Assembly: GCF_002499975.2 (NCBI RefSeq)
Contig: NZ_CP052766.1
Coordinates: forward strand, 2,418,001 to 2,482,000
Source: Alteromonas pelagimontana
Lineage (GTDB): Bacteria; Pseudomonadota; Gammaproteobacteria; Enterobacterales; Alteromonadaceae
Length of the DNA: 64,000 nucleotides
Direction of reading: 5' to 3'
Below, in pieces: positions 1 through 64,000 of the stretch (positions within the stretch are counted from its first letter, which is position 1; every line of letters begins with the position of its first letter). The notes below the pieces were generated by a model. That model was not told the origin of the DNA. It made no database searches and saw only the letters and a list, made by a program, of their open reading frames with translations. Position numbers and translations under genes: made by a program.

Positions 1-238
1 AATGATTGTCTCTTACTGTGGCCCATTTATCCACTTTGCCGTGACAGGTAATAAAGCTGAGCCCTTTTAAAGCACGATAATTACCAAATATGTCCATATC
101 AAAATATTTATCTGGCTGGCGACCGGTGAAGACAAAATCAACTTCAAAGTCATCGCGGGTGGCAAATGCCGCTGCCATAATCCGCGCTCGGGCGATGTGG
201 CCGTTCCCCGTGCCTTGCACACCATACAATATTTTCAT
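1..238 (-). CDS. MJ1255/VC2487-type glycosyltransferase, 3' part outside the window
   Basis: Only the first 79 or so codons are present; the gene runs off the left edge. The N-terminus begins MKILYGVQGTGNGHIARAR, a glycine-rich nucleotide-sugar loop (GxGNGHxAR) typical of GT-B-fold enzymes and, by memory, of the uncharacterised MJ1255/VC2487 glycosyltransferase family. The ATG at 238 lies 4 bp after the stop of the PAP2 phosphatase gene, so the two are probably co-transcribed and may act together in envelope glycoconjugate or lipid-carrier metabolism (inference). The acceptor and donor sugars cannot be told from this fragment. Confidence 0.75.
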   Translation of the reverse strand, partial: MKILYGVQGTGNGHIARARIMAAAFATRDDFEVDFVFTGRQPDKYFDMDIFGNYRALKGLSFITCHGKVDKWATVRDNH

Positions 239-242
239 TTTT

Positions 243-764
243 TTATGCCAAAGCCATTAAGCTCAATGAAGCGATTGTTATTCCTAATAAAGCGCCTGCC
301 AACACGTCTGTCGGATAATGTACGCCCAATAGGATGCGAGAAAGGCCAATAAGAGCAGCCCAGGTATAAGCCAGTACCGCGAATGGGGGGTAAAAATGTG
401 CGACAATACAGGCCATTAACCACGCCGCAGCGGTATGTCCGGAAGGCAGAGAGAATTTATCTGAAGGCCTGATATGCGCTTTCAACTGCGTTAACAATAC
501 GTAGGGGCGCGGGCGTTTAAATAGCTTTTTTAATACCACGTAGACTGGAAGTTCCAGGCTATATGCCATCAACGCCGTATACAGAAATAGTTCGCCATGG
601 CTGTATTCAAACGCCCACAACAACATACCTATAACAAAATATAAGTAGCCATCGCCGGTGCGGGATAACCAGATGATTGCTCTACAATCCCTTTTGTGGG
701 TTAAACGGTAAATACGATAAAAAAGGTCGGTATCGTATTGCCGTAGCGATTTTAGCCTGTTCAA
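243..764 (-). CDS. PAP2-family membrane phosphatase
   Basis: A 173-residue protein with the three-part phosphatidic-acid phosphatase signature: KKLFKRPRP at about 79-87, PSGHT at 107-111 and SRILLGVHYPTD at 142-153, which supply the phosphate-binding Lys/Arg, the acid His and the nucleophile His-Asp pair. Several hydrophobic segments (about 40-72 and 110-172) make it an inner-membrane enzyme. The family removes phosphate from lipid phosphates such as phosphatidate or undecaprenyl diphosphate. The only in-frame start found is TTG at 764, because an in-frame stop lies just upstream; the ribosome site is poor, so the exact start is uncertain. It precedes the glycosyltransferase gene by 4 bp, suggesting one operon. 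Confidence 0.85.
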   Translation of the reverse strand: MNRLKSLRQYDTDLFYRIYRLTHKRDCRAIIWLSRTGDGYLYFVIGMLLWAFEYSHGELFLYTALMAYSLELPVYVVLKKLFKRPRPYVLLTQLKAHIRPSDKFSLPSGHTAAAWLMACIVAHFYPPFAVLAYTWAALIGLSRILLGVHYPTDVLAGALLGITIASLSLMALA

Positions 765-1007
765 TGCTTTGCCCCATCACGGTGGACTAAATAAAGCCTA
801 AAAGGCCACGATGAATATGGGGTGACAGAAAAAAGAAACCTTTATGACATTGCCTGAGAGCTGATGAAGGTAAAGAAGCTAAAGGTTTAATTTGGAATTG
901 ACGAAAGGACCATTCCTATTGCGAGAAATAATGCTATGCTAGATCGACATTCCGCGGGAACCTGCCCGTCCGGTCAAACGCATTTTACACTAAGAAAAGG
1001 CTCTGCA

Positions 1008-1493
1008 ATGGATTATAACACTTCCGAATTATGCGATTTATTTGCTGATAGCGTTGATGTGGTCGATCCGATGTTTATAAGTTACGGCGGTCGTTATTCC
1101 TTTGGCGGCGAAATCACAACAATAAAATGTTTTGAAGATCGCGGACTCATTGACCGGGTGCTGGCTCAGCCCGGTACAGGCAAGGTGCTTTTGATTGATG
1201 GAGGTGGTTCTACGCGACGCGCGTTAATTGATGCAACTTCTGCACAGCTTGCAATCGATAACGACTGGGAAGGCATCGTCTGTTATGGCAGTGTTCGGGA
1301 AGTCGATATGCTATCCGATTTCGATATTGGCATTCTGGCCATTGCCGCTATTCCCGTGAACGCAGACAGCGAGAGCGTGGGGGATGTTGATATTCCTGTA
1401 AACTTTGGCGGCGTAACCTTCCTGCCGGAAGATCACCTTTATGCTGACAGCACTGGCGTTATTTTATCGCCAGAGCCGCTAGACCTGGAGTAG
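1008..1493 (+). CDS. rraA: RraA, regulator of ribonuclease activity A
   Basis: This 161-residue protein has the same length as E. coli RraA, which binds RNase E and inhibits mRNA decay. The central stretch with the [13 protein letters not shown] segment and the following [12 protein letters not shown] segment is the family's conserved core. The frame is open upstream to 936, but the ATG at 1008 gives the family's N-terminus ([12 protein letters not shown]). It stands alone, divergent from the PAP2 gene, and is followed by a clear hairpin terminator at 1553, so it is probably monocistronic. Confidence 0.93.
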
Positions 1494-1552
1494 GTTGCTG
1501 CTGCGCCCAGGCTTTACATCACCAGAACCGGGATGAAGAGCGTGTTATATGA

Positions 1553-1584
1553 ACGGAACAGGATAGAGCTTGTTCCGTTTTTTG
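1553..1584 (+). terminator. Rho-independent terminator after rraA
   Basis: Perfect 8-bp stem ACGGAACA / TGTTCCGT with a 10-nt loop, followed directly by a T run. It lies 60 bp after the rraA stop codon. Confidence 0.85.
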
Positions 1585-2069
1585 TTTAAGTCTTGCCGCG
1601 CGCGATTATCTTCGACTATATAATGAACAAACTGAGCAATGGAAACGGGCAGTGAGCAACAATAATTATGGTGGGGCTGCTGCTCGCTATGCGAGATTGC
1701 TGAGCGATCACACAGCCAGATTTTGATTGTAAGACTATTTTAATTTTCTAAATAGAAGGTTCGTAAACGCAACTGCGAAGTGTGCCACTCGCAAATTAAG
1801 TCGTGCTCGTAATACATCGAACACACCTCAGGTTGCTATCATTCATCCAATATTCATTTTCTTGAATCTGCACCAGTTGATATTGAAATTAGTACCAAAT
1901 ATGTCAATGGCGAGAGGATGTTTTACACTGGTCTTATTGAAACAAAACAATGAACGAGACAGAAGAACTATTAGCGCCCTGGATAACTATAGTTTTGAAA
2001 TCGACGATGTTCGCATGGCTATGCGAGAGTTAAAGGCTTCATGTATTAAAGAATAAGTTGGATAAGCGT
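1585..2069. other. Gap between rraA and a small membrane-protein gene; weak ORF only
   Basis: About 480 bp with no recognisable gene. A TTG-initiated 64-codon frame at 1862-2056 on the plus strand ends 13 bp before the next gene and could encode a small unknown protein or be a gene remnant. It has no family signature and no good ribosome site, so I do not call it. Base composition is more AT-rich than rraA. Confidence 0.5.
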
Positions 2070-2378
2070 ATGAATCTAAATGTTTTTCTTAAGCGTTTTG
2101 GTGGCATCTTATTATTCCTAATTTTAACACTAGCCACTTCAGCTTATGTGGGGAATTTAACACATCTGAGTAGAGAGGAAATGAGGGGGGTTCCTCTCGG
2201 GCCTCCAATATTATCCGCAACCTATTCAACTGTGTGGTCGGTGATTTCTGCTTATCTAATTATTTATTATTGTTTAAAAGCGGGAATCTATTATAGAGGT
2301 CTTAAATTAGGCATTGCAGGGTTCTGCCTTATAAGCCCTTGGCTAGTAGATTGGTTATGGGTAGGGTGGAAAATGTAG
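2070..2378 (+). CDS. Small hypothetical membrane protein
   Basis: A 102-residue protein I do not recognise. It shows three hydrophobic segments (about residues 9-28, 50-70 and 80-98), so it is probably an inner-membrane protein with a short polar loop after the first helix. The ATG at 2070 is preferred over a TTG four codons upstream because it places the first helix near the N-terminus. It stands alone between rraA and the convergent nuclease gene, and two hairpins follow (2383-2410 and around 2429-2445). No function is proposed. Confidence 0.5.
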   Translation: MNLNVFLKRFGGILLFLILTLATSAYVGNLTHLSREEMRGVPLGPPILSATYSTVWSVISAYLIIYYCLKAGIYYRGLKLGIAGFCLISPWLVDWLWVGWKM

Positions 2379-2382
2379 CCGC

Positions 2383-2410
2383 ATATTTGGAGCGCAGGGG
2401 CTCCAAATAT
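2383..2410. repeat. Hairpin downstream of the small membrane-protein gene
   Basis: Perfect 11-bp inverted repeat ATATTTGGAGC / GCTCCAAATAT with a 6-nt loop, but without a T run. A second palindrome (TCGTAGCG/CGCTACGA) follows within about 30 bp. The pair lies between convergent genes and may stop or protect transcripts from either side. Confidence 0.6.
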
Positions 2411-2469
2411 ACGGATATGGATATAGCGTCTCGTAGCGCCGCTACGAAGAGTGGGCGGGCGCTCGCTAT

Positions 2470-3282
2470 TTACTGTTCTTTCTGCTCACCAAATACCGCA
2501 TTTAGATAAAGCGCCATTCTGATTCCAGCCTGTTGCAGACGTTGTTTAGCGATAGGCAGATAATCATAAAGATAATCGTAAGACATGTTGTTGGCGTCCT
2601 GCGGGTACAGGTCGTCACGAATTTTTGTGCTTTCGGCAATCCAGTCTTCCGGCTTTATGGTGTTCCACTCGCTGATATTTTGCTGGGTAATTTTTTCATC
2701 CAGCCAGTCTGTCCATTCGGTGTAGGAAAGCTTCCGTTGATCCAGCAGTTGCGAATCCCATACGCGGTGCAGGTTGGAATCTTCCCAGAAAAAACGTACC
2801 TTTACATCGTTGCCACCGCGATCGGTGCCGTTTCCGGCATGTAAGGGTTGATGTAAATCGCCGATAATATGTATAACAAAACGTAAAGCCAGTCGCTTTT
2901 CTTCTTCTGTCGCTTTGGGATCTTTCAATTTAGCGGTAAAACGCTTAAGCGCAGTATAAGCGTCGCCATGCTCCGGCGCTCCGGCTTCACCGTAAGTTTT
3001 CTCTTCCGGTACTGTTACGTAATGCCAGGGCGGTGAGATTTTTTGCCAGAACTCATCGGGGTCAGAGCGCATTTCATCAGCGTAAGTTGATGCTTCGGCC
3101 ATGGATTCATTTGGTAACAAAGCCTCGATGGCTGCTTTAGCTTCGGGGTTTAAATGACGCTCTGCAATGGCGCCGGTAACCCTGTGTCCGGTTTGACCCC
3201 AGCCGTAAGCGGGCAGGCTGGTAATAAAACCCGTTAATAAACAAAGCGTGAGAGCGAAGTTCCTGTTTGCAGACGCTTGCAT
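2470..3282 (-). CDS. Secreted S1/P1-type nuclease
   Basis: A 270-residue zinc-dependent single-strand nuclease of the S1/P1 family, predicted to be periplasmic or secreted. A signal peptide of about 27 residues ends at AYG, leaving a mature N-terminal Trp (WGQTGHR), which in this family ligates zinc through its amino group. Other zinc ligands are visible: the YADEMR Asp, the HYV His, HIIGDLHQPLH, and NLHRVWDS. The gene starts 4 bp after the ubiX stop, so it is last in an mpl-ubiX-nuclease run. A likely role is degrading external nucleic acid for phosphate or nucleosides (inference). Confidence 0.92.
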   Translation of the reverse strand: MQASANRNFALTLCLLTGFITSLPAYGWGQTGHRVTGAIAERHLNPEAKAAIEALLPNESMAEASTYADEMRSDPDEFWQKISPPWHYVTVPEEKTYGEAGAPEHGDAYTALKRFTAKLKDPKATEEEKRLALRFVIHIIGDLHQPLHAGNGTDRGGNDVKVRFFWEDSNLHRVWDSQLLDQRKLSYTEWTDWLDEKITQQNISEWNTIKPEDWIAESTKIRDDLYPQDANNMSYDYLYDYLPIAKQRLQQAGIRMALYLNAVFGEQKEQ

Positions 3283-3286
3283 AATA

Positions 3287-3916
3287 TTATTCCTCAGAAG
3301 GTTGATGTGACTGATAGCCCCAGCGGGCCATCAACGATTGGCTAATTCCTAAATGATCAAGAATGCGCGCGACAACGAAGTCTACCAAATCACTGATTGA
3401 CTGCGGCTTGTGATAAAAGCCGGGGGCAGCGGGCATTATTGTGGCACCCATTTGTGACAGTTTTAACATGTTTTCCAAGTGGATGGAGGACAGCGGCATT
3501 TCTCTTGGCACCAGTATAAGCTGCCCGCGTTCCTTTAATACCACATCCGCCGCGCGCTCAATAAGGTTATCACTTGCACCTACAGCGATAGCAGATAATG
3601 TCCCTGTGGAGCATGGGCAAATCACCATATGCTTGGGGGCCGCAGAACCGGAAGCCACCGGGGAAAACCACTCTTCTTTGCCGCACACGCGCAACTGTCC
3701 TTCTGCAGCGTTAAAACGTTGCGTAAAAAAGGCAGTGGCTGCATCCGGCTGCGCCGGTATCTTTATATCTTCTTCCGTGGCAAACACCACTTTTGCGGCC
3801 GAAGATATCAGTATAAAAACCTGATATTGCGCTTGTACCAGAACTTCCAGTAAGCGCAATGCGTAAGGGGCCCCTGATGCGCCAGTAATGGCTAATGTAA
3901 TTTGTTTTTCAAACAT
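3287..3916 (-). CDS. ubiX: UbiX flavin prenyltransferase
   Basis: A 209-residue flavoprotein that joins dimethylallyl phosphate to FMN, making the prenyl-FMN cofactor used by UbiD in ubiquinone synthesis. The N-terminal [15 protein letters not shown] nucleotide-binding loop, the [27 protein letters not shown] block and the [13 protein letters not shown] block are family hallmarks. It follows mpl by 9 bp and precedes the nuclease gene by 4 bp, indicating an operon, though the three functions do not obviously connect. The start is the ATG giving [12 protein letters not shown]. Confidence 0.95.
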
Positions 3917-3925
3917 TGTTTTCCT

Positions 3926-5275
3926 TTAACATTCTGCCAACGCTTTTAGCAAACGCTGGTGAATATTTTCAAATCCGCCGTTGCTCATTACCAGAACATG
4001 ATCGCCTGGCCTGGCAAGTTCTACAACACGATCTACGATAGGTTGCACCGTTTCAAAACATGCCGCTGGCGTTTCACTGGCTTCAGCGACATCCGCTAGA
4101 GACCAGTTCATACCTTTTGGTTCAAACAGTAAAACATTATCAGCAGCCTGCCACGACTGACCTAACGTTGTTTTATGTATTCCCATTTTCATAGTATTGG
4201 AGCGAGGTTCAAGCACGGCAATAATGCGGCTGTTCCCGACTTTATGACGAAGACCCGCCAGCGTGGTGGCTATGGCGGTAGGGTGGTGAGCAAAATCGTC
4301 GTAAACGGTTATGTTATTTACCACGCCTTTTATTTCCATGCGGCGTTTAACATTCTTAAACGTCGACAATGCAGCAACGGCATCATCCAGCGTAACACCC
4401 GCATGATGTGCTGCGGCGATAGCCATGATGGCATTATCCACATTATGCTGGCCTAGCAAACTCCAATTTACTGTTCCTACGTTTTCACCTTTGAATAATA
4501 CGTCAAAAGCACTGCCATCCGCATTTATTGGCTGGGCTTGCCAGCACTCGCCCAAATATTGCTGCTCACTCCAGCAGCCTTTTTTCAAAGTATCCTGAAG
4601 CGGGGCATCCTCTCGTGGCGACAGAATGAGCCCATTAGCAGGCACCATCCTCACCAAGTGGTGAAACTGGGTTTGTATGGCGGCTAAATCAGGAAAAATA
4701 TCGGCGTGATCAAATTCCAGATTATTTAAAATCAAGGTGCGGGGACGGTAGTGTACAAACTTTGAACGTTTGTCGAAAAAGGCGCTGTCGTACTCATCGG
4801 CTTCGATAACGAAAAAGGGGCTTTCGCCGATACGAGCGGAAACACCAAAGTTTTCAGGAATACCGCCAATAAGAAACCCGGGTTTTAGCCCCGCGTATTC
4901 CAGAATCCATGCGACCATGCTGCTGGTGGTGGTTTTGCCGTGGGTGCCGGCAATGCCTATTACCCAACGCTTGTTGAGCAGATTATCCAACAACCATTGG
5001 GGGCCACTGGTGTACGGAAGATTGCGGTCCAGCACATATTCCACCGCCGGGTTTCCCCGTGACATCGCATTGCCAATAATCACCATGTCAGGGCTGGGCT
5101 CAAACTGCTTCGGGTCGTACCCTTCGGTAAGAGTAATGCCCAGCGCTTCCAACTGTGTACTCATTGGCGGATAAACATTCCGGTCGGAACCGGTGACTGT
5201 ATGGCCTAGCGATTTGGCTATCGCTGCGATCCCGCCCATGAAGCTGCCGCAGATGCCGAGAATGTGAACGTGCAT
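3926..5275 (-). CDS. mpl: Mpl, UDP-MurNAc:L-Ala-gamma-D-Glu-meso-DAP ligase
   Basis: A Mur-ligase-family enzyme of 449 residues (E. coli Mpl is about 457) that recycles cell-wall tripeptide by attaching it to UDP-MurNAc. Visible are the N-terminal UDP-binding fold (HILGICGSFMGG), the ATP loop GTHGKTTT at about 110-117 and the mid-domain IEADEYDSAFFDKRSKF segment. The frame is open to a GTG at 5281, but the ATG at 5275 matches the family N-terminus and has a GAGCAGGG-like ribosome site. It is first in the run with ubiX and the nuclease gene. Confidence 0.95.
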   Translation of the reverse strand: MHVHILGICGSFMGGIAAIAKSLGHTVTGSDRNVYPPMSTQLEALGITLTEGYDPKQFEPSPDMVIIGNAMSRGNPAVEYVLDRNLPYTSGPQWLLDNLLNKRWVIGIAGTHGKTTTSSMVAWILEYAGLKPGFLIGGIPENFGVSARIGESPFFVIEADEYDSAFFDKRSKFVHYRPRTLILNNLEFDHADIFPDLAAIQTQFHHLVRMVPANGLILSPREDAPLQDTLKKGCWSEQQYLGECWQAQPINADGSAFDVLFKGENVGTVNWSLLGQHNVDNAIMAIAAAHHAGVTLDDAVAALSTFKNVKRRMEIKGVVNNITVYDDFAHHPTAIATTLAGLRHKVGNSRIIAVLEPRSNTMKMGIHKTTLGQSWQAADNVLLFEPKGMNWSLADVAEASETPAACFETVQPIVDRVVELARPGDHVLVMSNGGFENIHQRLLKALAEC

Positions 5276-5612
5276 AAACACCCTGCTCTAATTATCAGGG
5301 GAGATACTTTAGCAGAACCCTGGCGCTGAGCGAATAACTCATTTCCCTTACTGGCGTTCACGGTTACAATCTGAGCAACAATCGGAGTTTAAAGTCTCTC
5401 AGTGCAGGTTTTTTGGGGAAAGCGACAGAGTTTTATACCTTTGTTTGTTGGCTGCAATATTATCCAAATGCTGCATTTGCAGGTGCTTTTTCTGATTGTT
5501 CAGGTTTATCGGCATGAGCCAGTACGGGATGCTGTGGCAGCCATGCTGTGGCAGCCACGCTGTGCCAGCCTAAACCTTTTACCCTACAAACTAAAAAAGG
5601 CAAAAGCACACC
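5276..5612. other. Divergent promoter region between mpl and fbp
   Basis: A 337-bp non-coding stretch between divergent genes. Apart from the tandem repeat at 5529-5570 I see no RNA gene or conserved site. It must hold the promoters for mpl and fbp, but no box is clear enough to call. Confidence 0.6.
5529..5570. repeat. 14-bp tandem repeat, three copies, in the fbp leader
   Basis: Three head-to-tail 14-bp units: ATGCTGTGGCAGCC twice exactly, then ACGCTGTGCCAGCC with two changes. The array ends 42 bp before the fbp start codon, so it lies in the likely 5' leader or promoter. Confidence 0.85.
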
Positions 5613-6590
5613 ATGAAACGATTAAATTCGCAACTACAGAAAGATGGCGCCCCACTTGAACTGATTCTGTTAATTCGCACGCTGTTAGCGGGCTGCAAGG
5701 AAATATCCTTTCGAGTCAGCCAGGGTGCATTAGCCGGTGTATTAGGTTCTACGTTGAGCGAGAACGTGCAGGGCGAAACGCAAAAAAAGCTGGATGTCAT
5801 CTCTAATCAAATTCTAAAAGATACCCTAAGAGATTCCGGCTATGTAAAAGCAATATCTTCGGAAGAAGAAGATACTGTTGTGCCCTGCGATCCCAATGGT
5901 AACTACCTGGTGAGTTTTGATCCGCTGGATGGCTCATCGAATACTGAAATTAATAGTCTGATTGGTACCATTTTTTCTATTGCCCACGCGCCGCAATGGA
6001 TGGAGCCTGATGATCCTTCTGCCTTTCTGCAGCCCGGCACTCAAATGGTGGCCGCGGGATATGTACTTTACGGCCCTTCTACCATGCTGGCGATGACAAC
6101 CGGGCGGGGTACTCACATTTATACGCTGGATAAAACCCACGGCGGCTTTTTGTTAACCCATCCAAATGTTCAGGTGCCTCACGGAACTGCTGAGTTTGCT
6201 ATTAATACCTCAAATCAGCGCCACTGGGAGATGCCGATTCAACAATACGTTGCTGATTTGCTAGCTGGCGAAGAAGGGCCGCGCAAAAAGGATTATAACA
6301 TGCGGTGGGTGGCGGCGATGGTGGGCGATATTCACCGCGTACTTTGTCGCGGCGGCATTTTTATGTATCCTTTTGACAAGCGCAATCCTTCCAAGCCTGG
6401 AAAGCTACGCTTGTTGTATGAAGCCAATCCGATGGCATTTTTGATGGAGCAGGCGGGCGGGCTTGCCGATACCGGACAAGGCAGGATTATGGAAGTCATG
6501 CCAAGTGAAATTCACCAGCGCGTGCCGGTACTGATTGGTTCAAAAGAAGAAGTAGAAACCTGCCTGAGCTATTATCGCAAAGCTGGCTAG
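5613..6590 (+). CDS. fbp: Fructose-1,6-bisphosphatase class 1
   Basis: A 325-residue class I FBPase, which removes the 1-phosphate from fructose 1,6-bisphosphate in gluconeogenesis. Metal-binding motifs are visible at about residues 82-87 (SSEEED) and 103-109 (DPLDGSS), along with the C-terminal [21 protein letters not shown] substrate region, which I cite by its parts: FMYPFD and KLRLLYE. The enzyme suits a bacterium growing on pentoses or other non-hexose carbon, since it rebuilds hexose phosphate. It is divergent from mpl and upstream of ppa, with 171 bp between. Confidence 0.95.
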
Positions 6591-6761
6591 TGGCGGAGTT
6601 GGCGGCAAAATTGGGCTAATTGCGTTCTGAGAGGTTGTAACAGTTTTTATTTTGCCGCACTCGCCGTATACTTATGCTCGATTTATCCAGGAAAAGATGT
6701 GGTTTACCACTGCCTTTTCCTGGATGAATACTCTGTTAATGGTTTAAATAAAGGAATTACG

Positions 6762-7295
6762 ATGAGCTTAAGCGCCGTTCCTGCAGGCAAAAAACTGCCT
6801 GATGAAGTGAATGTCATTATTGAAATCCCAGCCCATGCTGATCCGGTTAAATATGAAGTCGATAAAGATACCGGTGCCATGTTTGTTGATCGCTTCATGG
6901 CTACCTGCATGCATTACCCTACTAACTATGGTTATGTACCTAATACGTTATCCGAAGATGGTGATCCGGTAGATGTATTGGTTTTGACACCGTTTCCGTT
7001 GTTGAGCGGTTCTGTTATTGCGTGCCGTCCCGTGGGCGTGTTGAATATGACTGACGAGTCTGGAAAAGATGCAAAAATTCTCGCTGTGCCTGTAGATAAA
7101 CTCTCTACCATCTATCGCGATGTAAAAGAAATGGCCGATGTGCCTGAGTTGCTTAAACTGCAAATCGAACATTTCTTTTCGCACTATAAAGATCTTGAAC
7201 CTGGTAAATGGGTTAAAATCGACGGCTGGTCAGATGCAGCAGCTGCAAAAGATGAAATAACCAGTAGCGTAAAGCGTTTCGAAAAAAGCGAATAG
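6762..7295 (+). CDS. ppa: Inorganic pyrophosphatase
   Basis: A soluble family I pyrophosphatase of 177 residues (E. coli Ppa is 176), hydrolysing PPi to drive biosynthesis. The signature DGDPVDVL at about 66-73 carries the metal-binding aspartates, and [18 protein letters not shown] is the usual N-terminal substrate-binding stretch. The frame is open upstream to 6699, but ATG 6762 follows an AAGGAA ribosome site and gives the expected length. An inverted repeat GCGGCAAAAT / ATTTTGCCGC flanks 6602-6658 between fbp and this gene. Confidence 0.95.
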
Positions 7296-7324
7296 TTAGT
7301 GGTACAGTGTTTTAGATAATCTGC

Positions 7325-7352
7325 AAAAGGGTCGCATTGTCGGGCCCTTTTT
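7325..7352 (+). terminator. Terminator after ppa
   Basis: AAAAGGG and CCCTTTTT form a stem around a short loop, followed by more T residues; it lies 30 bp after the ppa stop and just before the DUF3299 gene. Confidence 0.75.
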
Positions 7353-7368
7353 CTTTTTAAGGGAACTT

Positions 7369-7848
7369 ATGCAACGACTGACGTTACAACACATTATTTT
7401 TCTCGCATTGAGCTTGGCTTTTGCGTTTTCTGCTAAGGCAGAGGAGCCTCAAGAAGTGTATTGGGAAGACTTAATACCAGAAGGGTTTAACGAACTTGAT
7501 GCACCTGCCATTGCTCATGATGGGAAAATGACCCAGCTACAACCCAATGCACCAGTGGTTGATAAATATGATGGCCAGTATGTGAAAGTTCCTGGTTTTG
7601 TGGTGCCGCTGGAAGGCGATGAAAAACTGACAACAGAATTTCTTCTTGTACCTTATTTCGGGGCCTGTATTCATGTACCCCCGCCGCCATCTAATCAAAT
7701 CGTTCATGTGAAGTTTAAAGAAGGTGTTCCCATCGAAAACCTCTATGACGCTATTTGGGTGACAGGAAAACTGTCAACAGACGGCTGGGCTGGCGATATT
7801 GCATCAGTGGGTTACACGATGGAAGGGGTGTCGGTCGCACCTTTTTAA
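7369..7848 (+). CDS. Exported DUF3299 protein
   Basis: A 159-residue protein with a clear signal peptide (about residues 1-24, ending AKA|EE). The mature part has the DUF3299 core YVKVPGFVVPLEGD, then FLLVPYFGACIHVPPPPSNQ, a conserved Cys-His segment seen in this periplasmic family. The family's role is not well established; a metal-binding or accessory transport function has been suggested by context elsewhere. The gene sits between ppa and the convergent VF530 gene, with its own terminator-bounded unit. Confidence 0.8.
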   Translation: MQRLTLQHIIFLALSLAFAFSAKAEEPQEVYWEDLIPEGFNELDAPAIAHDGKMTQLQPNAPVVDKYDGQYVKVPGFVVPLEGDEKLTTEFLLVPYFGACIHVPPPPSNQIVHVKFKEGVPIENLYDAIWVTGKLSTDGWAGDIASVGYTMEGVSVAPF

Positions 7849-7859
7849 TAAAAGCAAAG

Positions 7860-8078
7860 CTAACTGAAAGTGCTGATATAAAGTTTTTCCACCTTGGTGC
7901 GGGCCCAGTCGGTTTTTCGTAGAAACTTAAGTGACGATTTGACCGACGGATCGCTTTTGAAGCAATTGATGTCGATGCGTTGCGCCAGGCCATCCCAGCC
8001 ATAATAATCAACAAGCTGATTAACAATTTTTTCCAGCGTTAAGCCATGGAGCGGATTATCGGGCTGTTGAGTCGTCAT
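7860..8078 (-). CDS. VF530-family (DUF2132) small DNA-binding-like protein
   Basis: A 72-residue cytoplasmic protein with the family pattern [21 protein letters not shown] followed by [22 protein letters not shown] and KVE, quoted here in pieces. A Vibrio fischeri homologue (VF530) was solved structurally and proposed to bind DNA; function in cells is unknown. It is convergent with the DUF3299 gene, 12 bp away. Confidence 0.8.
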
Positions 8079-8142
8079 AACAGGTTGCTCTTTCAGGTAA
8101 AAAGTAAAGAATTGGGTTCATGAACGAGTAAAACTACTTTGC

Positions 8143-8568
8143 TCAATCATCAATAAATTTGCACATGCCAAAGCCAAACGCCTTCCCATCACGGGCGCTA
8201 TAGCCAAACTTTTCATAGAAGGCTGTTTTACCAGGTGCCGCCATTAAACCGATAGTGGCGCCGGGCAAGCAGGTAGACAACAAATACTTTTCGATGTCTT
8301 CCATTATCAGACGACCTAACTTCTGGCCTTGGTAGTCAGGATGTACAACAACGTCCTGAACATAAAAATACATAGCACTGTCGCCGATGACTCTGCCCAT
8401 GGCCACGAGCTTTTCATCCCGCATAATAATCGACCAGTGGAGCGTATTGGCCATGCTACGCCTGACTAAAGCCGGAGCAATAGACTGCCAGCCTACGGCA
8501 ACCCGTAGCGCGATAAAATCATCTTTATCAGGCGGAGTATGAATGACTTTGAAGGTAGGTGATGGCAT
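8143..8568 (-). CDS. GNAT-family N-acetyltransferase
   Basis: A 141-residue GNAT fold protein. The acetyl-CoA pyrophosphate-binding loop is visible in VVHPDYQGQKLGRLIMED (motif A, Q/RxxGxG/A-like), with the C-terminal AFYEKFGYSAR motif typical of small-molecule acetyltransferases. The substrate is not predictable. It stands alone on the minus strand between the VF530 gene and the cold-shock gene. Confidence 0.85.
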   Translation of the reverse strand: MPSPTFKVIHTPPDKDDFIALRVAVGWQSIAPALVRRSMANTLHWSIIMRDEKLVAMGRVIGDSAMYFYVQDVVVHPDYQGQKLGRLIMEDIEKYLLSTCLPGATIGLMAAPGKTAFYEKFGYSARDGKAFGFGMCKFIDD

Positions 8569-8692
8569 GAATGTGCCTCTTCAATTAATTAGTAGCATTA
8601 ATGGGAATACGGATGCGAGTTAACAATAGATAACTATCACTGTGATCTGGTTACAGCTAGTCATGTCAGAACACTATACAACACTACGCAAT

Positions 8693-8727
8693 AAAAAAAG
8701 GGCAAGCCCGAAAGCTTGCCCTTTTTT
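8693..8727. terminator. Strong bidirectional terminator after the cold-shock gene
   Basis: An 8-bp stem GGGCAAGC / GCTTGCCC with a 6-nt loop, flanked by seven A residues on one side and six T residues on the other, so it can work on both strands. It lies 16 bp after the stop of the minus-strand csp gene. Confidence 0.9.
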
Positions 8728-8742
8728 GTATCGAAGCGGTAA

Positions 8743-8952
8743 TTAAATCGCTACGATGTTCTCAGCTTGAGGACCTTTTTGGCCTTGGCTAAGAGTAAAT
8801 TCAACGGCTTGGCCTTCTGCAAGCGTTTTGAAGCCAGGGCTTACAATCGCGCTGAAGTGAGCAAATACGTCTGGACCAGACTGTTGCTCAATAAAACCAA
8901 AACCTTTAGATTCGTTGAACCACTTAACGGTTCCTTTAACTGTATTAGACAT
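8743..8952 (-). CDS. CspA-family cold-shock protein
   Basis: A 69-residue single-domain cold-shock protein, an RNA chaperone. Both nucleic-acid-binding motifs are present: KGFGFIE (RNP1) and VFAHFS (RNP2), preceded by the [11 protein letters not shown] start. AGGA sits 8 nt before the ATG. The 284 bp upstream (8953-9236) are non-coding and AT-rich and could be the long regulatory 5' leader usual for this family, but I could not identify a cold box. Which paralogue of the family it is cannot be said. Confidence 0.93.
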
Positions 8953-9236
8953 AATAATATCCTGAAATTTAATAAAAATGAGCCTGTAAAGACTGTGGTG
9001 CTTGGAAATGGAGGCTGAAAACTTAAAATCTGCAGGACGAAGAATTACGAATAATACGGCGAAATGTAGGAAGTAATAGACTTTCTTTCTAGCTGCCGAC
9101 TAATCTATAGATATTCTTAGCTAATGTCTAGTAAAAGTTCTTTTTATTTCTATACGCTATAACAAAGGCGAATCTCGCTCACTGATATCTATGCGTGGCT
9201 TTCAATCCAAATCCTCTAATAAGAAGCGCTCTGAAG

Positions 9237-9950
9237 CTATTTGTTCTGAGTATAGATTAGCTCGGCGCGGTTAAACAGTACCCAGGATGTAAGTATGTAC
9301 TTGTCGTTACTTACGGGAACCTGCCCGCGATGAGTGTGGGTAAAATAAGCGGGTGCGATCACCATGCGGCCTGCTTTGGGAGTGACAGACCGGTTCTGAT
9401 AGTAAAAATCGGTTTCACCGCCTTCAGCTACATCGTTCAGGTAATACATAAATAGCAGGGTGCGGTGAAGCGCGTCATTATGTGGCGGTTGCGGATACAC
9501 CTCTGAATGCCAGTAGGGGTAACCTCCTTCTGCAGCCGTATAACGCTGGGCGTTAACCTGTCCTACCCGAAACAGGTAATTTACCAGGTTAGACAGGTTT
9601 GGCTTTCCCACTTCCTCAAAGTTATCGCCAGTGAGTTTAATCGGGGCGCCGGTTTTTGGATGACGAACAGTTAATCCAATGGGGCCGACCAGAGCAAAAT
9701 AATATTTCTCAATATATTGCAGAATCTGCTCACCGGTTTTATGCATAACCGGCTTAAACAAATGAGCAAACTCTTCATTTTCACTGAACGCCACATCCAG
9801 ACTGCGTTTTTTGTCTAAATCCACTCCTCCCCCGGTGCGGCCCTGCGTTTTGTGGGGACTTTGCTCAAACGTAGCGATAATTTTCTGGCAAAGTTCAGCA
9901 TCAAGAACGTCATCTATGACTTCGATAAAATCCGTAGGTTGTTCAGTCAT
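9237..9950 (-). CDS. 2-oxoglutarate/Fe(II)-dependent dioxygenase (prolyl-hydroxylase type)
   Basis: A 237-residue protein with a C-terminal double-stranded beta-helix dioxygenase domain: YWHSEVYP (first iron ligands), EGGETDFYYQN, RMVIAPAYFTHTHRGQVP (distal His) and a following NDKYILTSW Lys for 2-oxoglutarate. The first facial-triad motif reads HxE rather than the common HxD. The ATG at 9950 is chosen because GGGAGGG lies five bases upstream; the frame itself is open to 9995. It overlaps the end of the thioesterase gene by 8 bp, implying translational coupling. The substrate is unknown; a protein prolyl residue or a metabolite is possible. Confidence 0.8.
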   Translation of the reverse strand: MTEQPTDFIEVIDDVLDAELCQKIIATFEQSPHKTQGRTGGGVDLDKKRSLDVAFSENEEFAHLFKPVMHKTGEQILQYIEKYYFALVGPIGLTVRHPKTGAPIKLTGDNFEEVGKPNLSNLVNYLFRVGQVNAQRYTAAEGGYPYWHSEVYPQPPHNDALHRTLLFMYYLNDVAEGGETDFYYQNRSVTPKAGRMVIAPAYFTHTHRGQVPVSNDKYILTSWVLFNRAELIYTQNK

Positions 9951-10362
9951 TTTTTCCCTCCCACATGTGGGCATCGAGTGCTGCGCGTACTGCATCAGGA
10001 ATGGGCTCAGACCGCTGCTCTTGATAATTGAAATGAACCATAGTGGTTGTGCCGCTGGCGCACTTTACCTCGTTTTGCCACACTTCCTGATAGACATCGA
10101 ACGCACTGTTGCCTAAGCGACTGATAAAGGTTTTTAGATTTACCGGCTGACCATAGAATAATTGGGCGTGGAAATCGATTTGATAGCTGGCAAGAATAAG
10201 CGGCCAGTTCTTAATGTCCAGAGTAGGAGTGAATAAGCGGAAGATAGGGTCTCGCGCAGCTTCCAGCCAACCAGCTAGTACTGTATTGCTGACATGGCCG
10301 AGGGCATCGGTTTCATAAAAACGCACATCAAATGTGGCTTCCAGAGCATTTGATTTTGTCAT
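9943..10362 (-). CDS. Acyl-CoA thioesterase, 4HBT hot-dog fold
   Basis: A 139-residue hot-dog-fold thioesterase. The catalytic-loop pattern YETDALGHVSN at about 16-26 contains the Asp and His-Val-(S/N)-N of the YbgC/FcbC-like 4-hydroxybenzoyl-CoA thioesterase clan, and FHAQLFYGQPVNL is the family's second conserved block. It should hydrolyse an acyl-CoA, substrate unknown. Its stop overlaps the start of the dioxygenase gene, so the two form an operon. Confidence 0.88.
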   Translation of the reverse strand: MTKSNALEATFDVRFYETDALGHVSNTVLAGWLEAARDPIFRLFTPTLDIKNWPLILASYQIDFHAQLFYGQPVNLKTFISRLGNSAFDVYQEVWQNEVKCASGTTTMVHFNYQEQRSEPIPDAVRAALDAHMWEGKND

Positions 10363-10472
10363 AAGACTCTCTGTCGCTTTTAGTGTCCATGGTTAAATTA
10401 CTCAGACAGCACAATCGCCGTCTGAGTAAGTATCACTGTAGCATGACTCAAGGGTAGGGCAAACGGCTTCAG

Positions 10473-13301
10473 CTATTGCTTAAGCATCGGTTTTAAGAAG
10501 CGTCCTGTATGCGAGCCTTCCTGCTCTGCGACATGCTCAGGCGTGCCTTCGGCTATTATCTGGCCACCACCAGAGCCACCTTCGGGACCTAAATCCACAA
10601 TCCAGTCGGCGGTTTTTACCACATCAAGATTGTGTTCAATTACTACCACTGTATTGCCGTGATCTCTTAATCGATGCAGAATTGCCAGCAATTGCTTGAT
10701 GTCGTGAAAGTGCAGCCCTGTGGTAGGTTCGTCAAGAATATACAGCGTTTGGCCGGTATCCCTTTTAGATAGCTCCTTAGCCAGCTTTACCCGCTGTGCT
10801 TCGCCGCCAGACAAGGTAGTGGCGGCTTGGCCGAGACGAATATAAGATAAACCTACATCAATCAGCGTTTGCATCTTGCGCGCAACTGCCGGGATCGGAT
10901 CGAAGAATTCTCTGGCATCCTCCACCGTCATTTCCAGCACTTCGTTGATATTTTTACCTTTGTACTGCACTTCCAACGTTTCGCGGTTATAACGTTTGCC
11001 TTTACAGACATCGCAGGGAACATACACATCTGGTAAAAAGTGCATTTCAACTTTAATTACGCCATCACCCTGACACGCTTCGCAACGGCCGCCTTTTACA
11101 TTAAAACTAAATCGGCCCGGTTTATAGCCGCGAGAGCGAGCTTCCTGGGTGCCGGAAAACAGTTCACGAATGGGCGTAAAAATACCTGCGTAAGTGGCAG
11201 GATTCGAGCGCGGGGTGCGTCCGATGGGGCTTTGGTCAATGTCGACGACTTTATCCAGTTGCTCCAAGCCTACCATTGACTTATGAGGCGCAGCTTCAGA
11301 AGTGGTGGCTTTATTAAGTTCACGGTGCGCTATACGGTAAAAGGTATCGTTGATTAATGTGGATTTACCCGAGCCGGAAACGCCGGTAACGCAGGTCATC
11401 AAACCTACTGGAATCGTTAACGTTACCGATTGAAGGTTATTGCCGGTGGCTTCGCTTAGCACCAGCAGCTTGTCTTTATCCACCGGCGTGCGCGTGGCGG
11501 GGATATCAATTTTTTCGCGACCAGATAGATATTTACCGGTAAGTGAATCCTCACTTTTTAAAATATCTTCGAGTGTGCCCTGGGCGATTATCTGTCCACC
11601 GTGAACCCCAGCGCCGGGGCCAATATCAATAACGAAATCGGCTTCGCGAATGGCATCCTCATCGTGTTCTACCACCAGTACGGTATTCCCTAAGTCACGC
11701 AGGTGACGCAGAGTTTTTAACAGGCGCTCGTTATCTCGCTGATGCAGACCAATGGAGGGTTCATCCAGTACATACATTACGCCCACAAGCCCGGCGCCAA
11801 TTTGACTGGCCAGACGGATACGCTGTGCTTCGCCACCTGATAACGTATCGGCACTGCGAGACAGTGATAAATAGTTAAGGCCAACATTGACCAAAAATCC
11901 TAGCCTATCCATAATTTCTTTAAGGATTTTTTCGGCGATTTGCCCTTTCTGACCAGCTAACTTCAGGGTGTCAAAGAAATCGAATGCGTCGGCGATCGAC
12001 ATATCAGCAATTTTTGGCAGGTTGGTGTCTTGAATAAATACGCTACGGGCTTCCAGCCGCAGGCGCGAGCCTCCACAACTGCTGCACGGTTGCTGGCTCA
12101 GATATTTCGCAAGTTCATCGCGCACAGCGTTCGATTCTGTTTCCCGGAAACGACGCTCCATGTTCGGGATAATGCCCTCAAATGGATGCTTGCGTTCCAT
12201 AATGTCGCCACGATCGTTGATATAACGAAACGTCAGCGACTTGCCCTTTGAGCCATACAGCACGATATCGCGGGTCTTGCTATCCAGTTCGCCGAACGGC
12301 TTGGTGAGGTCAAACTTATAGTGATCTGCTACTGCCTGCAGCATCTGGAAATAATAGTAACTGCGCTTGTCCCAGCCACGGATTGCGCCGCCGGATAAAC
12401 TCAGCTCGTCATTGCTGACAACGCGCACTGGATCAAAAAATTGTCGGGTGCCTAAACCATCGCAGGTGGGGCAGGCGCCAGCGGGATTATTAAAAGAAAA
12501 TAATCGCGGCTCCAACTCGCTTAGGCTATACCCGCAATGAGGACACGCGAAGTTTGCGGAAAATACGACTTCTTCTGTATCCGGATTATCCATATCTGCA
12601 ATTTTGACATTGCCGCCAGATAATTCCAGCGCGGTTTCAAAGGATTCCGCCAGTCTTAATGCCAGATCATCCCGTACTTTAAAGCGGTCAACCACCACTT
12701 CAATGGTATGTTTTTTGTGTAAATCCAAGGTGGGTGGATCAGATAAATCGCATACCTCCCCATCGATTCGAGCGCGAATATACCCTTGCGCTGACAGGTT
12801 TTGTAACGCTTTAAGATGTTCGCCCTTACGATCCTGAATTACCGGTGCCAGCAGCATCAGCTTAGCGCCTTCCGGCATCGCGAGCACTCTGTCCACCATT
12901 TGGCTGACGGTTTGGGCGTCAAGTGGGACATCATGATCAGGACAGCGAGGCGTACCCACCCGCGCGAACATCAGGCGCAGGTAATCGTAGATTTCCGTTA
13001 TTGTGCCGACGGTGGACCGGGGATTATGTGATGTAGACTTTTGTTCAATGGATATGGCTGGCGATAACCCTTCAATGTGATCCACATCGGGTTTTTCCAT
13101 CATTGACAAAAACTGGCGTGCGTAAGCCGATAACGATTCCACATACCGGCGCTGGCCTTCCGCATACAATGTATCAAATGCCAGCGAGGATTTTCCGGAG
13201 CCAGATAAACCGGTAATAACTACCAACTTATCGCGAGGAATTGTTAAATCGACATTTTTTAAATTGTGGGTACGGGCACCGCGAATTTCAATTTTGTCCA
13301 T
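10473..13301 (-). CDS. uvrA: UvrA, excinuclease ABC subunit A
   Basis: A full-length 942-residue damage-recognition ATPase of nucleotide excision repair. Walker A GLSGSGKS occurs at about 31-38 and again in the second half (GVSGSGKST); ABC signatures [12 protein letters not shown] and [12 protein letters not shown] are present twice. Three Cys-rich zinc modules are seen (CPHC..CPTC, CSSCGG, CEAC..CDVC). It acts in the cytoplasm with UvrB. It is divergent from the MFS gene at 13476; the ssb gene often found next to uvrA in gammaproteobacteria is not here. Confidence 0.98.
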
Positions 13302-13475
13302 TGAGACCTGAGTTTAAATATAAAGAATCAGTATGCCACAGTGGGCACAGAAAATAATCTTTTGTTACGCCGCACCCACAGAGCAGATCACCTCGTTATG
13401 GGATTTAGCCCGTGGGCGGAAGGTGTTTTTGTGCTACACTTCGCGCCCAATAACAGACTGAGGACGGCTTAAGGT

Positions 13476-14834
13476 TTGAACGCACTTGAAGTTCGCGCTG
13501 CGGTTGCACTGGCACTGGTGTACGTACTGCGCATGTTGGGCTTATTTATGGTAATGCCGGTACTTGCCGTGGCTGCTATGGATTATCCTGATTATTCGCC
13601 GCTTTTAGTGGGGCTTGCCGTGGGAGGCTATGGTCTTACCCAGGCTGCGTTACAGATTCCAATGGGCATGATGTCAGACCGGTGGGGTCGTAAACCGGTT
13701 ATTCTTTTAGGTCTAACTATTTTTGCCGCCGGAAGCTTTATTGCGGCCAGCGCTGATACGCTCAGCTGGATGATCGTCGGCCGCATTTTGCAGGGAGCCG
13801 GCGCTATTGCCGGAGCAATTATGGCACTGGCGACCGATGTCAGCCGGGAAACCCAACGGGCTAAAGTCATGGCAATTATCGGCATTGCTATCGGCTTTTC
13901 ATTTTATCTTGCTGTGCTTATTGGTCCCATGATAGCGCAACGCTGGGGGCTGGCCGGAATTTTTGCCATTACCGGCGTATTTGCTGTGGGTTGCATGCCA
14001 TTAATAAAGTGGGTGGTGCCTGATGGCATTGTTACTGGCAGCGGCGACACCTTACCTCAAGCCGGACAACTTAAACGGCTCATTTTCTCCTCTCAGTTGT
14101 GGCGTCTCAATGTCAGTGTGATGGTGCTGCACATGATGATTACTTTATTGTTTGTACAACTCCCCGTAACACTGGTACATTTTGATATGACGCTGGATAG
14201 TCATTGGATGCTGTATTTACCGGTACTCGCTATATCCATTGTTGGCCTGGTGCTGATGATGGGCGCAGGAAGAGGAACGACGCCAAAACGTATTATCATT
14301 ACTGCGGTAGTGTTTATGACAATTGCCTTTGCGATGCTAAGTGCGCAGGATCATAATAAATGGGTAGTGGTCACTGCTGTCATTTTCTTTTTCACTGGAT
14401 TTAATTATCTGGAGGCAAATTTTCCTGCGATGGTGTCGAGTATTGCGCCCGCTGGAGAAAAAGGCACGGCGATGGGCATCTATGCCAGCTTCCAGTTTTT
14501 TGGCGCGTTTATCGGCGGAGTGCTGTCTGGTGTGGTCACCGATTTCTGGACTGCTGAAACGGCCTACTTTATAGGGGCAGTGGGAGCTGTCGGATGGTTG
14601 TTTATATTACATGGATTAAAAGAAGTCGGTCGGGTGAAACGCCTGTTGATGCACGGCGAATTTTCCTCTGCAATCGAGCCCGATTTACACCAAGCGCTTG
14701 CAACCGTACCCGGCGTTCAGGAAATTACATTATCTGCAGATGATGGCTCAGTTTATCTTAAGGTTACAAAAGGGTTTGAACGTGCAAAAGCAAGAGAGAT
14801 TCTGCAACGTTTCAGTCGTAACAATGAAGATTAG
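13476..14834 (+). CDS. YajR-like MFS efflux transporter with C-terminal YAM domain
   Basis: A 452-residue major facilitator protein with 12 hydrophobic segments. The MFS motif between helices 2 and 3 reads DRWGRKPVILLG, and RMLGLFMVMPVL and GLTQAALQIPMG match what I recall of E. coli YajR. About 65 C-terminal residues after the last helix look like the small soluble ferredoxin-fold (YAM) domain of YajR. It is a probable proton-driven drug or metabolite exporter, substrate unknown. The start is TTG at 13476 behind AAGG; no better in-frame start precedes the first helix. Confidence 0.85.
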   Translation: MNALEVRAAVALALVYVLRMLGLFMVMPVLAVAAMDYPDYSPLLVGLAVGGYGLTQAALQIPMGMMSDRWGRKPVILLGLTIFAAGSFIAASADTLSWMIVGRILQGAGAIAGAIMALATDVSRETQRAKVMAIIGIAIGFSFYLAVLIGPMIAQRWGLAGIFAITGVFAVGCMPLIKWVVPDGIVTGSGDTLPQAGQLKRLIFSSQLWRLNVSVMVLHMMITLLFVQLPVTLVHFDMTLDSHWMLYLPVLAISIVGLVLMMGAGRGTTPKRIIITAVVFMTIAFAMLSAQDHNKWVVVTAVIFFFTGFNYLEANFPAMVSSIAPAGEKGTAMGIYASFQFFGAFIGGVLSGVVTDFWTAETAYFIGAVGAVGWLFILHGLKEVGRVKRLLMHGEFSSAIEPDLHQALATVPGVQEITLSADDGSVYLKVTKGFERAKAREILQRFSRNNED

Positions 14835-14894
14835 AAATACCGCGTGAAGCGCTTTTGGGGTTGTTTTTTCCCCAGCGTTTTGTCATATTAATTG

Positions 14895-14907
14895 TACTAT
14901 AATAGTA
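14895..14907. promoter_or_regulatory. Perfect 13-bp palindrome over the tkt -10 box
   Basis: TACTATAATAGTA is a perfect odd palindrome. It contains TATAAT (14898-14903), a consensus -10 hexamer, 22 bp before the tkt ATG. The same 13-bp pattern TAnTATnATAnTA recurs in front of arabinose and arabinan genes in this window, so this is probably a repressor operator placed over the core promoter (inference). Confidence 0.6.
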
Positions 14908-14925
14908 ACAAACAAGTGAAGAAGT

Positions 14926-16923
14926 ATGTTTAATACCAGTTCCAATTCAGCGAATGCTATTCGCATGCTTGCTGCCGATGCTGTACAAAAAGCAAATTCA
15001 GGCCATCCGGGCGCTCCAATGGGTATGGCCGATATTGCTACTGTTCTTTGGCAAAAGTTCTATCGCCATAATCCTACTAATCCACAATGGGCCAACCGTG
15101 ACCGGTTTATATTGTCAAATGGACATGGCTCCATGTTGCAATATGCTTTACTGCACCTGAGTGGCTACGATGTCAGCACGGAAGACCTTAAGCAATTCCG
15201 TCAGCTTCATTCAAAAACGCCAGGGCATCCTGAGTTTGGTTATACCCCTGGTGTTGAAACCACCACCGGGCCATTAGGAGCGGGTATTGCTAATGCAGTC
15301 GGTATGGCAATAGCCGAGAAAACCCTGGCCGCTCAGTATAATAAACCTGGCTTTAACATTGTTGACCACTATACCTACTGCTTTATGGGTGATGGCTGCT
15401 TGATGGAAGGCATTTCTCATGAAGTCAGCTCCCTCGCCGGCACATTGAAGCTGGGTAAGCTGATTGGTTTTTGGGACGATAACGGTATTTCCATCGACGG
15501 TGAAGTAGAAGGCTGGTTTACTGACGACACGCCTAAACGCTTTGAATCTTACGGTTGGCACGTGATCCGTGGCATTGATGGTCACAATCAGAATGATATT
15601 GCCGCAGCCATTGAATTAGCTCAGTCGGTTACCGACAAACCCACTTTGATTTGCTGTAAAACCATTATCGGATTTGGCTCGCCCAATAAATCAGGCAGCC
15701 ACGATAGCCACGGGGCGGCTCTTGGCGTCGATGAAATCACGGCTATGCGTGAGGTGTTAAAATGGGAACATGAAGCTTTCGTGATCCCTGACGACATCTA
15801 TGGCGAGTGGGATGCCAAAGAAGCAGGACAAGCCCGTGAAAGCGAGTGGAAAGAACTATTCGCTGACTATGCGGCGGAATATCCGCAACTGGCAAAAGAG
15901 TTCAACCGCCGGGTAATTAAACGCGAACTTCCTGCATCGTTTAATGAAAAGGCCGATGAATTTGTGCGTGTTTGTCAGTCTGAAATGCAAGATGTGGCAA
16001 CGCGTAAAGCCTCTCAGAATGCCATCGCGTTTTTTGCCAATTTGCTACCTGAATTGATGGGTGGCTCTGCTGATTTAGCTGGCTCGAACCTGACCTTATG
16101 GCCTAAAGCTAAAGGCTTGCAGGACACTGATGACGGCAACTATGTTTATTATGGCGTGCGCGAATTTGGTATGAGTGCCATTATGAATGGTATTGCCCTG
16201 CACGGCGGCTTTATACCTTTTGGTGCTACTTTCTTAATGTTCATGGAATACGCTCGCAATGCTGTGCGTATGGCTGCATTGATGAAAGCCAAGAGCATTT
16301 TTGTCTATACCCACGATTCTATCGGTCAGGGTGAAGACGGCCCGACTCACCAGCCCATCGAACAGCTGGCGAACCTGCGTATGACGCCCAACCTGACTAC
16401 GTGGCGTCCTTGTGATGCAGCTGAAACCGCTGAAGCGTGGCGTCAGGCACTGATTAAGCAGGATGGGCCAAGCGCACTGGTATTTTCTCGTCAGGGCACC
16501 AAAGCGGTTGAACGTAGTGAAGCACAACTTAAAGGGATCGCCAAAGGCGGTTATGTACTAAAAGATTGTGCTACACCTGCTGAGTTAATTCTTATTGCTA
16601 CAGGCTCTGAAGTGGGCATTGCGCTTGAAGCCGCTAATAGCTTAACGGAACAAGGTCATCACGTACGCGTGGTATCTATGCCAAGCACCAATGTGTTTGA
16701 TGCGCAGTCAAAAGAATATAAAGCATCTATTCTTCCCGCTGGTGTTCCTAAACTGGCAGTGGAAGCAGCTCATACCGATTTTTGGTATAAATATGTGGGC
16801 CTCGATGGAGACGTTGTAGGCATGCAAACATTCGGTGAGTCAGCGCCCGGTGCTGCATTATTGAAGCACTTTGGCTTTACTGCTGAAAACATAGAAGAAA
16901 AAGCGAAAGCGTTACTCGGCTAA
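14926..16923 (+). CDS. tkt: Transketolase
   Basis: A 665-residue thiamine-diphosphate enzyme moving two-carbon units between pentose and other sugar phosphates. Visible are [15 protein letters not shown] near residue 25, the GDG...N cofactor motif (MGDGCLMEG ... [11 protein letters not shown]) and the pyrimidine-domain segment [17 protein letters not shown]. It lies beside tal (convergent) and 1.3 kb from araBDA, where its product need is obvious: ribulokinase and epimerase deliver xylulose 5-phosphate. The upstream palindrome at 14895 suggests control with the arabinose genes. Confidence 0.97.
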
Positions 16924-16940
16924 CCTTTGCTTTCTAAATT

Positions 16941-16976
16941 AAAAAACCTCGGCTGAGCAATTGGCCGAGGTTTTTT
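16941..16976. terminator. Bidirectional terminator between tkt and tal
   Basis: Stem CCTCGGC / GCCGAGG with an A6 run before and a T6 run after, 18 bp past the tkt stop. It can serve tkt and, in reverse, transcripts from tal. Confidence 0.9.
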
Positions 16977-17072
16977 ATTTTCTTTAGTTTATTTAGCGGT
17001 GGGCAGTAGCAATCTTAATGCTACTACTTCACCCGTACCCGTAGAAATTCAAGCACGGGCGAAGCATAAGCG

Positions 17073-18023
17073 TTAGGCCATGTCGTTTAAAATAGCTTCC
17101 AGCTTTTCCTGATCAACAGCAAACTGACGTATACCTTCGCCAAGTTTATCGCTAGCCATCTTGTCCTGATTCATGTCCCAGCGGAAAGCCTGTTCTGTCA
17201 GCCTTTCTGTTGAGGTCACCGGTTTTTCGTACGGGGTCAACATGCGGGGTAAATCATCATTATTGTGAGCGAGTTCATCAAGCAGCGCAGGACTGATGGT
17301 TAGGCGATCACAGCCAGCCAACTGCTGAATTTCACTGATATTGCGGAAGCTTGCGCCCATGACTACCGTGTCAAAGCCGTGCTTTTTAAAATAGTCATAA
17401 ATGTGCTTAACCGATTTTACGCCTGGATCGTTTGCTCCGGTAAAATCCTGAGAAGGATCATTAGCTTTGTGCCAGTCAAGGATGCGGCCAACGAAAGGAG
17501 AGATTAGATAAACCCCCGCTTCCGCACACGCGCGGGCTTGAGCAAAAGAAAACACTAACGTGACGTTACAATGGATCCCTTGCTCTTCCAATAATTTTGC
17601 CGCCTGAATGCCTTCCCACGTGGCCGCAATTTTGATTAGCACCCGCGAGGTGTCAATGCCTTGGGCCTGATAAAGTGAGATAAGCTTTTGCGCCTTTTCT
17701 ACAGTGGCTTCGGTGTCAAACGACAAGCGCGCATCTACTTCAGTAGACACTAATCCAGGCACTTGCTCCATCAGCTTGCCGCCAATCAACACGGCCAGCT
17801 TATCAGCGGCAACTTTGCCGATATTGTTATCGCCATTAAGTTGTTTGGCCCATTCGACTGCTTCCAAACCTAATGGACGATATTTTTCGATTTGCATTGC
17901 CTTGAGCAAGAGAGACGGGTTAGTGGTTGCATCCTGCGGTTGATAAACCTTGATGGCTTCAAAATCGCCGGTATCTGCCACTACTGTGGTCATTGCTTTT
18001 AACTGTTCTAACTGATTAGACAT
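17073..18023 (-). CDS. tal: Transaldolase
   Basis: A 316-residue class I transaldolase (E. coli TalB is 317), which exchanges dihydroxyacetone units in the pentose phosphate pathway. The Schiff-base lysine is K131 in [23 protein letters not shown] near residue 33 is the family's N-terminal signature. The frame is open to 18047, but GGA sits six bases before the ATG at 18023, which also gives the expected length. It converges with tkt and is divergent from araB, so the non-oxidative pentose phosphate pair sits next to its arabinose-derived input. Confidence 0.95.
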
Positions 18024-18189
18024 AGACATTCCATTTTTATCATACAAAACAAGTTGTTAATACTAAGCTTTACGAGAGCCAAAATTCATAAAAGAAACAG
18101 AGTAATTCGTAAGCGGATTTAAAGCGTTATCAGCGTATTTTTAACGTTAATATTATTTTTATATTACCTTTACAATTAACTATTGTTGA

Positions 18190-18202
18190 TATTATCATAC
18201 AA
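18190..18202. promoter_or_regulatory. Candidate operator upstream of araB
   Basis: TATTATCATACAA matches TAnTATnATAnTA at all fixed positions but one (position 12). It lies 50 bp before the araB ATG in the tal-araB intergenic region. A weaker partial match lies at 18148-18160. Confidence 0.45.
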
Positions 18203-18251
18203 ATAAAGGCAATGACTAACGCCGTTAGAATCAAATCATTGAAAGGTATTT

Positions 18252-19910
18252 ATGTCTCGTTATACGTTGGGTCTGGATTACGGCTCTGATTCAGTTAGAG
18301 CGCTACTGGTTGATGTTGAAACTGGCGCAGAACTGGCCAGTTATCTGGTAAATTATCCTCGTTGGGCAGAAGGCAAATATTGCGAACCTGCCAAAGATCA
18401 ATATCGTCAGCACCCGCTGGACTATACTGACAGTTTGGTCGCGGTGGTGCGCGGCCTATGGGATAAAGTTCCTGCAGGTACTGCGCAAAATGTTATAGGG
18501 TTAAGCTTCGACACCACCGGTTCTACCCCTGTTGCAGTGAATAGTGAAGGTATTCCTCTTGCGCTGACAGAAGAATTTGCACAAAACCCAAACGCGATGT
18601 TCGTGTTGTGGAAAGACCATACCGCTATTGGTGAAGCAAAAGAAATTACCCAGGCTGCCACACAAAATGAGGTAAATTATTTATCTCACATGGGTGGAAT
18701 TTATTCGTCTGAATGGTATTGGGCTAAAGCCTTACATATCTTCCGTAATGACGCAGCGGTAAAAGCCGCTACCCACACCTGGGTTGAACACTGCGACTGG
18801 ATGACAGCGCTGATGTGCGGAACCACTCACCCTGATCAATTGAAGATGGGGCGTTGTGCGGCAGGTCATAAATTAATGTGGAATGAGAGCTGGGGTGGTT
18901 TCCCGCCGAACTCTTTTTTCACCAGCATCGATCCGTTATTGGATGGCGTGGTAGGTACCCTTAACGCTGACACACAACCGAGTGATACTGTCGCGGGTAG
19001 ACTGACTGCTGAGTGGGCGGAAAAGCTTGGTCTGCCAGAAGGCATTGTTATCGGGTACGGCGCGTTTGATTGTCACATGGGCGCGGTTGCTGCCAATGTG
19101 CGTCCTGGTGTGTTAACCAAAGTAATGGGTACGTCAACCTGTGATATTACTGTTACCTCTAAAGATCAGCTGGGGGAAACCTGCGTAAAAGGTATTTGTG
19201 GTCAGGTAGACGGTTCTGTGATTCCCGGGATGATTGGCCTCGAAGCCGGTCAGTCAGCCTTTGGCGACTTATACGCCTGGTTCAAAAATGTTGTATTGTG
19301 GCCAACTCGCCAGCTTCTTAGCGAACTCACCGAATCAAGCCAGAAAGAGTTGGTGCAGAAAATTGAAGAGTCAACGCTGCAGCGCTTATCTCATGCTGCC
19401 GACATGCTTCCGGTAAAAGAAACCGATATTACCGCTCTGGATTGGGTAAATGGCCGTCGTACTCCTGATGCTGATCAGGGCGTATCCATGGCAATTGCCG
19501 GTATCAAAATGGGTACCGATGCGCCTCAACTGTTTAAGTCTCTTGTAGAAGCTACCGCTTTTGGTGCTCGTGCAATTACCGAACGTTTTCGTGAAGAAGG
19601 CGTACCAATTGATTCAGTAGTGGTGATTGGTGGTATTTCGAAGAAATCTGATTACGTCATGCAAACTTGCGCTGATGTTTGGAATTGTCCGATAGATGTG
19701 CTGGAAAGCGACCAAAGTTGTGCCTTGGGTGCCGCTATCATGGCCGCTGTCGCGGCTGGCGAATATGCCACTGTAGCTGATGCTCAGAAGGTGATGGCTT
19801 CACCAGTATGTAAGCAATATCTGCCAAACCCTGAGCGCGTAAATACTTACGACAAGCTGTATCAGAAATATCAAACCCTTGGTGCCTATGTATCTGGAGG
19901 CAATCTGTGA
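18252..19910 (+). CDS. araB: L-ribulokinase AraB
   Basis: A 552-residue FGGY-family kinase phosphorylating L-ribulose to L-ribulose 5-phosphate. The N-terminal LGLDYGSDSVRALLVD phosphate loop, the GLSFDTTGSTP segment, the catalytic-Asp region GYGAFDCHMGAV and the C-terminal VVIGGISKKSDYVMQ adenosine motif are as expected for AraB. It is first in araB-araD-araA and overlaps araD by four bases (GTGA). The leader carries a candidate operator; an AraC-type activator gene is not in the window. Confidence 0.97.
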   Translation: MSRYTLGLDYGSDSVRALLVDVETGAELASYLVNYPRWAEGKYCEPAKDQYRQHPLDYTDSLVAVVRGLWDKVPAGTAQNVIGLSFDTTGSTPVAVNSEGIPLALTEEFAQNPNAMFVLWKDHTAIGEAKEITQAATQNEVNYLSHMGGIYSSEWYWAKALHIFRNDAAVKAATHTWVEHCDWMTALMCGTTHPDQLKMGRCAAGHKLMWNESWGGFPPNSFFTSIDPLLDGVVGTLNADTQPSDTVAGRLTAEWAEKLGLPEGIVIGYGAFDCHMGAVAANVRPGVLTKVMGTSTCDITVTSKDQLGETCVKGICGQVDGSVIPGMIGLEAGQSAFGDLYAWFKNVVLWPTRQLLSELTESSQKELVQKIEESTLQRLSHAADMLPVKETDITALDWVNGRRTPDADQGVSMAIAGIKMGTDAPQLFKSLVEATAFGARAITERFREEGVPIDSVVVIGGISKKSDYVMQTCADVWNCPIDVLESDQSCALGAAIMAAVAAGEYATVADAQKVMASPVCKQYLPNPERVNTYDKLYQKYQTLGAYVSGGNL

Positions 19911-20602
19911 GCTATAAAGAATTAAAACGTGAAGTGTTTGAAGCCAACCTGGAGCTTCAACGTCGCAATCTGGTGATTTATACCTTTGGCAACGTATCGC
20001 AGGTGGATCGCGATAAAGGAGTAGTGGCGATAAAGCCCAGCGGCGTCTCCTACGATGATATGAAACCTGAAGATATTGTTATCGTCGATCTGGATAATAC
20101 TATTGTGGAAGGCACTATGCGTCCTTCCTCTGACACCAAAACTCACACGCATTTATACCGTGCGTTCGAGAGTATTGGCGGTGTTACTCACACTCATTCA
20201 ACCTACGCCACAGCATGGGCGCAGGCTAAGCAAAGCATTCCTTGTCTGGGCACAACCCACGCGGATTATGTGCACGGCGAGATAACCTGTACGCGGGAGT
20301 TAACTGACGAACAGGTTAACGGTGACTACGAAGAAGAAACCGGTGTACAAATTACTGATGCGTATGTGGACAGAGATCCAAAAGCGGCACCTATGGTGAT
20401 CGTTGCCGGGCATGCTCCATTTACCTGGGGTAAAGATGCAGCACAGTCTGTATATCACGCAGCATTATTGGAAGAGATTGCTAGAATGGCTTATCTGACG
20501 CGTACATTGGATCCGAACACGGCGCCGTTAAAGCAAGCTGTTCTTGATAAACATTATTTACGTAAACACGGTAAAGATGCCTACTATGGCCAAAGCAAAT
20601 AA
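19907..20602 (+). CDS. araD: L-ribulose-5-phosphate 4-epimerase AraD
   Basis: A 231-residue class II aldolase-fold epimerase that converts L-ribulose 5-phosphate to D-xylulose 5-phosphate. Zinc ligands match the E. coli enzyme: H95 and H97 in THTHSTYATAW and H169 in VAGHAPFTWGKDA; D76 lies in MRPSSDTKTH. The start is GTG at 19907, with GGAGG upstream, overlapping the araB stop, so translation is likely coupled. Confidence 0.97.
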   Translation: MSYKELKREVFEANLELQRRNLVIYTFGNVSQVDRDKGVVAIKPSGVSYDDMKPEDIVIVDLDNTIVEGTMRPSSDTKTHTHLYRAFESIGGVTHTHSTYATAWAQAKQSIPCLGTTHADYVHGEITCTRELTDEQVNGDYEEETGVQITDAYVDRDPKAAPMVIVAGHAPFTWGKDAAQSVYHAALLEEIARMAYLTRTLDPNTAPLKQAVLDKHYLRKHGKDAYYGQSK

Positions 20603-20635
20603 CGCGACCGTGACTGACTTAAGAGGAATTTCATT

Positions 20636-22135
20636 ATGACGACGATGACTAAAGAAGTTTGGTTTGTCACCGGCTCCCAGAATCTTTATGGGCCTAAAGT
20701 GTTGGAAACGGTTGCGAAAGACAGCCAGGCAATTGTTGCAGGCTTGAATGACAGTGGCAAGTTACCGGTAAATCTGGTTTGGAAGCCCACGGTAAAATCT
20801 CCAGAAGAAATTCATGCTGTGTGCCAGCAGGCAAATAGCAGTTCTGAGTGTATCGGCTTGGTATTGTGGATGCATACGTTCTCGCCTGCCAAAATGTGGA
20901 TCGCAGGTTTAAATGAGCTGCAAAAACCCTGGTTGCACCTGCATACCCAGTTTAATGCTGGTCTGCCGTGGGGCGATATTAATATGAATTACATGAACAC
21001 TCACCAGAGTGCTCATGGCGATCGTGAATTTGGCTTTATCGGCACTCGCATGCGCAAAGAGCGTAAAGTGGTGGTCGGCCACTGGCAACGTGCGGAAGTT
21101 CAAGCACAACTGGACGACTGGTGTCGTGCAGCGATGGGTTGGGCAGAAAGCCGTAGCCTGAAAGTGGCTCGCTTTGGTGACAACATGCGTCAGGTGGCGG
21201 TAACAGAAGGCGATAAAGTTGCAGCACAAATCCAGTTTGGTTATCAGGTTAACGCCTATAGCGTTGCTGATTTGGCCGAAGTGGTTAATCAGGTTAGCGA
21301 TGCCGATGTGTCAGCGCAAATGGACGCTTACCATCAGGATTATGTAATTTCCGATGCAACCTGGAAAGAATCTTATAACGTTGACATGATCAAAAATGAA
21401 GCGCGCCTTGAACTGGGCATGCAACGCTTCTTAGATGATGGTGGCTACAAAGCCTTTACCAACTGTTTTGAAAATCTGTCTGGTTTGACTGGGCTGCCAG
21501 GCCTGGCAACACAGCGCCTTATGGCGAATGGCTTCGGCTATGGCGGCGAGGGTGACTGGAAGACCTCTGCCATGGTCCGCATCATGAAAGTGATGGGGCA
21601 AGGGCGTAAAGGCGGTTGTTCGTTTATGGAAGATTATACTTACAATATGGGCGGCACCGATCAGGTACTGGGCGCGCACATGTTAGAGATTTGTCCTTCT
21701 ATTGCCGCTGAAAAACCTCGTTTGGAAGTTCACCGCCATACTATAGGTGTGACTTGTGATGTGGGTCGCTTGTTATTTACCGGCACACCAGGTCCAGCAA
21801 TTAATGTTTCTCCGATTGATATGGGTAACCGTTTCCGTATCTTAATCAATGAAGTGGACACTGTCGCTCCACCAGCAGAGTTGCCACATCTGCCAGTAGC
21901 ATCTGCTTTATGGGAACCGAAGCCGAATCTGTCTGTGGCAGCAGCTGCGTGGATTCATGCCGGTGGTGCTCACCATACTGCGTACAGCCAGGCTGTAACC
22001 ACCGATATGATTACTGATTATGCAGATATGGCCGGTGTAGAGACCGTAGTAATCGATGCCGATACTACGATTCGCTCCTTTAAGTCAGAGCTTCGTCAAA
22101 ACGCCGCTTATTACATGTTGAAACAAGGTATATAA
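20636..22135 (+). CDS. araA: L-arabinose isomerase AraA
   Basis: A 499-residue isomerase (E. coli AraA is 500) converting L-arabinose to L-ribulose, with Mn2+. Visible: [14 protein letters not shown] at the N-terminus, [17 protein letters not shown] with a metal-binding Glu, [12 protein letters not shown] with the second, and the C-terminal [14 protein letters not shown]. The ATG at 20636 has GAGGA eight bases upstream. It is third in the operon, 33 bp after araD, and is followed by a long RNA hairpin. Confidence 0.98.
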
Positions 22136-22147
22136 ATCGTGTCCCTT

Positions 22148-22202
22148 TGATGAGCCAGCTTCGTAGTACACTCTAATAGCGTACTGCGAGGTTGGTTCAT
22201 CA
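22148..22202 (+). ncRNA. 22-bp RNA hairpin after araA
   Basis: Arms 22148-22169 and 22181-22202 pair over 22 positions with no mismatch and an 11-nt loop. Four of the pairs are G-U wobbles on the plus-strand RNA and would be A-C mismatches on the minus strand, so the structure belongs to the plus-strand transcript. There is no T run, so it is not a classical terminator; it may protect the araBDA mRNA 3' end, attenuate read-through into the HAD gene or be a processing site. Confidence 0.75.
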
Positions 22203-22247
22203 GCCTCCATTGACTGTTAACTCACCCAACAACTCTCAGGAGAAACC

Positions 22248-22832
22248 ATGGTGGATTTAAGTGCCTATAAGGGCATTGTATTTGATATGGATGGCACATT
22301 GATCGATTCGATGGGAGCTCATATCGATGCGTGGAAAGCAACTTGCGAAGCGTTCGGTTATCCTTTCGATGCCGATTACATGTATGGGTTAGGTGGCGTA
22401 CCTACGCGTAATACCGTAAAAATACTTAATGAAAAATTCGGCGTATCCCATAGTCCGGACGAGGTGGCTCAGTTCAAGCGCAATGCGTGGTTAAAGCTGG
22501 ATCATACTCCTGAGTTAATTGCCGAGACGATTGCCGTATTTCACCATTATCGGCCGTCATTAAAAATAGGAATAGGTACAGGAGCTGAACGGCGTCATGC
22601 GGAGCAACTGCTGGATCACCACGGCTTGTTATCGCAGATAGACGCACTTGTAACGGCGTCCGATGTCACCCATGGTAAGCCGCACCCGGAAACTTTTCTT
22701 ACTGTTGCCCAAAAAATTGGTGTAGAACCTGCTGACTGCGTTGTTTTTGAAGATACCGAAATAGGTCTGCAAGCGGCTAAAAGCGCGGGCATGGACTGCA
22801 TCTTAGTACAAGCGGGAAAAATTCAACGGTAA
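22248..22832 (+). CDS. HAD-superfamily sugar-phosphate phosphatase (YqaB/beta-PGM-like)
   Basis: A 194-residue HAD hydrolase with all four motifs: FDMDGTLIDS (nucleophile Asp), a Thr region in GIGTGAERRHAE, a Lys in THGKPHPETF and FEDTEIGLQAA. The helical cap follows motif I, as in YqaB fructose-1-phosphatase and beta-phosphoglucomutase relatives. AGGAG lies before the ATG. It is downstream of araA, past the long hairpin, and could clear toxic arabinose-pathway sugar phosphates (inference); the substrate is not determined. Confidence 0.88.
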   Translation: MVDLSAYKGIVFDMDGTLIDSMGAHIDAWKATCEAFGYPFDADYMYGLGGVPTRNTVKILNEKFGVSHSPDEVAQFKRNAWLKLDHTPELIAETIAVFHHYRPSLKIGIGTGAERRHAEQLLDHHGLLSQIDALVTASDVTHGKPHPETFLTVAQKIGVEPADCVVFEDTEIGLQAAKSAGMDCILVQAGKIQR

Positions 22833-22870
22833 ACTTCCTACATAATGGGTTGCTTTTTCTATATCATTTG

Positions 22871-22883
22871 TAATATAAAAGTA
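22871..22883. promoter_or_regulatory. Candidate operator upstream of the mutarotase gene
   Basis: TAATATAAAAGTA fits TAnTATnATAnTA with one mismatch (position 9) and is flanked symmetrically by TTTG and CAAA. It is 28 bp before the ATG at 22911. Confidence 0.4.
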
Positions 22884-22910
22884 CAAAATTGGTTGAGAAA
22901 AGGTTAACCC

Positions 22911-24119
22911 ATGTCTAACTGTGTTTCGTTCTGCCTCGAAAGTCGCTATTCTGCCCCCTCATCATCACACTTCGGCAATTGGCTGAAAACATCGGTTTTG
23001 TCGCTGTCGATAAGTGTATTTGCATCTAATGTTTTTGCTGAAGAAGGAACCGCAATGACGCATGCGCCTACGGCTACTATGAGCCACTACGGCACGCTCG
23101 CCGATCAAACGCCTGTTAACCAGGTTACCCTCACGAACGCTAATGGGGTTGAGGTTGATGTAATTAGCTACGGCGGTATTATTACCCGTCTGGTCACGCC
23201 TGATAAGAATGGTAAGTCAGGAAATATTGTTCTGGGCATGGACAATCTGGAAGACTATGTGTCTTCCAATCCCTATTTTGGCGCCATTATTGGCCGGTAC
23301 GGCAACCGTATCGCCAATGGTAAATTTACACTAAACGGCACCGAGTACCAACTGGCGACAAACGATGGAGATAACCATCTTCACGGCGGTGTTCAGGGTT
23401 TTGATAAAAAAATCTGGCAGATGCATCCTTTCACAACTGCAAACAGTGCTGGTGTGAAACTCACGCTGATAAGTCCTGATGGCGATCAAGGGTATCCGGG
23501 TACGTTAAATACTGAAGTGACCTACACGCTGACGAACAATAATACGTTAGACATGCAGTTCGTCGCGACAACCGATAAGCCTACGATCGTCAACCTGACT
23601 CAACACACTTATTTTAACCTGGCGGGTAAAGGCGATATATTGGAGCATCAGGTACAAATTCATGCTGATGCCATTACGCCGGTAGACAGCGGTTTAATTC
23701 CTACTGGTGAACTCATGCCGGTACAAGGGACGCCGTTTGATTTTCGTCAGCCACAGGCAATTGGAAAAGCAATTAACGCTGATAATGTTCAGCTTGAACG
23801 CGCAAAAGGCTATGACCACAACTATATCTTAAAAGATGAAGTGAACGGCGAACTCGTCGAGGCGGCTAACGTGTACGACCCCGCGAGCGGACGTACGCTG
23901 ACGGTGTATACTGTGGAACCTGCAGTACAGTTCTATTCAGGCAACTTTCTTGACGGCAGCACGTCGCAGGAATATCGCGACCATGGCATGCGCAGTGCCT
24001 TCTGCCTGGAACCCCAACACAATCCGGATTCGCCAAACCAGCCAAACTTCGCCAGCACCAGGTTGTTGCCCGGTGAAATATATTCTACGCAGATTGTGTA
24101 CGAATTTGGCGCGAAGTAA
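22911..24119 (+). CDS. galM: Exported aldose 1-epimerase (mutarotase)
   Basis: A 402-residue GalM-family enzyme interconverting alpha and beta sugar anomers. The first ~45 residues are a long signal peptide (hydrophobic core LKTSVLSLSISVFASNVFA), so it should work in the periplasm. Catalytic features: the N-terminal GRYGNRIANGKF loop, LTQHTYFNLAG with the acid His, GYDHNYIL and FCLEPQHNPDSPNQP with the base Glu. In this setting it probably equilibrates L-arabinose or other released sugars before uptake. The start could lie a little downstream, but MSNCVSF places the signal core sensibly. Confidence 0.93.
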   Translation: MSNCVSFCLESRYSAPSSSHFGNWLKTSVLSLSISVFASNVFAEEGTAMTHAPTATMSHYGTLADQTPVNQVTLTNANGVEVDVISYGGIITRLVTPDKNGKSGNIVLGMDNLEDYVSSNPYFGAIIGRYGNRIANGKFTLNGTEYQLATNDGDNHLHGGVQGFDKKIWQMHPFTTANSAGVKLTLISPDGDQGYPGTLNTEVTYTLTNNNTLDMQFVATTDKPTIVNLTQHTYFNLAGKGDILEHQVQIHADAITPVDSGLIPTGELMPVQGTPFDFRQPQAIGKAINADNVQLERAKGYDHNYILKDEVNGELVEAANVYDPASGRTLTVYTVEPAVQFYSGNFLDGSTSQEYRDHGMRSAFCLEPQHNPDSPNQPNFASTRLLPGEIYSTQIVYEFGAK

Positions 24120-24258
24120 ATATAGTTTTCCGATAGCTCCTGTCCATGAGAACCGTTTGGACAGGAGAATCGCAGTAACCAGAACTAACATTTTCCAACT
24201 GAATCAGGCTTAGGGCCACGTTCAGCGGAACGACTAATAACCGCAAGTGAGAATAACA

Positions 24259-26223
24259 ATGATTGTAAGGCAACTTAAAGCTTTGGGCGCAGCTGCGCTA
24301 CTGGCTTTAACGTTAAGCGGCTGCCAGTCTCTTAATAGCACGAAAACTGATAGCTCTGAATCGGCCACCGATACTAATGCATCGGTTCAAACGCCCGCAG
24401 TACCGGCTAAAGCGGAAAAGCCAACGATGGCATCAGGTACTTTTATTAACCCCTTGTTTCCAAATGGCGCAGATCCGTGGTTAGAGTATTGGGATGGAAA
24501 CTACTATCTGACGACGACCACCTGGACATCGGAACTGGTAATGCGGAAGTCGCCCACTCTCGCTGGCTTAGCGGATGCTACGCCAATTAATGTCTGGTCG
24601 GCTACGGATCCGGAGCGTTGCTGTAACTTCTGGGCATTTGAATTCCATCGATTAAAAGGACCAAACGGCTACCGCTGGTACATGATGTACACGGCGGGGC
24701 AGGATGGTACCTTAGATCATCAGCATCTTAATGTTCTGGAGAGCGTTGGCGACGACCCTATGGGGCCATATCAATATAAAGGCGCGTTAATGCCGGATGT
24801 TTGGAATATTGACGGCAACTATCTGGAGCACAAGGATAAGCTATATGTTATTTACTCTCAGTGGCGAGGGGATCAGCAGATGAACATTATTGCTGAAATG
24901 GAAAACCCTTGGACGCTGAAAGAAGGGACGCCTCATACTGTAATAACCAAGCCGGAGCTGGATTGGGAAATTAGTGGTCGGAAAGTGACTGAAGGTGCGG
25001 AAATACTGCAACATAATGGGCGTACATTTATGACCTATTCAGCCAGCTTTTGTAATACCCCAGACTATAAGCTTGGTCTGCTTGAGTTGGTGGGTGATGA
25101 TCCTATGAAGATCACCGCATGGAAAAAAGCGCAGGAGCCGGTATTTACTCGCACCGAGGAAGTGTTTGGCCCGGGACACAATGGCTTTTTTACCTCACCT
25201 GATGGCACGGAAGATTGGCTGGTTTATCACGGTAACGATTCTGTAGAAGATGGTTGTAGCGCCACTCGCTCATTACGTGCCCAAAAATTCGACTGGAAAG
25301 CTGATGGTACGCCAGATTTCGGTAAGCCTATCACGCCTGGTGTAGTTGTTGCGCCACCTGCTGGCGAAAACGGCCCACTGGTAACCCGCGTGCAAGGCCA
25401 GCGTTACCACTTGCTAAATGCCACCAGCGATCTGTGCCTGGATATTTCAGCGGACCCGCAAGACAACCGCGCAGTGCAGAGTCAATGTAGTGGTACCAAT
25501 GGTCAGTGGATTTTAGACGCGACGACTGACGGATATATTCGTTTAGCAAATCGCGAAGACAGCAAATTTTTAGAGGTTGCACAGTGCAGCACTGCAGATA
25601 ATGCACGCGTACAGTCTTCTGCGTGGAAGAATAATTTCTGTCAGCAGTGGAAGGTTGAGGCGGGGATTGACGGTAACGTCACTGTAACTAACCGTTATTC
25701 AGGAAAACCTCTAGCCATTGCCGGATGTTCAGCGTCACAGAATCAGGCTGTTTTGCAGCAGAATAAAGATAGCGCCTGCACCCAATGGCAGTTACAACCA
25801 GTGGGCCCGGTTGCAATTATGAGCCAGCAAAGTGGCAAAGCGGTCAGTATCAACAAAACTATGACTGCTGGCAATCACGTAGTGCAGAAGGGCTATAACT
25901 ATAGCGACTCCCAAAGCTGGCACTTTGTTCCTACCGATACGGGTTACTTGAGTATCCGTAATAATCCCAAAGCTAAACAATGTATTGGTGTGGCGGGTAA
26001 TGCTGTAGCGCCTGGCGCTGATGTAAGCATGGTTGCCTGTAAGGAAAAGGCCGCGCAATGGCGTATTTCGCCAGTGGAAGGTGGCGGAGTCATGCTGATT
26101 AATCGGTACACCAAGCTGGCTATGGGCGTGTCTGACTGCGGTTTGGCGGATGGGACAAACATTGCGCAACAGCCTGATATGGGCACGAAGTGTCAGATTT
26201 TTCACTTACGCGAACCGCAATAA
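24259..26223 (+). CDS. GH43 arabinofuranosidase-like lipoprotein with C-terminal beta-trefoil repeats
   Basis: A 654-residue envelope lipoprotein: signal ends at lipobox LSGC, then a linker rich in Ser/Thr/Ala/Pro. Residues ~60-375 form a GH43 five-bladed propeller: base Asp in NGADPWLEYWDG, second Asp in WNIDGNYLEH, acid Glu in VTEGAEIL, and EVFGPGHNGFF. The remaining ~280 residues hold two ricin-type trefoils (QW-containing repeats such as NGQWILD, CQQWKVE, CTQWQLQP), likely sugar-binding modules. Probably releases arabinose from polymer-bound substrate at the cell surface or periplasm. ATG 24259 is preferred to the GTG at 24247. Confidence 0.88.
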   Translation: MIVRQLKALGAAALLALTLSGCQSLNSTKTDSSESATDTNASVQTPAVPAKAEKPTMASGTFINPLFPNGADPWLEYWDGNYYLTTTTWTSELVMRKSPTLAGLADATPINVWSATDPERCCNFWAFEFHRLKGPNGYRWYMMYTAGQDGTLDHQHLNVLESVGDDPMGPYQYKGALMPDVWNIDGNYLEHKDKLYVIYSQWRGDQQMNIIAEMENPWTLKEGTPHTVITKPELDWEISGRKVTEGAEILQHNGRTFMTYSASFCNTPDYKLGLLELVGDDPMKITAWKKAQEPVFTRTEEVFGPGHNGFFTSPDGTEDWLVYHGNDSVEDGCSATRSLRAQKFDWKADGTPDFGKPITPGVVVAPPAGENGPLVTRVQGQRYHLLNATSDLCLDISADPQDNRAVQSQCSGTNGQWILDATTDGYIRLANREDSKFLEVAQCSTADNARVQSSAWKNNFCQQWKVEAGIDGNVTVTNRYSGKPLAIAGCSASQNQAVLQQNKDSACTQWQLQPVGPVAIMSQQSGKAVSINKTMTAGNHVVQKGYNYSDSQSWHFVPTDTGYLSIRNNPKAKQCIGVAGNAVAPGADVSMVACKEKAAQWRISPVEGGGVMLINRYTKLAMGVSDCGLADGTNIAQQPDMGTKCQIFHLREPQ

Positions 26224-26254
26224 TCAACTGGCTTAATAACAGCAGGTTTTAATT

Positions 26255-26277
26255 AGAGCGCCGCTGGCGCTCTTTTA
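26255..26277 (+). terminator. Terminator closing the arabinose block
   Basis: Stem GAGCGCC / GGCGCTC with a three-base loop, followed by TTTTATT, 32 bp after the GH43 lipoprotein gene. Confidence 0.85.
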
Positions 26278-26361
26278 TTGTCTGCCTTCCATTCGTGAAT
26301 ACCTTGTCGGTGAAATAGGAGGGGCGGAATTACCTAAAAAAGTATCAACACTTTAGGCGAC

Positions 26362-26958
26362 TTAGTCTTCATGTTTTACGATTTCTATTATTAAAGACTT
26401 TATTGCTTCCCATTTTCCAAATGCATAGATGCGGTTATTAATAACTTCTATTTTTCTTACATTTCCGGTCATGTCATTATTGCTGGCGTAAGTTCTACCA
26501 TCCATAGCTGACAGAAAACTTGACCGACTCGCTAATATATAATTGTTTTCGGGATCTTCGTAAATCGGGAATACGGACTGATAACCATTTGCGCCCATAA
26601 TTGAAGTGTCGTGACAAAGGTTACCTTTATTTGAATCGTACAATATAACAAAGTACCTATTAATATCGGGGAATATATCGGACTCCTTTTTAATCCAAAA
26701 TTTAATACTTTCATTAACTTTTAGACTTTTAAAGTTCTCAACGCTTTTAGCAGTGACTAGCAAGCCACAATCATCTACTCGTTCTAAGCTAGAAATTCTG
26801 GAATTTTTAGCTTCTGCTTTAACGTCAGACTTTGTGCACTCGCATACACATTTAGGCTTGTAAACATAAAAATAATAAGAAATAAGCGCTTCGTAATATA
26901 ATCCTAAAAAACTGTTCGTAAATGCGCTACACATGAAAAGGCACAACGAGTACATCAT
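26362..26958 (-). CDS. Small cysteine-containing island protein, copy 1 (divergent, 5' end disturbed)
   Basis: Up to 198 codons. The C-terminal ~150 residues match the three copies at 28.4-30.5 kb by pattern: CGLLVTAKSVENF, FWIKKESD, YFVILYD, a second Cys, SVFPI, ILASRSSFLSAMDG and IYAFGKWE. The N-terminus differs: a hydrophobic stretch then KPKCVCECTKSDV, a CxC motif the others lack. The first 15 or so codons lie in an inverted-repeat element next to the IS3 insertion, so the original start may be lost or lie downstream. Function unknown; see the module findings. Strongly AT-rich. Confidence 0.6.
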   Translation of the reverse strand: MMYSLCLFMCSAFTNSFLGLYYEALISYYFYVYKPKCVCECTKSDVKAEAKNSRISSLERVDDCGLLVTAKSVENFKSLKVNESIKFWIKKESDIFPDINRYFVILYDSNKGNLCHDTSIMGANGYQSVFPIYEDPENNYILASRSSFLSAMDGRTYASNNDMTGNVRKIEVINNRIYAFGKWEAIKSLIIEIVKHED

Positions 26959-27024
26959 TCAGAACCCTTTGCAGGCGCTGTGCAACAGCAAGGATGTTGC
27001 GAAGGGTTTATAGCCGGTTCTGAA
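26958..27024. repeat. Inverted-repeat element beside the IS3 insertion
   Basis: TTCAGAACC ... GGTTCTGAA ends enclose AACCCTTTGC / GCGAAGGGTT (one mismatch) and an inner GCAACA / TGTTGC stem, a 67-bp structure. Similar compact stem-rich elements are often dispersed repeats; I cannot check other copies. Confidence 0.6.
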
Positions 27025-27138
27025 TAGTGACTTCGTCATGACTCATACTATGGGAACAGTTATTTTGTAGTGGCATAGTTAATTTGGCCACCTAATTAGA
27101 GCTGCTATGATAGCAGCATAACAAAGTTAGGTGACAAA

Positions 27139-28341
<1,203 letters not shown>

Positions 28342-28412
28342 CCACTACACATTGTCATTTTCGAACCATGCGCTGAAAACCTATGACCAAACCGAATATT
28401 ATGACCATCCTA

Positions 28413-28931
28413 TTATTCTTCAAGTAACGCTTCCTCAAGCTCCGACCACTTTCCCAACGCAAAGATACGTTGATCGATGACTTGTAGCATTTCTACGAAT
28501 CCAACAGAATAATAACTTATTGTATCATTGCTTGACATGAAGCTTTCTCTATACGCTAACACATACATCTTTCCATCATAACTCCTAAAAGGGAAAAATG
28601 TTTGAAAACCAAGGCTAGTGCTAAGTACAGCGTTATCACAATGAATCTCTTGTTGTCTCTCTGATAGAAATGCCAAATATTTCTCACTGTCTATGAGCAG
28701 CAAGTCCTTCTCATTAAGAACCCAAAATTGAAAAATTTCATCTTTCCCTTTAAAAGTTTTTAACGGTTTTGCTGTGACAAGCTGACCACAGCTTTGGCTT
28801 GAGTCAATCTCTAAGATTTCTACCACTCCAACGTAATCTGAATATTTAAATTGAGTTCTGAGGGTCATACCCAATGTTAAGGAGTAACTGTTAAAAGCAA
28901 TAAGAAGTAACGAAAATATTAAATATTTCAT
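28413..28931 (-). CDS. Small exported two-cysteine protein, copy 2
   Basis: A 172-residue protein with a signal peptide (MKYLIFSLLLIAFNSYS). Mature features shared with copies 3 and 4: YSDYVGVVEILEI, CGQLVTAKPLKTFKGKDE, a second Cys (IHCDN), FFPF, RESF and an IFALGKW end. Copy 2 and copy 3 are near twins. The pattern SDxxGVV...VxxxxFKG resembles the OB-like core of netrin/TIMP-type domains, which is only a suggestion. A decayed peptidase relic ends at its start codon (TAATG overlap). Unknown function; likely periplasmic. Confidence 0.7.
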   Translation of the reverse strand: MKYLIFSLLLIAFNSYSLTLGMTLRTQFKYSDYVGVVEILEIDSSQSCGQLVTAKPLKTFKGKDEIFQFWVLNEKDLLLIDSEKYLAFLSERQQEIHCDNAVLSTSLGFQTFFPFRSYDGKMYVLAYRESFMSSNDTISYYSVGFVEMLQVIDQRIFALGKWSELEEALLEE

Positions 28932-29333
28932 TATTTTATCCCTAAGATTTTGAAAGCGGAGGCATTTGCCTGAAATTCATGCTCAAGTCCGTCGAGATGA
29001 GATTTTTAACGCACAATAGAAAACTTAGCGAAATTTTCTGCAGACTAGTCAACGTTGTCATCCTCTATCAGGATTTTTTAAAATATTTTTGCACGAGCAT
29101 ATGTTATTATTTTTTTGCATTATAATCCATTATACCTAGTGATAGATAATCATCAATGTATCTTTAATAATACAAATCTAGAGCTTACTGTTCGGTATCC
29201 AGTGCCGAATTGAGAATCAAATTTACTATGGGCGCCAACAAAATCCCCGCATCGTTTAAACTAGCTTCAGCTAAATAAATACTGATTCGTGTTTATTGGA
29301 TATTAGCACATCTAATTCAGATGGTATCTCACC
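28931..29333 (-). pseudogene. Relic of a peptidase gene upstream of copy 2
   Basis: Translating the minus strand gives broken pieces that match the intact peptidase gene at 30.5-30.9 kb: GEIPSELDVLIS...VF near 29333 against GLTPELDVPIP...VF, an LNDAG segment against LNKAN, and, at the 3' end, HLDGLEHEFQANASAFKILG against HLEAGDQEFQADKFALEKLG. Several stops and frameshifts lie between, and the HEIGH motif is lost. The relic stop codon overlaps the copy 2 ATG by one base. This accounts for most of the otherwise empty 470-bp gap here. Confidence 0.6.
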
Positions 29334-29400
29334 TACTTAATTCTAGGATATCTGGATTACACAACAATGAACCATTTAGTTAAATATTAAGTCCAGAATA

Positions 29401-29913
29401 TTATTCATCATGTAACGCTTCCTCAATATCCGCCCACCTTGCAAACGCATAGATACGTTCATCTATGACTTGTAACACTTCTACGAATTCACCAGGGAAA
29501 TAGCTTACCGAATCACTAATTGCTAAAAAGCTTTCTCGATTTGCTAATATATATAGCCTTCCGGCATCCTTAAAAGGGAAAAAAGTTTGCTTACTATCGC
29601 CGGTACTCAGTAAAGTTTTACCACATTGAGTGACTTTTTGACTCTCCCTTAAAATAGCAAAATATTTGTCACTGTCTATGAGCAAGTCCTTCTCATTGGG
29701 AACCCAAAATTTTAAAATATCATCTTTCCCTGTGAAAGTTTTTAACGGTTTTGCCGTGACAAGATGGCCACAGCTTTGTTTCGGTTCAATATCTAAAATT
29801 TCTACCACGCCAGCATAATCTGAAAATCTAACTAGAATGTCGAGAGTCATATTCAAACTCATTGAGTAACTATTAAAAGTAAAAAAAAGTAAGATGTATA
29901 TCGTGTATTTCAT
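29401..29913 (-). CDS. Small exported two-cysteine protein, copy 3
   Basis: A 170-residue protein with signal peptide MKYTIYILLFFTFNSYS and the same blocks as copy 2: FSDYAGVVEILDI, CGHLVTAKPLKTFTGKDD, FWVPNEKDLL, second Cys (TQCGK), TFFPFKD, ANRESFLAISD and IYAFARW. High similarity to copy 2 suggests recent tandem duplication. Its ATG abuts a peptidase relic stop (TAAATG). Probably periplasmic; unknown function, possible inhibitor or immunity protein. Confidence 0.7.
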   Translation of the reverse strand: MKYTIYILLFFTFNSYSMSLNMTLDILVRFSDYAGVVEILDIEPKQSCGHLVTAKPLKTFTGKDDILKFWVPNEKDLLIDSDKYFAILRESQKVTQCGKTLLSTGDSKQTFFPFKDAGRLYILANRESFLAISDSVSYFPGEFVEVLQVIDERIYAFARWADIEEALHDE

Positions 29914-29990
29914 TTATAATCCTAAAGCTTAAAATGCATCAGTATTAGCCTGGAATTCTTCTCCACGGCCATTAATAAATGGGGGGGAAT
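29914..29990 (-). pseudogene. Short peptidase relic upstream of copy 3
   Basis: The minus-strand translation reads GRGEEFQANTDAF, an in-frame stop, then ALGL and a stop directly abutting the copy 3 ATG. It matches the C-terminal EFQAD...ALEKLG of the intact peptidase at 30526. Only the last ~20 codons remain recognisable. Confidence 0.5.
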
Positions 29991-30008
29991 TTTAATAAAT
30001 TTTTTATA

Positions 30009-30524
30009 TCAAAATTTCAATAAATCTTTCTCAATATCCTTCCACTTTCCAAATGCATATATTTTATTATCGACAACTTCAACCAGCTTTACATATTTAA
30101 AAGGATAGTAGCCACTATCACCGTCAGCTGCCATAAAGCTTTTTCTTGAAGCTAGTATGAATTTATCGCCAATGTCCTTAAAAGGAAAAAGGGTCTGGTA
30201 GTCTTTAAAGGTACTTAGAATATTTTGACCACACGTATCTGATTGCGGCTTCTCGTACAATATCGCAAAATAGTTTTCAACACCCGACATTAAATCAACT
30301 TCATTTGTGACCCGAAACTTAAATTCCTCATCGATACCTTTGAAAACTTTTAAGGGCTCAGCGGTGACTATATAGCCACACATTTCACTTTTTTCGATGT
30401 TAACAACTTTGACAACACCAGTAAAATCTGAATGCCTAACCAAAGGTTCTAAAGCAATTTTCTCAACTTTTGCTTGAGTTTCTAACGTAACGAAAAGAAG
30501 TATTAATAAAATGTATTTAATCAT
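30009..30524 (-). CDS. Small exported two-cysteine protein, copy 4
   Basis: A 171-residue protein starting at the ATG 30524 (MIKYILLILLFVTLETQA, signal peptide). Mature blocks: HSDFTGVVKVVNI, CGYIVTAEPLKVFKGIDE, second Cys (DTCGQN), TLFPFKDIG, ASRKSFMAADGD and KIYAFGKWKDIE. More diverged than copies 2 and 3. It is the only copy whose upstream peptidase gene is still largely intact; the peptidase stop lies one base before this ATG, indicating translational coupling. The pairing suggests a functional link. Confidence 0.75.
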   Translation of the reverse strand: MIKYILLILLFVTLETQAKVEKIALEPLVRHSDFTGVVKVVNIEKSEMCGYIVTAEPLKVFKGIDEEFKFRVTNEVDLMSGVENYFAILYEKPQSDTCGQNILSTFKDYQTLFPFKDIGDKFILASRKSFMAADGDSGYYPFKYVKLVEVVDNKIYAFGKWKDIEKDLLKF

Positions 30525-30525
30525 G

Positions 30526-30933
30526 TTACCAACCCAGTTTTTCAAGAGCGAATTTATCGGCTTGGAATTCTTGATCCCCAGCTTCGAGATGACCAATTTC
30601 GTGCATAATAACAAACAGCGCATGTTGTTCTGAGGACCATGTAAAGCGTCTGCCTCCAATAAAACTAATAAATTCCTTCGCAGCGCCAGCATAGACCATT
30701 ATTTTATTTAATTGATCATCCGCTAAGCCATTTATAGGTATATAGCTGTTATCCCAATTTTTAACCACAAATTCAATAGCCTCTTCTTCAGCATCGAATT
30801 TCTCAAGCGTAGATTTTATTCCTTTTCCATCAGAATTAACTTTTATAGCAGCAAATTGATCAGAAGGAAGTACCCTCGAATACCCCATTAATAGATTTGC
30901 TTTGTTTAAGGTTGATATAGCTGAAGCAAACAC
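30526..30933 (-). CDS. Small HExxH metallopeptidase-like protein, partner of copy 4
   Basis: A 135-codon frame from GTG 30933 ending HALFVIMHEIGH, then LEAGDQEFQADKFALEKLGW. HEIGH supplies two zinc His and the catalytic Glu; the Glu of EFQAD is a plausible third ligand, an arrangement recalling ImmA/IrrE-type (M78-like) zincins with a very short spacer. Reading upstream of 30933 continues with a GGLTPELDVPIPINCD segment that is also found in the relic at 29.3 kb, so coding extends upstream and the true start is not 30933. A single-base shift in a G5 run at about 30980 may separate it from the small frame at 30975-31085. Confidence 0.6.
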   Translation of the reverse strand: MFASAISTLNKANLLMGYSRVLPSDQFAAIKVNSDGKGIKSTLEKFDAEEEAIEFVVKNWDNSYIPINGLADDQLNKIMVYAGAAKEFISFIGGRRFTWSSEQHALFVIMHEIGHLEAGDQEFQADKFALEKLGW

Positions 30934-30974
30934 GACATCACAATTGATCGGTATTGGTACATCCAGTTCAGGTG

Positions 30975-31085
30975 TTAATCCCCCTTTGGCAACGGGCCAA
31001 GTAAGTCTGTTAACGATTGGGGATCGCTGAGAACATAGTTAATGGCAAAGCACCTCATTGTGCAGAATTGCCGTGGGAATTTCAT
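30975..31085 (-). CDS. 36-codon frame, possible N-terminal part of the peptidase
   Basis: MKFPRQF... ending LLGPLPKGD, with AAGG about 10 bases before the ATG at 31085. One extra G in the G5 run at 30980-30984 would fuse it in frame (…LGPLPKGG then LTPELDV) to the peptidase, giving about 186 residues. Alternatively it is an unrelated short peptide. No signal peptide is visible. Confidence 0.35.
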   Translation of the reverse strand: MKFPRQFCTMRCFAINYVLSDPQSLTDLLGPLPKGD

Positions 31086-31101
31086 ATCGACAGGCCTTGG
31101 A

Positions 31102-31482
31102 TCAGCGCCGCTTTATTAGGTTGTGTAGTATAAGTTCGAAAGCTAACACAGCGAAAGAAAATGCTGAAGCGTAAAATATTCCAAAAATGAAAGCTAAGCT
31201 TCTTCCTGCATCATTTGTTACAGCATCCATGGCACTTTCTTGCTCACTAGTTATCTCTTCGCCAGTGAAAAATCCATCATTATTCAAATCATAAAGTGAT
31301 AGTGAGTAATCTAAGTATTGTGTATAAATAAACGCCAGAAAAATATGAATAAAATAAAATACAGTAAAAGAAACAAAATACAGCGTTCGTTTACTATTTG
31401 AACTTCTTTTTTTCCTATATATATATACTGAAAAAATAGAAAATACAAAACTCATGATAGGGATTGACATTCCGGCTTCCAT
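31102..31482 (-). CDS. Hypothetical membrane protein with an EF-hand-like loop
   Basis: A 126-residue protein I do not recognise. Three hydrophobic segments (about 4-23, 33-54 and 94-118) surround a polar stretch with DLNNDGFFTGEE, a canonical 12-residue EF-hand calcium loop pattern (D-x-N-x-D-G-x-x-x-x-E-E). Such single loops occur in bacterial calcium sensors and dockerin-like proteins. It lies 17 bp upstream of the small frame ending the peptidase module and on the same strand. Role unknown. Confidence 0.5.
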   Translation of the reverse strand: MEAGMSIPIMSFVFSIFSVYIYRKKRSSNSKRTLYFVSFTVFYFIHIFLAFIYTQYLDYSLSLYDLNNDGFFTGEEITSEQESAMDAVTNDAGRSLAFIFGIFYASAFSFAVLAFELILHNLIKRR

Positions 31483-31566
31483 TGATTATATGATTTTTCA
31501 GGTTTATGTTGTTTTGCATGTACTACTATTACACCCACTATTATATTCAATATATCGCTCCACTCC

Positions 31567-31672
31567 ATGATAAACCGCGTCTATCTAATTCACTAAAGGG
31601 CCATAAATCTGGCTCTTTAGTGAATATAAAAAGGTGCATAAATAGCCATCTACTCCATCACTGGTTTATCAT
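31567..31672. repeat. Nested inverted repeats, 106 bp
   Basis: Outer arms ATGATAAACC (31567-31576) and GGTTTATCAT (31663-31672) are perfect. Inside, 31588-31602 and 31611-31625 form a 15-bp stem (ATTCACTAAAGGGCC / GGCTCTTTAGTGAAT) with one G-T pair and an 8-base loop. It lies between two minus-strand island genes and lacks a T run. Could be a small non-autonomous element or transcript-end structure. Confidence 0.7.
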
Positions 31673-31686
31673 ACCGATTTTGGATA

Positions 31687-32208
31687 TCATTCCCCATTAG
31701 CAGTTTTACATTCTGACAAAAACTCTCTCACCAGAAACGTTTCTTTCAGTGAAGTAATCTTATATTGCCATTTATCCCTATTAGAAAAATCGGAAACAAA
31801 AGTCGGAAGCGTTTTCTCATCTCCAATATAGATGAGGTTCATCCAGATACTACCTCTTATAGCTCTAACACCATAAGAGGATATTCTTAAATTTTCAATG
31901 TTCTCACATAATATCGCCTTTTTGAAATCATTAGAAATTATGAATTCAACTTTCTCTACAAACTCTTCCTCATTATTTACTTGGTAGGTAGCGCCCTTAT
32001 ATTCATATGAAATAGGAAATGAAATTTTACTTGCCAAGTCAGCATAATCCTCCTCTTTAATATTTCTCTGTATAGAGAAAAAAAACTCTTCAAACTCAGA
32101 TTCATTATCAATTCCCGCTACTTCATAGCGGCTTTTTTCCTCTGCATAAGTTGACAAAGAAAAAAATTGAAGTGATATGGTGAAAGCGATAACTTTCCAA
32201 AAGATCAT
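31687..32208 (-). CDS. Exported hypothetical protein
   Basis: A 173-residue protein with a signal peptide ending STYA|EEK. The mature part (EFEEFFFSIQRN, EDYADLASKISFPISYEY, a Cys, YGVRAIRGSIWMNLIY) has the look of a small secreted NTF2-like or cystatin-size domain, but I do not recognise a family. The ATG at 32208 follows AGGAG by seven bases. The frame continues upstream through an 8-bp simple repeat, which would add an unlikely N-terminal extension. Confidence 0.6.
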   Translation of the reverse strand: MIFWKVIAFTISLQFFSLSTYAEEKSRYEVAGIDNESEFEEFFFSIQRNIKEEDYADLASKISFPISYEYKGATYQVNNEEEFVEKVEFIISNDFKKAILCENIENLRISSYGVRAIRGSIWMNLIYIGDEKTLPTFVSDFSNRDKWQYKITSLKETFLVREFLSECKTANGE

Positions 32209-32217
32209 GGGTACACT

Positions 32218-32257
32218 CCTGTTTCCCTGTTTCCCTGTTTCCCTGTTTCCCTGTTTC
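32218..32257. repeat. 8-bp simple sequence repeat upstream of the exported protein gene
   Basis: GTTTCCCT repeated four times plus part copies at both ends (40 bp), ending 10 bases before the start codon of the minus-strand gene and adjoining its ribosome site. The unit length is not a multiple of three. Confidence 0.9.
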
Positions 32258-32901
32258 AAATAGGGCTATTTAGTCAGCTCTTCTATCCTCTAGTCCTCGT
32301 CTCACTACCCCCCGCTAATCTAAATTCTGCCCATTCGTTTTTTTGCTTTTGACCTCGAATTCGGATAATCAGTGCACCATTCATTATTAAACGGTAAAAG
32401 AGATAAATTGCCTGTAGGTGGTACTCTATAGTCGCCGAACAAATAGAAGTATATACCATGAGTTACAAGCGGTTGAGCGAAGGGCAACGATACCAGCTCT
32501 AAGCTTATTTGGTCCAGGGATCCAGCTACCGGGAGACTGGGAAGCGGTTGGGAGCTGACTTTGGGGGGATGTGGTAAGGTAGTTGAAAGGATGGGCGTCA
32601 GTACCAATGACGTCATTCAAAGAAGAGAGGCAATGTCGACTAAGCCTTGGCTTTTCGAGCCTAATCATTTCTGGTCTGAGCTACAGAGTTGAAACTGTAG
32701 ACGTTGCAATTAACCTCTTCATCGACATAGCATTAACGCTGGGGCACTGTCGCCTTACCACCTGGCAGATCAAAAAAATCATTCTCCTTCCTATTAGCGC
32801 CTGATTATTGTCGGAATAATTATATGCTGCGTAAGTCACTCAATACTTGCTCTACCTGCCCGAATTCGTTCTAATAACGTCAATATTGATAGGAAGTTTC
32901 T
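32258..32901. other. Degenerate gap at the right edge of the island
   Basis: About 640 bp without an intact gene. It holds the IS30-like relic at 32458-32526 and otherwise short frames with no family features. The base composition returns toward that of the flanking DNA here. Confidence 0.5.
32458..32560 (+). pseudogene. IS30-type transposase N-terminal relic
   Basis: MSYKRLSEGQRYQL then a stop, followed in the next frame by AYLVQGSSYRETGKRLGAD. Together these match the start of IS30-family transposases (MSYxxLTExQRYQI, then a helix-turn-helix with GxSxxEIAxxLG). No transposase core follows. Confidence 0.5.
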
Positions 32902-33759
32902 ATGACCTTTTTTTCCCGAATATGCTTTTTGCTTGGGCTTTGCTGTGGGATCGGTGGCTGTGCAATTGACGTTAGTTCTTCCAGTTACATTTACCAGACC
33001 AGTGCGCCTTCCCCTCTAGATACAACCGAATTACTGCAAGCCGTAAATAAAGATGAAGCGGCGGTTTCTATAACAACCGTTGAATTGACTAACGCGCAAG
33101 GCCTGACATTAACGGGAGTTGCGGTTTCTTATCCAAAGCCTGTCGTAAACATTGTATTTTATGCCGGCAATGGAATGACCATCAGCAAAGCCTCTGGCAT
33201 TTTGCATGAATTTGGGAAAATTCCCGCTAACATATTGTGGATTGATTATCAGGGTATGGGCGCAAGCGCTGCCGCACCCAGAGTGCTGGTAGATAATTTA
33301 AAAGCCGACGCGTTACAAGTGTTCGATTATGGCAAAGAAGTATTTCCAAAAAACATTCCCACCATAGTTCACGGGTTAAGTATGGGAAGCCTATTTGCTA
33401 CTTATGTTGCCAATAAAAGAGAAGTGGACGGCGTAGTGCTCGACAGTGCCATTAGCTCGGTTTCTGATGTGGCTCAAAATCTTGTGCCTCAATGGACAAA
33501 AGTTTTTACTAACTTAAAGATATCGCCTGAACTGGCAATTATTGATAACAGCGAATATCTGGCGAGATATAGAGGACCTTTGTTAATGCTGGTGGGAGAC
33601 CGCGATCAAATGACGCCCATTTCCTTTAGTCGCGAGTTGTTTCGCCAATCCGCAAGCACGAATAAATCGATTTATGTAGTGTTGGGCGGTAAACACGGTA
33701 AATTGATGCGCAACGAGGCAGCAGTTATTCGTTATCAAACATTTATAGAAACGCTGTAG
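32902..33759 (+). CDS. Alpha/beta-hydrolase, probable lipoprotein
   Basis: A 285-residue alpha/beta-hydrolase-fold protein. The nucleophile elbow reads HGLSMGS, with acid Asp in VGDRDQMTP and His in GGKHGKL near the C-terminus. The N-terminal hydrophobic segment ends in GIGGCAID, a plausible lipobox, so it is probably anchored in the envelope. AGGAAG lies upstream of ATG 32902. It is similar in layout to BAAT/YfhR-type hydrolases of unknown substrate. It borders the island, followed by a convergent GNAT gene. Confidence 0.85.
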   Translation: MTFFSRICFLLGLCCGIGGCAIDVSSSSYIYQTSAPSPLDTTELLQAVNKDEAAVSITTVELTNAQGLTLTGVAVSYPKPVVNIVFYAGNGMTISKASGILHEFGKIPANILWIDYQGMGASAAAPRVLVDNLKADALQVFDYGKEVFPKNIPTIVHGLSMGSLFATYVANKREVDGVVLDSAISSVSDVAQNLVPQWTKVFTNLKISPELAIIDNSEYLARYRGPLLMLVGDRDQMTPISFSRELFRQSASTNKSIYVVLGGKHGKLMRNEAAVIRYQTFIETL

Positions 33760-33868
33760 CTTAAACTAAAGGAAACAGGAATAAGGAAGAATATTCCCAT
33801 TCATCGGGAAAGCGTGACGCCGCCCGGAAGCTTATGTAGAAATTTTAGAGCCTGCAGAAGTCCTTAAT

Positions 33869-34405
33869 TTATCTGTGCTTCCCGTTAACTAAAGAGGTAA
33901 GAACATGGTCCTCCCACTGCCCATTTATCTTCAGATATTTTCTCGCAAAGCCCTCTTTTACAAAACCTAATTTGCGCAATAGTTCCTCCGAACGCCGGTT
34001 TTGCGGCATATAATTAGCCATTATTCGATTGAGGCATAAATCGTCAAAAGCGTAGTTGATGGCCTGTTTACACAGTGCTTGCATCAATCCTTTTCCTTCG
34101 TATGGCGCCGATACCGCATATCCTATATTACATGCCTGAAAAGGACCTCTTACGATATTGGTTAACGCGCAAATCCCAAGCACCTCAGTGTTGTTAGCAA
34201 TAATGAAGTAGAAGGCACTCTTCGATGCTAAACGTTTCTTCCAAGCTTCCACGAAATGGTGGTCCTCGTTTCTGCGAGGTTCCCACGGACGTAAATGTTC
34301 TGTATTGACTTTATAGAACGAAGAAATCGCTTCGGCATTATCAGGTGATGCTAGTATTGCTTCCATGCGGTTCAACAGCCACTGCCTAGCAGGTGGCGAA
34401 GACAC
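33869..34405 (-). CDS. RimJ/RimL-type GNAT acetyltransferase
   Basis: A 178-residue GNAT of the ribosomal-protein-alanine acetyltransferase type: TEHLRPWEPRRNEDH in the N-terminal part, IGYAVSAPYEGKGLMQALCKQ as the acetyl-CoA loop and NRRSEELLRKLGFVKEGFARKYLKING, quoted in pieces as NRRSEELLRKLGF and GFARKYLKING. Probably RimJ (N-acetylates ribosomal protein S5) or a related enzyme. The start is GTG at 34405. Confidence 0.85.
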   Translation of the reverse strand: MSSPPARQWLLNRMEAILASPDNAEAISSFYKVNTEHLRPWEPRRNEDHHFVEAWKKRLASKSAFYFIIANNTEVLGICALTNIVRGPFQACNIGYAVSAPYEGKGLMQALCKQAINYAFDDLCLNRIMANYMPQNRRSEELLRKLGFVKEGFARKYLKINGQWEDHVLTSLVNGKHR

Positions 34406-34436
34406 TTTGACAACTCTAAATTACTGGTTCAAAAAA

Positions 34437-34673
34437 CTACCGCATTGAAAGAAGTTGACGCGGTTTAAGGTTCATCTGCTCTTCCATTTTTTCAATTTTG
34501 GAAACCAGTCGTTCATTGGATACATTAACCTTATCCACACGGTTTTGCAGATGATTGACTTGTAAACTTAAGGCTTCATTGTTGTCGTTAAGCTTGTCCA
34601 TCACTGCAAACTGAAGCGCGATGACCGTAACAAAGGCGGCTGAAGCCGCAATATTTTTGGCGAGTTTTTTCAT
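34437..34673 (-). CDS. Small membrane-anchored coiled-coil protein
   Basis: A 78-residue protein: one N-terminal transmembrane helix (about 9-26) followed by a heptad-rich stretch (LSLQVNHLQNRVDKVNVSNERLVSKIEKMEEQ, given here by its ends LSLQVNHLQNRV and IEKMEEQM) likely to coil. The ATG at 34673 follows AAGGA by five bases; the frame is open to 34700. No family recognised. Confidence 0.55.
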   Translation of the reverse strand: MKKLAKNIAASAAFVTVIALQFAVMDKLNDNNEALSLQVNHLQNRVDKVNVSNERLVSKIEKMEEQMNLKPRQLLSMR

Positions 34674-34799
34674 ACTGTTCCTTGTTTGATGTTTGTTCAA
34701 TCCTAATAAAGTTGACGGTTAATTTCACTACCAATCACACAATACAACCCTGAAACGAGCCTAACATGGCCCGTTTCAAAGTAACGTACTTTTAAGCGA

Positions 34800-36338
34800 T
34801 CAATTAAGTGCTACCACCACTACAGATTTTGCTGGCAACTGAACTTGATTGGCTTTGGCAGTAAACTGCTTTGGCGCAACCACACTTTTTTGTTTAAAAG
34901 TGTTTTTATCAGTGATGGCGTCACTGGTGAGGATTCTGCCGGTCAGTTTTGATACTTTCTTGCCGCTAAGATCTAATGTCACTTTAGCTTCTTCGGTGGG
35001 ATCAAGATTAACTAACGCGAGGTAGGTTTTGCCGTCTTTTCCCTTAGCCAGAGAAGCCGTTACTGCTGGCAGCTTTTCACCGTCTACGACGTAATCATCA
35101 CTCTCAATGGTGAATGGAATCGAGGTGGAATCCTGAAACACCTGATAGAGATCGTAAGCGTAGTAGGTGGGAGTAAGCAGCATATCTTCGCCATCGGTTA
35201 ACACCATGGCCTGTAGCACGTTCACCATTTGGGCAATGTTAGTCATGTGTACACGTTCAGCATAATCATGAAAAATATTGAAGTTAACTGCGGCAACCAC
35301 GGCATCGCGAAGAGTATTTTGCTGATAAAGAAAACCCGGTTCCTTTCCTTCTTCGGCGTCGTACCATGTACCCCATTCGTCAACATAAAAACCTAACTTG
35401 CCTTCAGGATCGTTTTTATCCAGTTTGGCGATGTTATCTTCTAAGTACTTATCCATTCGCATAGTACGTTCAAGGGTCTTAAACCACATGTTATTGTCAA
35501 ACTCTGTGGCACTGCCTTTTTCCTTCCATTCGCTGGTGGGTAAGGTATAGAAGTGGTAGCTGATGCCGTCCATATTGCTATCAATATTGGCGCTAAGTAC
35601 ATCTGTCCATTGCGTATCTTCAGTATGACCACCACTCGCTACCAGTTTAGGCATTTTCCCTGGAGGCGTTTTCATAAAGGTTGCGTACTGGCGATAAAGA
35701 TCAACGTAATACTGCGGACGCATATTGCCACCACAGCCCCAGGACTCATTTCCTATTCCAAAATAAGCGATATCCCAGGGTTCATCGCGACCATTTTCAC
35801 GACGTTCATTGGCGAGGGTGGAATTCTTGTCGGAGGTCATATACTCCATCCATTCCGCCATTTCCTGCACAGTGCCGCTACCAAGGTTGCCGTTGATATA
35901 AGCATCTGCACCCAGTAGTTCAACAAAGTCGAAAAACTCATGAGTGCCTACGGCATTATTTTCTTCCACTCCGCCCCAGTGGGTATTGACTTTGATTGGC
36001 CGCTTGTCCTGCGGACCGACCCCTTCCCGCCAATGGTATTCATCAGCGAAGCAGCCACCAGGCCAGCGTACCAAGGGCACATGAATAGCCTTTAATGCAT
36101 CCAGCACATCATTACGGAAGCCTTTGGTATTGGGAATAGGTGAGTCTTTGCCTACCCAAATTCCCTCATAAATGCCACGGCCAAGATGTTCGGCAAACTG
36201 ACCATAAATATCTTTATTGATAACCGGACCGGTTTTACTTAAATCGGCGGTTATTACTACTTCATGAGGTTTGGCCCAGGCGGCACTAACGATGAGCGCG
36301 GAAGATAAAATCGTTCCGGCAATAATACGTAATTTCAT
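34800..36338 (-). CDS. Secreted GH51 alpha-L-arabinofuranosidase
   Basis: A 512-residue exported GH51 enzyme that removes terminal alpha-L-arabinofuranose from arabinan or arabinoxylan. Signal peptide ends AWA|K at about 22. The family's acid/base Glu is E198 in GIGNESWGCGG and the nucleophile E321 in FYVDEWGTWY; RWPGGCFADEYHW at about 91 is the usual substrate loop. Length and the C-terminal beta-domain fit the family. It is 9 bp after the GH43 gene at 36348 and so second in a minus-strand operon, divergent from the endo-arabinanase gene. Confidence 0.97.
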   Translation of the reverse strand: MKLRIIAGTILSSALIVSAAWAKPHEVVITADLSKTGPVINKDIYGQFAEHLGRGIYEGIWVGKDSPIPNTKGFRNDVLDALKAIHVPLVRWPGGCFADEYHWREGVGPQDKRPIKVNTHWGGVEENNAVGTHEFFDFVELLGADAYINGNLGSGTVQEMAEWMEYMTSDKNSTLANERRENGRDEPWDIAYFGIGNESWGCGGNMRPQYYVDLYRQYATFMKTPPGKMPKLVASGGHTEDTQWTDVLSANIDSNMDGISYHFYTLPTSEWKEKGSATEFDNNMWFKTLERTMRMDKYLEDNIAKLDKNDPEGKLGFYVDEWGTWYDAEEGKEPGFLYQQNTLRDAVVAAVNFNIFHDYAERVHMTNIAQMVNVLQAMVLTDGEDMLLTPTYYAYDLYQVFQDSTSIPFTIESDDYVVDGEKLPAVTASLAKGKDGKTYLALVNLDPTEEAKVTLDLSGKKVSKLTGRILTSDAITDKNTFKQKSVVAPKQFTAKANQVQLPAKSVVVVALN

Positions 36339-36347
36339 GATGCTTCC

Positions 36348-37304
36348 TTATTTAGAGTTCTGAATACCTTCAGTAGTCATAATGACACGTTGTAAGGTGC
36401 CATCTTCGTTGTAAACCAATGGATCAATGGCAACTGATCGGCGAAAGCGACCGCCACTGGACTCTTTACCTTTTGGCGGTACTGCGCCGGTATGATAGAT
36501 AAAGTAGTCCTTACCTTTAAACTCGATAATGGACTGATGGTTGGTTTCTGTGTTGCCAGCAATTTCATTTAAAATCCCTTTATACTCCCAGGGACCTTCA
36601 ATATTCTTACTCATCGCATAACAAATCTTTTCCGGAAATTCACAAGCATAGGATAAATAATAGTTTTCGCCTTTCTTATGGACCCAGGATGCCTCTGTAT
36701 AATTAGGCACGTCGATAACGTGAATTTCGCCGTCTACTTCGGTCAGGTTATCTTTCAGCTTCACATATTTTGGTACCAGATTGCCAAAGAACATGTAAGC
36801 AGAACCATCATCATCGATGAAAACTGCAGGGTCGATATCATCCCAGTCGTTGGGCGTTTGTTTGGTCATGTCGTCGGTGATAAGCGCGTGGCCGATAGCA
36901 TCTTTAAACGGACCGGTAGGGGAATCAGACACCGCCACACCAATAGCAAAGCCTGGTTTGGTTTCGTCATGTCTCACTGTGGTGAAGAAGTAAAACTTGC
37001 CGTCTTTTTCAATCATATGGGCCGCCCAGGCGTCACCTTTTGCCCATTTGAAATCAGTGGCTTGCATAATCGGGCCATGCTTTTTCCAGTTAACCATATC
37101 TGTTGAGGAAAATGCCAGCCAGTCGTGCATTTCAAAGAATACATCGTTATTGGGTGCCTCATCATGACCGGTATACAGGTAAACGGTATCGTTATGCACC
37201 ATCGCCGCAGGGTCGGCGGTGAAAACATCTGTAAAAAGCGGGTTATCAGCCGCAGCCTGCGCACTAAAAATAAAAGCTGCTGAGGTTATAAGTAACTTCT
37301 TCAT
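36348..37304 (-). CDS. Secreted GH43 arabinofuranosidase/xylosidase-like enzyme
   Basis: A 318-residue exported five-bladed propeller enzyme; signal peptide about 1-19 (SAQAAA|D). Catalytic triad by pattern: base D31 (FTADPAAMV), pKa-modulating D158 (DIDPAVF) and acid E204 (NYTEASWV). The family members with this TADPAAMVHNDTVYLYTGHDEA start (parts TADPAAMV and YLYTGHDE) are arabinofuranosidases or beta-xylosidases; specificity cannot be read from sequence. First gene of the unit with GH51; its promoter shares the region 37305-37592 with the endo-arabinanase gene. Confidence 0.92.
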   Translation of the reverse strand: MKKLLITSAAFIFSAQAAADNPLFTDVFTADPAAMVHNDTVYLYTGHDEAPNNDVFFEMHDWLAFSSTDMVNWKKHGPIMQATDFKWAKGDAWAAHMIEKDGKFYFFTTVRHDETKPGFAIGVAVSDSPTGPFKDAIGHALITDDMTKQTPNDWDDIDPAVFIDDDGSAYMFFGNLVPKYVKLKDNLTEVDGEIHVIDVPNYTEASWVHKKGENYYLSYACEFPEKICYAMSKNIEGPWEYKGILNEIAGNTETNHQSIIEFKGKDYFIYHTGAVPPKGKESSGGRFRRSVAIDPLVYNEDGTLQRVIMTTEGIQNSK

Positions 37305-37477
37305 GTGAATTCCTTGTATCGAGAATTTAAATGCCTCTCAGGAAAAAGCATTCGTTAAAACTGCACCTACTTCTCATCCGAACTTTGCGTCTAATGTTAG
37401 CAAGTTGTAAAAATCTATGTAAAAAAATCGTATATAAGTCTTGTGTTATTTATTGCAAAGATGTAAATATCGTACAG

Positions 37478-37490
37478 TAATATTGTAATA
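37478..37490. promoter_or_regulatory. Candidate operator in the divergent GH43 promoter region
   Basis: TAATATTGTAATA fits TAnTATnATAnTA with one mismatch (position 8). It lies about 103 bp before the endo-arabinanase ATG and 174 bp before the GH43 gene on the other strand, so it may serve both directions. Confidence 0.4.
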
Positions 37491-37592
37491 CTAAATCGAT
37501 TTTCAATAAAACAATGAAAACAGTTTGTTTGCAAGACCAATTACTGATTGAAAATTTCAATCACTCTTAACAAAGATCTGAGGGAAACAGCA

Positions 37593-40500
37593 ATGAAACT
37601 TAAAACAGCACTCATAGTGAGTGGGATAATAGCAGTTTCAGGATGCGGTGGTTCCGGAGAAGACAGTTCTCCACCGCCCACTACAACACTGCCTACGAAT
37701 GAAAGTTCGCCTGATCCTACCGCTGCAATTACAAACAGCTCAAAATATATGGACATTGGTATACATGACCCTTCCATAGTGAAGGTCGACGATACTTACT
37801 ACTTGTTTGGCTCTCATCTTGCCGCAGCCAAATCGACGGACCTGATGCAGTGGGAATACATCTCGCAGCTTTCAGCGAATAACCTTGTCGACGAATCTCC
37901 GCTGTTCAACACATACTCAACAGAATTCGCTGAAGGTATTGCCTGGACCGACAACTTTTCCGGCAGTTGGGCGTCAGACGTCATTCAGTCGCCAGGTGGG
38001 GACTTCTGGTTTTACTACAATCACTGCGCTCAGGATAATCCTGATACAGCGGAACGGGATGAAGTTTGCTGGCATCGCTCCTATCTGGGTGTAGCCACTG
38101 CGGAATCGGTGGAAGGACCTTATGTTGATCAGGGAATATTCATTCGCTCTGGCCAGCGAGATGGTGAACTGGAAACCTATCCTGTAGATGGCGTGACAGC
38201 ATACGACCCGGCGGTTCACCCGAATGCTATTGATCCCGCGGCTTTTTACGATAAAAACAAAAACATGTGGCTGGTGTATGGCTCCTATTCCGGTGGGATC
38301 TACGTTTTAGCGCTGGATGAGCAAACCGGTAAACCCGAAGCGGGCCAGGGTTTTGGCAAACATCTGATGGGCGGCGATTTTAACGCTATAGAAGGCGCCT
38401 TTGTTATTTATAGTCCGGACAGCGATTATTATTATCTGTTCTGGTCAAATGCCGGTTTCGCTGCTGACGGTGGATACAACATCCGCGTAGCCCGCTCGCG
38501 TTCGCCAGACGGTCCTTATCTGGACGCTGCCGGAAACGACATGGTCGATGCTACAGTAGCGAATAATTTCGGTACCAAGTTGCTCGGCTCCCACTTGTGG
38601 GCCTCTGCTTTTGGCGAAACATCGGCTCAGTATGGCTATAACTCCCCCGGCCATAACTCCGCGCTATATGATGAAGCGCTGAATAAATACCTGCTTTTTA
38701 CTCACACCCGTTTTCCTGTTGAAGAAGGGCGTTACGCGAATCAAGAAGCGCACGCGGTGCGAGTTCACGAAATGTGGCTGAACGCTGACGACTGGCTGGT
38801 GGTATCGCCGAATCGCTATGCTCCTTTGGAGGGAGATGACATAGCAGATGCTGGTGATATCGCAGGTGATTATCGTCTGGTACTGCAAGGCAATGACAGC
38901 AACGGCGATGAACATGTGTCCGCTTATGTCACATTAACCAATCAGGGACGCGCAATTAACGGCGAACTGAACGGGACTTATAAGCTATTTACTGACGAAC
39001 CTGGCCGTATCCGGTTAAGTATTGACGACGATACTACTTACGAAGCCGTTGCTCATTGGCAATGGAACGTGGAAGACGAGCGTCTTGAAGTGGCGATTTC
39101 CGGTATGAGTGGTGCGGGTGAATCGCTACTGGCTACCAGATTACCAGAAAAATCTGTGGCCGAAGTCGTCGATGATATTGGCGCTGCTATTAATGCGACC
39201 TTTTCTGACGAATCCGCGCCGGATGCACTGCTGAATGTGAAAAACGATTTGGCCTTTTCCAGCCTTGGCGCACGGGGAGCACAAATAGAATGGGTTTCAA
39301 GCCAGCCTCTTTACATATCAAATGAAGGCAAGGTAACCCGTCCTAACGTTGAGGAGGGGGATCAGGTTGTCACGCTTACTGCAAACGTTTCCCTTAACGG
39401 TCAAACCGGCTCGGTTAGTAAAGATGTCAAGGTTGTAGCGCGTTCTACTTATAACCGCACCGCGTATTATACATTTGATAATGATCTTAGTGATTCATTA
39501 GCCACCTTTGCCAATGGCGAAGCGGTGGTAGATCTTAATAGCCAATCCGGCGCATCTACTGCGTTTATCGAAGGTCCGGTGGGGCAAGCTCTTAACCTGG
39601 ACGGTTCTTACGGCATATTGTTACCCAACGATTTGATTAACAGCTACCAATACACCGTGTCTTTCTGGTTGAATCAGCAAGCGGCGTTATCTTTTAGCCC
39701 CGCTTATTTCGCCGGACATTCAGTCGACAGATGGCAAAGTTTCTTACCCGTAAGCTGGGACGGCAATCTGATGCTTTGGTCGAACTGGCTTGATGAAAAC
39801 GGCGTGGCTAATTGGTTTGATGGTGTATCGAATGTACCTTATCCGATCGGCGAATGGCACCACGTGGCGTTTTCTGTGAACAACGGCTTTGCGCAAATCT
39901 ATTACAACGGTCAACTGATGGGCTCTGCCTCCGGGTTGCGGGATCTTTATTCCAGTATGCCGGAAGGTGGCGTGATCAGCTTAGGCCTTAATTATTGGGA
40001 TGTGCCAATTATGGCGCAGTTCGATGAGTTCAAAGTGTACGATGAAGCGCTGTCCGCTGCAGAAATTAAAGCGTTGGACGTAGACAGACTAGCGGCTGAA
40101 GAGCTGCTGGATATCGCTCGCAATGACTTAGATTTAGGTAACCTAGATTATGTTCTTGAAGACTTGGCTCTGCCACACACCGGACCTTTTGCCTCGGCAC
40201 TTTCCTGGCAATCCAGCGATGACGCAGTGATCGATCCCCTTACCGGTGCGGTGACGCGTCCGGAGCGAGGGCAAGCAGATGCGCAGGTTACCCTTACAGC
40301 CACCATTTCTCTTGCAGGTCAAACTACTACCAAAGAATTTGTGGCGACAGTAATTTCCAATACTCCACCTGAGCCGGTAGCGCGCTTCAGCTTTGAAGAT
40401 AATATTGATGATGCCACAGGTAATTTTGCGCCAGGTGAAGCGGCCGATAAGACTGCTGAAATTCCGCTAATCACACCTACTGATAAAGCGCTTACCTATA

Positions 40501-41027
40501 CCGACGGTGTAGTGGGGCGGGCGATTAACTTTTTAGGTGACCAGGGGCCGGGAGTAAAACTACCTGATGGGCTAATTACTGATCATAGCTATTCAATCTC
40601 TGTCTGGCTCAATCCTACTGCCAAAACACAGTTTACTACTGCCTTCTTTGGTTATGCAGCCAACAATAGCTGGATCAGCCTTGTCCCGTTTGGCTCAGGC
40701 TCCGGTGAGACAATGTTGTGGTCTGGCGAAGTCTGGTTTGACGGCACCATAGGCTCGCAAGTTCCCGATGCGCAGTGGTCACACATTGTGCTGGTGGTTA
40801 ATGAAGGAACATTTTCAGCCTATCTGAACGGCGAGCTGGTGAACACTATGGAGAACTTCCCTGATGTATTTACGCCGGTGGGCAGTGCGTCGAGCTTTTC
40901 ATTAGCGACGAATCTATTTCCGTGGGACGCCAACTTCAATGGCTTGATGGATGAGCTGGTCATTTATGACGATCCATTGGCTGGCGACGACGTTAAAGCG
41001 CTTTTCGCTGAAGGTAACGCACAGTAA
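37593..41027 (+). CDS. Multidomain surface endo-alpha-1,5-arabinanase (GH43) lipoprotein
   Basis: A 1144-residue lipoprotein; lipobox VSGC at C18. GH43 endo-arabinanase domain about 50-410: base D59 (GIHDPSIV), second Asp in NAIDPAAFYD, acid Glu in NAIEGAFV. A beta-barrel C-terminal region follows (~415-530), then two cycles of an Ig-like domain (WVSSQPLYISNEGKVTRP and WQSSDDAVIDPLTGAVTRP, abbreviated) plus a LamG-like domain (FWLNQQAALSF; VWLNPTAKTQF), ending about 1144. Likely an outer-surface polymer-cutting enzyme feeding the TonB receptors. ATG 37593 has TGAGGGA upstream; the frame is open to 37548. Confidence 0.93.
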   Translation: MKLKTALIVSGIIAVSGCGGSGEDSSPPPTTTLPTNESSPDPTAAITNSSKYMDIGIHDPSIVKVDDTYYLFGSHLAAAKSTDLMQWEYISQLSANNLVDESPLFNTYSTEFAEGIAWTDNFSGSWASDVIQSPGGDFWFYYNHCAQDNPDTAERDEVCWHRSYLGVATAESVEGPYVDQGIFIRSGQRDGELETYPVDGVTAYDPAVHPNAIDPAAFYDKNKNMWLVYGSYSGGIYVLALDEQTGKPEAGQGFGKHLMGGDFNAIEGAFVIYSPDSDYYYLFWSNAGFAADGGYNIRVARSRSPDGPYLDAAGNDMVDATVANNFGTKLLGSHLWASAFGETSAQYGYNSPGHNSALYDEALNKYLLFTHTRFPVEEGRYANQEAHAVRVHEMWLNADDWLVVSPNRYAPLEGDDIADAGDIAGDYRLVLQGNDSNGDEHVSAYVTLTNQGRAINGELNGTYKLFTDEPGRIRLSIDDDTTYEAVAHWQWNVEDERLEVAISGMSGAGESLLATRLPEKSVAEVVDDIGAAINATFSDESAPDALLNVKNDLAFSSLGARGAQIEWVSSQPLYISNEGKVTRPNVEEGDQVVTLTANVSLNGQTGSVSKDVKVVARSTYNRTAYYTFDNDLSDSLATFANGEAVVDLNSQSGASTAFIEGPVGQALNLDGSYGILLPNDLINSYQYTVSFWLNQQAALSFSPAYFAGHSVDRWQSFLPVSWDGNLMLWSNWLDENGVANWFDGVSNVPYPIGEWHHVAFSVNNGFAQIYYNGQLMGSASGLRDLYSSMPEGGVISLGLNYWDVPIMAQFDEFKVYDEALSAAEIKALDVDRLAAEELLDIARNDLDLGNLDYVLEDLALPHTGPFASALSWQSSDDAVIDPLTGAVTRPERGQADAQVTLTATISLAGQTTTKEFVATVISNTPPEPVARFSFEDNIDDATGNFAPGEAADKTAEIPLITPTDKALTYTDGVVGRAINFLGDQGPGVKLPDGLITDHSYSISVWLNPTAKTQFTTAFFGYAANNSWISLVPFGSGSGETMLWSGEVWFDGTIGSQVPDAQWSHIVLVVNEGTFSAYLNGELVNTMENFPDVFTPVGSASSFSLATNLFPWDANFNGLMDELVIYDDPLAGDDVKALFAEGNAQ

Positions 41028-41038
41028 TAACAAAGGAG

Positions 41039-41062
41039 TGCCGGGGGGCGCTACCCCCGGCA
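41039..41062 (+). terminator. GC-rich hairpin between endo-arabinanase and TonB receptor genes
   Basis: TGCCGGGGG / CCCCCGGCA is a 9-bp stem of very high stability with a six-base loop, without a T run. It lies 12 bp after the endo-arabinanase stop and 68 bp before the TonB receptor ATG; it could set a different dose of the two products by processing or partial termination. Confidence 0.55.
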
Positions 41063-41129
41063 TCAATAAGAATAGCTCGATGCGGAAAACATACACCCAT
41101 CGAAGGACGTAGAAACTGGGAGAACAAAC

Positions 41130-44045
41130 ATGTTTAAGCCCTCCTTAATCAGCATGGCTGTGACGGCGTCATTATTGACGATCAGTGCAGATATCGTTGC
41201 GCAGGAAGCACAATCCACAACTGAAAATGACAGTGTAGAAGTCATTGAAGTTTCAGGTATTCGCGGTAGCTTAGCCAAAGCTATAGATATAAAAAGGGAA
41301 AAAATTGAGGTAGTTGACTCAATTGTTGCCGAAGATATCGGAAAGTTTCCCGACAATAATGTTATTGAGGCACTGCAACGGGTGCCCGGTGTACAGGTAA
41401 CGAACCGGGATCGCGGCGAAGTCGGTACGCTGTCTATTCGCGGCCTGACAGATATCACCACCACGGTTAACGGCCGTCAGATGTATATCTCCACCGGGCG
41501 CTTTTATACAATGGCCGATACGCCAGCAGCCTTAATTAATCGGGTTGACGTATACAAGGCTCGTTCAGCGGATAAAGTGCCAAGCGGCATCGCAGGTCAG
41601 GTGGATGTTATAACTCAGCGCCCGTTTAATTTTGAGGGTGAAAAGTTTGTATTTGCCGGACGCGGTATTTATTCGGATCAGGAAGGCTCGGTAGATCCGA
41701 ATATCAGCGCGCTTGCCAGTAATACCTGGGAAACCGATAAGGGTAAATTTGGCGGCCTACTGAATCTGGCCTATTCAAAAACCAATTGGCGAGATCAGTC
41801 CATTACGGCTGGCGCTGTCTTCCCGTATTTTACCGCGTCTCCTGAAGGGCAAGGATTAGACAGGTTCGGCAACAGCGGTGAGTTTCCTGCGTTTGAGCGC
41901 ATCAACTCAGCGTATTGGAATCCCGGAATGGAAATGGGATTACCGAATGCAGCGGGTTCAACGCTTAATACCAACGGTTTCGAAAATGAATATCTGTTGT
42001 CTCGTGACGCTGTCTTTGCCAATGATTTGTCTGGTAAACGAGAGCGTCCCGCGGTTAATCTGTCGTTACAGTTTGCGCCTAACGATACCTCTGAGTATAT
42101 CTTTGAAGCGTTTTACAACGGCTACCGCGAGCGCGTCAGAAACAGTATGTTCTTTGCCTATCCAGACTCGTCGCATAACATCAATTTCGACGATGATATC
42201 GTTTTGTACGAAGGTACAAATATTGTTAAAGAGCGCACTGTGTACGACGGCGACCCGCGCTACGGTATATGGGAAACTGATTTCAACAGCACAGACGTAG
42301 ACGAGCGCAAAACCGATACTTACATGGTTGCGCTGGGCGGTGAATGGCAACTGACGGACGATTTTCATTTATCCGCAGAAGTCGTATCACAAAAAAGCAC
42401 CTTTACCTCAGATTTTTTCGCGGTGCGGCTATTACGTGACTATTATGCGGTAACGGCAGATTTTAACACTGGCGAAGGTGTAGCCGGTTTGACTTATCAC
42501 GACAACCCGGCCACCACAGATATAGACGAATCAGATTTGTATGATCCCAGGCTCTATTCCATGGGACCGGCGTGGGACAACGGTGCCGAGGATGAAGGCA
42601 CGTCTGATGCACTTTATGTCGACGCCAACTGGTTTACCGATTTTGCAGGCATCACTGAAATTAAATTTGGATTGCTGTACGAAAAGCGGGAAGTAAGCAA
42701 CAGGAGTCGTGGCGCAACAATAAATGTTAATCAGTACGACATTCCCATGACTGATATGCCCGAAGAATTCCTCGACGGTACCGAAGATTTCTTTGATGGA
42801 CGCGCCGAGTTTCCTGATGGCTGGCTGATTGGTAACACAGATTATATGGTCGAGAACAAAGACTATTTCCGCTCCCTTTATGGGTTTACAGATGAAAATG
42901 GCGAGCCTGCTGATGATTATCTGACTGGTGGGCCATCGCTGATTCTGCGTGAAACCTTTGCGGCCGATGAAACCACTGTTGATGTCTACGCTGAAGCTAA
43001 TTTTGAATATTTTGTCCCGGGCGGAATCTTCGATGGTACTTTCGGTGTTCGCTATACCGATGCCAAAACACCTTATACATTCACGCGGGTAGACACGGTC
43101 AATCAACTTGCCGAACAGGATAGTGGTGAAAATAACAGTAGCGAGGTATTGCCGACGTTCATCGCTCGCTACAACTTCATGGACGATTATATTCTCAGGT
43201 TTTCCTACACCGAAACCATGCGTCGCCCAGATTTTAACGCCATGAATCCGTACACCACCTATACCCAGGGCGTGACTTCAGTTGGTACTGGCACGGCATC
43301 ATCAGGAAATCCTGATCTTGAGCCGGTTATTTCAACCAATTTGGATGTTTCGCTGGAATATTATTTTGGTGAAGGTAATGCGTTGTACGCAACCTGGTTT
43401 AATCGCGACATCGAAGGGTTGGTAGTCAATTCCCGATCGGAAATTTACTATGATTATCCAGATGATGTTGATCAGAATGGTGAGGAAATCGGGCCGTTAT
43501 TGCACATTCTTACGCAGCCTAATAACTCAGCGAACGGTAAGTTAGAAGGCTATGAACTCGGCTTGATTTACTTTCCGGATAACCTACCCGATATTTTGCA
43601 GGGAATTGGCATTCAGGCCAGTTACACTTCCCTCGATTCTTCGCAGGATTTACCTGTATTTGACGCAGATGATCCTACCAACCCCAACCCAATCGGTTAC
43701 GATACGGTAGAGATGTTTGGTGTCTCTGACCAATCCTATAGCGTGGTACTGGCCTACGAAAAAGAACGCTTCGGCACCCGGCTTTCTTACGTCTGGCGTG
43801 ATGCGTTTCGCTACGATAATGAAGCCGCCACTTTCGCCAATCCGCTGGCAAGGTATCGCGCGCCGGAGCAAAGTCTCGATTTTCAGTTCTCCTACAATGT
43901 GAATGAGAATTTGGTTCTGACGTTTGATGCTACGAATCTGACTGACGAGATTTTCAACGCCTACTATCAGTATCCCGATACGTATAATTTCTCCAGTGGT
44001 ATTTACAGCCGAACTTTTGCACTCGGAGTCCGCTACCAAATGTAA
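41130..44045 (+). CDS. TonB-dependent outer-membrane receptor 1
   Basis: A 971-residue beta-barrel receptor for active import over the outer membrane. Signal peptide to about residue 25 (IVAQ|E), then a plug with VEVIEVSGIRGSLAKAIDIK and DIGKFPDNNVIEALQRVPGVQV (pieces), and a C-terminal barrel ending FALGVRYQM with a terminal aromatic pattern (…YQM is slightly unusual). By context it imports arabino-oligosaccharides. It follows the endo-arabinanase gene after 102 bp with no clear operator of its own, so is probably co-transcribed with it. Confidence 0.93.
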   Translation: MFKPSLISMAVTASLLTISADIVAQEAQSTTENDSVEVIEVSGIRGSLAKAIDIKREKIEVVDSIVAEDIGKFPDNNVIEALQRVPGVQVTNRDRGEVGTLSIRGLTDITTTVNGRQMYISTGRFYTMADTPAALINRVDVYKARSADKVPSGIAGQVDVITQRPFNFEGEKFVFAGRGIYSDQEGSVDPNISALASNTWETDKGKFGGLLNLAYSKTNWRDQSITAGAVFPYFTASPEGQGLDRFGNSGEFPAFERINSAYWNPGMEMGLPNAAGSTLNTNGFENEYLLSRDAVFANDLSGKRERPAVNLSLQFAPNDTSEYIFEAFYNGYRERVRNSMFFAYPDSSHNINFDDDIVLYEGTNIVKERTVYDGDPRYGIWETDFNSTDVDERKTDTYMVALGGEWQLTDDFHLSAEVVSQKSTFTSDFFAVRLLRDYYAVTADFNTGEGVAGLTYHDNPATTDIDESDLYDPRLYSMGPAWDNGAEDEGTSDALYVDANWFTDFAGITEIKFGLLYEKREVSNRSRGATINVNQYDIPMTDMPEEFLDGTEDFFDGRAEFPDGWLIGNTDYMVENKDYFRSLYGFTDENGEPADDYLTGGPSLILRETFAADETTVDVYAEANFEYFVPGGIFDGTFGVRYTDAKTPYTFTRVDTVNQLAEQDSGENNSSEVLPTFIARYNFMDDYILRFSYTETMRRPDFNAMNPYTTYTQGVTSVGTGTASSGNPDLEPVISTNLDVSLEYYFGEGNALYATWFNRDIEGLVVNSRSEIYYDYPDDVDQNGEEIGPLLHILTQPNNSANGKLEGYELGLIYFPDNLPDILQGIGIQASYTSLDSSQDLPVFDADDPTNPNPIGYDTVEMFGVSDQSYSVVLAYEKERFGTRLSYVWRDAFRYDNEAATFANPLARYRAPEQSLDFQFSYNVNENLVLTFDATNLTDEIFNAYYQYPDTYNFSSGIYSRTFALGVRYQM

Positions 44046-44068
44046 AATTATTTTTACGGTTTTAAAAG

Positions 44069-44093
44069 ACCTGGCTTCGGGCCAGGTTTTTTT
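44069..44093 (+). terminator. Terminator after TonB receptor 1
   Basis: Stem ACCTGGC / GCCAGGT with a five-base TTCGG loop and a T7 run, starting 24 bp after the stop. Confidence 0.92.
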
Positions 44094-44391
44094 GTGCCCT
44101 CTGCAAAACAGGAAACCGTCTGTAGAGCACATAAATAGGCGGAAAATTAGGAAAAATCTTGTTATCGACGTTTGTTGATAAATTGTTTCTTGCTAGTTGA
44201 CAGGTAATAAGTAATACAATAGTATGATAATCAAATAACAAAAAATTAACAGCGAATATTGCCGTTCTACAGCGCGTTTAGGTTTGTTAAAAGCGGGCTT
44301 GAGAAAGAATATCAGATTGATTTTGCCGGTAGAGAATGAAGCCGTCAGGGCAAAGTTAATCGGGACACTAAAAAACCGGAGAATGTAAACG
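44094..44391. other. Promoter region of TonB receptor 2
   Basis: About 300 bp, AT-rich, without a gene. It contains the overlapping operator-like matches at 44212-44232, 160 bp before the ATG; the long remaining leader is unexplained. Confidence 0.5.
44212..44232. promoter_or_regulatory. Two overlapping candidate operators upstream of TonB receptor 2
   Basis: TAATACAATAGTA (44212-44224, mismatch at position 6) and TAGTATGATAATC (44220-44232, mismatch at position 13) of TAnTATnATAnTA overlap by five bases, a double site. TATGAT inside could be a -10 box. Confidence 0.45.
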
Positions 44392-47211
44392 ATGTTTAAA
44401 CGAACACACCTTGCCAGTGCTGTCTTTTTAGCAATGTCTTGCCAGATGGCCTACGCACAAGAAGCTCAAGACGACGCTAATTCGAACAATGCCGACAATT
44501 CAAGTCAGGCTGTAGAGGTTATTGAAGTTTCAGGTATCCGCAGCAGCTTAAATCAAGCCCTTAGTATCAAACGCCAGAACATGCAGGTTGTTGATGCTAT
44601 CGTTGCTCAGGATATTGGTAAATTTCCCGATAACAATGTGGTTGAAGCCCTACAACGTGTAACCGGTATTCAGGTTACAGACCGTGGAGCCGGTGAAGTT
44701 AATACAGTAACGATTCGTGGTTTGACAGACGTAACCACTACCGTCAACGGTCGTAATCTTTTTACCGCTTCTGGTCGCGCTGTTGCTTTGGCGGATATTC
44801 CCGCGGCATTATTGAAAAGCGTCAACGTGTATAAAACCCGTTCTGCTTCTCAGATTGGTAGTGGCATAGCTGGGCAAATTGATATCTCTACTCAGCGTCC
44901 CTTTAATTTCGATGAAGGTAAAGTGGTAGTCGCAGCCCGCGGCATTTATCAGGAGCAGGCAGATAAAACTGACCCTCAATTAAGCTTGCTGGCTAGCGAT
45001 CGCTGGGAAGTTGGCGGCGGTGAGTTTGGCGCATTGATAAACGTCGCTTATACTCGTACAAATTATCGTGACCAAAGTATTACAGCGGGTGCAGTGTTAC
45101 CTTTCGCAACTGAAAATCCCAGTGCTTCTCTTGCAAACGGCGCCGCTTTCGGGCCACTTCAGCGTATTTTTCCTGCCGACTGTTCTCCTCAGTGTTGGAC
45201 CCCCGGGCTAGATACCGGATTACCCTTTGCTCCTGGCTCGACACTTAATTTAAACGGTACAGAAGAAGAATATTATCTTTCTCGTGACGCTGTGTTCGGC
45301 AGTGATTTTACCGGTGAGCGGGAACGTCCTGCTGTAAATGTATCTTTGCAGTGGGCGCCTGATGATCGTTCTGTTTACACGTTCGAAGCCTTTTATAACG
45401 GCTACCGTAACGAAAGTTTCAACTCTTTGTTCTTCACTTTTGTTGATTGGTGGGGCGACGCGGGTGCGCTGGAAGCTCCTGTATTGTACGAGGGAACCAA
45501 CATCATCAAAGAGCGTCAGGTAAATGCTCCTTATGGCTTTATGAGCGGCGATCTATCGACTGCGGAAACAGATACCTACATGTACGCGCTAAGTGGTGAG
45601 TGGGACATAACCGACGATTTCCGCCTGGAATCCGAAATTTATTATCAGGATTCTGAATACACCACTGATTTTGTTGCCATGCGTACCGAACGGACTGCGT
45701 ATGGGCTTGATGTCGATTTTAACGACGGCGACGGTATTCCTGGGCTCGCGTTCTGGGACGATCCGGCCACAGACATTAATGAAGCTGACTTAACCGATCA
45801 GGCTCTATGGACCGCAAACCAGATGTATGACAGTGGCACTGCATCAGAAGGTAAAGCTCTGACCTGGACCCTGGACGGCGAATACTTCCTTTATGATGGC
45901 TTTATACAGCGCGTTGGTTTTGGTTTGTTCTATGATGATCGCTCAGCAACAGATAGCAGCAGAGCAACAGATGGTTCTGTGGTCCGTCCGTTTAATGAGT
46001 ACGATGACGGTTTAGTTTACACCACCACTAATTTCTTTGATGGAAATGCTAATTTTCCTTCATCATGGATAGTGCCTAACGGTAATTACCTCTACAGCAA
46101 TCGTGAAGAGTTCCGTGATATCTATGGCTTTAGTGAAAATTCACTGACGCTTAAAAAGAACTTTGATATCGATGAAGTGACTACCGCAGCTTATGTGGAA
46201 GCAGATTTTCTGACTAGCCTGGGCGGCCGAGACCTGGATGGTCAAATTGGGTTGCGCTACGAGCACGCCGAAACTGAAATGACGTTTTTTGATACGACTG
46301 TCACGCCATCAATAATGAGTTCAGCCGATAGCAGCAATGGCAAACTCCTGCCCAGCCTGGTAGCCCGTTATCACCTTACTGACAACTTGATGGCACGGGT
46401 AGCTTATACCGAAACCATCCGCCGTCCGACTTTTACCGATTTGAATTCTTTCGTGACTTATATGGAAGACATCAGTGGTGTTGGATATGGTACAGCAACA
46501 GGTGGAAATCCTGATCTGGAGCCCGTTGAATCGCAGAACCTTGATCTAACGCTGGAATATTATTTCGGTGAAGGAAGTTCAGTTTACGCGACATGGTTCC
46601 AGCGCGACATTGAAGGCCTTGTCTACGGTTCTCGTACCGCCATTGAGTTTGAAGGTTCCGAAGATATTGAAGCTGGAACTTACATCGTTTCTCAACCGGC
46701 AAATACTTCAAATGGTAAGCTGGACGGTTGGGAATTAGGAGCGGTTTATTTCCCTGAGAATCTGCCTGCTATGCTGGATGGTTTTGGTATACAAGCCAGC
46801 GCCACATTCTTAGATTCAAGTCAGGATATTCCACAGTTTAATGAAACGGGCGATCTTACCCATTACATTAACCAGTCAATTTTTGGGGTTTCTGACCTTT
46901 CTTATAGTACGGTATTTATTTACGAGAAAGAAAACTTCGGAATGCGGTTGTCTTATGTATGGCGTGATGATTTCCTCAACAATTACGAGGCAGCCTCATT
47001 TGCTGGTCCATTAGGTATTTATCGTAGTCCAGAGAAGAGCTTGGATTTCCAGCTTAGCTATGATGTGACAGAAGATATGACAGTGACGTTCGATGCTACT
47101 AATATCACCGAAGAAATTTATCAGAGCTATTATGAGTATCCAGATACTTATAACTTTGGTAGTTCTCTCTACAGCCGTACTTTTGCGCTTGGAGTAAGAT
47201 ATACCTTTTAA
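44392..47211 (+). CDS. TonB-dependent outer-membrane receptor 2
   Basis: A 939-residue receptor closely related to receptor 1: VIEVSGIRSSLNQALSIKRQ, DIGKFPDNNVVEALQRVTGIQV, and a barrel ending FALGVRYTF with the C-terminal Phe favoured by the assembly machinery. Signal peptide about 1-23 (AYAQ|E). Own promoter region with operator matches and own terminator, so expressed apart from receptor 1. Probably imports a different arabinose-containing oligomer; gene duplication is likely. Confidence 0.94.
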   Translation: MFKRTHLASAVFLAMSCQMAYAQEAQDDANSNNADNSSQAVEVIEVSGIRSSLNQALSIKRQNMQVVDAIVAQDIGKFPDNNVVEALQRVTGIQVTDRGAGEVNTVTIRGLTDVTTTVNGRNLFTASGRAVALADIPAALLKSVNVYKTRSASQIGSGIAGQIDISTQRPFNFDEGKVVVAARGIYQEQADKTDPQLSLLASDRWEVGGGEFGALINVAYTRTNYRDQSITAGAVLPFATENPSASLANGAAFGPLQRIFPADCSPQCWTPGLDTGLPFAPGSTLNLNGTEEEYYLSRDAVFGSDFTGERERPAVNVSLQWAPDDRSVYTFEAFYNGYRNESFNSLFFTFVDWWGDAGALEAPVLYEGTNIIKERQVNAPYGFMSGDLSTAETDTYMYALSGEWDITDDFRLESEIYYQDSEYTTDFVAMRTERTAYGLDVDFNDGDGIPGLAFWDDPATDINEADLTDQALWTANQMYDSGTASEGKALTWTLDGEYFLYDGFIQRVGFGLFYDDRSATDSSRATDGSVVRPFNEYDDGLVYTTTNFFDGNANFPSSWIVPNGNYLYSNREEFRDIYGFSENSLTLKKNFDIDEVTTAAYVEADFLTSLGGRDLDGQIGLRYEHAETEMTFFDTTVTPSIMSSADSSNGKLLPSLVARYHLTDNLMARVAYTETIRRPTFTDLNSFVTYMEDISGVGYGTATGGNPDLEPVESQNLDLTLEYYFGEGSSVYATWFQRDIEGLVYGSRTAIEFEGSEDIEAGTYIVSQPANTSNGKLDGWELGAVYFPENLPAMLDGFGIQASATFLDSSQDIPQFNETGDLTHYINQSIFGVSDLSYSTVFIYEKENFGMRLSYVWRDDFLNNYEAASFAGPLGIYRSPEKSLDFQLSYDVTEDMTVTFDATNITEEIYQSYYEYPDTYNFGSSLYSRTFALGVRYTF

Positions 47212-47234
47212 CAATCTCTCTGCATGATATTTAG

Positions 47235-47262
47235 AACCCCAACATTATGTTGGGGTTTTTTT
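47235..47262 (+). terminator. Terminator after TonB receptor 2
   Basis: Stem AACCCCAAC / GTTGGGGTT with a five-base loop and a T7 tail, 24 bp after the stop. Confidence 0.93.
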
Positions 47263-47555
47263 GTTAAAGTCATTGGCCATGACCTTTACGATTAGCTATA
47301 ACAAACCGGCATTCAACACCTTACAAATAATCTCATGAAAAGGGTTGTTAAATTATTAGTATGATAATAGTATATTTGCCATTAACATTTGGTTTGCAAA
47401 TAAATATTGCAACAGGATGCCGTTAGATTTTATAACAACCGGTAACCGTTCCTTTAAGGGATGTTACCGCTATAACTTGCGTGGCGGCAGTTTTCACTTC
47501 ATCGAACACGCTGGTCTGCATCACAGACACCTGTTCGCAAACCGGACATAGCAGT
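47263..47555. other. Promoter region of the GPH symporter operon
   Basis: About 290 bp with the operator-like site at 47357 and no gene. The symporter frame is open back to 47481, but the ATG at 47556 marks the conserved N-terminus. Confidence 0.5.
47357..47369. promoter_or_regulatory. Candidate operator of the symporter-GH43-GH127/146 operon
   Basis: TAGTATGATAATA fits TAnTATnATAnTA at every fixed position. A second, weaker match (TAATAGTATATTT, 47365-47377) overlaps. It contains TATGAT, a possible -10 box, 187 bp before the ATG. Confidence 0.5.
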
Positions 47556-48959
47556 ATGACCTCGCATAAATTAACACACCTCGAAAAAGTTGGCTTTGGC
47601 GCAGGCGACATGGCGGTAAATGTTGTTATTTCGTCAATGATGCTAATAATCACCTTCTTCTATACCGACATTTTTGGCCTTAAACCTACCGACTTGGCCT
47701 TAATGTTTCTGCTCGTGCGGTTCTTAGATGCCATTAGTGATCCACTAATGGGAATCATCACAGACCGTTATACCAGTCGATGGGGCCGGTACCGGCCGTA
47801 CTTTCTGTTTTTATCTGTCCCTTTCGGTATATCGGTATTTCTGACCTTCAGCACACCCGATGTCGATTATAACGCAAAGCTGATGTGGGCTTATTCGACC
47901 TATATTTTCGTTACTCTTATGTTTACTGCGGTGACCATTCCTTATATTTCGTTAATTGGTGTAATGACGGCTGATCCGAAGGAGAAACTGTCGGCCAATG
48001 GTTATCGTTTGTTCTTTGCTAAAATAGCTGCGTTTCTGGTGACTATTATTGTGCCGCAACTGGCTGGCGCGGATTATTGGGAAGGAAATATAGCAGCAGG
48101 TTATCAGGCGGCGATGGGATTAATGGCTGTCTTAGCCGTAGCGATGTTCTTGTTCTGTTTCTTCACCACTAAAGAACGTGTTGAGCACGAGGTAGAAGAA
48201 AAACCGCTTAAAGAACAAATGTCATTACTAATGCAAAATGACCAGTGGCTCATTCTTTGTGGGGCGTCAGTGCTAGGTACCATTGGCTATGTTATACGAG
48301 GTTCGGTTGCAATTTATTACGCCAAATATTATTTAGGTGGCGATGCGGACATGCAGGCTACGTTCATGGCGACCGGTGTCACTGCAGCTATTCTGGCGAT
48401 GGTCGCGTCGACGTGGATCACCAAACGTTGGTGTAAAGTTAAATTATTTCGCTATAGCCAAATGCTGGTCGGACTCTTTTCTATCATTATGTTTTTCACT
48501 GTAGGCCAGGAAGACGTTGCTCTCGCTTTCGTATCGTATTTTGTTATCTCCTTTGTCGTAGATTTACATGCGCCCGTATTTTGGTCAGCCATTGCTGAAG
48601 CGGTTGATTATGGTCACAGCAAAACGGGCAAGCGTGTGGCTGGTTTATCTTTTGGTGGTATATCCTTCAGCCAAAAAGCGGGGATGGGCATTGCAGGCGC
48701 CATGGTTGGCTGGATGCTGGCTTACTTTAACTACGAGCCGGAGCAGGTTCAAACTGAATTCACCTTAACCGGTATTGCATTGATGCTTACCATTATTCCT
48801 GGCGTATTTCATTACCTTGTGGGGCTGCTAATGAAACGCTACCACATCACTGACTTAGAATATAAACGTATTGCTTCTACTCTGGATGCCGTTGAAGAGC
48901 ACCCGGGTGTAGTAGAGCAAATCAGTGAAAGTAATACGCCGCTAACAAAAGGAGTGTAA
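47556..48959 (+). CDS. GPH-family (MelB-like) sugar:cation symporter
   Basis: A 467-residue inner-membrane protein with about 12 hydrophobic segments and the glycoside-pentoside-hexuronide family pattern: GFGAGDMAVNVV near the start, RFLDAISDPLMGIITDRYTSRWGRYRPYFL (pieces: DAISDPLMG and TSRWGRYRP). It carries arabinose or arabino-oligosaccharide into the cytoplasm with Na+ or H+. It leads an operon with the leaderless GH43 gene (2 bp later) and the GH127/146 gene, so import of short arabinosides is likely. Confidence 0.92.
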   Translation: MTSHKLTHLEKVGFGAGDMAVNVVISSMMLIITFFYTDIFGLKPTDLALMFLLVRFLDAISDPLMGIITDRYTSRWGRYRPYFLFLSVPFGISVFLTFSTPDVDYNAKLMWAYSTYIFVTLMFTAVTIPYISLIGVMTADPKEKLSANGYRLFFAKIAAFLVTIIVPQLAGADYWEGNIAAGYQAAMGLMAVLAVAMFLFCFFTTKERVEHEVEEKPLKEQMSLLMQNDQWLILCGASVLGTIGYVIRGSVAIYYAKYYLGGDADMQATFMATGVTAAILAMVASTWITKRWCKVKLFRYSQMLVGLFSIIMFFTVGQEDVALAFVSYFVISFVVDLHAPVFWSAIAEAVDYGHSKTGKRVAGLSFGGISFSQKAGMGIAGAMVGWMLAYFNYEPEQVQTEFTLTGIALMLTIIPGVFHYLVGLLMKRYHITDLEYKRIASTLDAVEEHPGVVEQISESNTPLTKGV

Positions 48960-48961
48960 TT

Positions 48962-49906
48962 ATGATGAACACCAATACGCCGTTAATTCCCCAGCGTGCC
49001 GATCCTTTTATCCACAAGCACACCGACGGTTATTATTATTTTACGGCGTCAGTGCCTTCTTACGAGGGAATAGAGTTACGTCGCGCGAAAACCTTAGAGG
49101 GATTAGCCGATGCTGAAACAAAAATGGTGTGGACAAAGCCAGATGCTGGTCCGTATAGCGATTTAATCTGGGCACCAGAAATTCACTTTAACCAAGGCGC
49201 CTGGTACGTGTATTTTGCTGCTGCACCCAGCCGCGAAATTAAAGACGATTTATTTCAGCATCGCATGTATGCCATAAGTTGCAAAGATGACAACCCGGTA
49301 GATGGAAAATGGGAATTTTGTGGCCAGATAGAAACCGGCATCGATACTTTTTGTCTTGATGCCACTACTTTTACACATAATGATCAACTGTATTATTTGT
49401 GGGCCCAGAAAGGCCCCGGTATTCGTGGCAACTCGAATTTATACATTGCGCCGATGAAGACTCCCATTGAAATTGAGGGAGAGCCAGTGATGCTGACAAA
49501 GCCAGAGCTGGACTGGGAAACTCGTGGCTTTTGGGTAAATGAAGGCCCGGCTGTCCTGATCCGCAATGGCAAAATATTTGTGACTTATTCGGCAAGTGCG
49601 ACCGATGAAAATTACTGCATGGGTCTAATCTATGCTGACGTTAATGCCGATTTATTAGATCCCTCCAACTGGACAAAGCTCAATACACCTGTGTTTGCCA
49701 CTGACGAATCAGTGACCATGTTTGGACCTGGCCACAACAGTTTTACTCAGACGCCGGAAGGCGATGACGTGCTGGTATATCACTGCCGCCAGTACACTGA
49801 AATTGAAGGTGATCCGCTCTGGAATCCCGATCGCCATACCTTTGTAAAACTGGTCAAGTGGGACGACAACGGAATGCCTGTTTTTGGTAAACCCGGTCAA
49901 CCCTAA
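48962..49906 (+). CDS. Cytoplasmic GH43 exo-arabinofuranosidase
   Basis: A 314-residue GH43 enzyme with no signal peptide, so cytoplasmic. Base Asp D14 (PQRADPFIH), second Asp in TFCLDATTF, acid Glu in WVNEGPAVL, and MFGPGHNSF. It resembles exo-1,5-alpha-L-arabinofuranosidases that release arabinose from short arabinans. AAGGAG lies before the ATG and only two bases separate it from the symporter stop, so the pair imports and cleaves oligomers. A secreted paralogue lies at 56197. Confidence 0.93.
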   Translation: MMNTNTPLIPQRADPFIHKHTDGYYYFTASVPSYEGIELRRAKTLEGLADAETKMVWTKPDAGPYSDLIWAPEIHFNQGAWYVYFAAAPSREIKDDLFQHRMYAISCKDDNPVDGKWEFCGQIETGIDTFCLDATTFTHNDQLYYLWAQKGPGIRGNSNLYIAPMKTPIEIEGEPVMLTKPELDWETRGFWVNEGPAVLIRNGKIFVTYSASATDENYCMGLIYADVNADLLDPSNWTKLNTPVFATDESVTMFGPGHNSFTQTPEGDDVLVYHCRQYTEIEGDPLWNPDRHTFVKLVKWDDNGMPVFGKPGQP

Positions 49907-49923
49907 AAGGGCGACAACGAATA

Positions 49924-52398
49924 ATGAAAAACCATCAAAAAATCTCTTTCTGGCGCACCTTGGTGTGCGCCGCCGTAGTGTCTTCTCTTACATCTGCTTG
50001 TTCGAATACTTCAGCAATAACAGAGCGAACTTCACAGCCAGTGCAGCAAAACTCAACAGGGCAAGTCCTGCATCACGCTGAGAATGTACAGCAGTTGTTT
50101 AAGCTTAGTAATGTGAATATTAGTCAAGGTCCGTTTGCGCATGCGCAACAAACGAATTTGAAATACCTGCTTGCCATGGAGCCGGACAAGTTACTTGCCC
50201 CATATTTAAGCGAAGCGGGTATCGCGACAAAAGCAGATTCGTATGGAAATTGGGAAAATACCGGCTTAGATGGACACATTGGTGGTCATTATCTGAGTGC
50301 CCTTAGCTTAGGCTGGGCTGCGACTGGCGATGCAGAATTAAAATCACGCCTTGATTATATGCTCGATGAGTTGCAGAAAGCTCAGCAAGCCAATGATGGA
50401 TATTTAGGCGGCATTCCGGATGGCAAAGCCATGTGGGAAGAAATCAGGCAGGGCAAAATAAAAGCCGACCTATTTAGCTTAAATGATCGCTGGGTCCCGC
50501 TTTATAATATCGATAAAATTTTTCATGGCTTAAGAGATGCCTATCTGATAGGAGAAAGCGAGCAAGCCAAAACCATGTTGTTTACGCAGGGTGAGTGGAT
50601 GCTGAATATTACCGCTAACTTAAGCGATACGCAGATACAGGAAATGTTGTATTCTGAACATGGTGGTCTTAATGAAGTCTTTGCTGATATGGCTGTTATC
50701 AACGGTGATGAACGCTACATGCAGCTGGCGCGCAAATTTTCTCATCAACGTATTCTCAAGCCGCTGCTGAACAACAAAGACGAACTGACAGGCTTACACG
50801 CCAATACGCAGATTCCTAAAATTATTGGTATTCTAAAAGTTGCTGAAAGTACTGATGATGAAGCATGGGAAAAAGCAGCGACATTTTTCTGGGAAACGGT
50901 AACCAAAGATCGTTCTGTTTCCATTGGTGGCAACAGCGTACGTGAACATTTTCATGATGCTGACGATTTTACGCCAATGGTAGAAGACGCGGAAGGCCCG
51001 GAGACCTGCAATACCTACAACATGCTAAAACTCAGCAAACTGTTGTTTTTGCACACCGGCGATACCCGCTATCTCGACTTCTACGAACGGGCCACATACA
51101 ACCACATTTTATCCTCACAGCACCCTGAACACGGAGGTTTAGTCTATTTTACATCAATGCGGCCGGGTCACTACCGCATGTATTCATCGGTGCATGATTC
51201 CATGTGGTGTTGTGTTGGTTCGGGCATTGAAAATCACAGCAAGTATGGCGAGCTGGTTTATACCCACGATGAAAACAATTTGTGGGTTAATCTGTTTATG
51301 CCAACCCGCTTAAACTGGATGGAAAAAGGCTGGTTGATTTCGCAGCAAACGCAATTTCCTGATGCAAACACAGTGTCTATAACTTTGTCTAAGGCGAATG
51401 CTGCAGATAGCTCAAGCCCGGTACTTCACATCCGTAAGCCTCACTGGCTGGCGGGTGAAATGAATGTAAAAGTTAACGACGAAGCAGTAACGGTAAAAGA
51501 GGAAAATGGCTATCTAACATTGGATCATACGTGGCGGGACGGCGATACCATTACCTTTGATCTGCCCGCCAAACCGCACACCGAACAACTGCCTGATGGT
51601 CAGGATTACTATTCCATACTGTACGGCCCGGTAGTGTTGGCGACCAAAGTGCAGGCATTTGAAAACGAAAAGCTAAACTTCGTCGCTGACGATAGTCGTA
51701 TGGGACACATTGCTGCGGGGCCAGTTTGTCCGCCGGAAGCGTTACCTGTTATGCTGGGCAAACCTGAAGAATTTTTGGCATCGTTACAGCGGGAAGAGGG
51801 CGACAAGCTTGCCTTTACTACCTCTGAACATGTAGCCATAGCTAAAGATAGCGGCGGCGAAACCACAAGCCGACTGATTCCCTTCTTTCGACTGCACGAT
51901 AGCCGTTACGAAGTCTATTGGCCGCAGTTAAGCGAAGCAGGTTTTGAGCAGTTTGTCATAGATGCCAAAGCGCAATCTGATGCCGCAGAAGCACTGCGCA
52001 AAGTTACCGTGGACACCATTACTCCCGGTGAACAACAACCCGAAGTTGAGCATGATTTTAAAGGCGAGGGAACTCGCGCTGGCGTTAACAATGGCAAACA
52101 CTGGCGCGACGCCACCGGCTGGTTTGAATACACCCTGAAAAACCCAGATCAAAAAGCGCGGATGTTACGAATCACTTATTCTAAAGGCGATGTCGACCGC
52201 TATTTTACCATTTCCATAAACGGGACTACGCTTGCAGAAGTGGCGCTACCGGCTAAAAAAGGCGAAGGTGAATATTATACCGTCGATTACCCGCTGGCCC
52301 CGGATATGCGAGAGCAAACGTCGCTGAGACTGCGCTTTGAAGCTAACGCCGGATCGGTTGCAGGTGGTATCTACGGGATCCGCCTGGTATCAAAGTAG
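49924..52398 (+). CDS. GH127/GH146-type beta-L-arabinofuranosidase
   Basis: An 824-residue exported enzyme, possibly a lipoprotein (signal ends around SLTSAC26). The (alpha/alpha)6 core has NWENTGLDGHIGGHYLSAL, the Glu-Cys pair in GPETCNTYNMLKLS and the double Cys of SMWCCVGSGIENHSKYGE; in the B. longum enzyme of this clan equivalent Glu and three Cys hold zinc, one Cys being the nucleophile. Removes beta-L-arabinofuranose, as found on pectin side chains and plant hydroxyproline-rich proteins. A ~150-residue C-terminal beta-domain follows. Third in the operon, 17 bp after GH43. Confidence 0.9.
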   Translation: MKNHQKISFWRTLVCAAVVSSLTSACSNTSAITERTSQPVQQNSTGQVLHHAENVQQLFKLSNVNISQGPFAHAQQTNLKYLLAMEPDKLLAPYLSEAGIATKADSYGNWENTGLDGHIGGHYLSALSLGWAATGDAELKSRLDYMLDELQKAQQANDGYLGGIPDGKAMWEEIRQGKIKADLFSLNDRWVPLYNIDKIFHGLRDAYLIGESEQAKTMLFTQGEWMLNITANLSDTQIQEMLYSEHGGLNEVFADMAVINGDERYMQLARKFSHQRILKPLLNNKDELTGLHANTQIPKIIGILKVAESTDDEAWEKAATFFWETVTKDRSVSIGGNSVREHFHDADDFTPMVEDAEGPETCNTYNMLKLSKLLFLHTGDTRYLDFYERATYNHILSSQHPEHGGLVYFTSMRPGHYRMYSSVHDSMWCCVGSGIENHSKYGELVYTHDENNLWVNLFMPTRLNWMEKGWLISQQTQFPDANTVSITLSKANAADSSSPVLHIRKPHWLAGEMNVKVNDEAVTVKEENGYLTLDHTWRDGDTITFDLPAKPHTEQLPDGQDYYSILYGPVVLATKVQAFENEKLNFVADDSRMGHIAAGPVCPPEALPVMLGKPEEFLASLQREEGDKLAFTTSEHVAIAKDSGGETTSRLIPFFRLHDSRYEVYWPQLSEAGFEQFVIDAKAQSDAAEALRKVTVDTITPGEQQPEVEHDFKGEGTRAGVNNGKHWRDATGWFEYTLKNPDQKARMLRITYSKGDVDRYFTISINGTTLAEVALPAKKGEGEYYTVDYPLAPDMREQTSLRLRFEANAGSVAGGIYGIRLVSK

Positions 52399-52428
52399 CC
52401 AGTATCTTGCACAAATTTAACTTTTAAC

Positions 52429-52449
52429 GCCGGCTTGTCCGGCTTTTTT
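52429..52449 (+). terminator. Terminator after the GH127/146 gene
   Basis: Stem GCCGG / CCGGC with five-base loop and a T6 tail, 30 bp past the stop. Confidence 0.85.
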
Positions 52450-52467
52450 CATGCTGAGTGTGTTCAT

Positions 52468-52908
52468 ATGGGAAAGCAAAAGCAGAAAAAGCTCGCCAAG
52501 GGATCGGCGGGACAAAACAGAAATCTGACTGCAGATTTCTTAGTTAAATATCAAAATAAGGAAGATGTCCACGGGACCGAGAGTGGTTTGCTCTTTCGAA
52601 TCATTGATAACAGCGCAGGTGAGAGCCCGAGCTTGAACCATGTCGTGAAGGTGCATCAACGTATTTTATTGGCTGACGGTACAGTGATTGATGACACCTA
52701 CCGCAAAGGGTTGCCCGAAGAATTTCCACTTAAAGAAGCTATCGACGGGCTTAAGGAAGGGCTACAGTTAATGCCTGCCGGCGCCCGCTATGAATTTGTC
52801 ATTCCTCCTGAACTTGCCTGGGACAAAAAAGGTAACGGCGGCAAGATTGGTCCGAATGTCCTGATGGTAGTGGATATAAGATTGTTGTCATTCGAAGAGT
52901 TATGCTAA
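52468..52908 (+). CDS. FKBP-type peptidyl-prolyl isomerase
   Basis: A 146-residue protein (ATG 52468) with a C-terminal FKBP domain: VHQRILLADGTVIDDTY, FPLKEAIDGLKEGLQLMPAGARYEFVIPPELAW (pieces FPLKEAIDGLKEGLQLM and YEFVIPPELAW) and VLMVVDIRLL. The basic N-terminal tail (GKQKQKKLAKG) and lack of a signal peptide suggest a cytoplasmic foldase. The frame is open to 52435. It stands between the terminators of the operon before and its own. Confidence 0.85.
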   Translation: MGKQKQKKLAKGSAGQNRNLTADFLVKYQNKEDVHGTESGLLFRIIDNSAGESPSLNHVVKVHQRILLADGTVIDDTYRKGLPEEFPLKEAIDGLKEGLQLMPAGARYEFVIPPELAWDKKGNGGKIGPNVLMVVDIRLLSFEELC

Positions 52909-52930
52909 TCCGCATCAAGGGGGATTAGTA

Positions 52931-52956
52931 TAAAAGGCCTTAAGTCAGGCCTTTTA
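52931..52956. terminator. Terminator after the FKBP gene
   Basis: AAAAGGCC / GGCCTTTT stem around an eight-base loop, 23 bp after the stop and before the convergent peptidase gene. Confidence 0.85.
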
Positions 52957-53035
52957 TCAGGGAGAGAACGCGGATGGTTAAGGATTTATGCTCTCGCTCT
53001 TGATAGCTATAATAGTTTCCGCGTTCTTGCGTTGG

Positions 53036-54436
53036 CTACTTGCGAAAGTTAACGTTAGAATCCGCCGCATAATAGGCAAAGGCAGTATAAACCGCGGTGT
53101 TGTTTTTCAAAGCCGCCTGATTCACCTTATCCAGCGTATCGTTTTTGGTATGATGATAATCGAAGTAGTCGCTACCATCCGGGTCAAAATTCACCGCAGG
53201 CTGGCCTTCATTCCCTAGCGCGCTCATATCGGACTGGCCTTTCGCACTATTTTTACTGGAATACGCGATTCCCATTGGGGCTAGATAATCAGCAAAATCA
53301 CGAATGCTGGCAAGTGCTTCAGGGCCAACACCCGGCTCCATTGAGTAGATGTTGCCATTACCAAAATCCCACTCTGCGCCCATCACGTGTTGATCCATCT
53401 CTTCTTTATGTTTTACAACATAATCTTTGGCTCCGGCCAGTCCAATTTCTTCGGCAGCAAATAAAATTACGCGGACGCTACGTTTTGGCGCTTGTGGCAA
53501 CTGCGCAATGTAATGTCCGGCTGCTAAGGTAATGCCTATCCCGATGCCATCATCAATGGCTCCGGTGCCTACATCCCAGCTATCGAGATGCGCGCCAAGA
53601 GTAACAACTTCTTGTGGTTGTTCGCTTCCTGTGACTTCACCAATGACATTGGCAATGGTTACAGTTTCATTAGTCGGGCCGCTAGCAGTAGAATTAATAG
53701 AGAAAGTTACCGGTTTGCCGCGTTGTAGTGAATTTACCAGCAAATCGGCGTCTGGATTAGAAAGCGCGATAGCAGGAATCTTCTTAACGTTTTCTTCATA
53801 ATGCATTACACCGGTGTGAGCAAAGCGATTGGTATCGGTGCCTACTGAACGAAGCAGAAAGGCCACTGCACCTTTATCGGCAGCAATGGAAGCACCAGCA
53901 ACTCTCGCGCCCACAGCTTCACCATAGCCATGTCCATCTTCATGACGTTCCATTCGATAGGAAACAAAAGCGATTTTGCCTTCCAAACTGCCTTTTTTAG
54001 CCGCTTTTAGCGCTTCCAACGTGTTAAATTCTACTACCTCTGCTGTTAATGTCTCGCCATTAGTGCCAACACTGCCACCTAATGTTAGCCCCACCACCGG
54101 GTGCGGAAACGGTGCGGCAATTTCTAACTTTAAGCTGCCGCGAGACCACAATGTCACCTCGCTTTCTTCTTTCCATACCTTATCAAACCCAAGTGATTTC
54201 ATTTTTTGCATGGCCCACTCTACAGACCTGGCTTCTCCTTCGGTACCAACCATGCGAGCACCGACTTCTGTGGTTAGCGATTCGATAATCTGGTAGGCAG
54301 TATCATCATTCAGCGCTTGAGTTTTAAGCATATCCAGAGTTTCTACCTGACTTTCTGGTAAAGCGGCGTAGATAGGGAAAGAGACTGATGCTGCTAACAG
54401 CAGGGACAAGCTTTTTAATTTGTAGCAATTGAGCAT
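53036..54436 (-). CDS. Secreted M28-family zinc peptidase
   Basis: A 466-residue exported peptidase (signal about 1-24, IYA|A). Zinc and catalytic positions of family M28 are visible: LGAHLDSWDVG (His), GAIDDGIG (bridging Asp), FAAEEIGLAG (catalytic Glu plus ligand), EWDFG and a C-terminal HHTKNDTLDKV (His). A PA-type insert occupies the first half. It acts as an aminopeptidase or carboxypeptidase on peptides; it has no clear tie to arabinose use. Confidence 0.92.
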   Translation of the reverse strand: MLNCYKLKSLSLLLAASVSFPIYAALPESQVETLDMLKTQALNDDTAYQIIESLTTEVGARMVGTEGEARSVEWAMQKMKSLGFDKVWKEESEVTLWSRGSLKLEIAAPFPHPVVGLTLGGSVGTNGETLTAEVVEFNTLEALKAAKKGSLEGKIAFVSYRMERHEDGHGYGEAVGARVAGASIAADKGAVAFLLRSVGTDTNRFAHTGVMHYEENVKKIPAIALSNPDADLLVNSLQRGKPVTFSINSTASGPTNETVTIANVIGEVTGSEQPQEVVTLGAHLDSWDVGTGAIDDGIGIGITLAAGHYIAQLPQAPKRSVRVILFAAEEIGLAGAKDYVVKHKEEMDQHVMGAEWDFGNGNIYSMEPGVGPEALASIRDFADYLAPMGIAYSSKNSAKGQSDMSALGNEGQPAVNFDPDGSDYFDYHHTKNDTLDKVNQAALKNNTAVYTAFAYYAADSNVNFRK

Positions 54437-54625
54437 GATGCTTCCTAAATGTTGAGTTCCTTTTGCTCTATTTTGTCTGGCAGGATAGGTGGCGTAAAGA
54501 GGTTTGCGTTAGTTTACGCCTTCTCAGGATAAGTCAGATAGTTCCCGTGGTAGTCAAAGCCTTTATTCTTGCCTATGATGTTAAGCTGAATTAAAAAATA
54601 ACAACAATGGCAATAAGGAAATGAC

Positions 54626-54994
54626 ATGAATTGGTACCTGTTAGCACTGAGCAAATATGCGGTAGTTTCCGGGCGTTCACGCCGCAAGGAATATTGGATG
54701 TTCGTGTTGATAAATCTTTTGATTAACGTCGTGTTAATGCTGGTAGATAGAATGACGAATTTGTATTCGGAGAGTTGGGAGGTGGGATTGCTTTCGGGCG
54801 TATATTCACTCTTCGTGCTGATTCCCTCTGTCACACTGATGATTCGACGATTACATGACTCTGGGCGCAGTGGCTGGTGGTTTCTGCTGGTGTTATTGCC
54901 TGTTATTGGCACTATAATGCTGTTCATCTTCGCGATATTGGATAGCTCTCCAGGAGCCAATGAATACGGTCCCAATCCCAAAGAATTTGTGTAA
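54626..54994 (+). CDS. DUF805 membrane protein
   Basis: A 122-residue protein with three to four hydrophobic segments and the DUF805 signature: SRRKEYWMF near residue 18, RRLHDSGRSGWW in the middle and the GxNxYGPNP-like end (GANEYGPNPKE). AAGGAA precedes ATG 54626. The function of the family is unknown; it is common in gammaproteobacterial inner membranes. Confidence 0.92.
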   Translation: MNWYLLALSKYAVVSGRSRRKEYWMFVLINLLINVVLMLVDRMTNLYSESWEVGLLSGVYSLFVLIPSVTLMIRRLHDSGRSGWWFLLVLLPVIGTIMLFIFAILDSSPGANEYGPNPKEFV

Positions 54995-54997
54995 CTG

Positions 54998-55025
54998 AAA
55001 AAGGTGCGGCGTCTGCCGCACCTTT
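54998..55025. terminator. Convergent terminator between DUF805 and GH43 genes
   Basis: AAAGGTGCGGC / GCCGCACCTTT is an 11-bp perfect stem with a four-base loop. The minus strand has a T5 tract after it, so it mainly ends the GH43 transcript. Confidence 0.9.
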
Positions 55026-55034
55026 CAGATTTGC

Positions 55035-56084
55035 TTAGGGTTTCTTCAAAACGGTAGTACGTTTATTTAAATCTTCAGGATTGACTACCGGCCAGTCATT
55101 TTCCCATTGCATAGGTAAAATACGCAATTTCTGCATGCCATTATCGGCAGTCTCATAGGCATGAAACACCAGATAATCTTTGCCATCGAAGGTATAAGCC
55201 GCGTTGTGCCCTAGCGCCACCCAATCTTTATTACCTTCTAGAACCAATGTTCCACCACCTTGCGTCATGGCGGTACCGGATTTGTCCAGATAAGGGCCCT
55301 TCACATCTTTGCTTCTGCCGACGCGGATGTTATAGGTGCTGTCCATGCCGCGACAGCATTTATCAAACGACACAAACAGATAGTAATAGCCATTCTTTTT
55401 AAAGATATAAGGCGCTTCAATTGCCCCTTCGCCCGGGTCAGCGTCGGTACTGGATTTACCGGGCCGCTTCGCGATAGAATACCATTCCTGCGGCTGGGCC
55501 AGTCGCACCATATCTTTATCTAACTTAACCAGTTTTAGCCCTTCCCAAAACGAGCCAAAGCTCATCCAGGGCGTGCCCTCATCATCTTCCACAATTGCCG
55601 GATCTATGGCATTCCAATGGTCACGATTAGGAACAGACTGTAAAACAATACCGTGATCTACCCACTCATAATCTGCAGAGTCAGGATCAAGGGTTTTGTT
55701 TACTGTGACACCGATGCCAGAGGTATTTTTACCAAATGCACTGGCTGAATAATAAAGATAAAATTTGCCATCTTTCTCATAGATATCCGGTGCCCAAAGG
55801 TGGCCGTCAAATCCCGGCGCGACTCGATCGGCCCAGCTTGGCTCATCAGGAAAAACGCGGCCAGTCAAAGACCAGTTTTTTAGATCTTTTGATTCATAAT
55901 AGGTAATACCCGGGCCGGTGCTAAATACGTAAAAGGTATCGCCTTCTTTGGCCATTACCGGGTCATGTACTTCTACCTGCTTCGCATTTGCGCAGGCCAA
56001 TGAACCGACCAACAGCGCCGCACCAACCGCAGCTTTTGCTGCCCAGCGTGCGCTAATTAATGATAAGGGGGATTCTCGCTTCAT
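55035..56084 (-). CDS. Exported GH43 arabinanase, close to Arb43A type
   Basis: A 349-residue secreted GH43. It strongly recalls Cellvibrio japonicus Arb43A, an exo-acting arabinanase: VEVHDPVMAKEGDTFYVFSTG, FDGHLWAPDIYEKDGKFYLYYSASAFGKNTS, and IRVGRSKDVKGPYLDK (quoted in pieces). Base D41, second D161 and acid E223 keep the same spacing (120 and 182) as in Arb43A. Signal peptide ends near ANA|K. The ATG at 56084 is preferred to a GTG at 56093; AAGG lies upstream. Divergent from the GH43 at 56197. Confidence 0.94.
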   Translation of the reverse strand: MKRESPLSLISARWAAKAAVGAALLVGSLACANAKQVEVHDPVMAKEGDTFYVFSTGPGITYYESKDLKNWSLTGRVFPDEPSWADRVAPGFDGHLWAPDIYEKDGKFYLYYSASAFGKNTSGIGVTVNKTLDPDSADYEWVDHGIVLQSVPNRDHWNAIDPAIVEDDEGTPWMSFGSFWEGLKLVKLDKDMVRLAQPQEWYSIAKRPGKSSTDADPGEGAIEAPYIFKKNGYYYLFVSFDKCCRGMDSTYNIRVGRSKDVKGPYLDKSGTAMTQGGGTLVLEGNKDWVALGHNAAYTFDGKDYLVFHAYETADNGMQKLRILPMQWENDWPVVNPEDLNKRTTVLKKP

Positions 56085-56149
56085 TATCAACACCTTATAG
56101 TAGTTTCGAAATTCAGTTGCAGAGTCTAGCAGGAATCATGTTAAATATG

Positions 56150-56162
56150 TAATACAATATTA
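56150..56162. promoter_or_regulatory. Candidate operator between divergent GH43 genes
   Basis: TAATACAATATTA fits TAnTATnATAnTA but for position 6. It lies 35 bp before the 56197 ATG and 66 bp before the 56084 ATG, central enough to control both. Confidence 0.45.
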
Positions 56163-56196
56163 ATAATTGATTAGCATATACTTGAAAGGATAAACG

Positions 56197-57231
56197 ATGA
56201 AAAGACTTTCACCCTGGATGAATATTAGCATAGTTGCCATGCTGATAAGTCTGTCTGCTGGATTGCGAGCAGGCACTTTTGAAAGCCAAAGTTTGGCTCC
56301 TATAGATAATCCGATTGTGCTGCAACGGGCCGACCCTTGGATAGTTCGCGACGCAGAAACAGGCTGTTACACGTTTATCGGGACCTCACCAGCATTTGAT
56401 GAAATCGAATTGCGAAAGGCCTGCAGACTCAACGATCTAAAACTGGCAGAGCCAAAAACCATTTGGCGCAAGAAAGAGAAAGGCCCAATGAGTGTAAATA
56501 TCTGGGCTCCTGAATTGCATTGGGTAGATAACGCTTGGTATATCTACTTTGCTGCCGGTGATATTGATAAGCCCTTTAGCATAAGAATGTATGCGTTAAA
56601 AAATTCCAGCCACGATCCCATGCAAGGACAGTGGCAAGAAATGGGGCAGATTCAAACTCATCTGGATTCCTTTTCGTTAGACGCTACTACTTTTGAACAT
56701 CAGGGAAAGCGTTATCTGGTATGGGCGCAGCAGAACGCCGAACGAAGCTATAATTCTGCATTGTGGATTGCACAAATGGATAGCCCCACTTCAATAAAAC
56801 AGCCTGTAACGCTATTAACTGAACCCACGCTTGATTGGGAGGTTCAGGGCTATAAGGTGAATGAAGGCGCGGCGGTTATTGTGCGTCATGGTAAGATAAT
56901 GATCACCTATTCCGCCAGCGCCACAGATGATAGATACGCAATGGGATTGGTTTGGTCCGATATCAACGCCGATTTACTCGACCCCAAAAGCTGGCATAAA
57001 AAGCCAGAACCTATCTTTACCACCAATGAGAAAGTGGGGCGTTATGGGCCCGGACACAACAGCTTTGTTAAAGCCGAAGATGGTGTAACAGATTTAATGA
57101 TTTATCACAGCAGGGATTATAAAAAGCTAAAAGGTACGCCACTTACCGATCCTAATCGCCACGCTAGAGCCAGAATTGTTTATTGGGATGCCGAGGGTTT
57201 TCCTGTTCTACAGCCTGAATTGGCGGATTAA
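56197..57231 (+). CDS. Exported GH43 exo-arabinofuranosidase, secreted paralogue of 48962
   Basis: A 344-residue GH43 with a signal peptide (about 1-26, GLRA|G). Base Asp D46 (QRADPWIV), second Asp in SFSLDATTF, acid Glu in KVNEGAAVI and RYGPGHNSF. The blocks match the cytoplasmic enzyme at 48962 (QRADP, LDATTF, NEGxAV, GPGHNSF, NPDRHxxxK-like DPNRHARAR), so the two are paralogues sent to different compartments. AAGGATAAACG precedes the ATG. Confidence 0.93.
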   Translation: MKRLSPWMNISIVAMLISLSAGLRAGTFESQSLAPIDNPIVLQRADPWIVRDAETGCYTFIGTSPAFDEIELRKACRLNDLKLAEPKTIWRKKEKGPMSVNIWAPELHWVDNAWYIYFAAGDIDKPFSIRMYALKNSSHDPMQGQWQEMGQIQTHLDSFSLDATTFEHQGKRYLVWAQQNAERSYNSALWIAQMDSPTSIKQPVTLLTEPTLDWEVQGYKVNEGAAVIVRHGKIMITYSASATDDRYAMGLVWSDINADLLDPKSWHKKPEPIFTTNEKVGRYGPGHNSFVKAEDGVTDLMIYHSRDYKKLKGTPLTDPNRHARARIVYWDAEGFPVLQPELAD

Positions 57232-57252
57232 TAACATATGGCGCGTTAAATT

Positions 57253-57293
57253 AGCTCCCATGGAAGCTACCGCACTAGTTTTCCATGGGAGCT
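57253..57293 (+). terminator. Hairpin terminator after the secreted GH43 gene
   Basis: A perfect 13-bp stem AGCTCCCATGGAA / TTCCATGGGAGCT with a 15-base loop, 20 bp after the stop; only TTTAATAA follows, so efficiency is uncertain. Confidence 0.75.
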
Positions 57294-57986
57294 TTAATAA
57301 CAAAAGTGTTAGCAGTAAAATCATGGACACACCGCTTTTATTTAATAAACATGAGTAAAGAGGACGAGTAAAAGAAGCAGCGCACCCTGCAGCGGAACGT
57401 GGGCCACCAACGCAAGGGGAATGTAGCGCTTAAAAAGTTCTGGACAGGCTCACTCTTCGGCCGTCCACACAATCATCTGAATGTTCAAAAAGCGTTTGCC
57501 TGCGTAGCTACCTTGTTCTTGCGGCTGCTTTCTATTATTCCTGCAACGAATGGGTACCAAAATCTGGCGGCGTTGATATGTCAATCCTGTCGGAAAAATC
57601 AAAGAACCAGTCTAATCTCAAAGCGCAGAAAGCAGTGCTCAATCAGCGAAATTTCAAACTCGGCAGATTCCTCCAACTGTTTATATCCTTGTTGTCCCTA
57701 TTTAATGGAAAACAATGTCTTGTTTTGTCTTTAACCAGGAGAGATCGCGAATAATTTTAAGCGACAAGTGAAGATTTCTTAGCCGAACTTCTGGAGCATG
57801 AATGCTCCAGCAGAGCCATCAGGGATAATATTACGGCGTTTCGGATGAGAAATTTTGCTTATTCGTTGAGATTGCTGAATTTTATTCATTCATGCTCTTG
57901 TCCTGAATCTTTAACTTTGCCCGTTAACTCCTGAGCAGGCTCGGTGAGCGTTACCGTTCGAAGGTATTACAACAGGTCGCAGACAC
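57294..57986. other. Gap with no convincing gene
   Basis: About 690 bp. The longest frame (57399-57734, plus strand) shows no domain, no ribosome site and a Cys/Ser-rich odd composition; a shorter one near 57580 also lacks support. I see no RNA gene. It may be a decayed accessory gene. Confidence 0.5.
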
Positions 57987-58010
57987 AAAAAAAGGGCGCC
58001 GACGCGCCCC
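57987..58010 (-). terminator. Terminator of the SSS symporter gene
   Basis: On the minus strand GGGCGC / GCGCCC with a four-base loop and a T7 run, 28 bp after the symporter stop. Confidence 0.88.
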
Positions 58011-58037
58011 TTTATAAGAATATCCGTTTTCCGTAAA

Positions 58038-59666
58038 TCACCAGAAGCGAATATAGATAAACGCAGTAATACCTAAAATACCCGCAGTATGGATGTAATC
58101 CCACTTATCCAGGCCAGCGACGACTTCCTTCATCGTATCTTTACCGAGACTCGAGAAGGTTAAGCCTTGTATTTTTTCCTCTGAAGCTTTTTCGGTGAAC
58201 ATACTGGTGACAATAATAATAGCCACTACCACAACGAACAGCAGAATACAGAAGTACAACCAGTTCATGTCAGTGATCCAGGCGACGCTGGTACCGGTGA
58301 GGCTGTCGCGGAACGGTAGTAATACCAGACGAATCATACCCAGCACAAAACCAGCCACAAGGCCGACAAAACCGGCAGTTGGCGTAACCCGCTTACTTAT
58401 CAGCCCGAGTAAGAATACCGCTGCAATACCTGGGGCAATGAGCGACTGAACACTTTGTAGGTATTCATAAAGTACATCCGCAATCATGCTCATTACCGGT
58501 ATCCATGCCATCCCCAAAACCACAATAGCAACAGTGGCCCAGCGTCCCACTTTTAGCAGGTGCTTTTCACTGGAATCCGGTTTAAATCGTTTATAAAAAT
58601 CGATAGTAAAAAGAGTGGCGGAAGAATTGAACAAAGACGCCAGAGAGCTCATTAATGCTGCAACCAATCCACCTATGACAATGCCTTTAACGCCCGAGGG
58701 AAGTAGTTGCGCTACTAAAGTAGGAAACGCCTGGTCTGCGGAATCGTAAGAGATAACCCCTTTGGCTTTCAATGCTACTGCAATCATTCCCGGGAACAGG
58801 AAAATGAAAATTGGTAACAGTTTTAGGTAACCGGCAAACATGGTACCGCGACGGGCTTCTTTTATACCCTTAGCTGACAGTACCCGCTGCACGATATACT
58901 GGTCGGTACACCAGTACCAGAAACCAATAATAAAGGAGCCAAAGATAATGCCCGGCCACGGGAATGCGGGATCAGATGCGGTGCGGATCAGGTGCATATT
59001 GTCGCGGTTGATGCGCTCTACTTCTGCCCAGCCACCCGCTTGATCCAGGCCCACTACCAGAATAAATACAGAACCAATAATTAGCACAGGTGTTTGTAAT
59101 ACCGATGTCCACATAATGGCTTTCATGCCGCCAAGTACGGTATAAATTCCGGTAATTACCACCAGTCCCAATGCTGAAATCCAGAAGAAATCAATGCCCC
59201 AAAGGCTTTCAATACCCAGTATGGTTTTAAACGCTACGCCACCTGCATAAACGGTTACTGCAACTTTCGTCAACACGTAACTGATCAGGGAAATAACGGA
59301 AAGGAAGGTACGAGAGGAAGAATTGAAACGCCGCTCAAGGAACTCGGGCATGGTGTAAACCTTGCTGCTATAGTAGAAGGGCACAAAAACCCAACCCAGC
59401 AGTAATATGATCCAGGATTGTAATTCCCAATGAGCCAGTGCCATACCCGATTCAGCCCCGGCGCCTGATAATCCGACGAGATGTTCTGAACCTATGTTAG
59501 AGGCGAAAATTGAGGCGCCGATAACTAACCAACTGGCGTTACGACCGGCGAGAAAATAATCAGCGGTATCTTCTTCTTTCTGCCGCATGGACATTCCCAC
59601 CACAGCCAGTAGCAGGACAAAGAAACCTGCAAGTACCAGCCAATCTAGCGTACTCAGTTCTACCAT
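58038..59666 (-). CDS. Sodium:solute symporter (SGLT-type, SSS family)
   Basis: A 542-residue protein with about 14 hydrophobic segments. SSS features: DYFLAGRNASWLVIGASIFASNIGSEHLVGLSGAG (pieces YFLAGRN and FASNIGSEHLVGLSG, the GSEH sodium-coupling/sugar region of SGLTs) and the YWCTDQYIVQRVLSAK motif after the middle. It is a probable arabinose or other monosaccharide importer using Na+. ATG 59666 is chosen behind GGAATAG; the frame is open to 59690. It is divergent from the GntR regulator. Confidence 0.93.
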   Translation of the reverse strand: MVELSTLDWLVLAGFFVLLLAVVGMSMRQKEEDTADYFLAGRNASWLVIGASIFASNIGSEHLVGLSGAGAESGMALAHWELQSWIILLLGWVFVPFYYSSKVYTMPEFLERRFNSSSRTFLSVISLISYVLTKVAVTVYAGGVAFKTILGIESLWGIDFFWISALGLVVITGIYTVLGGMKAIMWTSVLQTPVLIIGSVFILVVGLDQAGGWAEVERINRDNMHLIRTASDPAFPWPGIIFGSFIIGFWYWCTDQYIVQRVLSAKGIKEARRGTMFAGYLKLLPIFIFLFPGMIAVALKAKGVISYDSADQAFPTLVAQLLPSGVKGIVIGGLVAALMSSLASLFNSSATLFTIDFYKRFKPDSSEKHLLKVGRWATVAIVVLGMAWIPVMSMIADVLYEYLQSVQSLIAPGIAAVFLLGLISKRVTPTAGFVGLVAGFVLGMIRLVLLPFRDSLTGTSVAWITDMNWLYFCILLFVVVVAIIIVTSMFTEKASEEKIQGLTFSSLGKDTMKEVVAGLDKWDYIHTAGILGITAFIYIRFW

Positions 59667-59713
59667 AACTATTCCATATAAAAGCCGCAAAAACGGCAGT
59701 TAGCGATTATTAA

Positions 59714-59726
59714 AAATATTATATTA
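59714..59726. promoter_or_regulatory. Candidate operator upstream of the SSS symporter
   Basis: AAATATTATATTA fits TAnTATnATAnTA except at position 1 and is nearly palindromic. It is 48 bp from the symporter ATG. Confidence 0.4.
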
Positions 59727-59907
59727 TAAATTAGTGAGATGGAAGGGGCTTGTTAAAAATAGGTTAAGCCCCAAGCCACCAAATCCCGGTTGCTAACAAT
59801 TCAGCTAAAGCCAATTGCGCTGCTCTTTACGACTATTCACCAAATATTAAACATTATTTCTCTGGTCAAGACCAGTTCACCCCAATCGTGACGAGCAGCT
59901 GATAAGG

Positions 59908-59920
59908 TAGTATGATAGCT
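59908..59920. promoter_or_regulatory. Candidate operator upstream of the GntR gene
   Basis: TAGTATGATAGCT matches the left half of the 13-bp pattern exactly and fails at positions 12-13. It overlaps ATAGCTGCTAT, an 11-bp perfect palindrome. It is 24 bp before the GntR ATG, so autoregulation is plausible. Confidence 0.4.
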
Positions 59921-59943
59921 GCTATATCGTTTAAGGAATGACC

Positions 59944-60675
59944 ATGGCTCGTATCGAGAATCTAAACTTATCGCAGCGCGTAACGAATGAACTGGGTAAG
60001 GCTATTATTGCTGGCGCGTATAGCGGAAACATGGGGTTGCCAACGGAAGCTCAACTCTGTGAAGAATACGGCATCAGCCGTACCGCTGTGCGTGAAGCTG
60101 TCAAGATGTTGGCAGCCAAAGGACTGATCTCCTCCCGCCCGCGTCAAGGCATACGTGTAGAATCGCCGGATAACTGGAACCTTTATGACACCAGCGTATT
60201 GAAGTGGATGCTGGAAAGCAGCCCTTCGTTACATGTTCTGAAGGAGTTTTTGCAAGTCCGGCAGGCCATAGAACCTCAGGCCGCAGCACTTGCCGCCAGA
60301 AAGGGCGATCAAAACGCCATTGCTGAAATAGCAAAGGCTCTCGAAGCTATGCAAGCTGCAGCGATACAGTCAGAAGGGAATCTGCTTGAAGCAGACCTGG
60401 CATTTCACACCGCCGTTTTACAGGCCAGTGGTAACCGCTTCTTTTTTCAACTGCGAGATTTTATTCGCACTGCATTGAACGTAAGTATTCAGCACACGAC
60501 GCCAGCTAAAGGTAGTAAAAAAACTATCGCTGAAGAACATAACAGAGTTTATATCGCTATTCTTAACGGCGAAGCTGAGCAGGCAAAAAATATGATGTCT
60601 TACCTGATCGACGAAGCAATGACATTTATTGAAAATGAAATAGCGAGTATGGAAGCCAAAAAAAGTGTTGGCTAA
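59944..60675 (+). CDS. GntR-family regulator, FadR subfamily
   Basis: A 243-residue repressor type. N-terminal winged helix (about 1-70: GLPTEAQLCEEYGISRTAVREAVKMLAAKGLISSRPRQG, cited by GLPTEAQLCEEYG and SRTAVREAVKMLA) and a C-terminal FCD ligand-binding domain (about 95-225) with the metal-binding pattern EADLAFHTAVLQASGN and EEHNRVYIAI. It resembles DgoR-type sugar-acid regulators. Placed between transport and dehydrogenase genes; the likely candidate to bind the repeated TAnTATnATAnTA site. AAGGA before ATG 59944. Confidence 0.93.
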   Translation: MARIENLNLSQRVTNELGKAIIAGAYSGNMGLPTEAQLCEEYGISRTAVREAVKMLAAKGLISSRPRQGIRVESPDNWNLYDTSVLKWMLESSPSLHVLKEFLQVRQAIEPQAAALAARKGDQNAIAEIAKALEAMQAAAIQSEGNLLEADLAFHTAVLQASGNRFFFQLRDFIRTALNVSIQHTTPAKGSKKTIAEEHNRVYIAILNGEAEQAKNMMSYLIDEAMTFIENEIASMEAKKSVG

Positions 60676-60728
60676 TACCAATCTACGATGCATATTTTCT
60701 TTCCTATCCGTCAGCAGATAAGGTCGTT

Positions 60729-61508
60729 ATGCCCTCTAAGAAAAATAAACTTGCACAATATCCTAGTTTGCAGGACAAAAGCGTATTTATTACCGGTGGC
60801 GGTACTGGCATAGGTGAGGTAATGGTTACGCGCTTTGCAGAGCAGGGGGCTAAGGTCACCTTTGTCGACATGGCGCAGGAAAAAAGTGAAATGCTGCGCG
60901 CAAACGCTGTTGGGCTTTACCGTCACGACCCCAGTTTTATTTACTGTGATATCCGCAATATTGAAGCGTTGACTGGCGCCATTGAGCAAACGCGGGAAGC
61001 GCAGGGTGATATCACGGTATTAATTAACAATGCCGCCGATGATACCCGACACGCGCTTGAAGAGGTTTCTCCGGAATACTGGGATGATCGTTTTGCCGTG
61101 AATCTGCGGCCGTGTTTCTTTTCCGCTCAGGCCGTTGCTCCTCATATGCGGCGTGCTGGTGGCGGAAGCATCATCAATATGGGGTCGGTAAGCTGGCGCA
61201 TCAAACAAATCGTTATGCCTGCCTATACCACTGCAAAAGCCGCCATCGAAGGGCTATCTCGTTCACTGGCAGGAACACTGGGGCAAGACAACATTCGCGT
61301 TAACACGTTAATCCCGGGTTGGGTGATGACTGAACGCCAAATGACTCACTGGCTTAACCCGGATATCGTGAACGAGGTACAAAAAGATCAATGCATCCAT
61401 AAAACATTGCAACCGGAAGATATTGTTAGTGCAGCTCTTTTTTTAGCCTCTGACGATAGTGCAATGATGACAGCTCAATCTCTAATTGTTGATGCAGGTT
61501 GGACTTAA
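60729..61508 (+). CDS. SDR-family NAD(P)-dependent sugar dehydrogenase
   Basis: A 259-residue classical short-chain dehydrogenase: TGGGTGIG at 22-29 for the cofactor, INNAAD, catalytic Ser in NMGSVSW and YxxxK in AYTTAKAA. FVDMAQEK after beta-2 carries an Asp, favouring NAD+. In the company of an SMP-30 lactonase, it is a good candidate for an aldose 1-dehydrogenase (arabinose, galactose or similar); the substrate is inference. Starts 53 bp after the GntR stop. Confidence 0.9.
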   Translation: MPSKKNKLAQYPSLQDKSVFITGGGTGIGEVMVTRFAEQGAKVTFVDMAQEKSEMLRANAVGLYRHDPSFIYCDIRNIEALTGAIEQTREAQGDITVLINNAADDTRHALEEVSPEYWDDRFAVNLRPCFFSAQAVAPHMRRAGGGSIINMGSVSWRIKQIVMPAYTTAKAAIEGLSRSLAGTLGQDNIRVNTLIPGWVMTERQMTHWLNPDIVNEVQKDQCIHKTLQPEDIVSAALFLASDDSAMMTAQSLIVDAGWT

Positions 61509-61586
61509 AGGTCAACAACCCTTACTAATTGTTAAAAGATTGCGTAATAAAAGTTGACACAACCCTGACTCAACTGACATATATAG

Positions 61587-61599
61587 TAATATTATATTA
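61587..61599. promoter_or_regulatory. Perfect palindromic candidate operator upstream of TauE/SafE
   Basis: TAATATTATATTA is a perfect odd palindrome and fits TAnTATnATAnTA at all fixed positions. It is 54 bp before the GTG start at 61654. Confidence 0.5.
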
Positions 61600-61653
61600 A
61601 AATTTACGGGCGTAGGTGACATTGGCAGCTAACTCCCGACAGTAGTAACGGGT

Positions 61654-62373
61654 GTGGATATTACCTTGACCGATTTCATATTGGTTTATATTGTACTGAT
61701 AATCGGCTCTTGTCTGCAAAGCGTGATTGGCTTTGGGCTAGGCTTACTGTGCGCGCCGGTGGTTTTTCTGTTAATGCCTGAGCTGGTGCCTGGGCCAATG
61801 ATCCTAAACGCATTATTACTCACCACGTTGCTATCTGCCAAACATCATGGCGAAATTGACCTAAAGCAAACAGGCTTTTCCATCCTCGGGGGAACTGCTG
61901 GCGTGTTGGTGGCGGGTAGCGTTTTACTCTATATCGATTCCCACCAGTATCAGCTGTTATTCGGCCTTTCTATTTTATTTGCTGTTGCGTTATCGTTAAT
62001 AGGCGTTACGCCTCGTCTTTCCGTTATATCCAATTTAGTTGCAGCCATGATTTCAGGTTTTATGGGTACAACAACTTCCGCCGGCGGAGCGCCGATGGGA
62101 CTTTTATATCAAACCGAAGAGCAGGGAAAAATTAAAGCGAACCTGAGTATTTTCTTCGTTTATATCAATCTTTTTGGCATTCTGGTGTTGTGGTTTACCG
62201 GCGCGGCTGGGCATCATGATTTACAATTGTTTATTCAGTGCGTTCCCGCTATTCTCTTGGGTTGGATTTTATCCGTATTCATCAGCAAAAATATCAATGA
62301 AACACGCCTTCGTCAGCTAATCCTGCTTACTGCAACGCTTTCAGGGCTGGCACTGATATTTTTTCATGATTAG
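61654..62373 (+). CDS. TauE/SafE-family membrane transporter
   Basis: A 239-residue protein with about eight hydrophobic segments and the two-repeat pattern of the TauE/SafE family: SVIGFGLGLLCAPVVFLLMPELVPGP and the second-half GFMGTTTSAGGAPMGLLYQ. The family moves sulfite, sulfoacetate and other small organic anions across the inner membrane. Between a dehydrogenase and a lactonase it might export a sugar acid (inference). Start GTG at 61654; ribosome site weak, and a downstream TTG is possible. Confidence 0.88.
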   Translation: MDITLTDFILVYIVLIIGSCLQSVIGFGLGLLCAPVVFLLMPELVPGPMILNALLLTTLLSAKHHGEIDLKQTGFSILGGTAGVLVAGSVLLYIDSHQYQLLFGLSILFAVALSLIGVTPRLSVISNLVAAMISGFMGTTTSAGGAPMGLLYQTEEQGKIKANLSIFFVYINLFGILVLWFTGAAGHHDLQLFIQCVPAILLGWILSVFISKNINETRLRQLILLTATLSGLALIFFHD

Positions 62374-62374
62374 C

Positions 62375-62485
62375 GCGTGTTGACCTTTGCTGTCCGAATT
62401 CTGTTCAAAATAAACTGTATTGATTGCGGCGCGAACTATGTAGCCCCCATATCTACAAAATAGTGAACAGCAAAGGTCAACACGC
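62375..62485. mobile_element. Short element bounded by 19-bp perfect inverted repeats (MITE-like)
   Basis: GCGTGTTGACCTTTGCTGT at 62375-62393 and its exact reverse complement at 62467-62485 bound 73 bp. The left arm starts two bases after the TauE/SafE stop codon. No T run, so a terminator is less likely than a small non-autonomous transposable element. Confidence 0.6.
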
Positions 62486-62527
62486 TCTGGATACCTTCAC
62501 TTTTCGAGCCTGAAACTGGAACTGTGT

Positions 62528-63400
62528 ATGCCTGCAGATTTACATATAGATATCATTTCATGCCACTGCCTGTTGGGCGAGGGTGCATACTATAGTGAGC
62601 TGCTGGAAAGTGTACTGTGGGTTGATATAAAAGGTCATGCGCTTTATCGAATGGATTGGCAAAGCCGGGCGGTAACCCGTATTGCGATGCCTGAACCAAT
62701 TTGCTGGGTGATGGATACGAACCGGGGCACTCTTTTAGCGGGGTTTCGACGGAACATCTATGAGCTGGACCCATTAACCTTCAACCGCCAATTATATTTA
62801 AGTATGGAAGGTGAGCCCCTGACAAACCGGTTAAACGATGGCAAAACAGATCGTGAGGGCAGAGTGTATTTCGGCACGATGGATGATACCGAACAAAGCC
62901 AGAGCGGCAGTTTATATGTAATAGAAAACCAAAAAAAGCTAACTGCAATTGACCGCGGCTATACCGTTTCCAACGGTCCGGCGGTAAACGCGGCTAATAC
63001 CCACCTCTATTCCAACGCTTCAGCGACACGTACAGTTTACCGTTTTAACTTACATGCTCACGGCGTATCAGACAAAGCAGTTTTTGTAAAGTTTAGTGAA
63101 GATATGGGTTACCCCGATGGCATTACCGTAGATGCAGAGGATCATCTTTGGGTAGCGGCATGGGATGGCTATGCGGTGATGCGTTTTTCGCCGCAAGGAG
63201 AATTGGTCGCGCGTATCGCATTGCCCGCCCCGCAAATTACAAGTGTGGCATTTTGTGGGCCTGCGCGCGATACGCTTGTGGTTACTTCTGCCACTATCGG
63301 GCTAACGAATAAAACATTAGCAGATCATCCCCACAGTGGCGCAGTGTTTATGTTAAAGCCAGGCGTCAAAGGTCTGGCAGAAACGCCTGCGAATCTATAG
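62528..63400 (+). CDS. SMP-30/gluconolactonase-family lactonase
   Basis: A 290-residue six-bladed propeller lactonase. Metal-site residues fall at the family's positions: E18 (LLGEGAYY), N103 (RLNDGKTD), N149 (TVSNGPAV) and D197 (GYPDGITVD). It opens sugar lactones to aldonic acids, so follows logically after the SDR dehydrogenase at 60729; homologues include L-arabinolactonase of Azospirillum-type oxidative pathways. The stop overlaps the end of the convergent LacI gene by six bases. Confidence 0.93.
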   Translation: MPADLHIDIISCHCLLGEGAYYSELLESVLWVDIKGHALYRMDWQSRAVTRIAMPEPICWVMDTNRGTLLAGFRRNIYELDPLTFNRQLYLSMEGEPLTNRLNDGKTDREGRVYFGTMDDTEQSQSGSLYVIENQKKLTAIDRGYTVSNGPAVNAANTHLYSNASATRTVYRFNLHAHGVSDKAVFVKFSEDMGYPDGITVDAEDHLWVAAWDGYAVMRFSPQGELVARIALPAPQITSVAFCGPARDTLVVTSATIGLTNKTLADHPHSGAVFMLKPGVKGLAETPANL

Positions 63401-64000
63401 CCGCAGCACAGATTCCCGTTTTACAATGGTGGGCGTATATTTAAACGTAATGTCGGCTTCAGGTTTTTTTCCGCTGGCATAACTAAGTGCCAGTTCAGCG
63501 GCTTTTGCGGCCATCATTTCCACGGGGTAACGCAAAGTAGTAAGCTTCGGGCGGCTGTATTTTGCCAGTAGTACATCATCGTAACCTATCACCGAAACCT
63601 GGCTGGGAATGTCAATATGATGATCCAGCAGCATAGTCATAGCTCCGGATGCCATTGCATCGTTATATGCCAGTACTCCGGTAAAGTCGACGCCTTTCGC
63701 AAGCAGGTTTTGAATACATTTTTCGCCCCCTTCCTGATCAGGTGTACTGTATTCGATATGGCTTTCGGGTAAATCAATACCGGCAGATTGTAACGCCTGA
63801 CGAATACCGGTGATCCTATCCACAGGATCATCAATCTGATAACGGCTGCTAATTACAGCCAGTTTTTTATGGCCTTGTTTTAGCATGTGTTCAGCCATAA
63901 TTCGACCGCCAGCTACGTTATCTAACCACACGCAACGATTTCCAATCTCGGGAATGAAACGATTGATTAACACAAAGCCAGGAGCCTGACGGGCAAATTC
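63395..64000 (-). CDS. LacI/GalR-family regulator, 5' part outside the window
   Basis: About 201 codons of the periplasmic-binding-like effector domain; the DNA-binding half lies to the right. Visible: GFVLINRFIPEIGNRCVWLDNVAGG, LKQGHKKLAVISS, GVLAYNDAMASGAM, VSVIGYDDVLLAKYSRPKLTTLRYP (pieces given), all GalR-type. Likely senses a sugar and represses the neighbouring lactonase/dehydrogenase or the next genes beyond the window. Confidence 0.9.
   Translation of the reverse strand, partial: EFARQAPGFVLINRFIPEIGNRCVWLDNVAGGRIMAEHMLKQGHKKLAVISSRYQIDDPVDRITGIRQALQSAGIDLPESHIEYSTPDQEGGEKCIQNLLAKGVDFTGVLAYNDAMASGAMTMLLDHHIDIPSQVSVIGYDDVLLAKYSRPKLTTLRYPVEMMAAKAAELALSYASGKKPEADITFKYTPTIVKRESVLRL

Follow-up and report, generated by a model that had tools for sequence, protein, structure and literature searches.

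Organization of the locus

The window, a 64,000-nt stretch of the Alteromonas pelagimontana genome, carries a minus-strand array of small, exported-looking, two-cysteine proteins, here called partners. Partner copies 1 to 3 each lie directly behind a sequence for an HExxH peptidase, which is open once and decayed twice, with the peptidase stop and the partner start within one base of each other. The features are as follows.

30526..30993, minus strand: HExxH peptidase domain, open frame (HEIGH...EFQAD), homologous by sequence to the C-terminus of an Rhs protein, with no carrier protein in front
30009..30524, minus strand: partner copy 3, 171 aa, predicted immunity protein, exported by eye and possibly NTR/TIMP-like
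29914..29976, minus strand: peptidase relic 2, last ~20 codons only (shuffle test against relic 1 plus the open copy)
29401..29913, minus strand: partner copy 2, 170 aa
28931..29333, minus strand: peptidase relic 1, with frameshifts and stops, HExxH lost (shift-tolerant score, blastn)
28413..28931, minus strand: partner copy 1, 172 aa
27066..28349, plus strand: IS3-family insertion element with two ORFs and 26-nt terminal inverted repeats, separating copies 1 and 4
26362..26958, minus strand: ORF with damaged partner copy 4, in which a frameshift lies close to the N-terminus and no original start was seen; the CxC motif comes from this ORF

The three partner ORFs and the single open peptidase frame listed in the initial annotation are present where it placed them, and the junctions read TAACATG, TAAATG, and TAATG as it reported. 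Its count of three partners was right for those copies and missed the fourth, damaged one beyond the IS3 element. The CxC motif that it assigned to copy 1 occurs in none of the three copies. The motif is confined to copy 4, in a stretch where the family N-terminus continues in another frame, and the full-length relative P0007 lacks it. By eye, a Shine-Dalgarno-like run lies inside the last toxin codons at the printed junctions, which would explain why the toxin ends persist. The window contains no tRNA genes and no Rfam families.

The peptidase frame and its relics

The peptidase had been described as intact at 30526-30933. The frame is open there, but the peptidase probably does not truly begin at the GTG at 30933, as sequence homology reaches upstream to ~30993 and the ORF thus resembles a C-terminal fragment that lacks a separate start. 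By eye, the frame has neither a signal peptide nor a credible own start. Relic 1 is real, with a shift-tolerant score of 66 against the peptidase (maximum 28 in 12 shuffles) and a blastn E of 4e-9 in a three-sequence comparison. Relic 2, originally drawn at 29914-29990, scored 26 against the open peptidase alone, below the maximum of 35 in 40 shuffles; with relic 1 added as a reference its score rose to 51, which 0 of 500 shuffles reached, although the similarity covers only about the last 20 codons. No peptidase relic was detectable upstream of partner copy 4, where 103 of 300 shuffles reached the score.

Around its HExxH motif the window peptidase has weak matches to M78 (E 0.01) and M48 (E 0.1) in Pfam, to PADLOC peptidase_U41 (E 0.0011), and to the PHROG metallo-protease phrog_87 (E 0.0036). 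In Pfam and NCBIfam, no match of the peptidase or the partner attained the curated cut-off, and the solved structures searched by sequence gave matches at E 0.19 or worse only. A single-sequence structure model of the peptidase had a pLDDT of 37. Zinc catalysis is presumed for the peptidase. Membership in M78 (IrrE/ImmA), raised in the initial annotation, is not supported, because the match extends over 23 residues and scores 16 bits against a Pfam cut-off of 22. That sub-threshold match would favor a cytoplasmic toxin-antitoxin or ImmA/IrrE-type regulatory pair, but the partner begins with a stretch that by eye resembles a signal peptide, and the finding that the peptidase forms the tip of an RHS protein in another genome (see below) largely refutes such a pair, which we consider extremely unlikely.

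Homologous pairs in other genomes

The proposed search for orthologous pairs in other genomes produced one intact pair and one in which the peptidase has decayed. The intact pair is in G752, a genome of the same family as the window genome, which encodes a 2376-aa SpvB/FG-GAP/TcdB-middle/RHS protein whose C-terminus is a homologue of the window peptidase (28-31% identity over nearly the whole peptidase; pairwise BLASTP 1e-10; score 114 against 54 for the best of 2000 shuffles). HExGH and EFQA[DN] are conserved between the two. The G752 toxin domain itself had sub-cut-off matches to Pfam DUF3810 (E 0.018) and to PADLOC (E 0.015). We take the Tox-MPTase1-5 models to be part of the Pfam library; in Pfam no such match was obtained for the peptidase domain or for the G752 toxin domain.

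The stop codon of the G752 RHS gene overlaps the start of a gene for an exported-looking protein (ATGA), which by analogy sits where immunity genes usually stand. This neighbor is a distant homologue of the partner (E 0.001, 23% identity). With the first 18 residues removed, its score was reached by 0 of 2000 shuffles against copy 3 and 8 of 2000 against the Salinimonas partner, and by 51, 118, and 148 of 2000 against copy 1, copy 2, and P0007, so that the similarity is weak in three of the five family members tested; a profile comparison gave P 0.0013 but a probability of 19%. The G752 pair is the only intact Rhs-linked peptidase/partner pair that we found.

In Salinimonas, the partner is present at 48% identity with the same peptidase decayed upstream (score 71 against a maximum of 34 in 12 shuffles), and by eye the stop of this relic lies one base ahead of the partner start. 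Junctions with a small gene immediately behind the toxin domain thus number three in the window and one each in Salinimonas and G752. The partner could instead be functionally unrelated to the peptidase, with the toxin 3′-end a mere ribosome-binding leader and the tandem copies a hitch-hiking duplication. The part of relic 2 that was kept is exactly the stretch with the Shine-Dalgarno-like run, and the homology of some partner copies to the G752 neighbor is weak, both of which would fit such a leader. Nevertheless, a partner-like gene stands directly behind the peptidase domain in Salinimonas and G752 as well, and in G752, where the toxin ahead of it is intact, it occupies the standard immunity position, which makes a mere leader unlikely. 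Protection by the partner against the peptidase, as initially proposed, is, by these sequence comparisons, well supported by the G752 pair of an Rhs C-terminal tip and an overlapping downstream gene for an exported-looking protein.

Partner-bearing genomes, with the window genome included, numbered 1 of 246 and 3 of 395 in family sets and 3 of 59 in the genus set, and a scan of genome contigs placed the partner at one locus. Outside the window genome, the matches correspond by their coordinates to L011 and L012, loci from two Salinimonas species that were counted as one because 516 nt and a further 461 nt upstream are identical between them. The peptidase was found in 2 of 369 class genomes, own included, and the second of these proved to be a chance match within an ATP synthase gene. 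A longer peptidase query, accepted up to E 0.1, matched 18 of 395 family genomes. Besides the window genome, these comprise G752, both Salinimonas relics, and a further 14 with E values of 0.009-0.098. Of these 14, the 11 with loci were re-inspected, and HExxH was present only in L075, which by eye resembles an ordinary M78-type protein. L070, in genome G708, aligns to the last 52 peptidase residues at 38% identity with two stops and is possibly a further peptidase relic by sequence; a partner is not recognizable in the stretch behind it, for which 12 of 100 shuffles equal the partner score.

In the protein database, the peptidase and copy 3 alone each retrieved only themselves. A six-sequence partner profile retrieved six proteins, of which P0003 and P0007 come from outside the window genome. 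Viral contigs, phages, and plasmids gave nothing further beyond an S. iocasae plasmid.

Rhs cores and the region upstream of the peptidase

Rhs cores occur in 31 of 59 genus genomes, several of them resembling short displaced tips. The window genome has no match to an Rhs core and no Rhs carrier precedes the window peptidase, and the window copy is therefore an orphan. Just upstream of the peptidase, in another frame, are 41 residues of Rhs-like sequence (7 of 500 shuffles as protein; 3 of 100 as DNA), a resemblance that is only suggestive; a 20-residue piece of this putative hinge, picked post hoc, was matched by 1 of 500 shuffles. The protein test used 30 Rhs core loci, with a few segments badly chosen, and the DNA test used the 28 of these 30 with a positive motif score. 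HMMs did not detect the stretch, and there is no counterpart ahead of relic 1 (25 of 100 shuffles) or ahead of the Salinimonas relic (50 of 100). The initial annotation had not seen the peptidase as the displaced tip of a much larger toxin.

Sequence and predicted fold of the partner

The dN/dS among partner genes is 0.24-0.52, from the three of six pairs with finite dS, two of which have dS >1. A structure model of moderate confidence has N-TIMP-3, TIMP-1, and agrin NtA as its best structural matches, at 10-14% identity. The netrin/TIMP-like fold suggested in the initial annotation is favored by this model, in which NTR/TIMP domains are the nearest known folds, and stands as a candidate. No TIMP or NTR profile in Pfam matched at E ≤ 5 (four copies) or E ≤ 10 (Salinimonas copy), in searches whose HMMER filters drop most weak matches. 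The remaining matches were weak and scattered, namely Kelch at E 0.24 in Pfam, E 0.026 in NCBIfam (copy 4), E 0.046 in PHROG, and, for the Salinimonas partner, E 0.013 and up in PADLOC.

The mature TIMP protein chelates the zinc with its N-terminal cysteine (CxC). In contrast to the animal TIMP/NTR domains that it resembles in the model, the aligned partner family has no N-terminal zinc-binding cysteine and only two invariant cysteines. It is conceivable, although we are doubtful, that an NTR/TIMP-fold immunity protein wedges into the cleft of a zincin toxin in the manner of animal TIMPs without the chelating cysteine. If it does, bacteria would have put NTR-fold protease inhibition to use in microbial warfare, either independently or at an earlier date, and the array would amount to a stock of inhibitors for different toxin variants.

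A model for the array and its relation to known systems

We consider it highly likely that the locus consists of orphan modules in an array, each derived from the C-terminal peptidase domain of an Rhs-type polymorphic toxin and its immunity gene. The analysis shows the gene order, the pattern of decay, homology to an intact Rhs pair that is strong for the toxin half and distant for the partner, and no Rhs core match in the window genome. Originally, each module would have paired an HExxH peptidase, as the C-terminal domain of a toxin, with an immunity gene of its own behind it. The toxin half would then have decayed in all modules but one, with the Rhs carrier missing even there, and the immunity half would have been kept as an exported-looking protein with a predicted fold nearest NTR/TIMP. 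In this model, the Rhs protein of a neighboring cell would carry the peptidase as far as the cell envelope or through it, where the exported partner would bind and block it outside the cytoplasm; additional, diverged partner copies may cover toxin variants. Toxicity, the periplasmic site of action, direct inhibition, and defense against non-self toxins are what we infer. The dN/dS of the partner genes and the Rhs cores of the genus also speak for this reading. Against it stand the single intact Rhs-linked pair, the weak resemblance of three family members to the G752 neighbor, the missing Rhs core match in the window genome, the merely suggestive Rhs-like stretch, and the low pLDDT of the peptidase model.

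The G752 protein resembles the Rhs/YD-repeat polymorphic toxins with metallopeptidase tips, Tox-MPTase1-5 (Zhang et al. 2012, PMC3482391), in that an HExxH domain ends an RHS protein, but the domain studied here does not reach Pfam or NCBIfam cut-offs. Rows of the table in that survey have a dash for Tox-MPTase1-5 where other rows give an immunity family, whereas an immunity family is proposed here. An exported, cysteine-containing immunity protein encoded beside an HExxH peptidase, predicted here, is also described for the VgrG2b C-terminal metallopeptidase and PA0261 (Tpe-Tpi), in which the antibacterial peptidase acts in the periplasm (Wood et al. 2019, PMC6899460). Compared by description, the carrier there is a T6SS VgrG, as opposed to the SpvB/RHS protein of G752. 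As in the orphan immunity islets (AID clusters, SAIDI-1; PMC7400221), immunity genes are retained without a working toxin, but, set against that account, the window holds several diverged copies of one family with decayed toxin remains still attached.

A bacterial zincin with a TIMP-like antagonist had initially been thought new, but a metzincin and a TIMP-like lipoprotein, Mtz-Tim, have been published for Listeria (Boichis et al. 2021, PMC8235301). There, too, an HExxH protease gene is directly followed by the gene of an exported TIMP-like protein, a fold that is predicted in our case. This precedent, the stop-to-start coupling of the two genes, and the TIMP-like structural matches of the partner would all suit a secreted protease that stands alone and is regulated by a dedicated inhibitor, as in Mtz-Tim or Pseudomonas alkaline protease/AprI, and no interbacterial toxin. 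However, Mtz is described as a secreted metzincin with a signal peptide and the extended motif, which in metzincins is HExxHxxGxxH/D and is accompanied by a Met-turn. By eye, that motif is absent from our sequences (HEIGHLEAGDQ, HEQGHGLGFQA), as are the signal peptide and credible start noted above, and our pair goes with an RHS protein, of which the peptidase homologue forms the C-terminus. Tim is a lipoprotein cleaved by Mtz, and the two are not described there as toxin and immunity. Moreover, repeated loss of the protease with retention of the inhibitor ill suits an inhibitor that has no other target. We thus regard a self-regulated secreted protease as quite improbable.

The Rhs-module reading provides a concrete candidate immunity protein for a peptidase tip of an RHS protein that goes unrecognized by the curated models of Pfam and NCBIfam. 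Should the TIMP-like fold be confirmed, it would be the second bacterial case beside an HExxH protease, after Listeria Tim, and the first TIMP-like immunity protein among the literature matches listed, and the origin of NTR-fold protease inhibition outside animals would become testable. The array further hints at a way for immunity genes to survive the loss of their toxins, in that a leftover toxin end may double as a ribosome-binding leader.

Among the sequences flanking the array, the neighbor gene at 31687-32259 had three weak matches among the other 58 genomes. When 32902-35400 was used to look for synteny, 36 of 59 genomes matched, the window genome among them; all matches outside it were partial, at 64-77% identity.

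Results

A search of the whole Alteromonas pelagimontana genome, a single contig of 4.31 Mb, returned four matches to the partner, an exported-looking protein with two cysteines, in the following arrangement:

28413-28931, minus strand: partner copy 1, open reading frame (170-172 aa range)
29401-29913, minus strand: partner copy 2, open reading frame (170-172 aa range)
30009-30524, minus strand: partner copy 3, open reading frame (170-172 aa range)
26362-26958, minus strand: open reading frame containing partner copy 4, from the genome search
27066-28349: IS3-family element between copies 1 and 4, from transposase matches and 26-nt terminal inverted repeats

Copies 1 to 3, the HExxH peptidase frame at 30526-30933 and the peptidase/partner junctions TAACATG, TAAATG and TAATG are all as the initial annotation described them; the peptidase frame runs on without a stop up to 31038. 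Identity to copy 3 is 39% for copy 1 and 45% for copy 2; each of the three begins with a signal peptide, judged by eye, and the invariant cysteines are residues 49 and 98 of copy 3. The dN/dS values of 0.34, 0.52 and 0.24 point to purifying selection on the partner genes, as a rough estimate from the three of six pairs with finite dS, two of which have dS >1. In copy 4, the N-terminal sequence of the family runs on in a different frame; P0007, a relative from the protein database, is 79% identical to it over residues 39-183 and has a normal N-terminus. The IS3-family element sits inside the partner array, and no target-site duplication was seen around it by eye.

The proposal that the peptidase decayed repeatedly while the partner was kept holds, since both relics score above shuffled sequence, relic 2 over a short stretch and only with relic 1 as an added reference. 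When the open peptidase was aligned, with frameshifts allowed, to the DNA preceding copy 1 (relic 1), the score was 66, against a maximum of 28 in 12 shuffles; blastn gave E 4e-9 in a three-sequence comparison. Relic 2, before copy 2, comprises only about the last 20 codons; its score against the open copy alone was not significant (26; maximum of 40 shuffles, 35), and with relic 1 added as a reference it scored 51, reached by 0 of 500 shuffles. Before copy 4 no relic was detectable (score reached by 103 of 300 shuffles). No credible start codon was seen by eye at or before the point where peptidase homology sets in; most likely the open frame, too, is therefore a remnant that has lost its front part. 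By eye, the final toxin codons at the six junctions inspected contain a Shine-Dalgarno-like purine-rich run a short distance ahead of the partner gene: AGGA, AGGG, GGAG or AAGG, and a weaker GGG for the open copy. At the copy 4 junction the partner start itself is lost. The surviving toxin 3′ ends may have been kept because they serve as the ribosome-binding leader of the partner.

Across 395 genomes of the family, a longer peptidase query found a single match below E 0.001 beyond the source genome (E 3.9e-6), in the genome G752. This match forms the extreme C-terminus of a 2376-aa open frame (L083:3441-10571) with SpvB, FG-GAP, TcdB-middle, RHS-repeat and Rhs-core matches, a signal peptide (by eye) and a long linker between the Rhs core and the toxin domain. 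The window peptidase and the G752 domain align with a pairwise score of 114 (best of 2000 shuffles, 54) and have in common HExGH, EFQA[DN] and a GG-LTPE start. The RHS gene stop overlaps the next gene start as ATGA, and the product of that gene is exported-looking and 23% identical to the partner (E 0.001, single comparison). With its first 18 residues removed, it scored 61 against copy 3, where 2000 shuffles reached at most 60; the scores against the Salinimonas partner, copy 1, copy 2 and P0007 were reached by 8, 51, 118 and 148 of 2000 shuffles, and profile comparison with the partner gave P 0.0013 at a probability of only 19%. From these similarities, the gene position and a common CG motif, we take the G752 neighbor to be a distant homologue of the partner. 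With an RHS C-terminus followed by a partner homologue in G752, the most likely reading of the peptidase/partner pair is a toxin tip with its immunity gene, both derived from an Rhs-type polymorphic toxin.

The A. pelagimontana genome has no Rhs core match, and the carrier is absent from the window. Of the 59 genus genomes, 31 gave Rhs core matches, several of which look like short displaced tips. In G613:C33, G621:C6 and G654:C12 (among the L038-L067 genomes), such tips stand in rows about 1 kb apart, as is usual for displaced toxin arrays. Directly before the window peptidase, in another frame, a short stretch bears a tentative resemblance to the end of an Rhs core (NYVLSDPQSLTDLLG with SYVLNNPMSYTDPSG). 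Shuffled sequence reached its score 7 times in 500 when the whole stretch was compared, once in 500 for a piece picked afterwards and 3 times in 100 as DNA. Against a core end at this place, HMM searches gave no match for the stretch, nothing similar was found before relic 1 or the Salinimonas relic, and the G752 protein has its long linker between core and toxin.

Within the data searched, the partner is very rare outside the source genome. Identical copies are present in Salinimonas profundi and on the S. iocasae plasmid NZ_CP039853.1, and two further relatives come from database records that lack genomic context. Upstream of the Salinimonas partner the same peptidase is present in decayed form (score 71, against at most 34 in 12 shuffles), ending, by eye, one base before the partner start. 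Loss of the peptidase with retention of the partner thus extends to a second lineage. An annotated tyrosine recombinase gene lies just downstream of this partner (L012:16394-17365), with an ORF at the matching place in L011 (9394-10365), and RES-domain and Xre-antitoxin genes are annotated nearby in L012. This suggests a mobile neighborhood. In locus L070 (genome G708), a stretch interrupted by two stops aligns at 38% with the C-terminal 52 residues of the peptidase and is perhaps another relic; no partner was detectable behind it.

Discussion

Judged from sequence, the array in the window is a predicted orphan form of an Rhs toxin/immunity system and a new variant of it. Orphan immunity islets are already known (PMC7400221), as are RHS-linked metallopeptidase toxins, Tox-MPTase1-5 (Zhang et al. 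2012, PMC3482391), for which table rows in that paper carry a dash where other rows name an immunity family. The VgrG2b peptidase kills from the periplasm and is neutralized by exported PA0261, which requires the disulfide-forming system (Wood et al. 2019, PMC6899460). The predicted protection of the cell by the partner against the peptidase, as initially proposed, gains support from the independent intact pair in G752.

The initial annotation was mostly right, its CxC claim excepted: that motif, offered as an argument for TIMP likeness, falls in the frame-shifted stretch of copy 4 and is no feature of the partner family. Assignment of the peptidase to M78 was wrong. A TIMP-like fold for the partner is favored but not settled. 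A metzincin/TIMP-like pair is described in Listeria by Boichis et al. (2021, PMC8235301), who state that they came across no record of bacterial TIMP-like proteins; among the literature matches listed, mostly non-subscription papers, there was no report of an immunity protein with a TIMP or NTR fold.

Two minus-strand genes lie just upstream of the peptidase, encoding a small membrane protein (31102-31482, by eye) and an exported-looking protein (31687-32259). Neither product had a family match above the cut-off, and for the second gene the 58 other genus genomes yielded three weak matches; both could be further orphan immunity genes.
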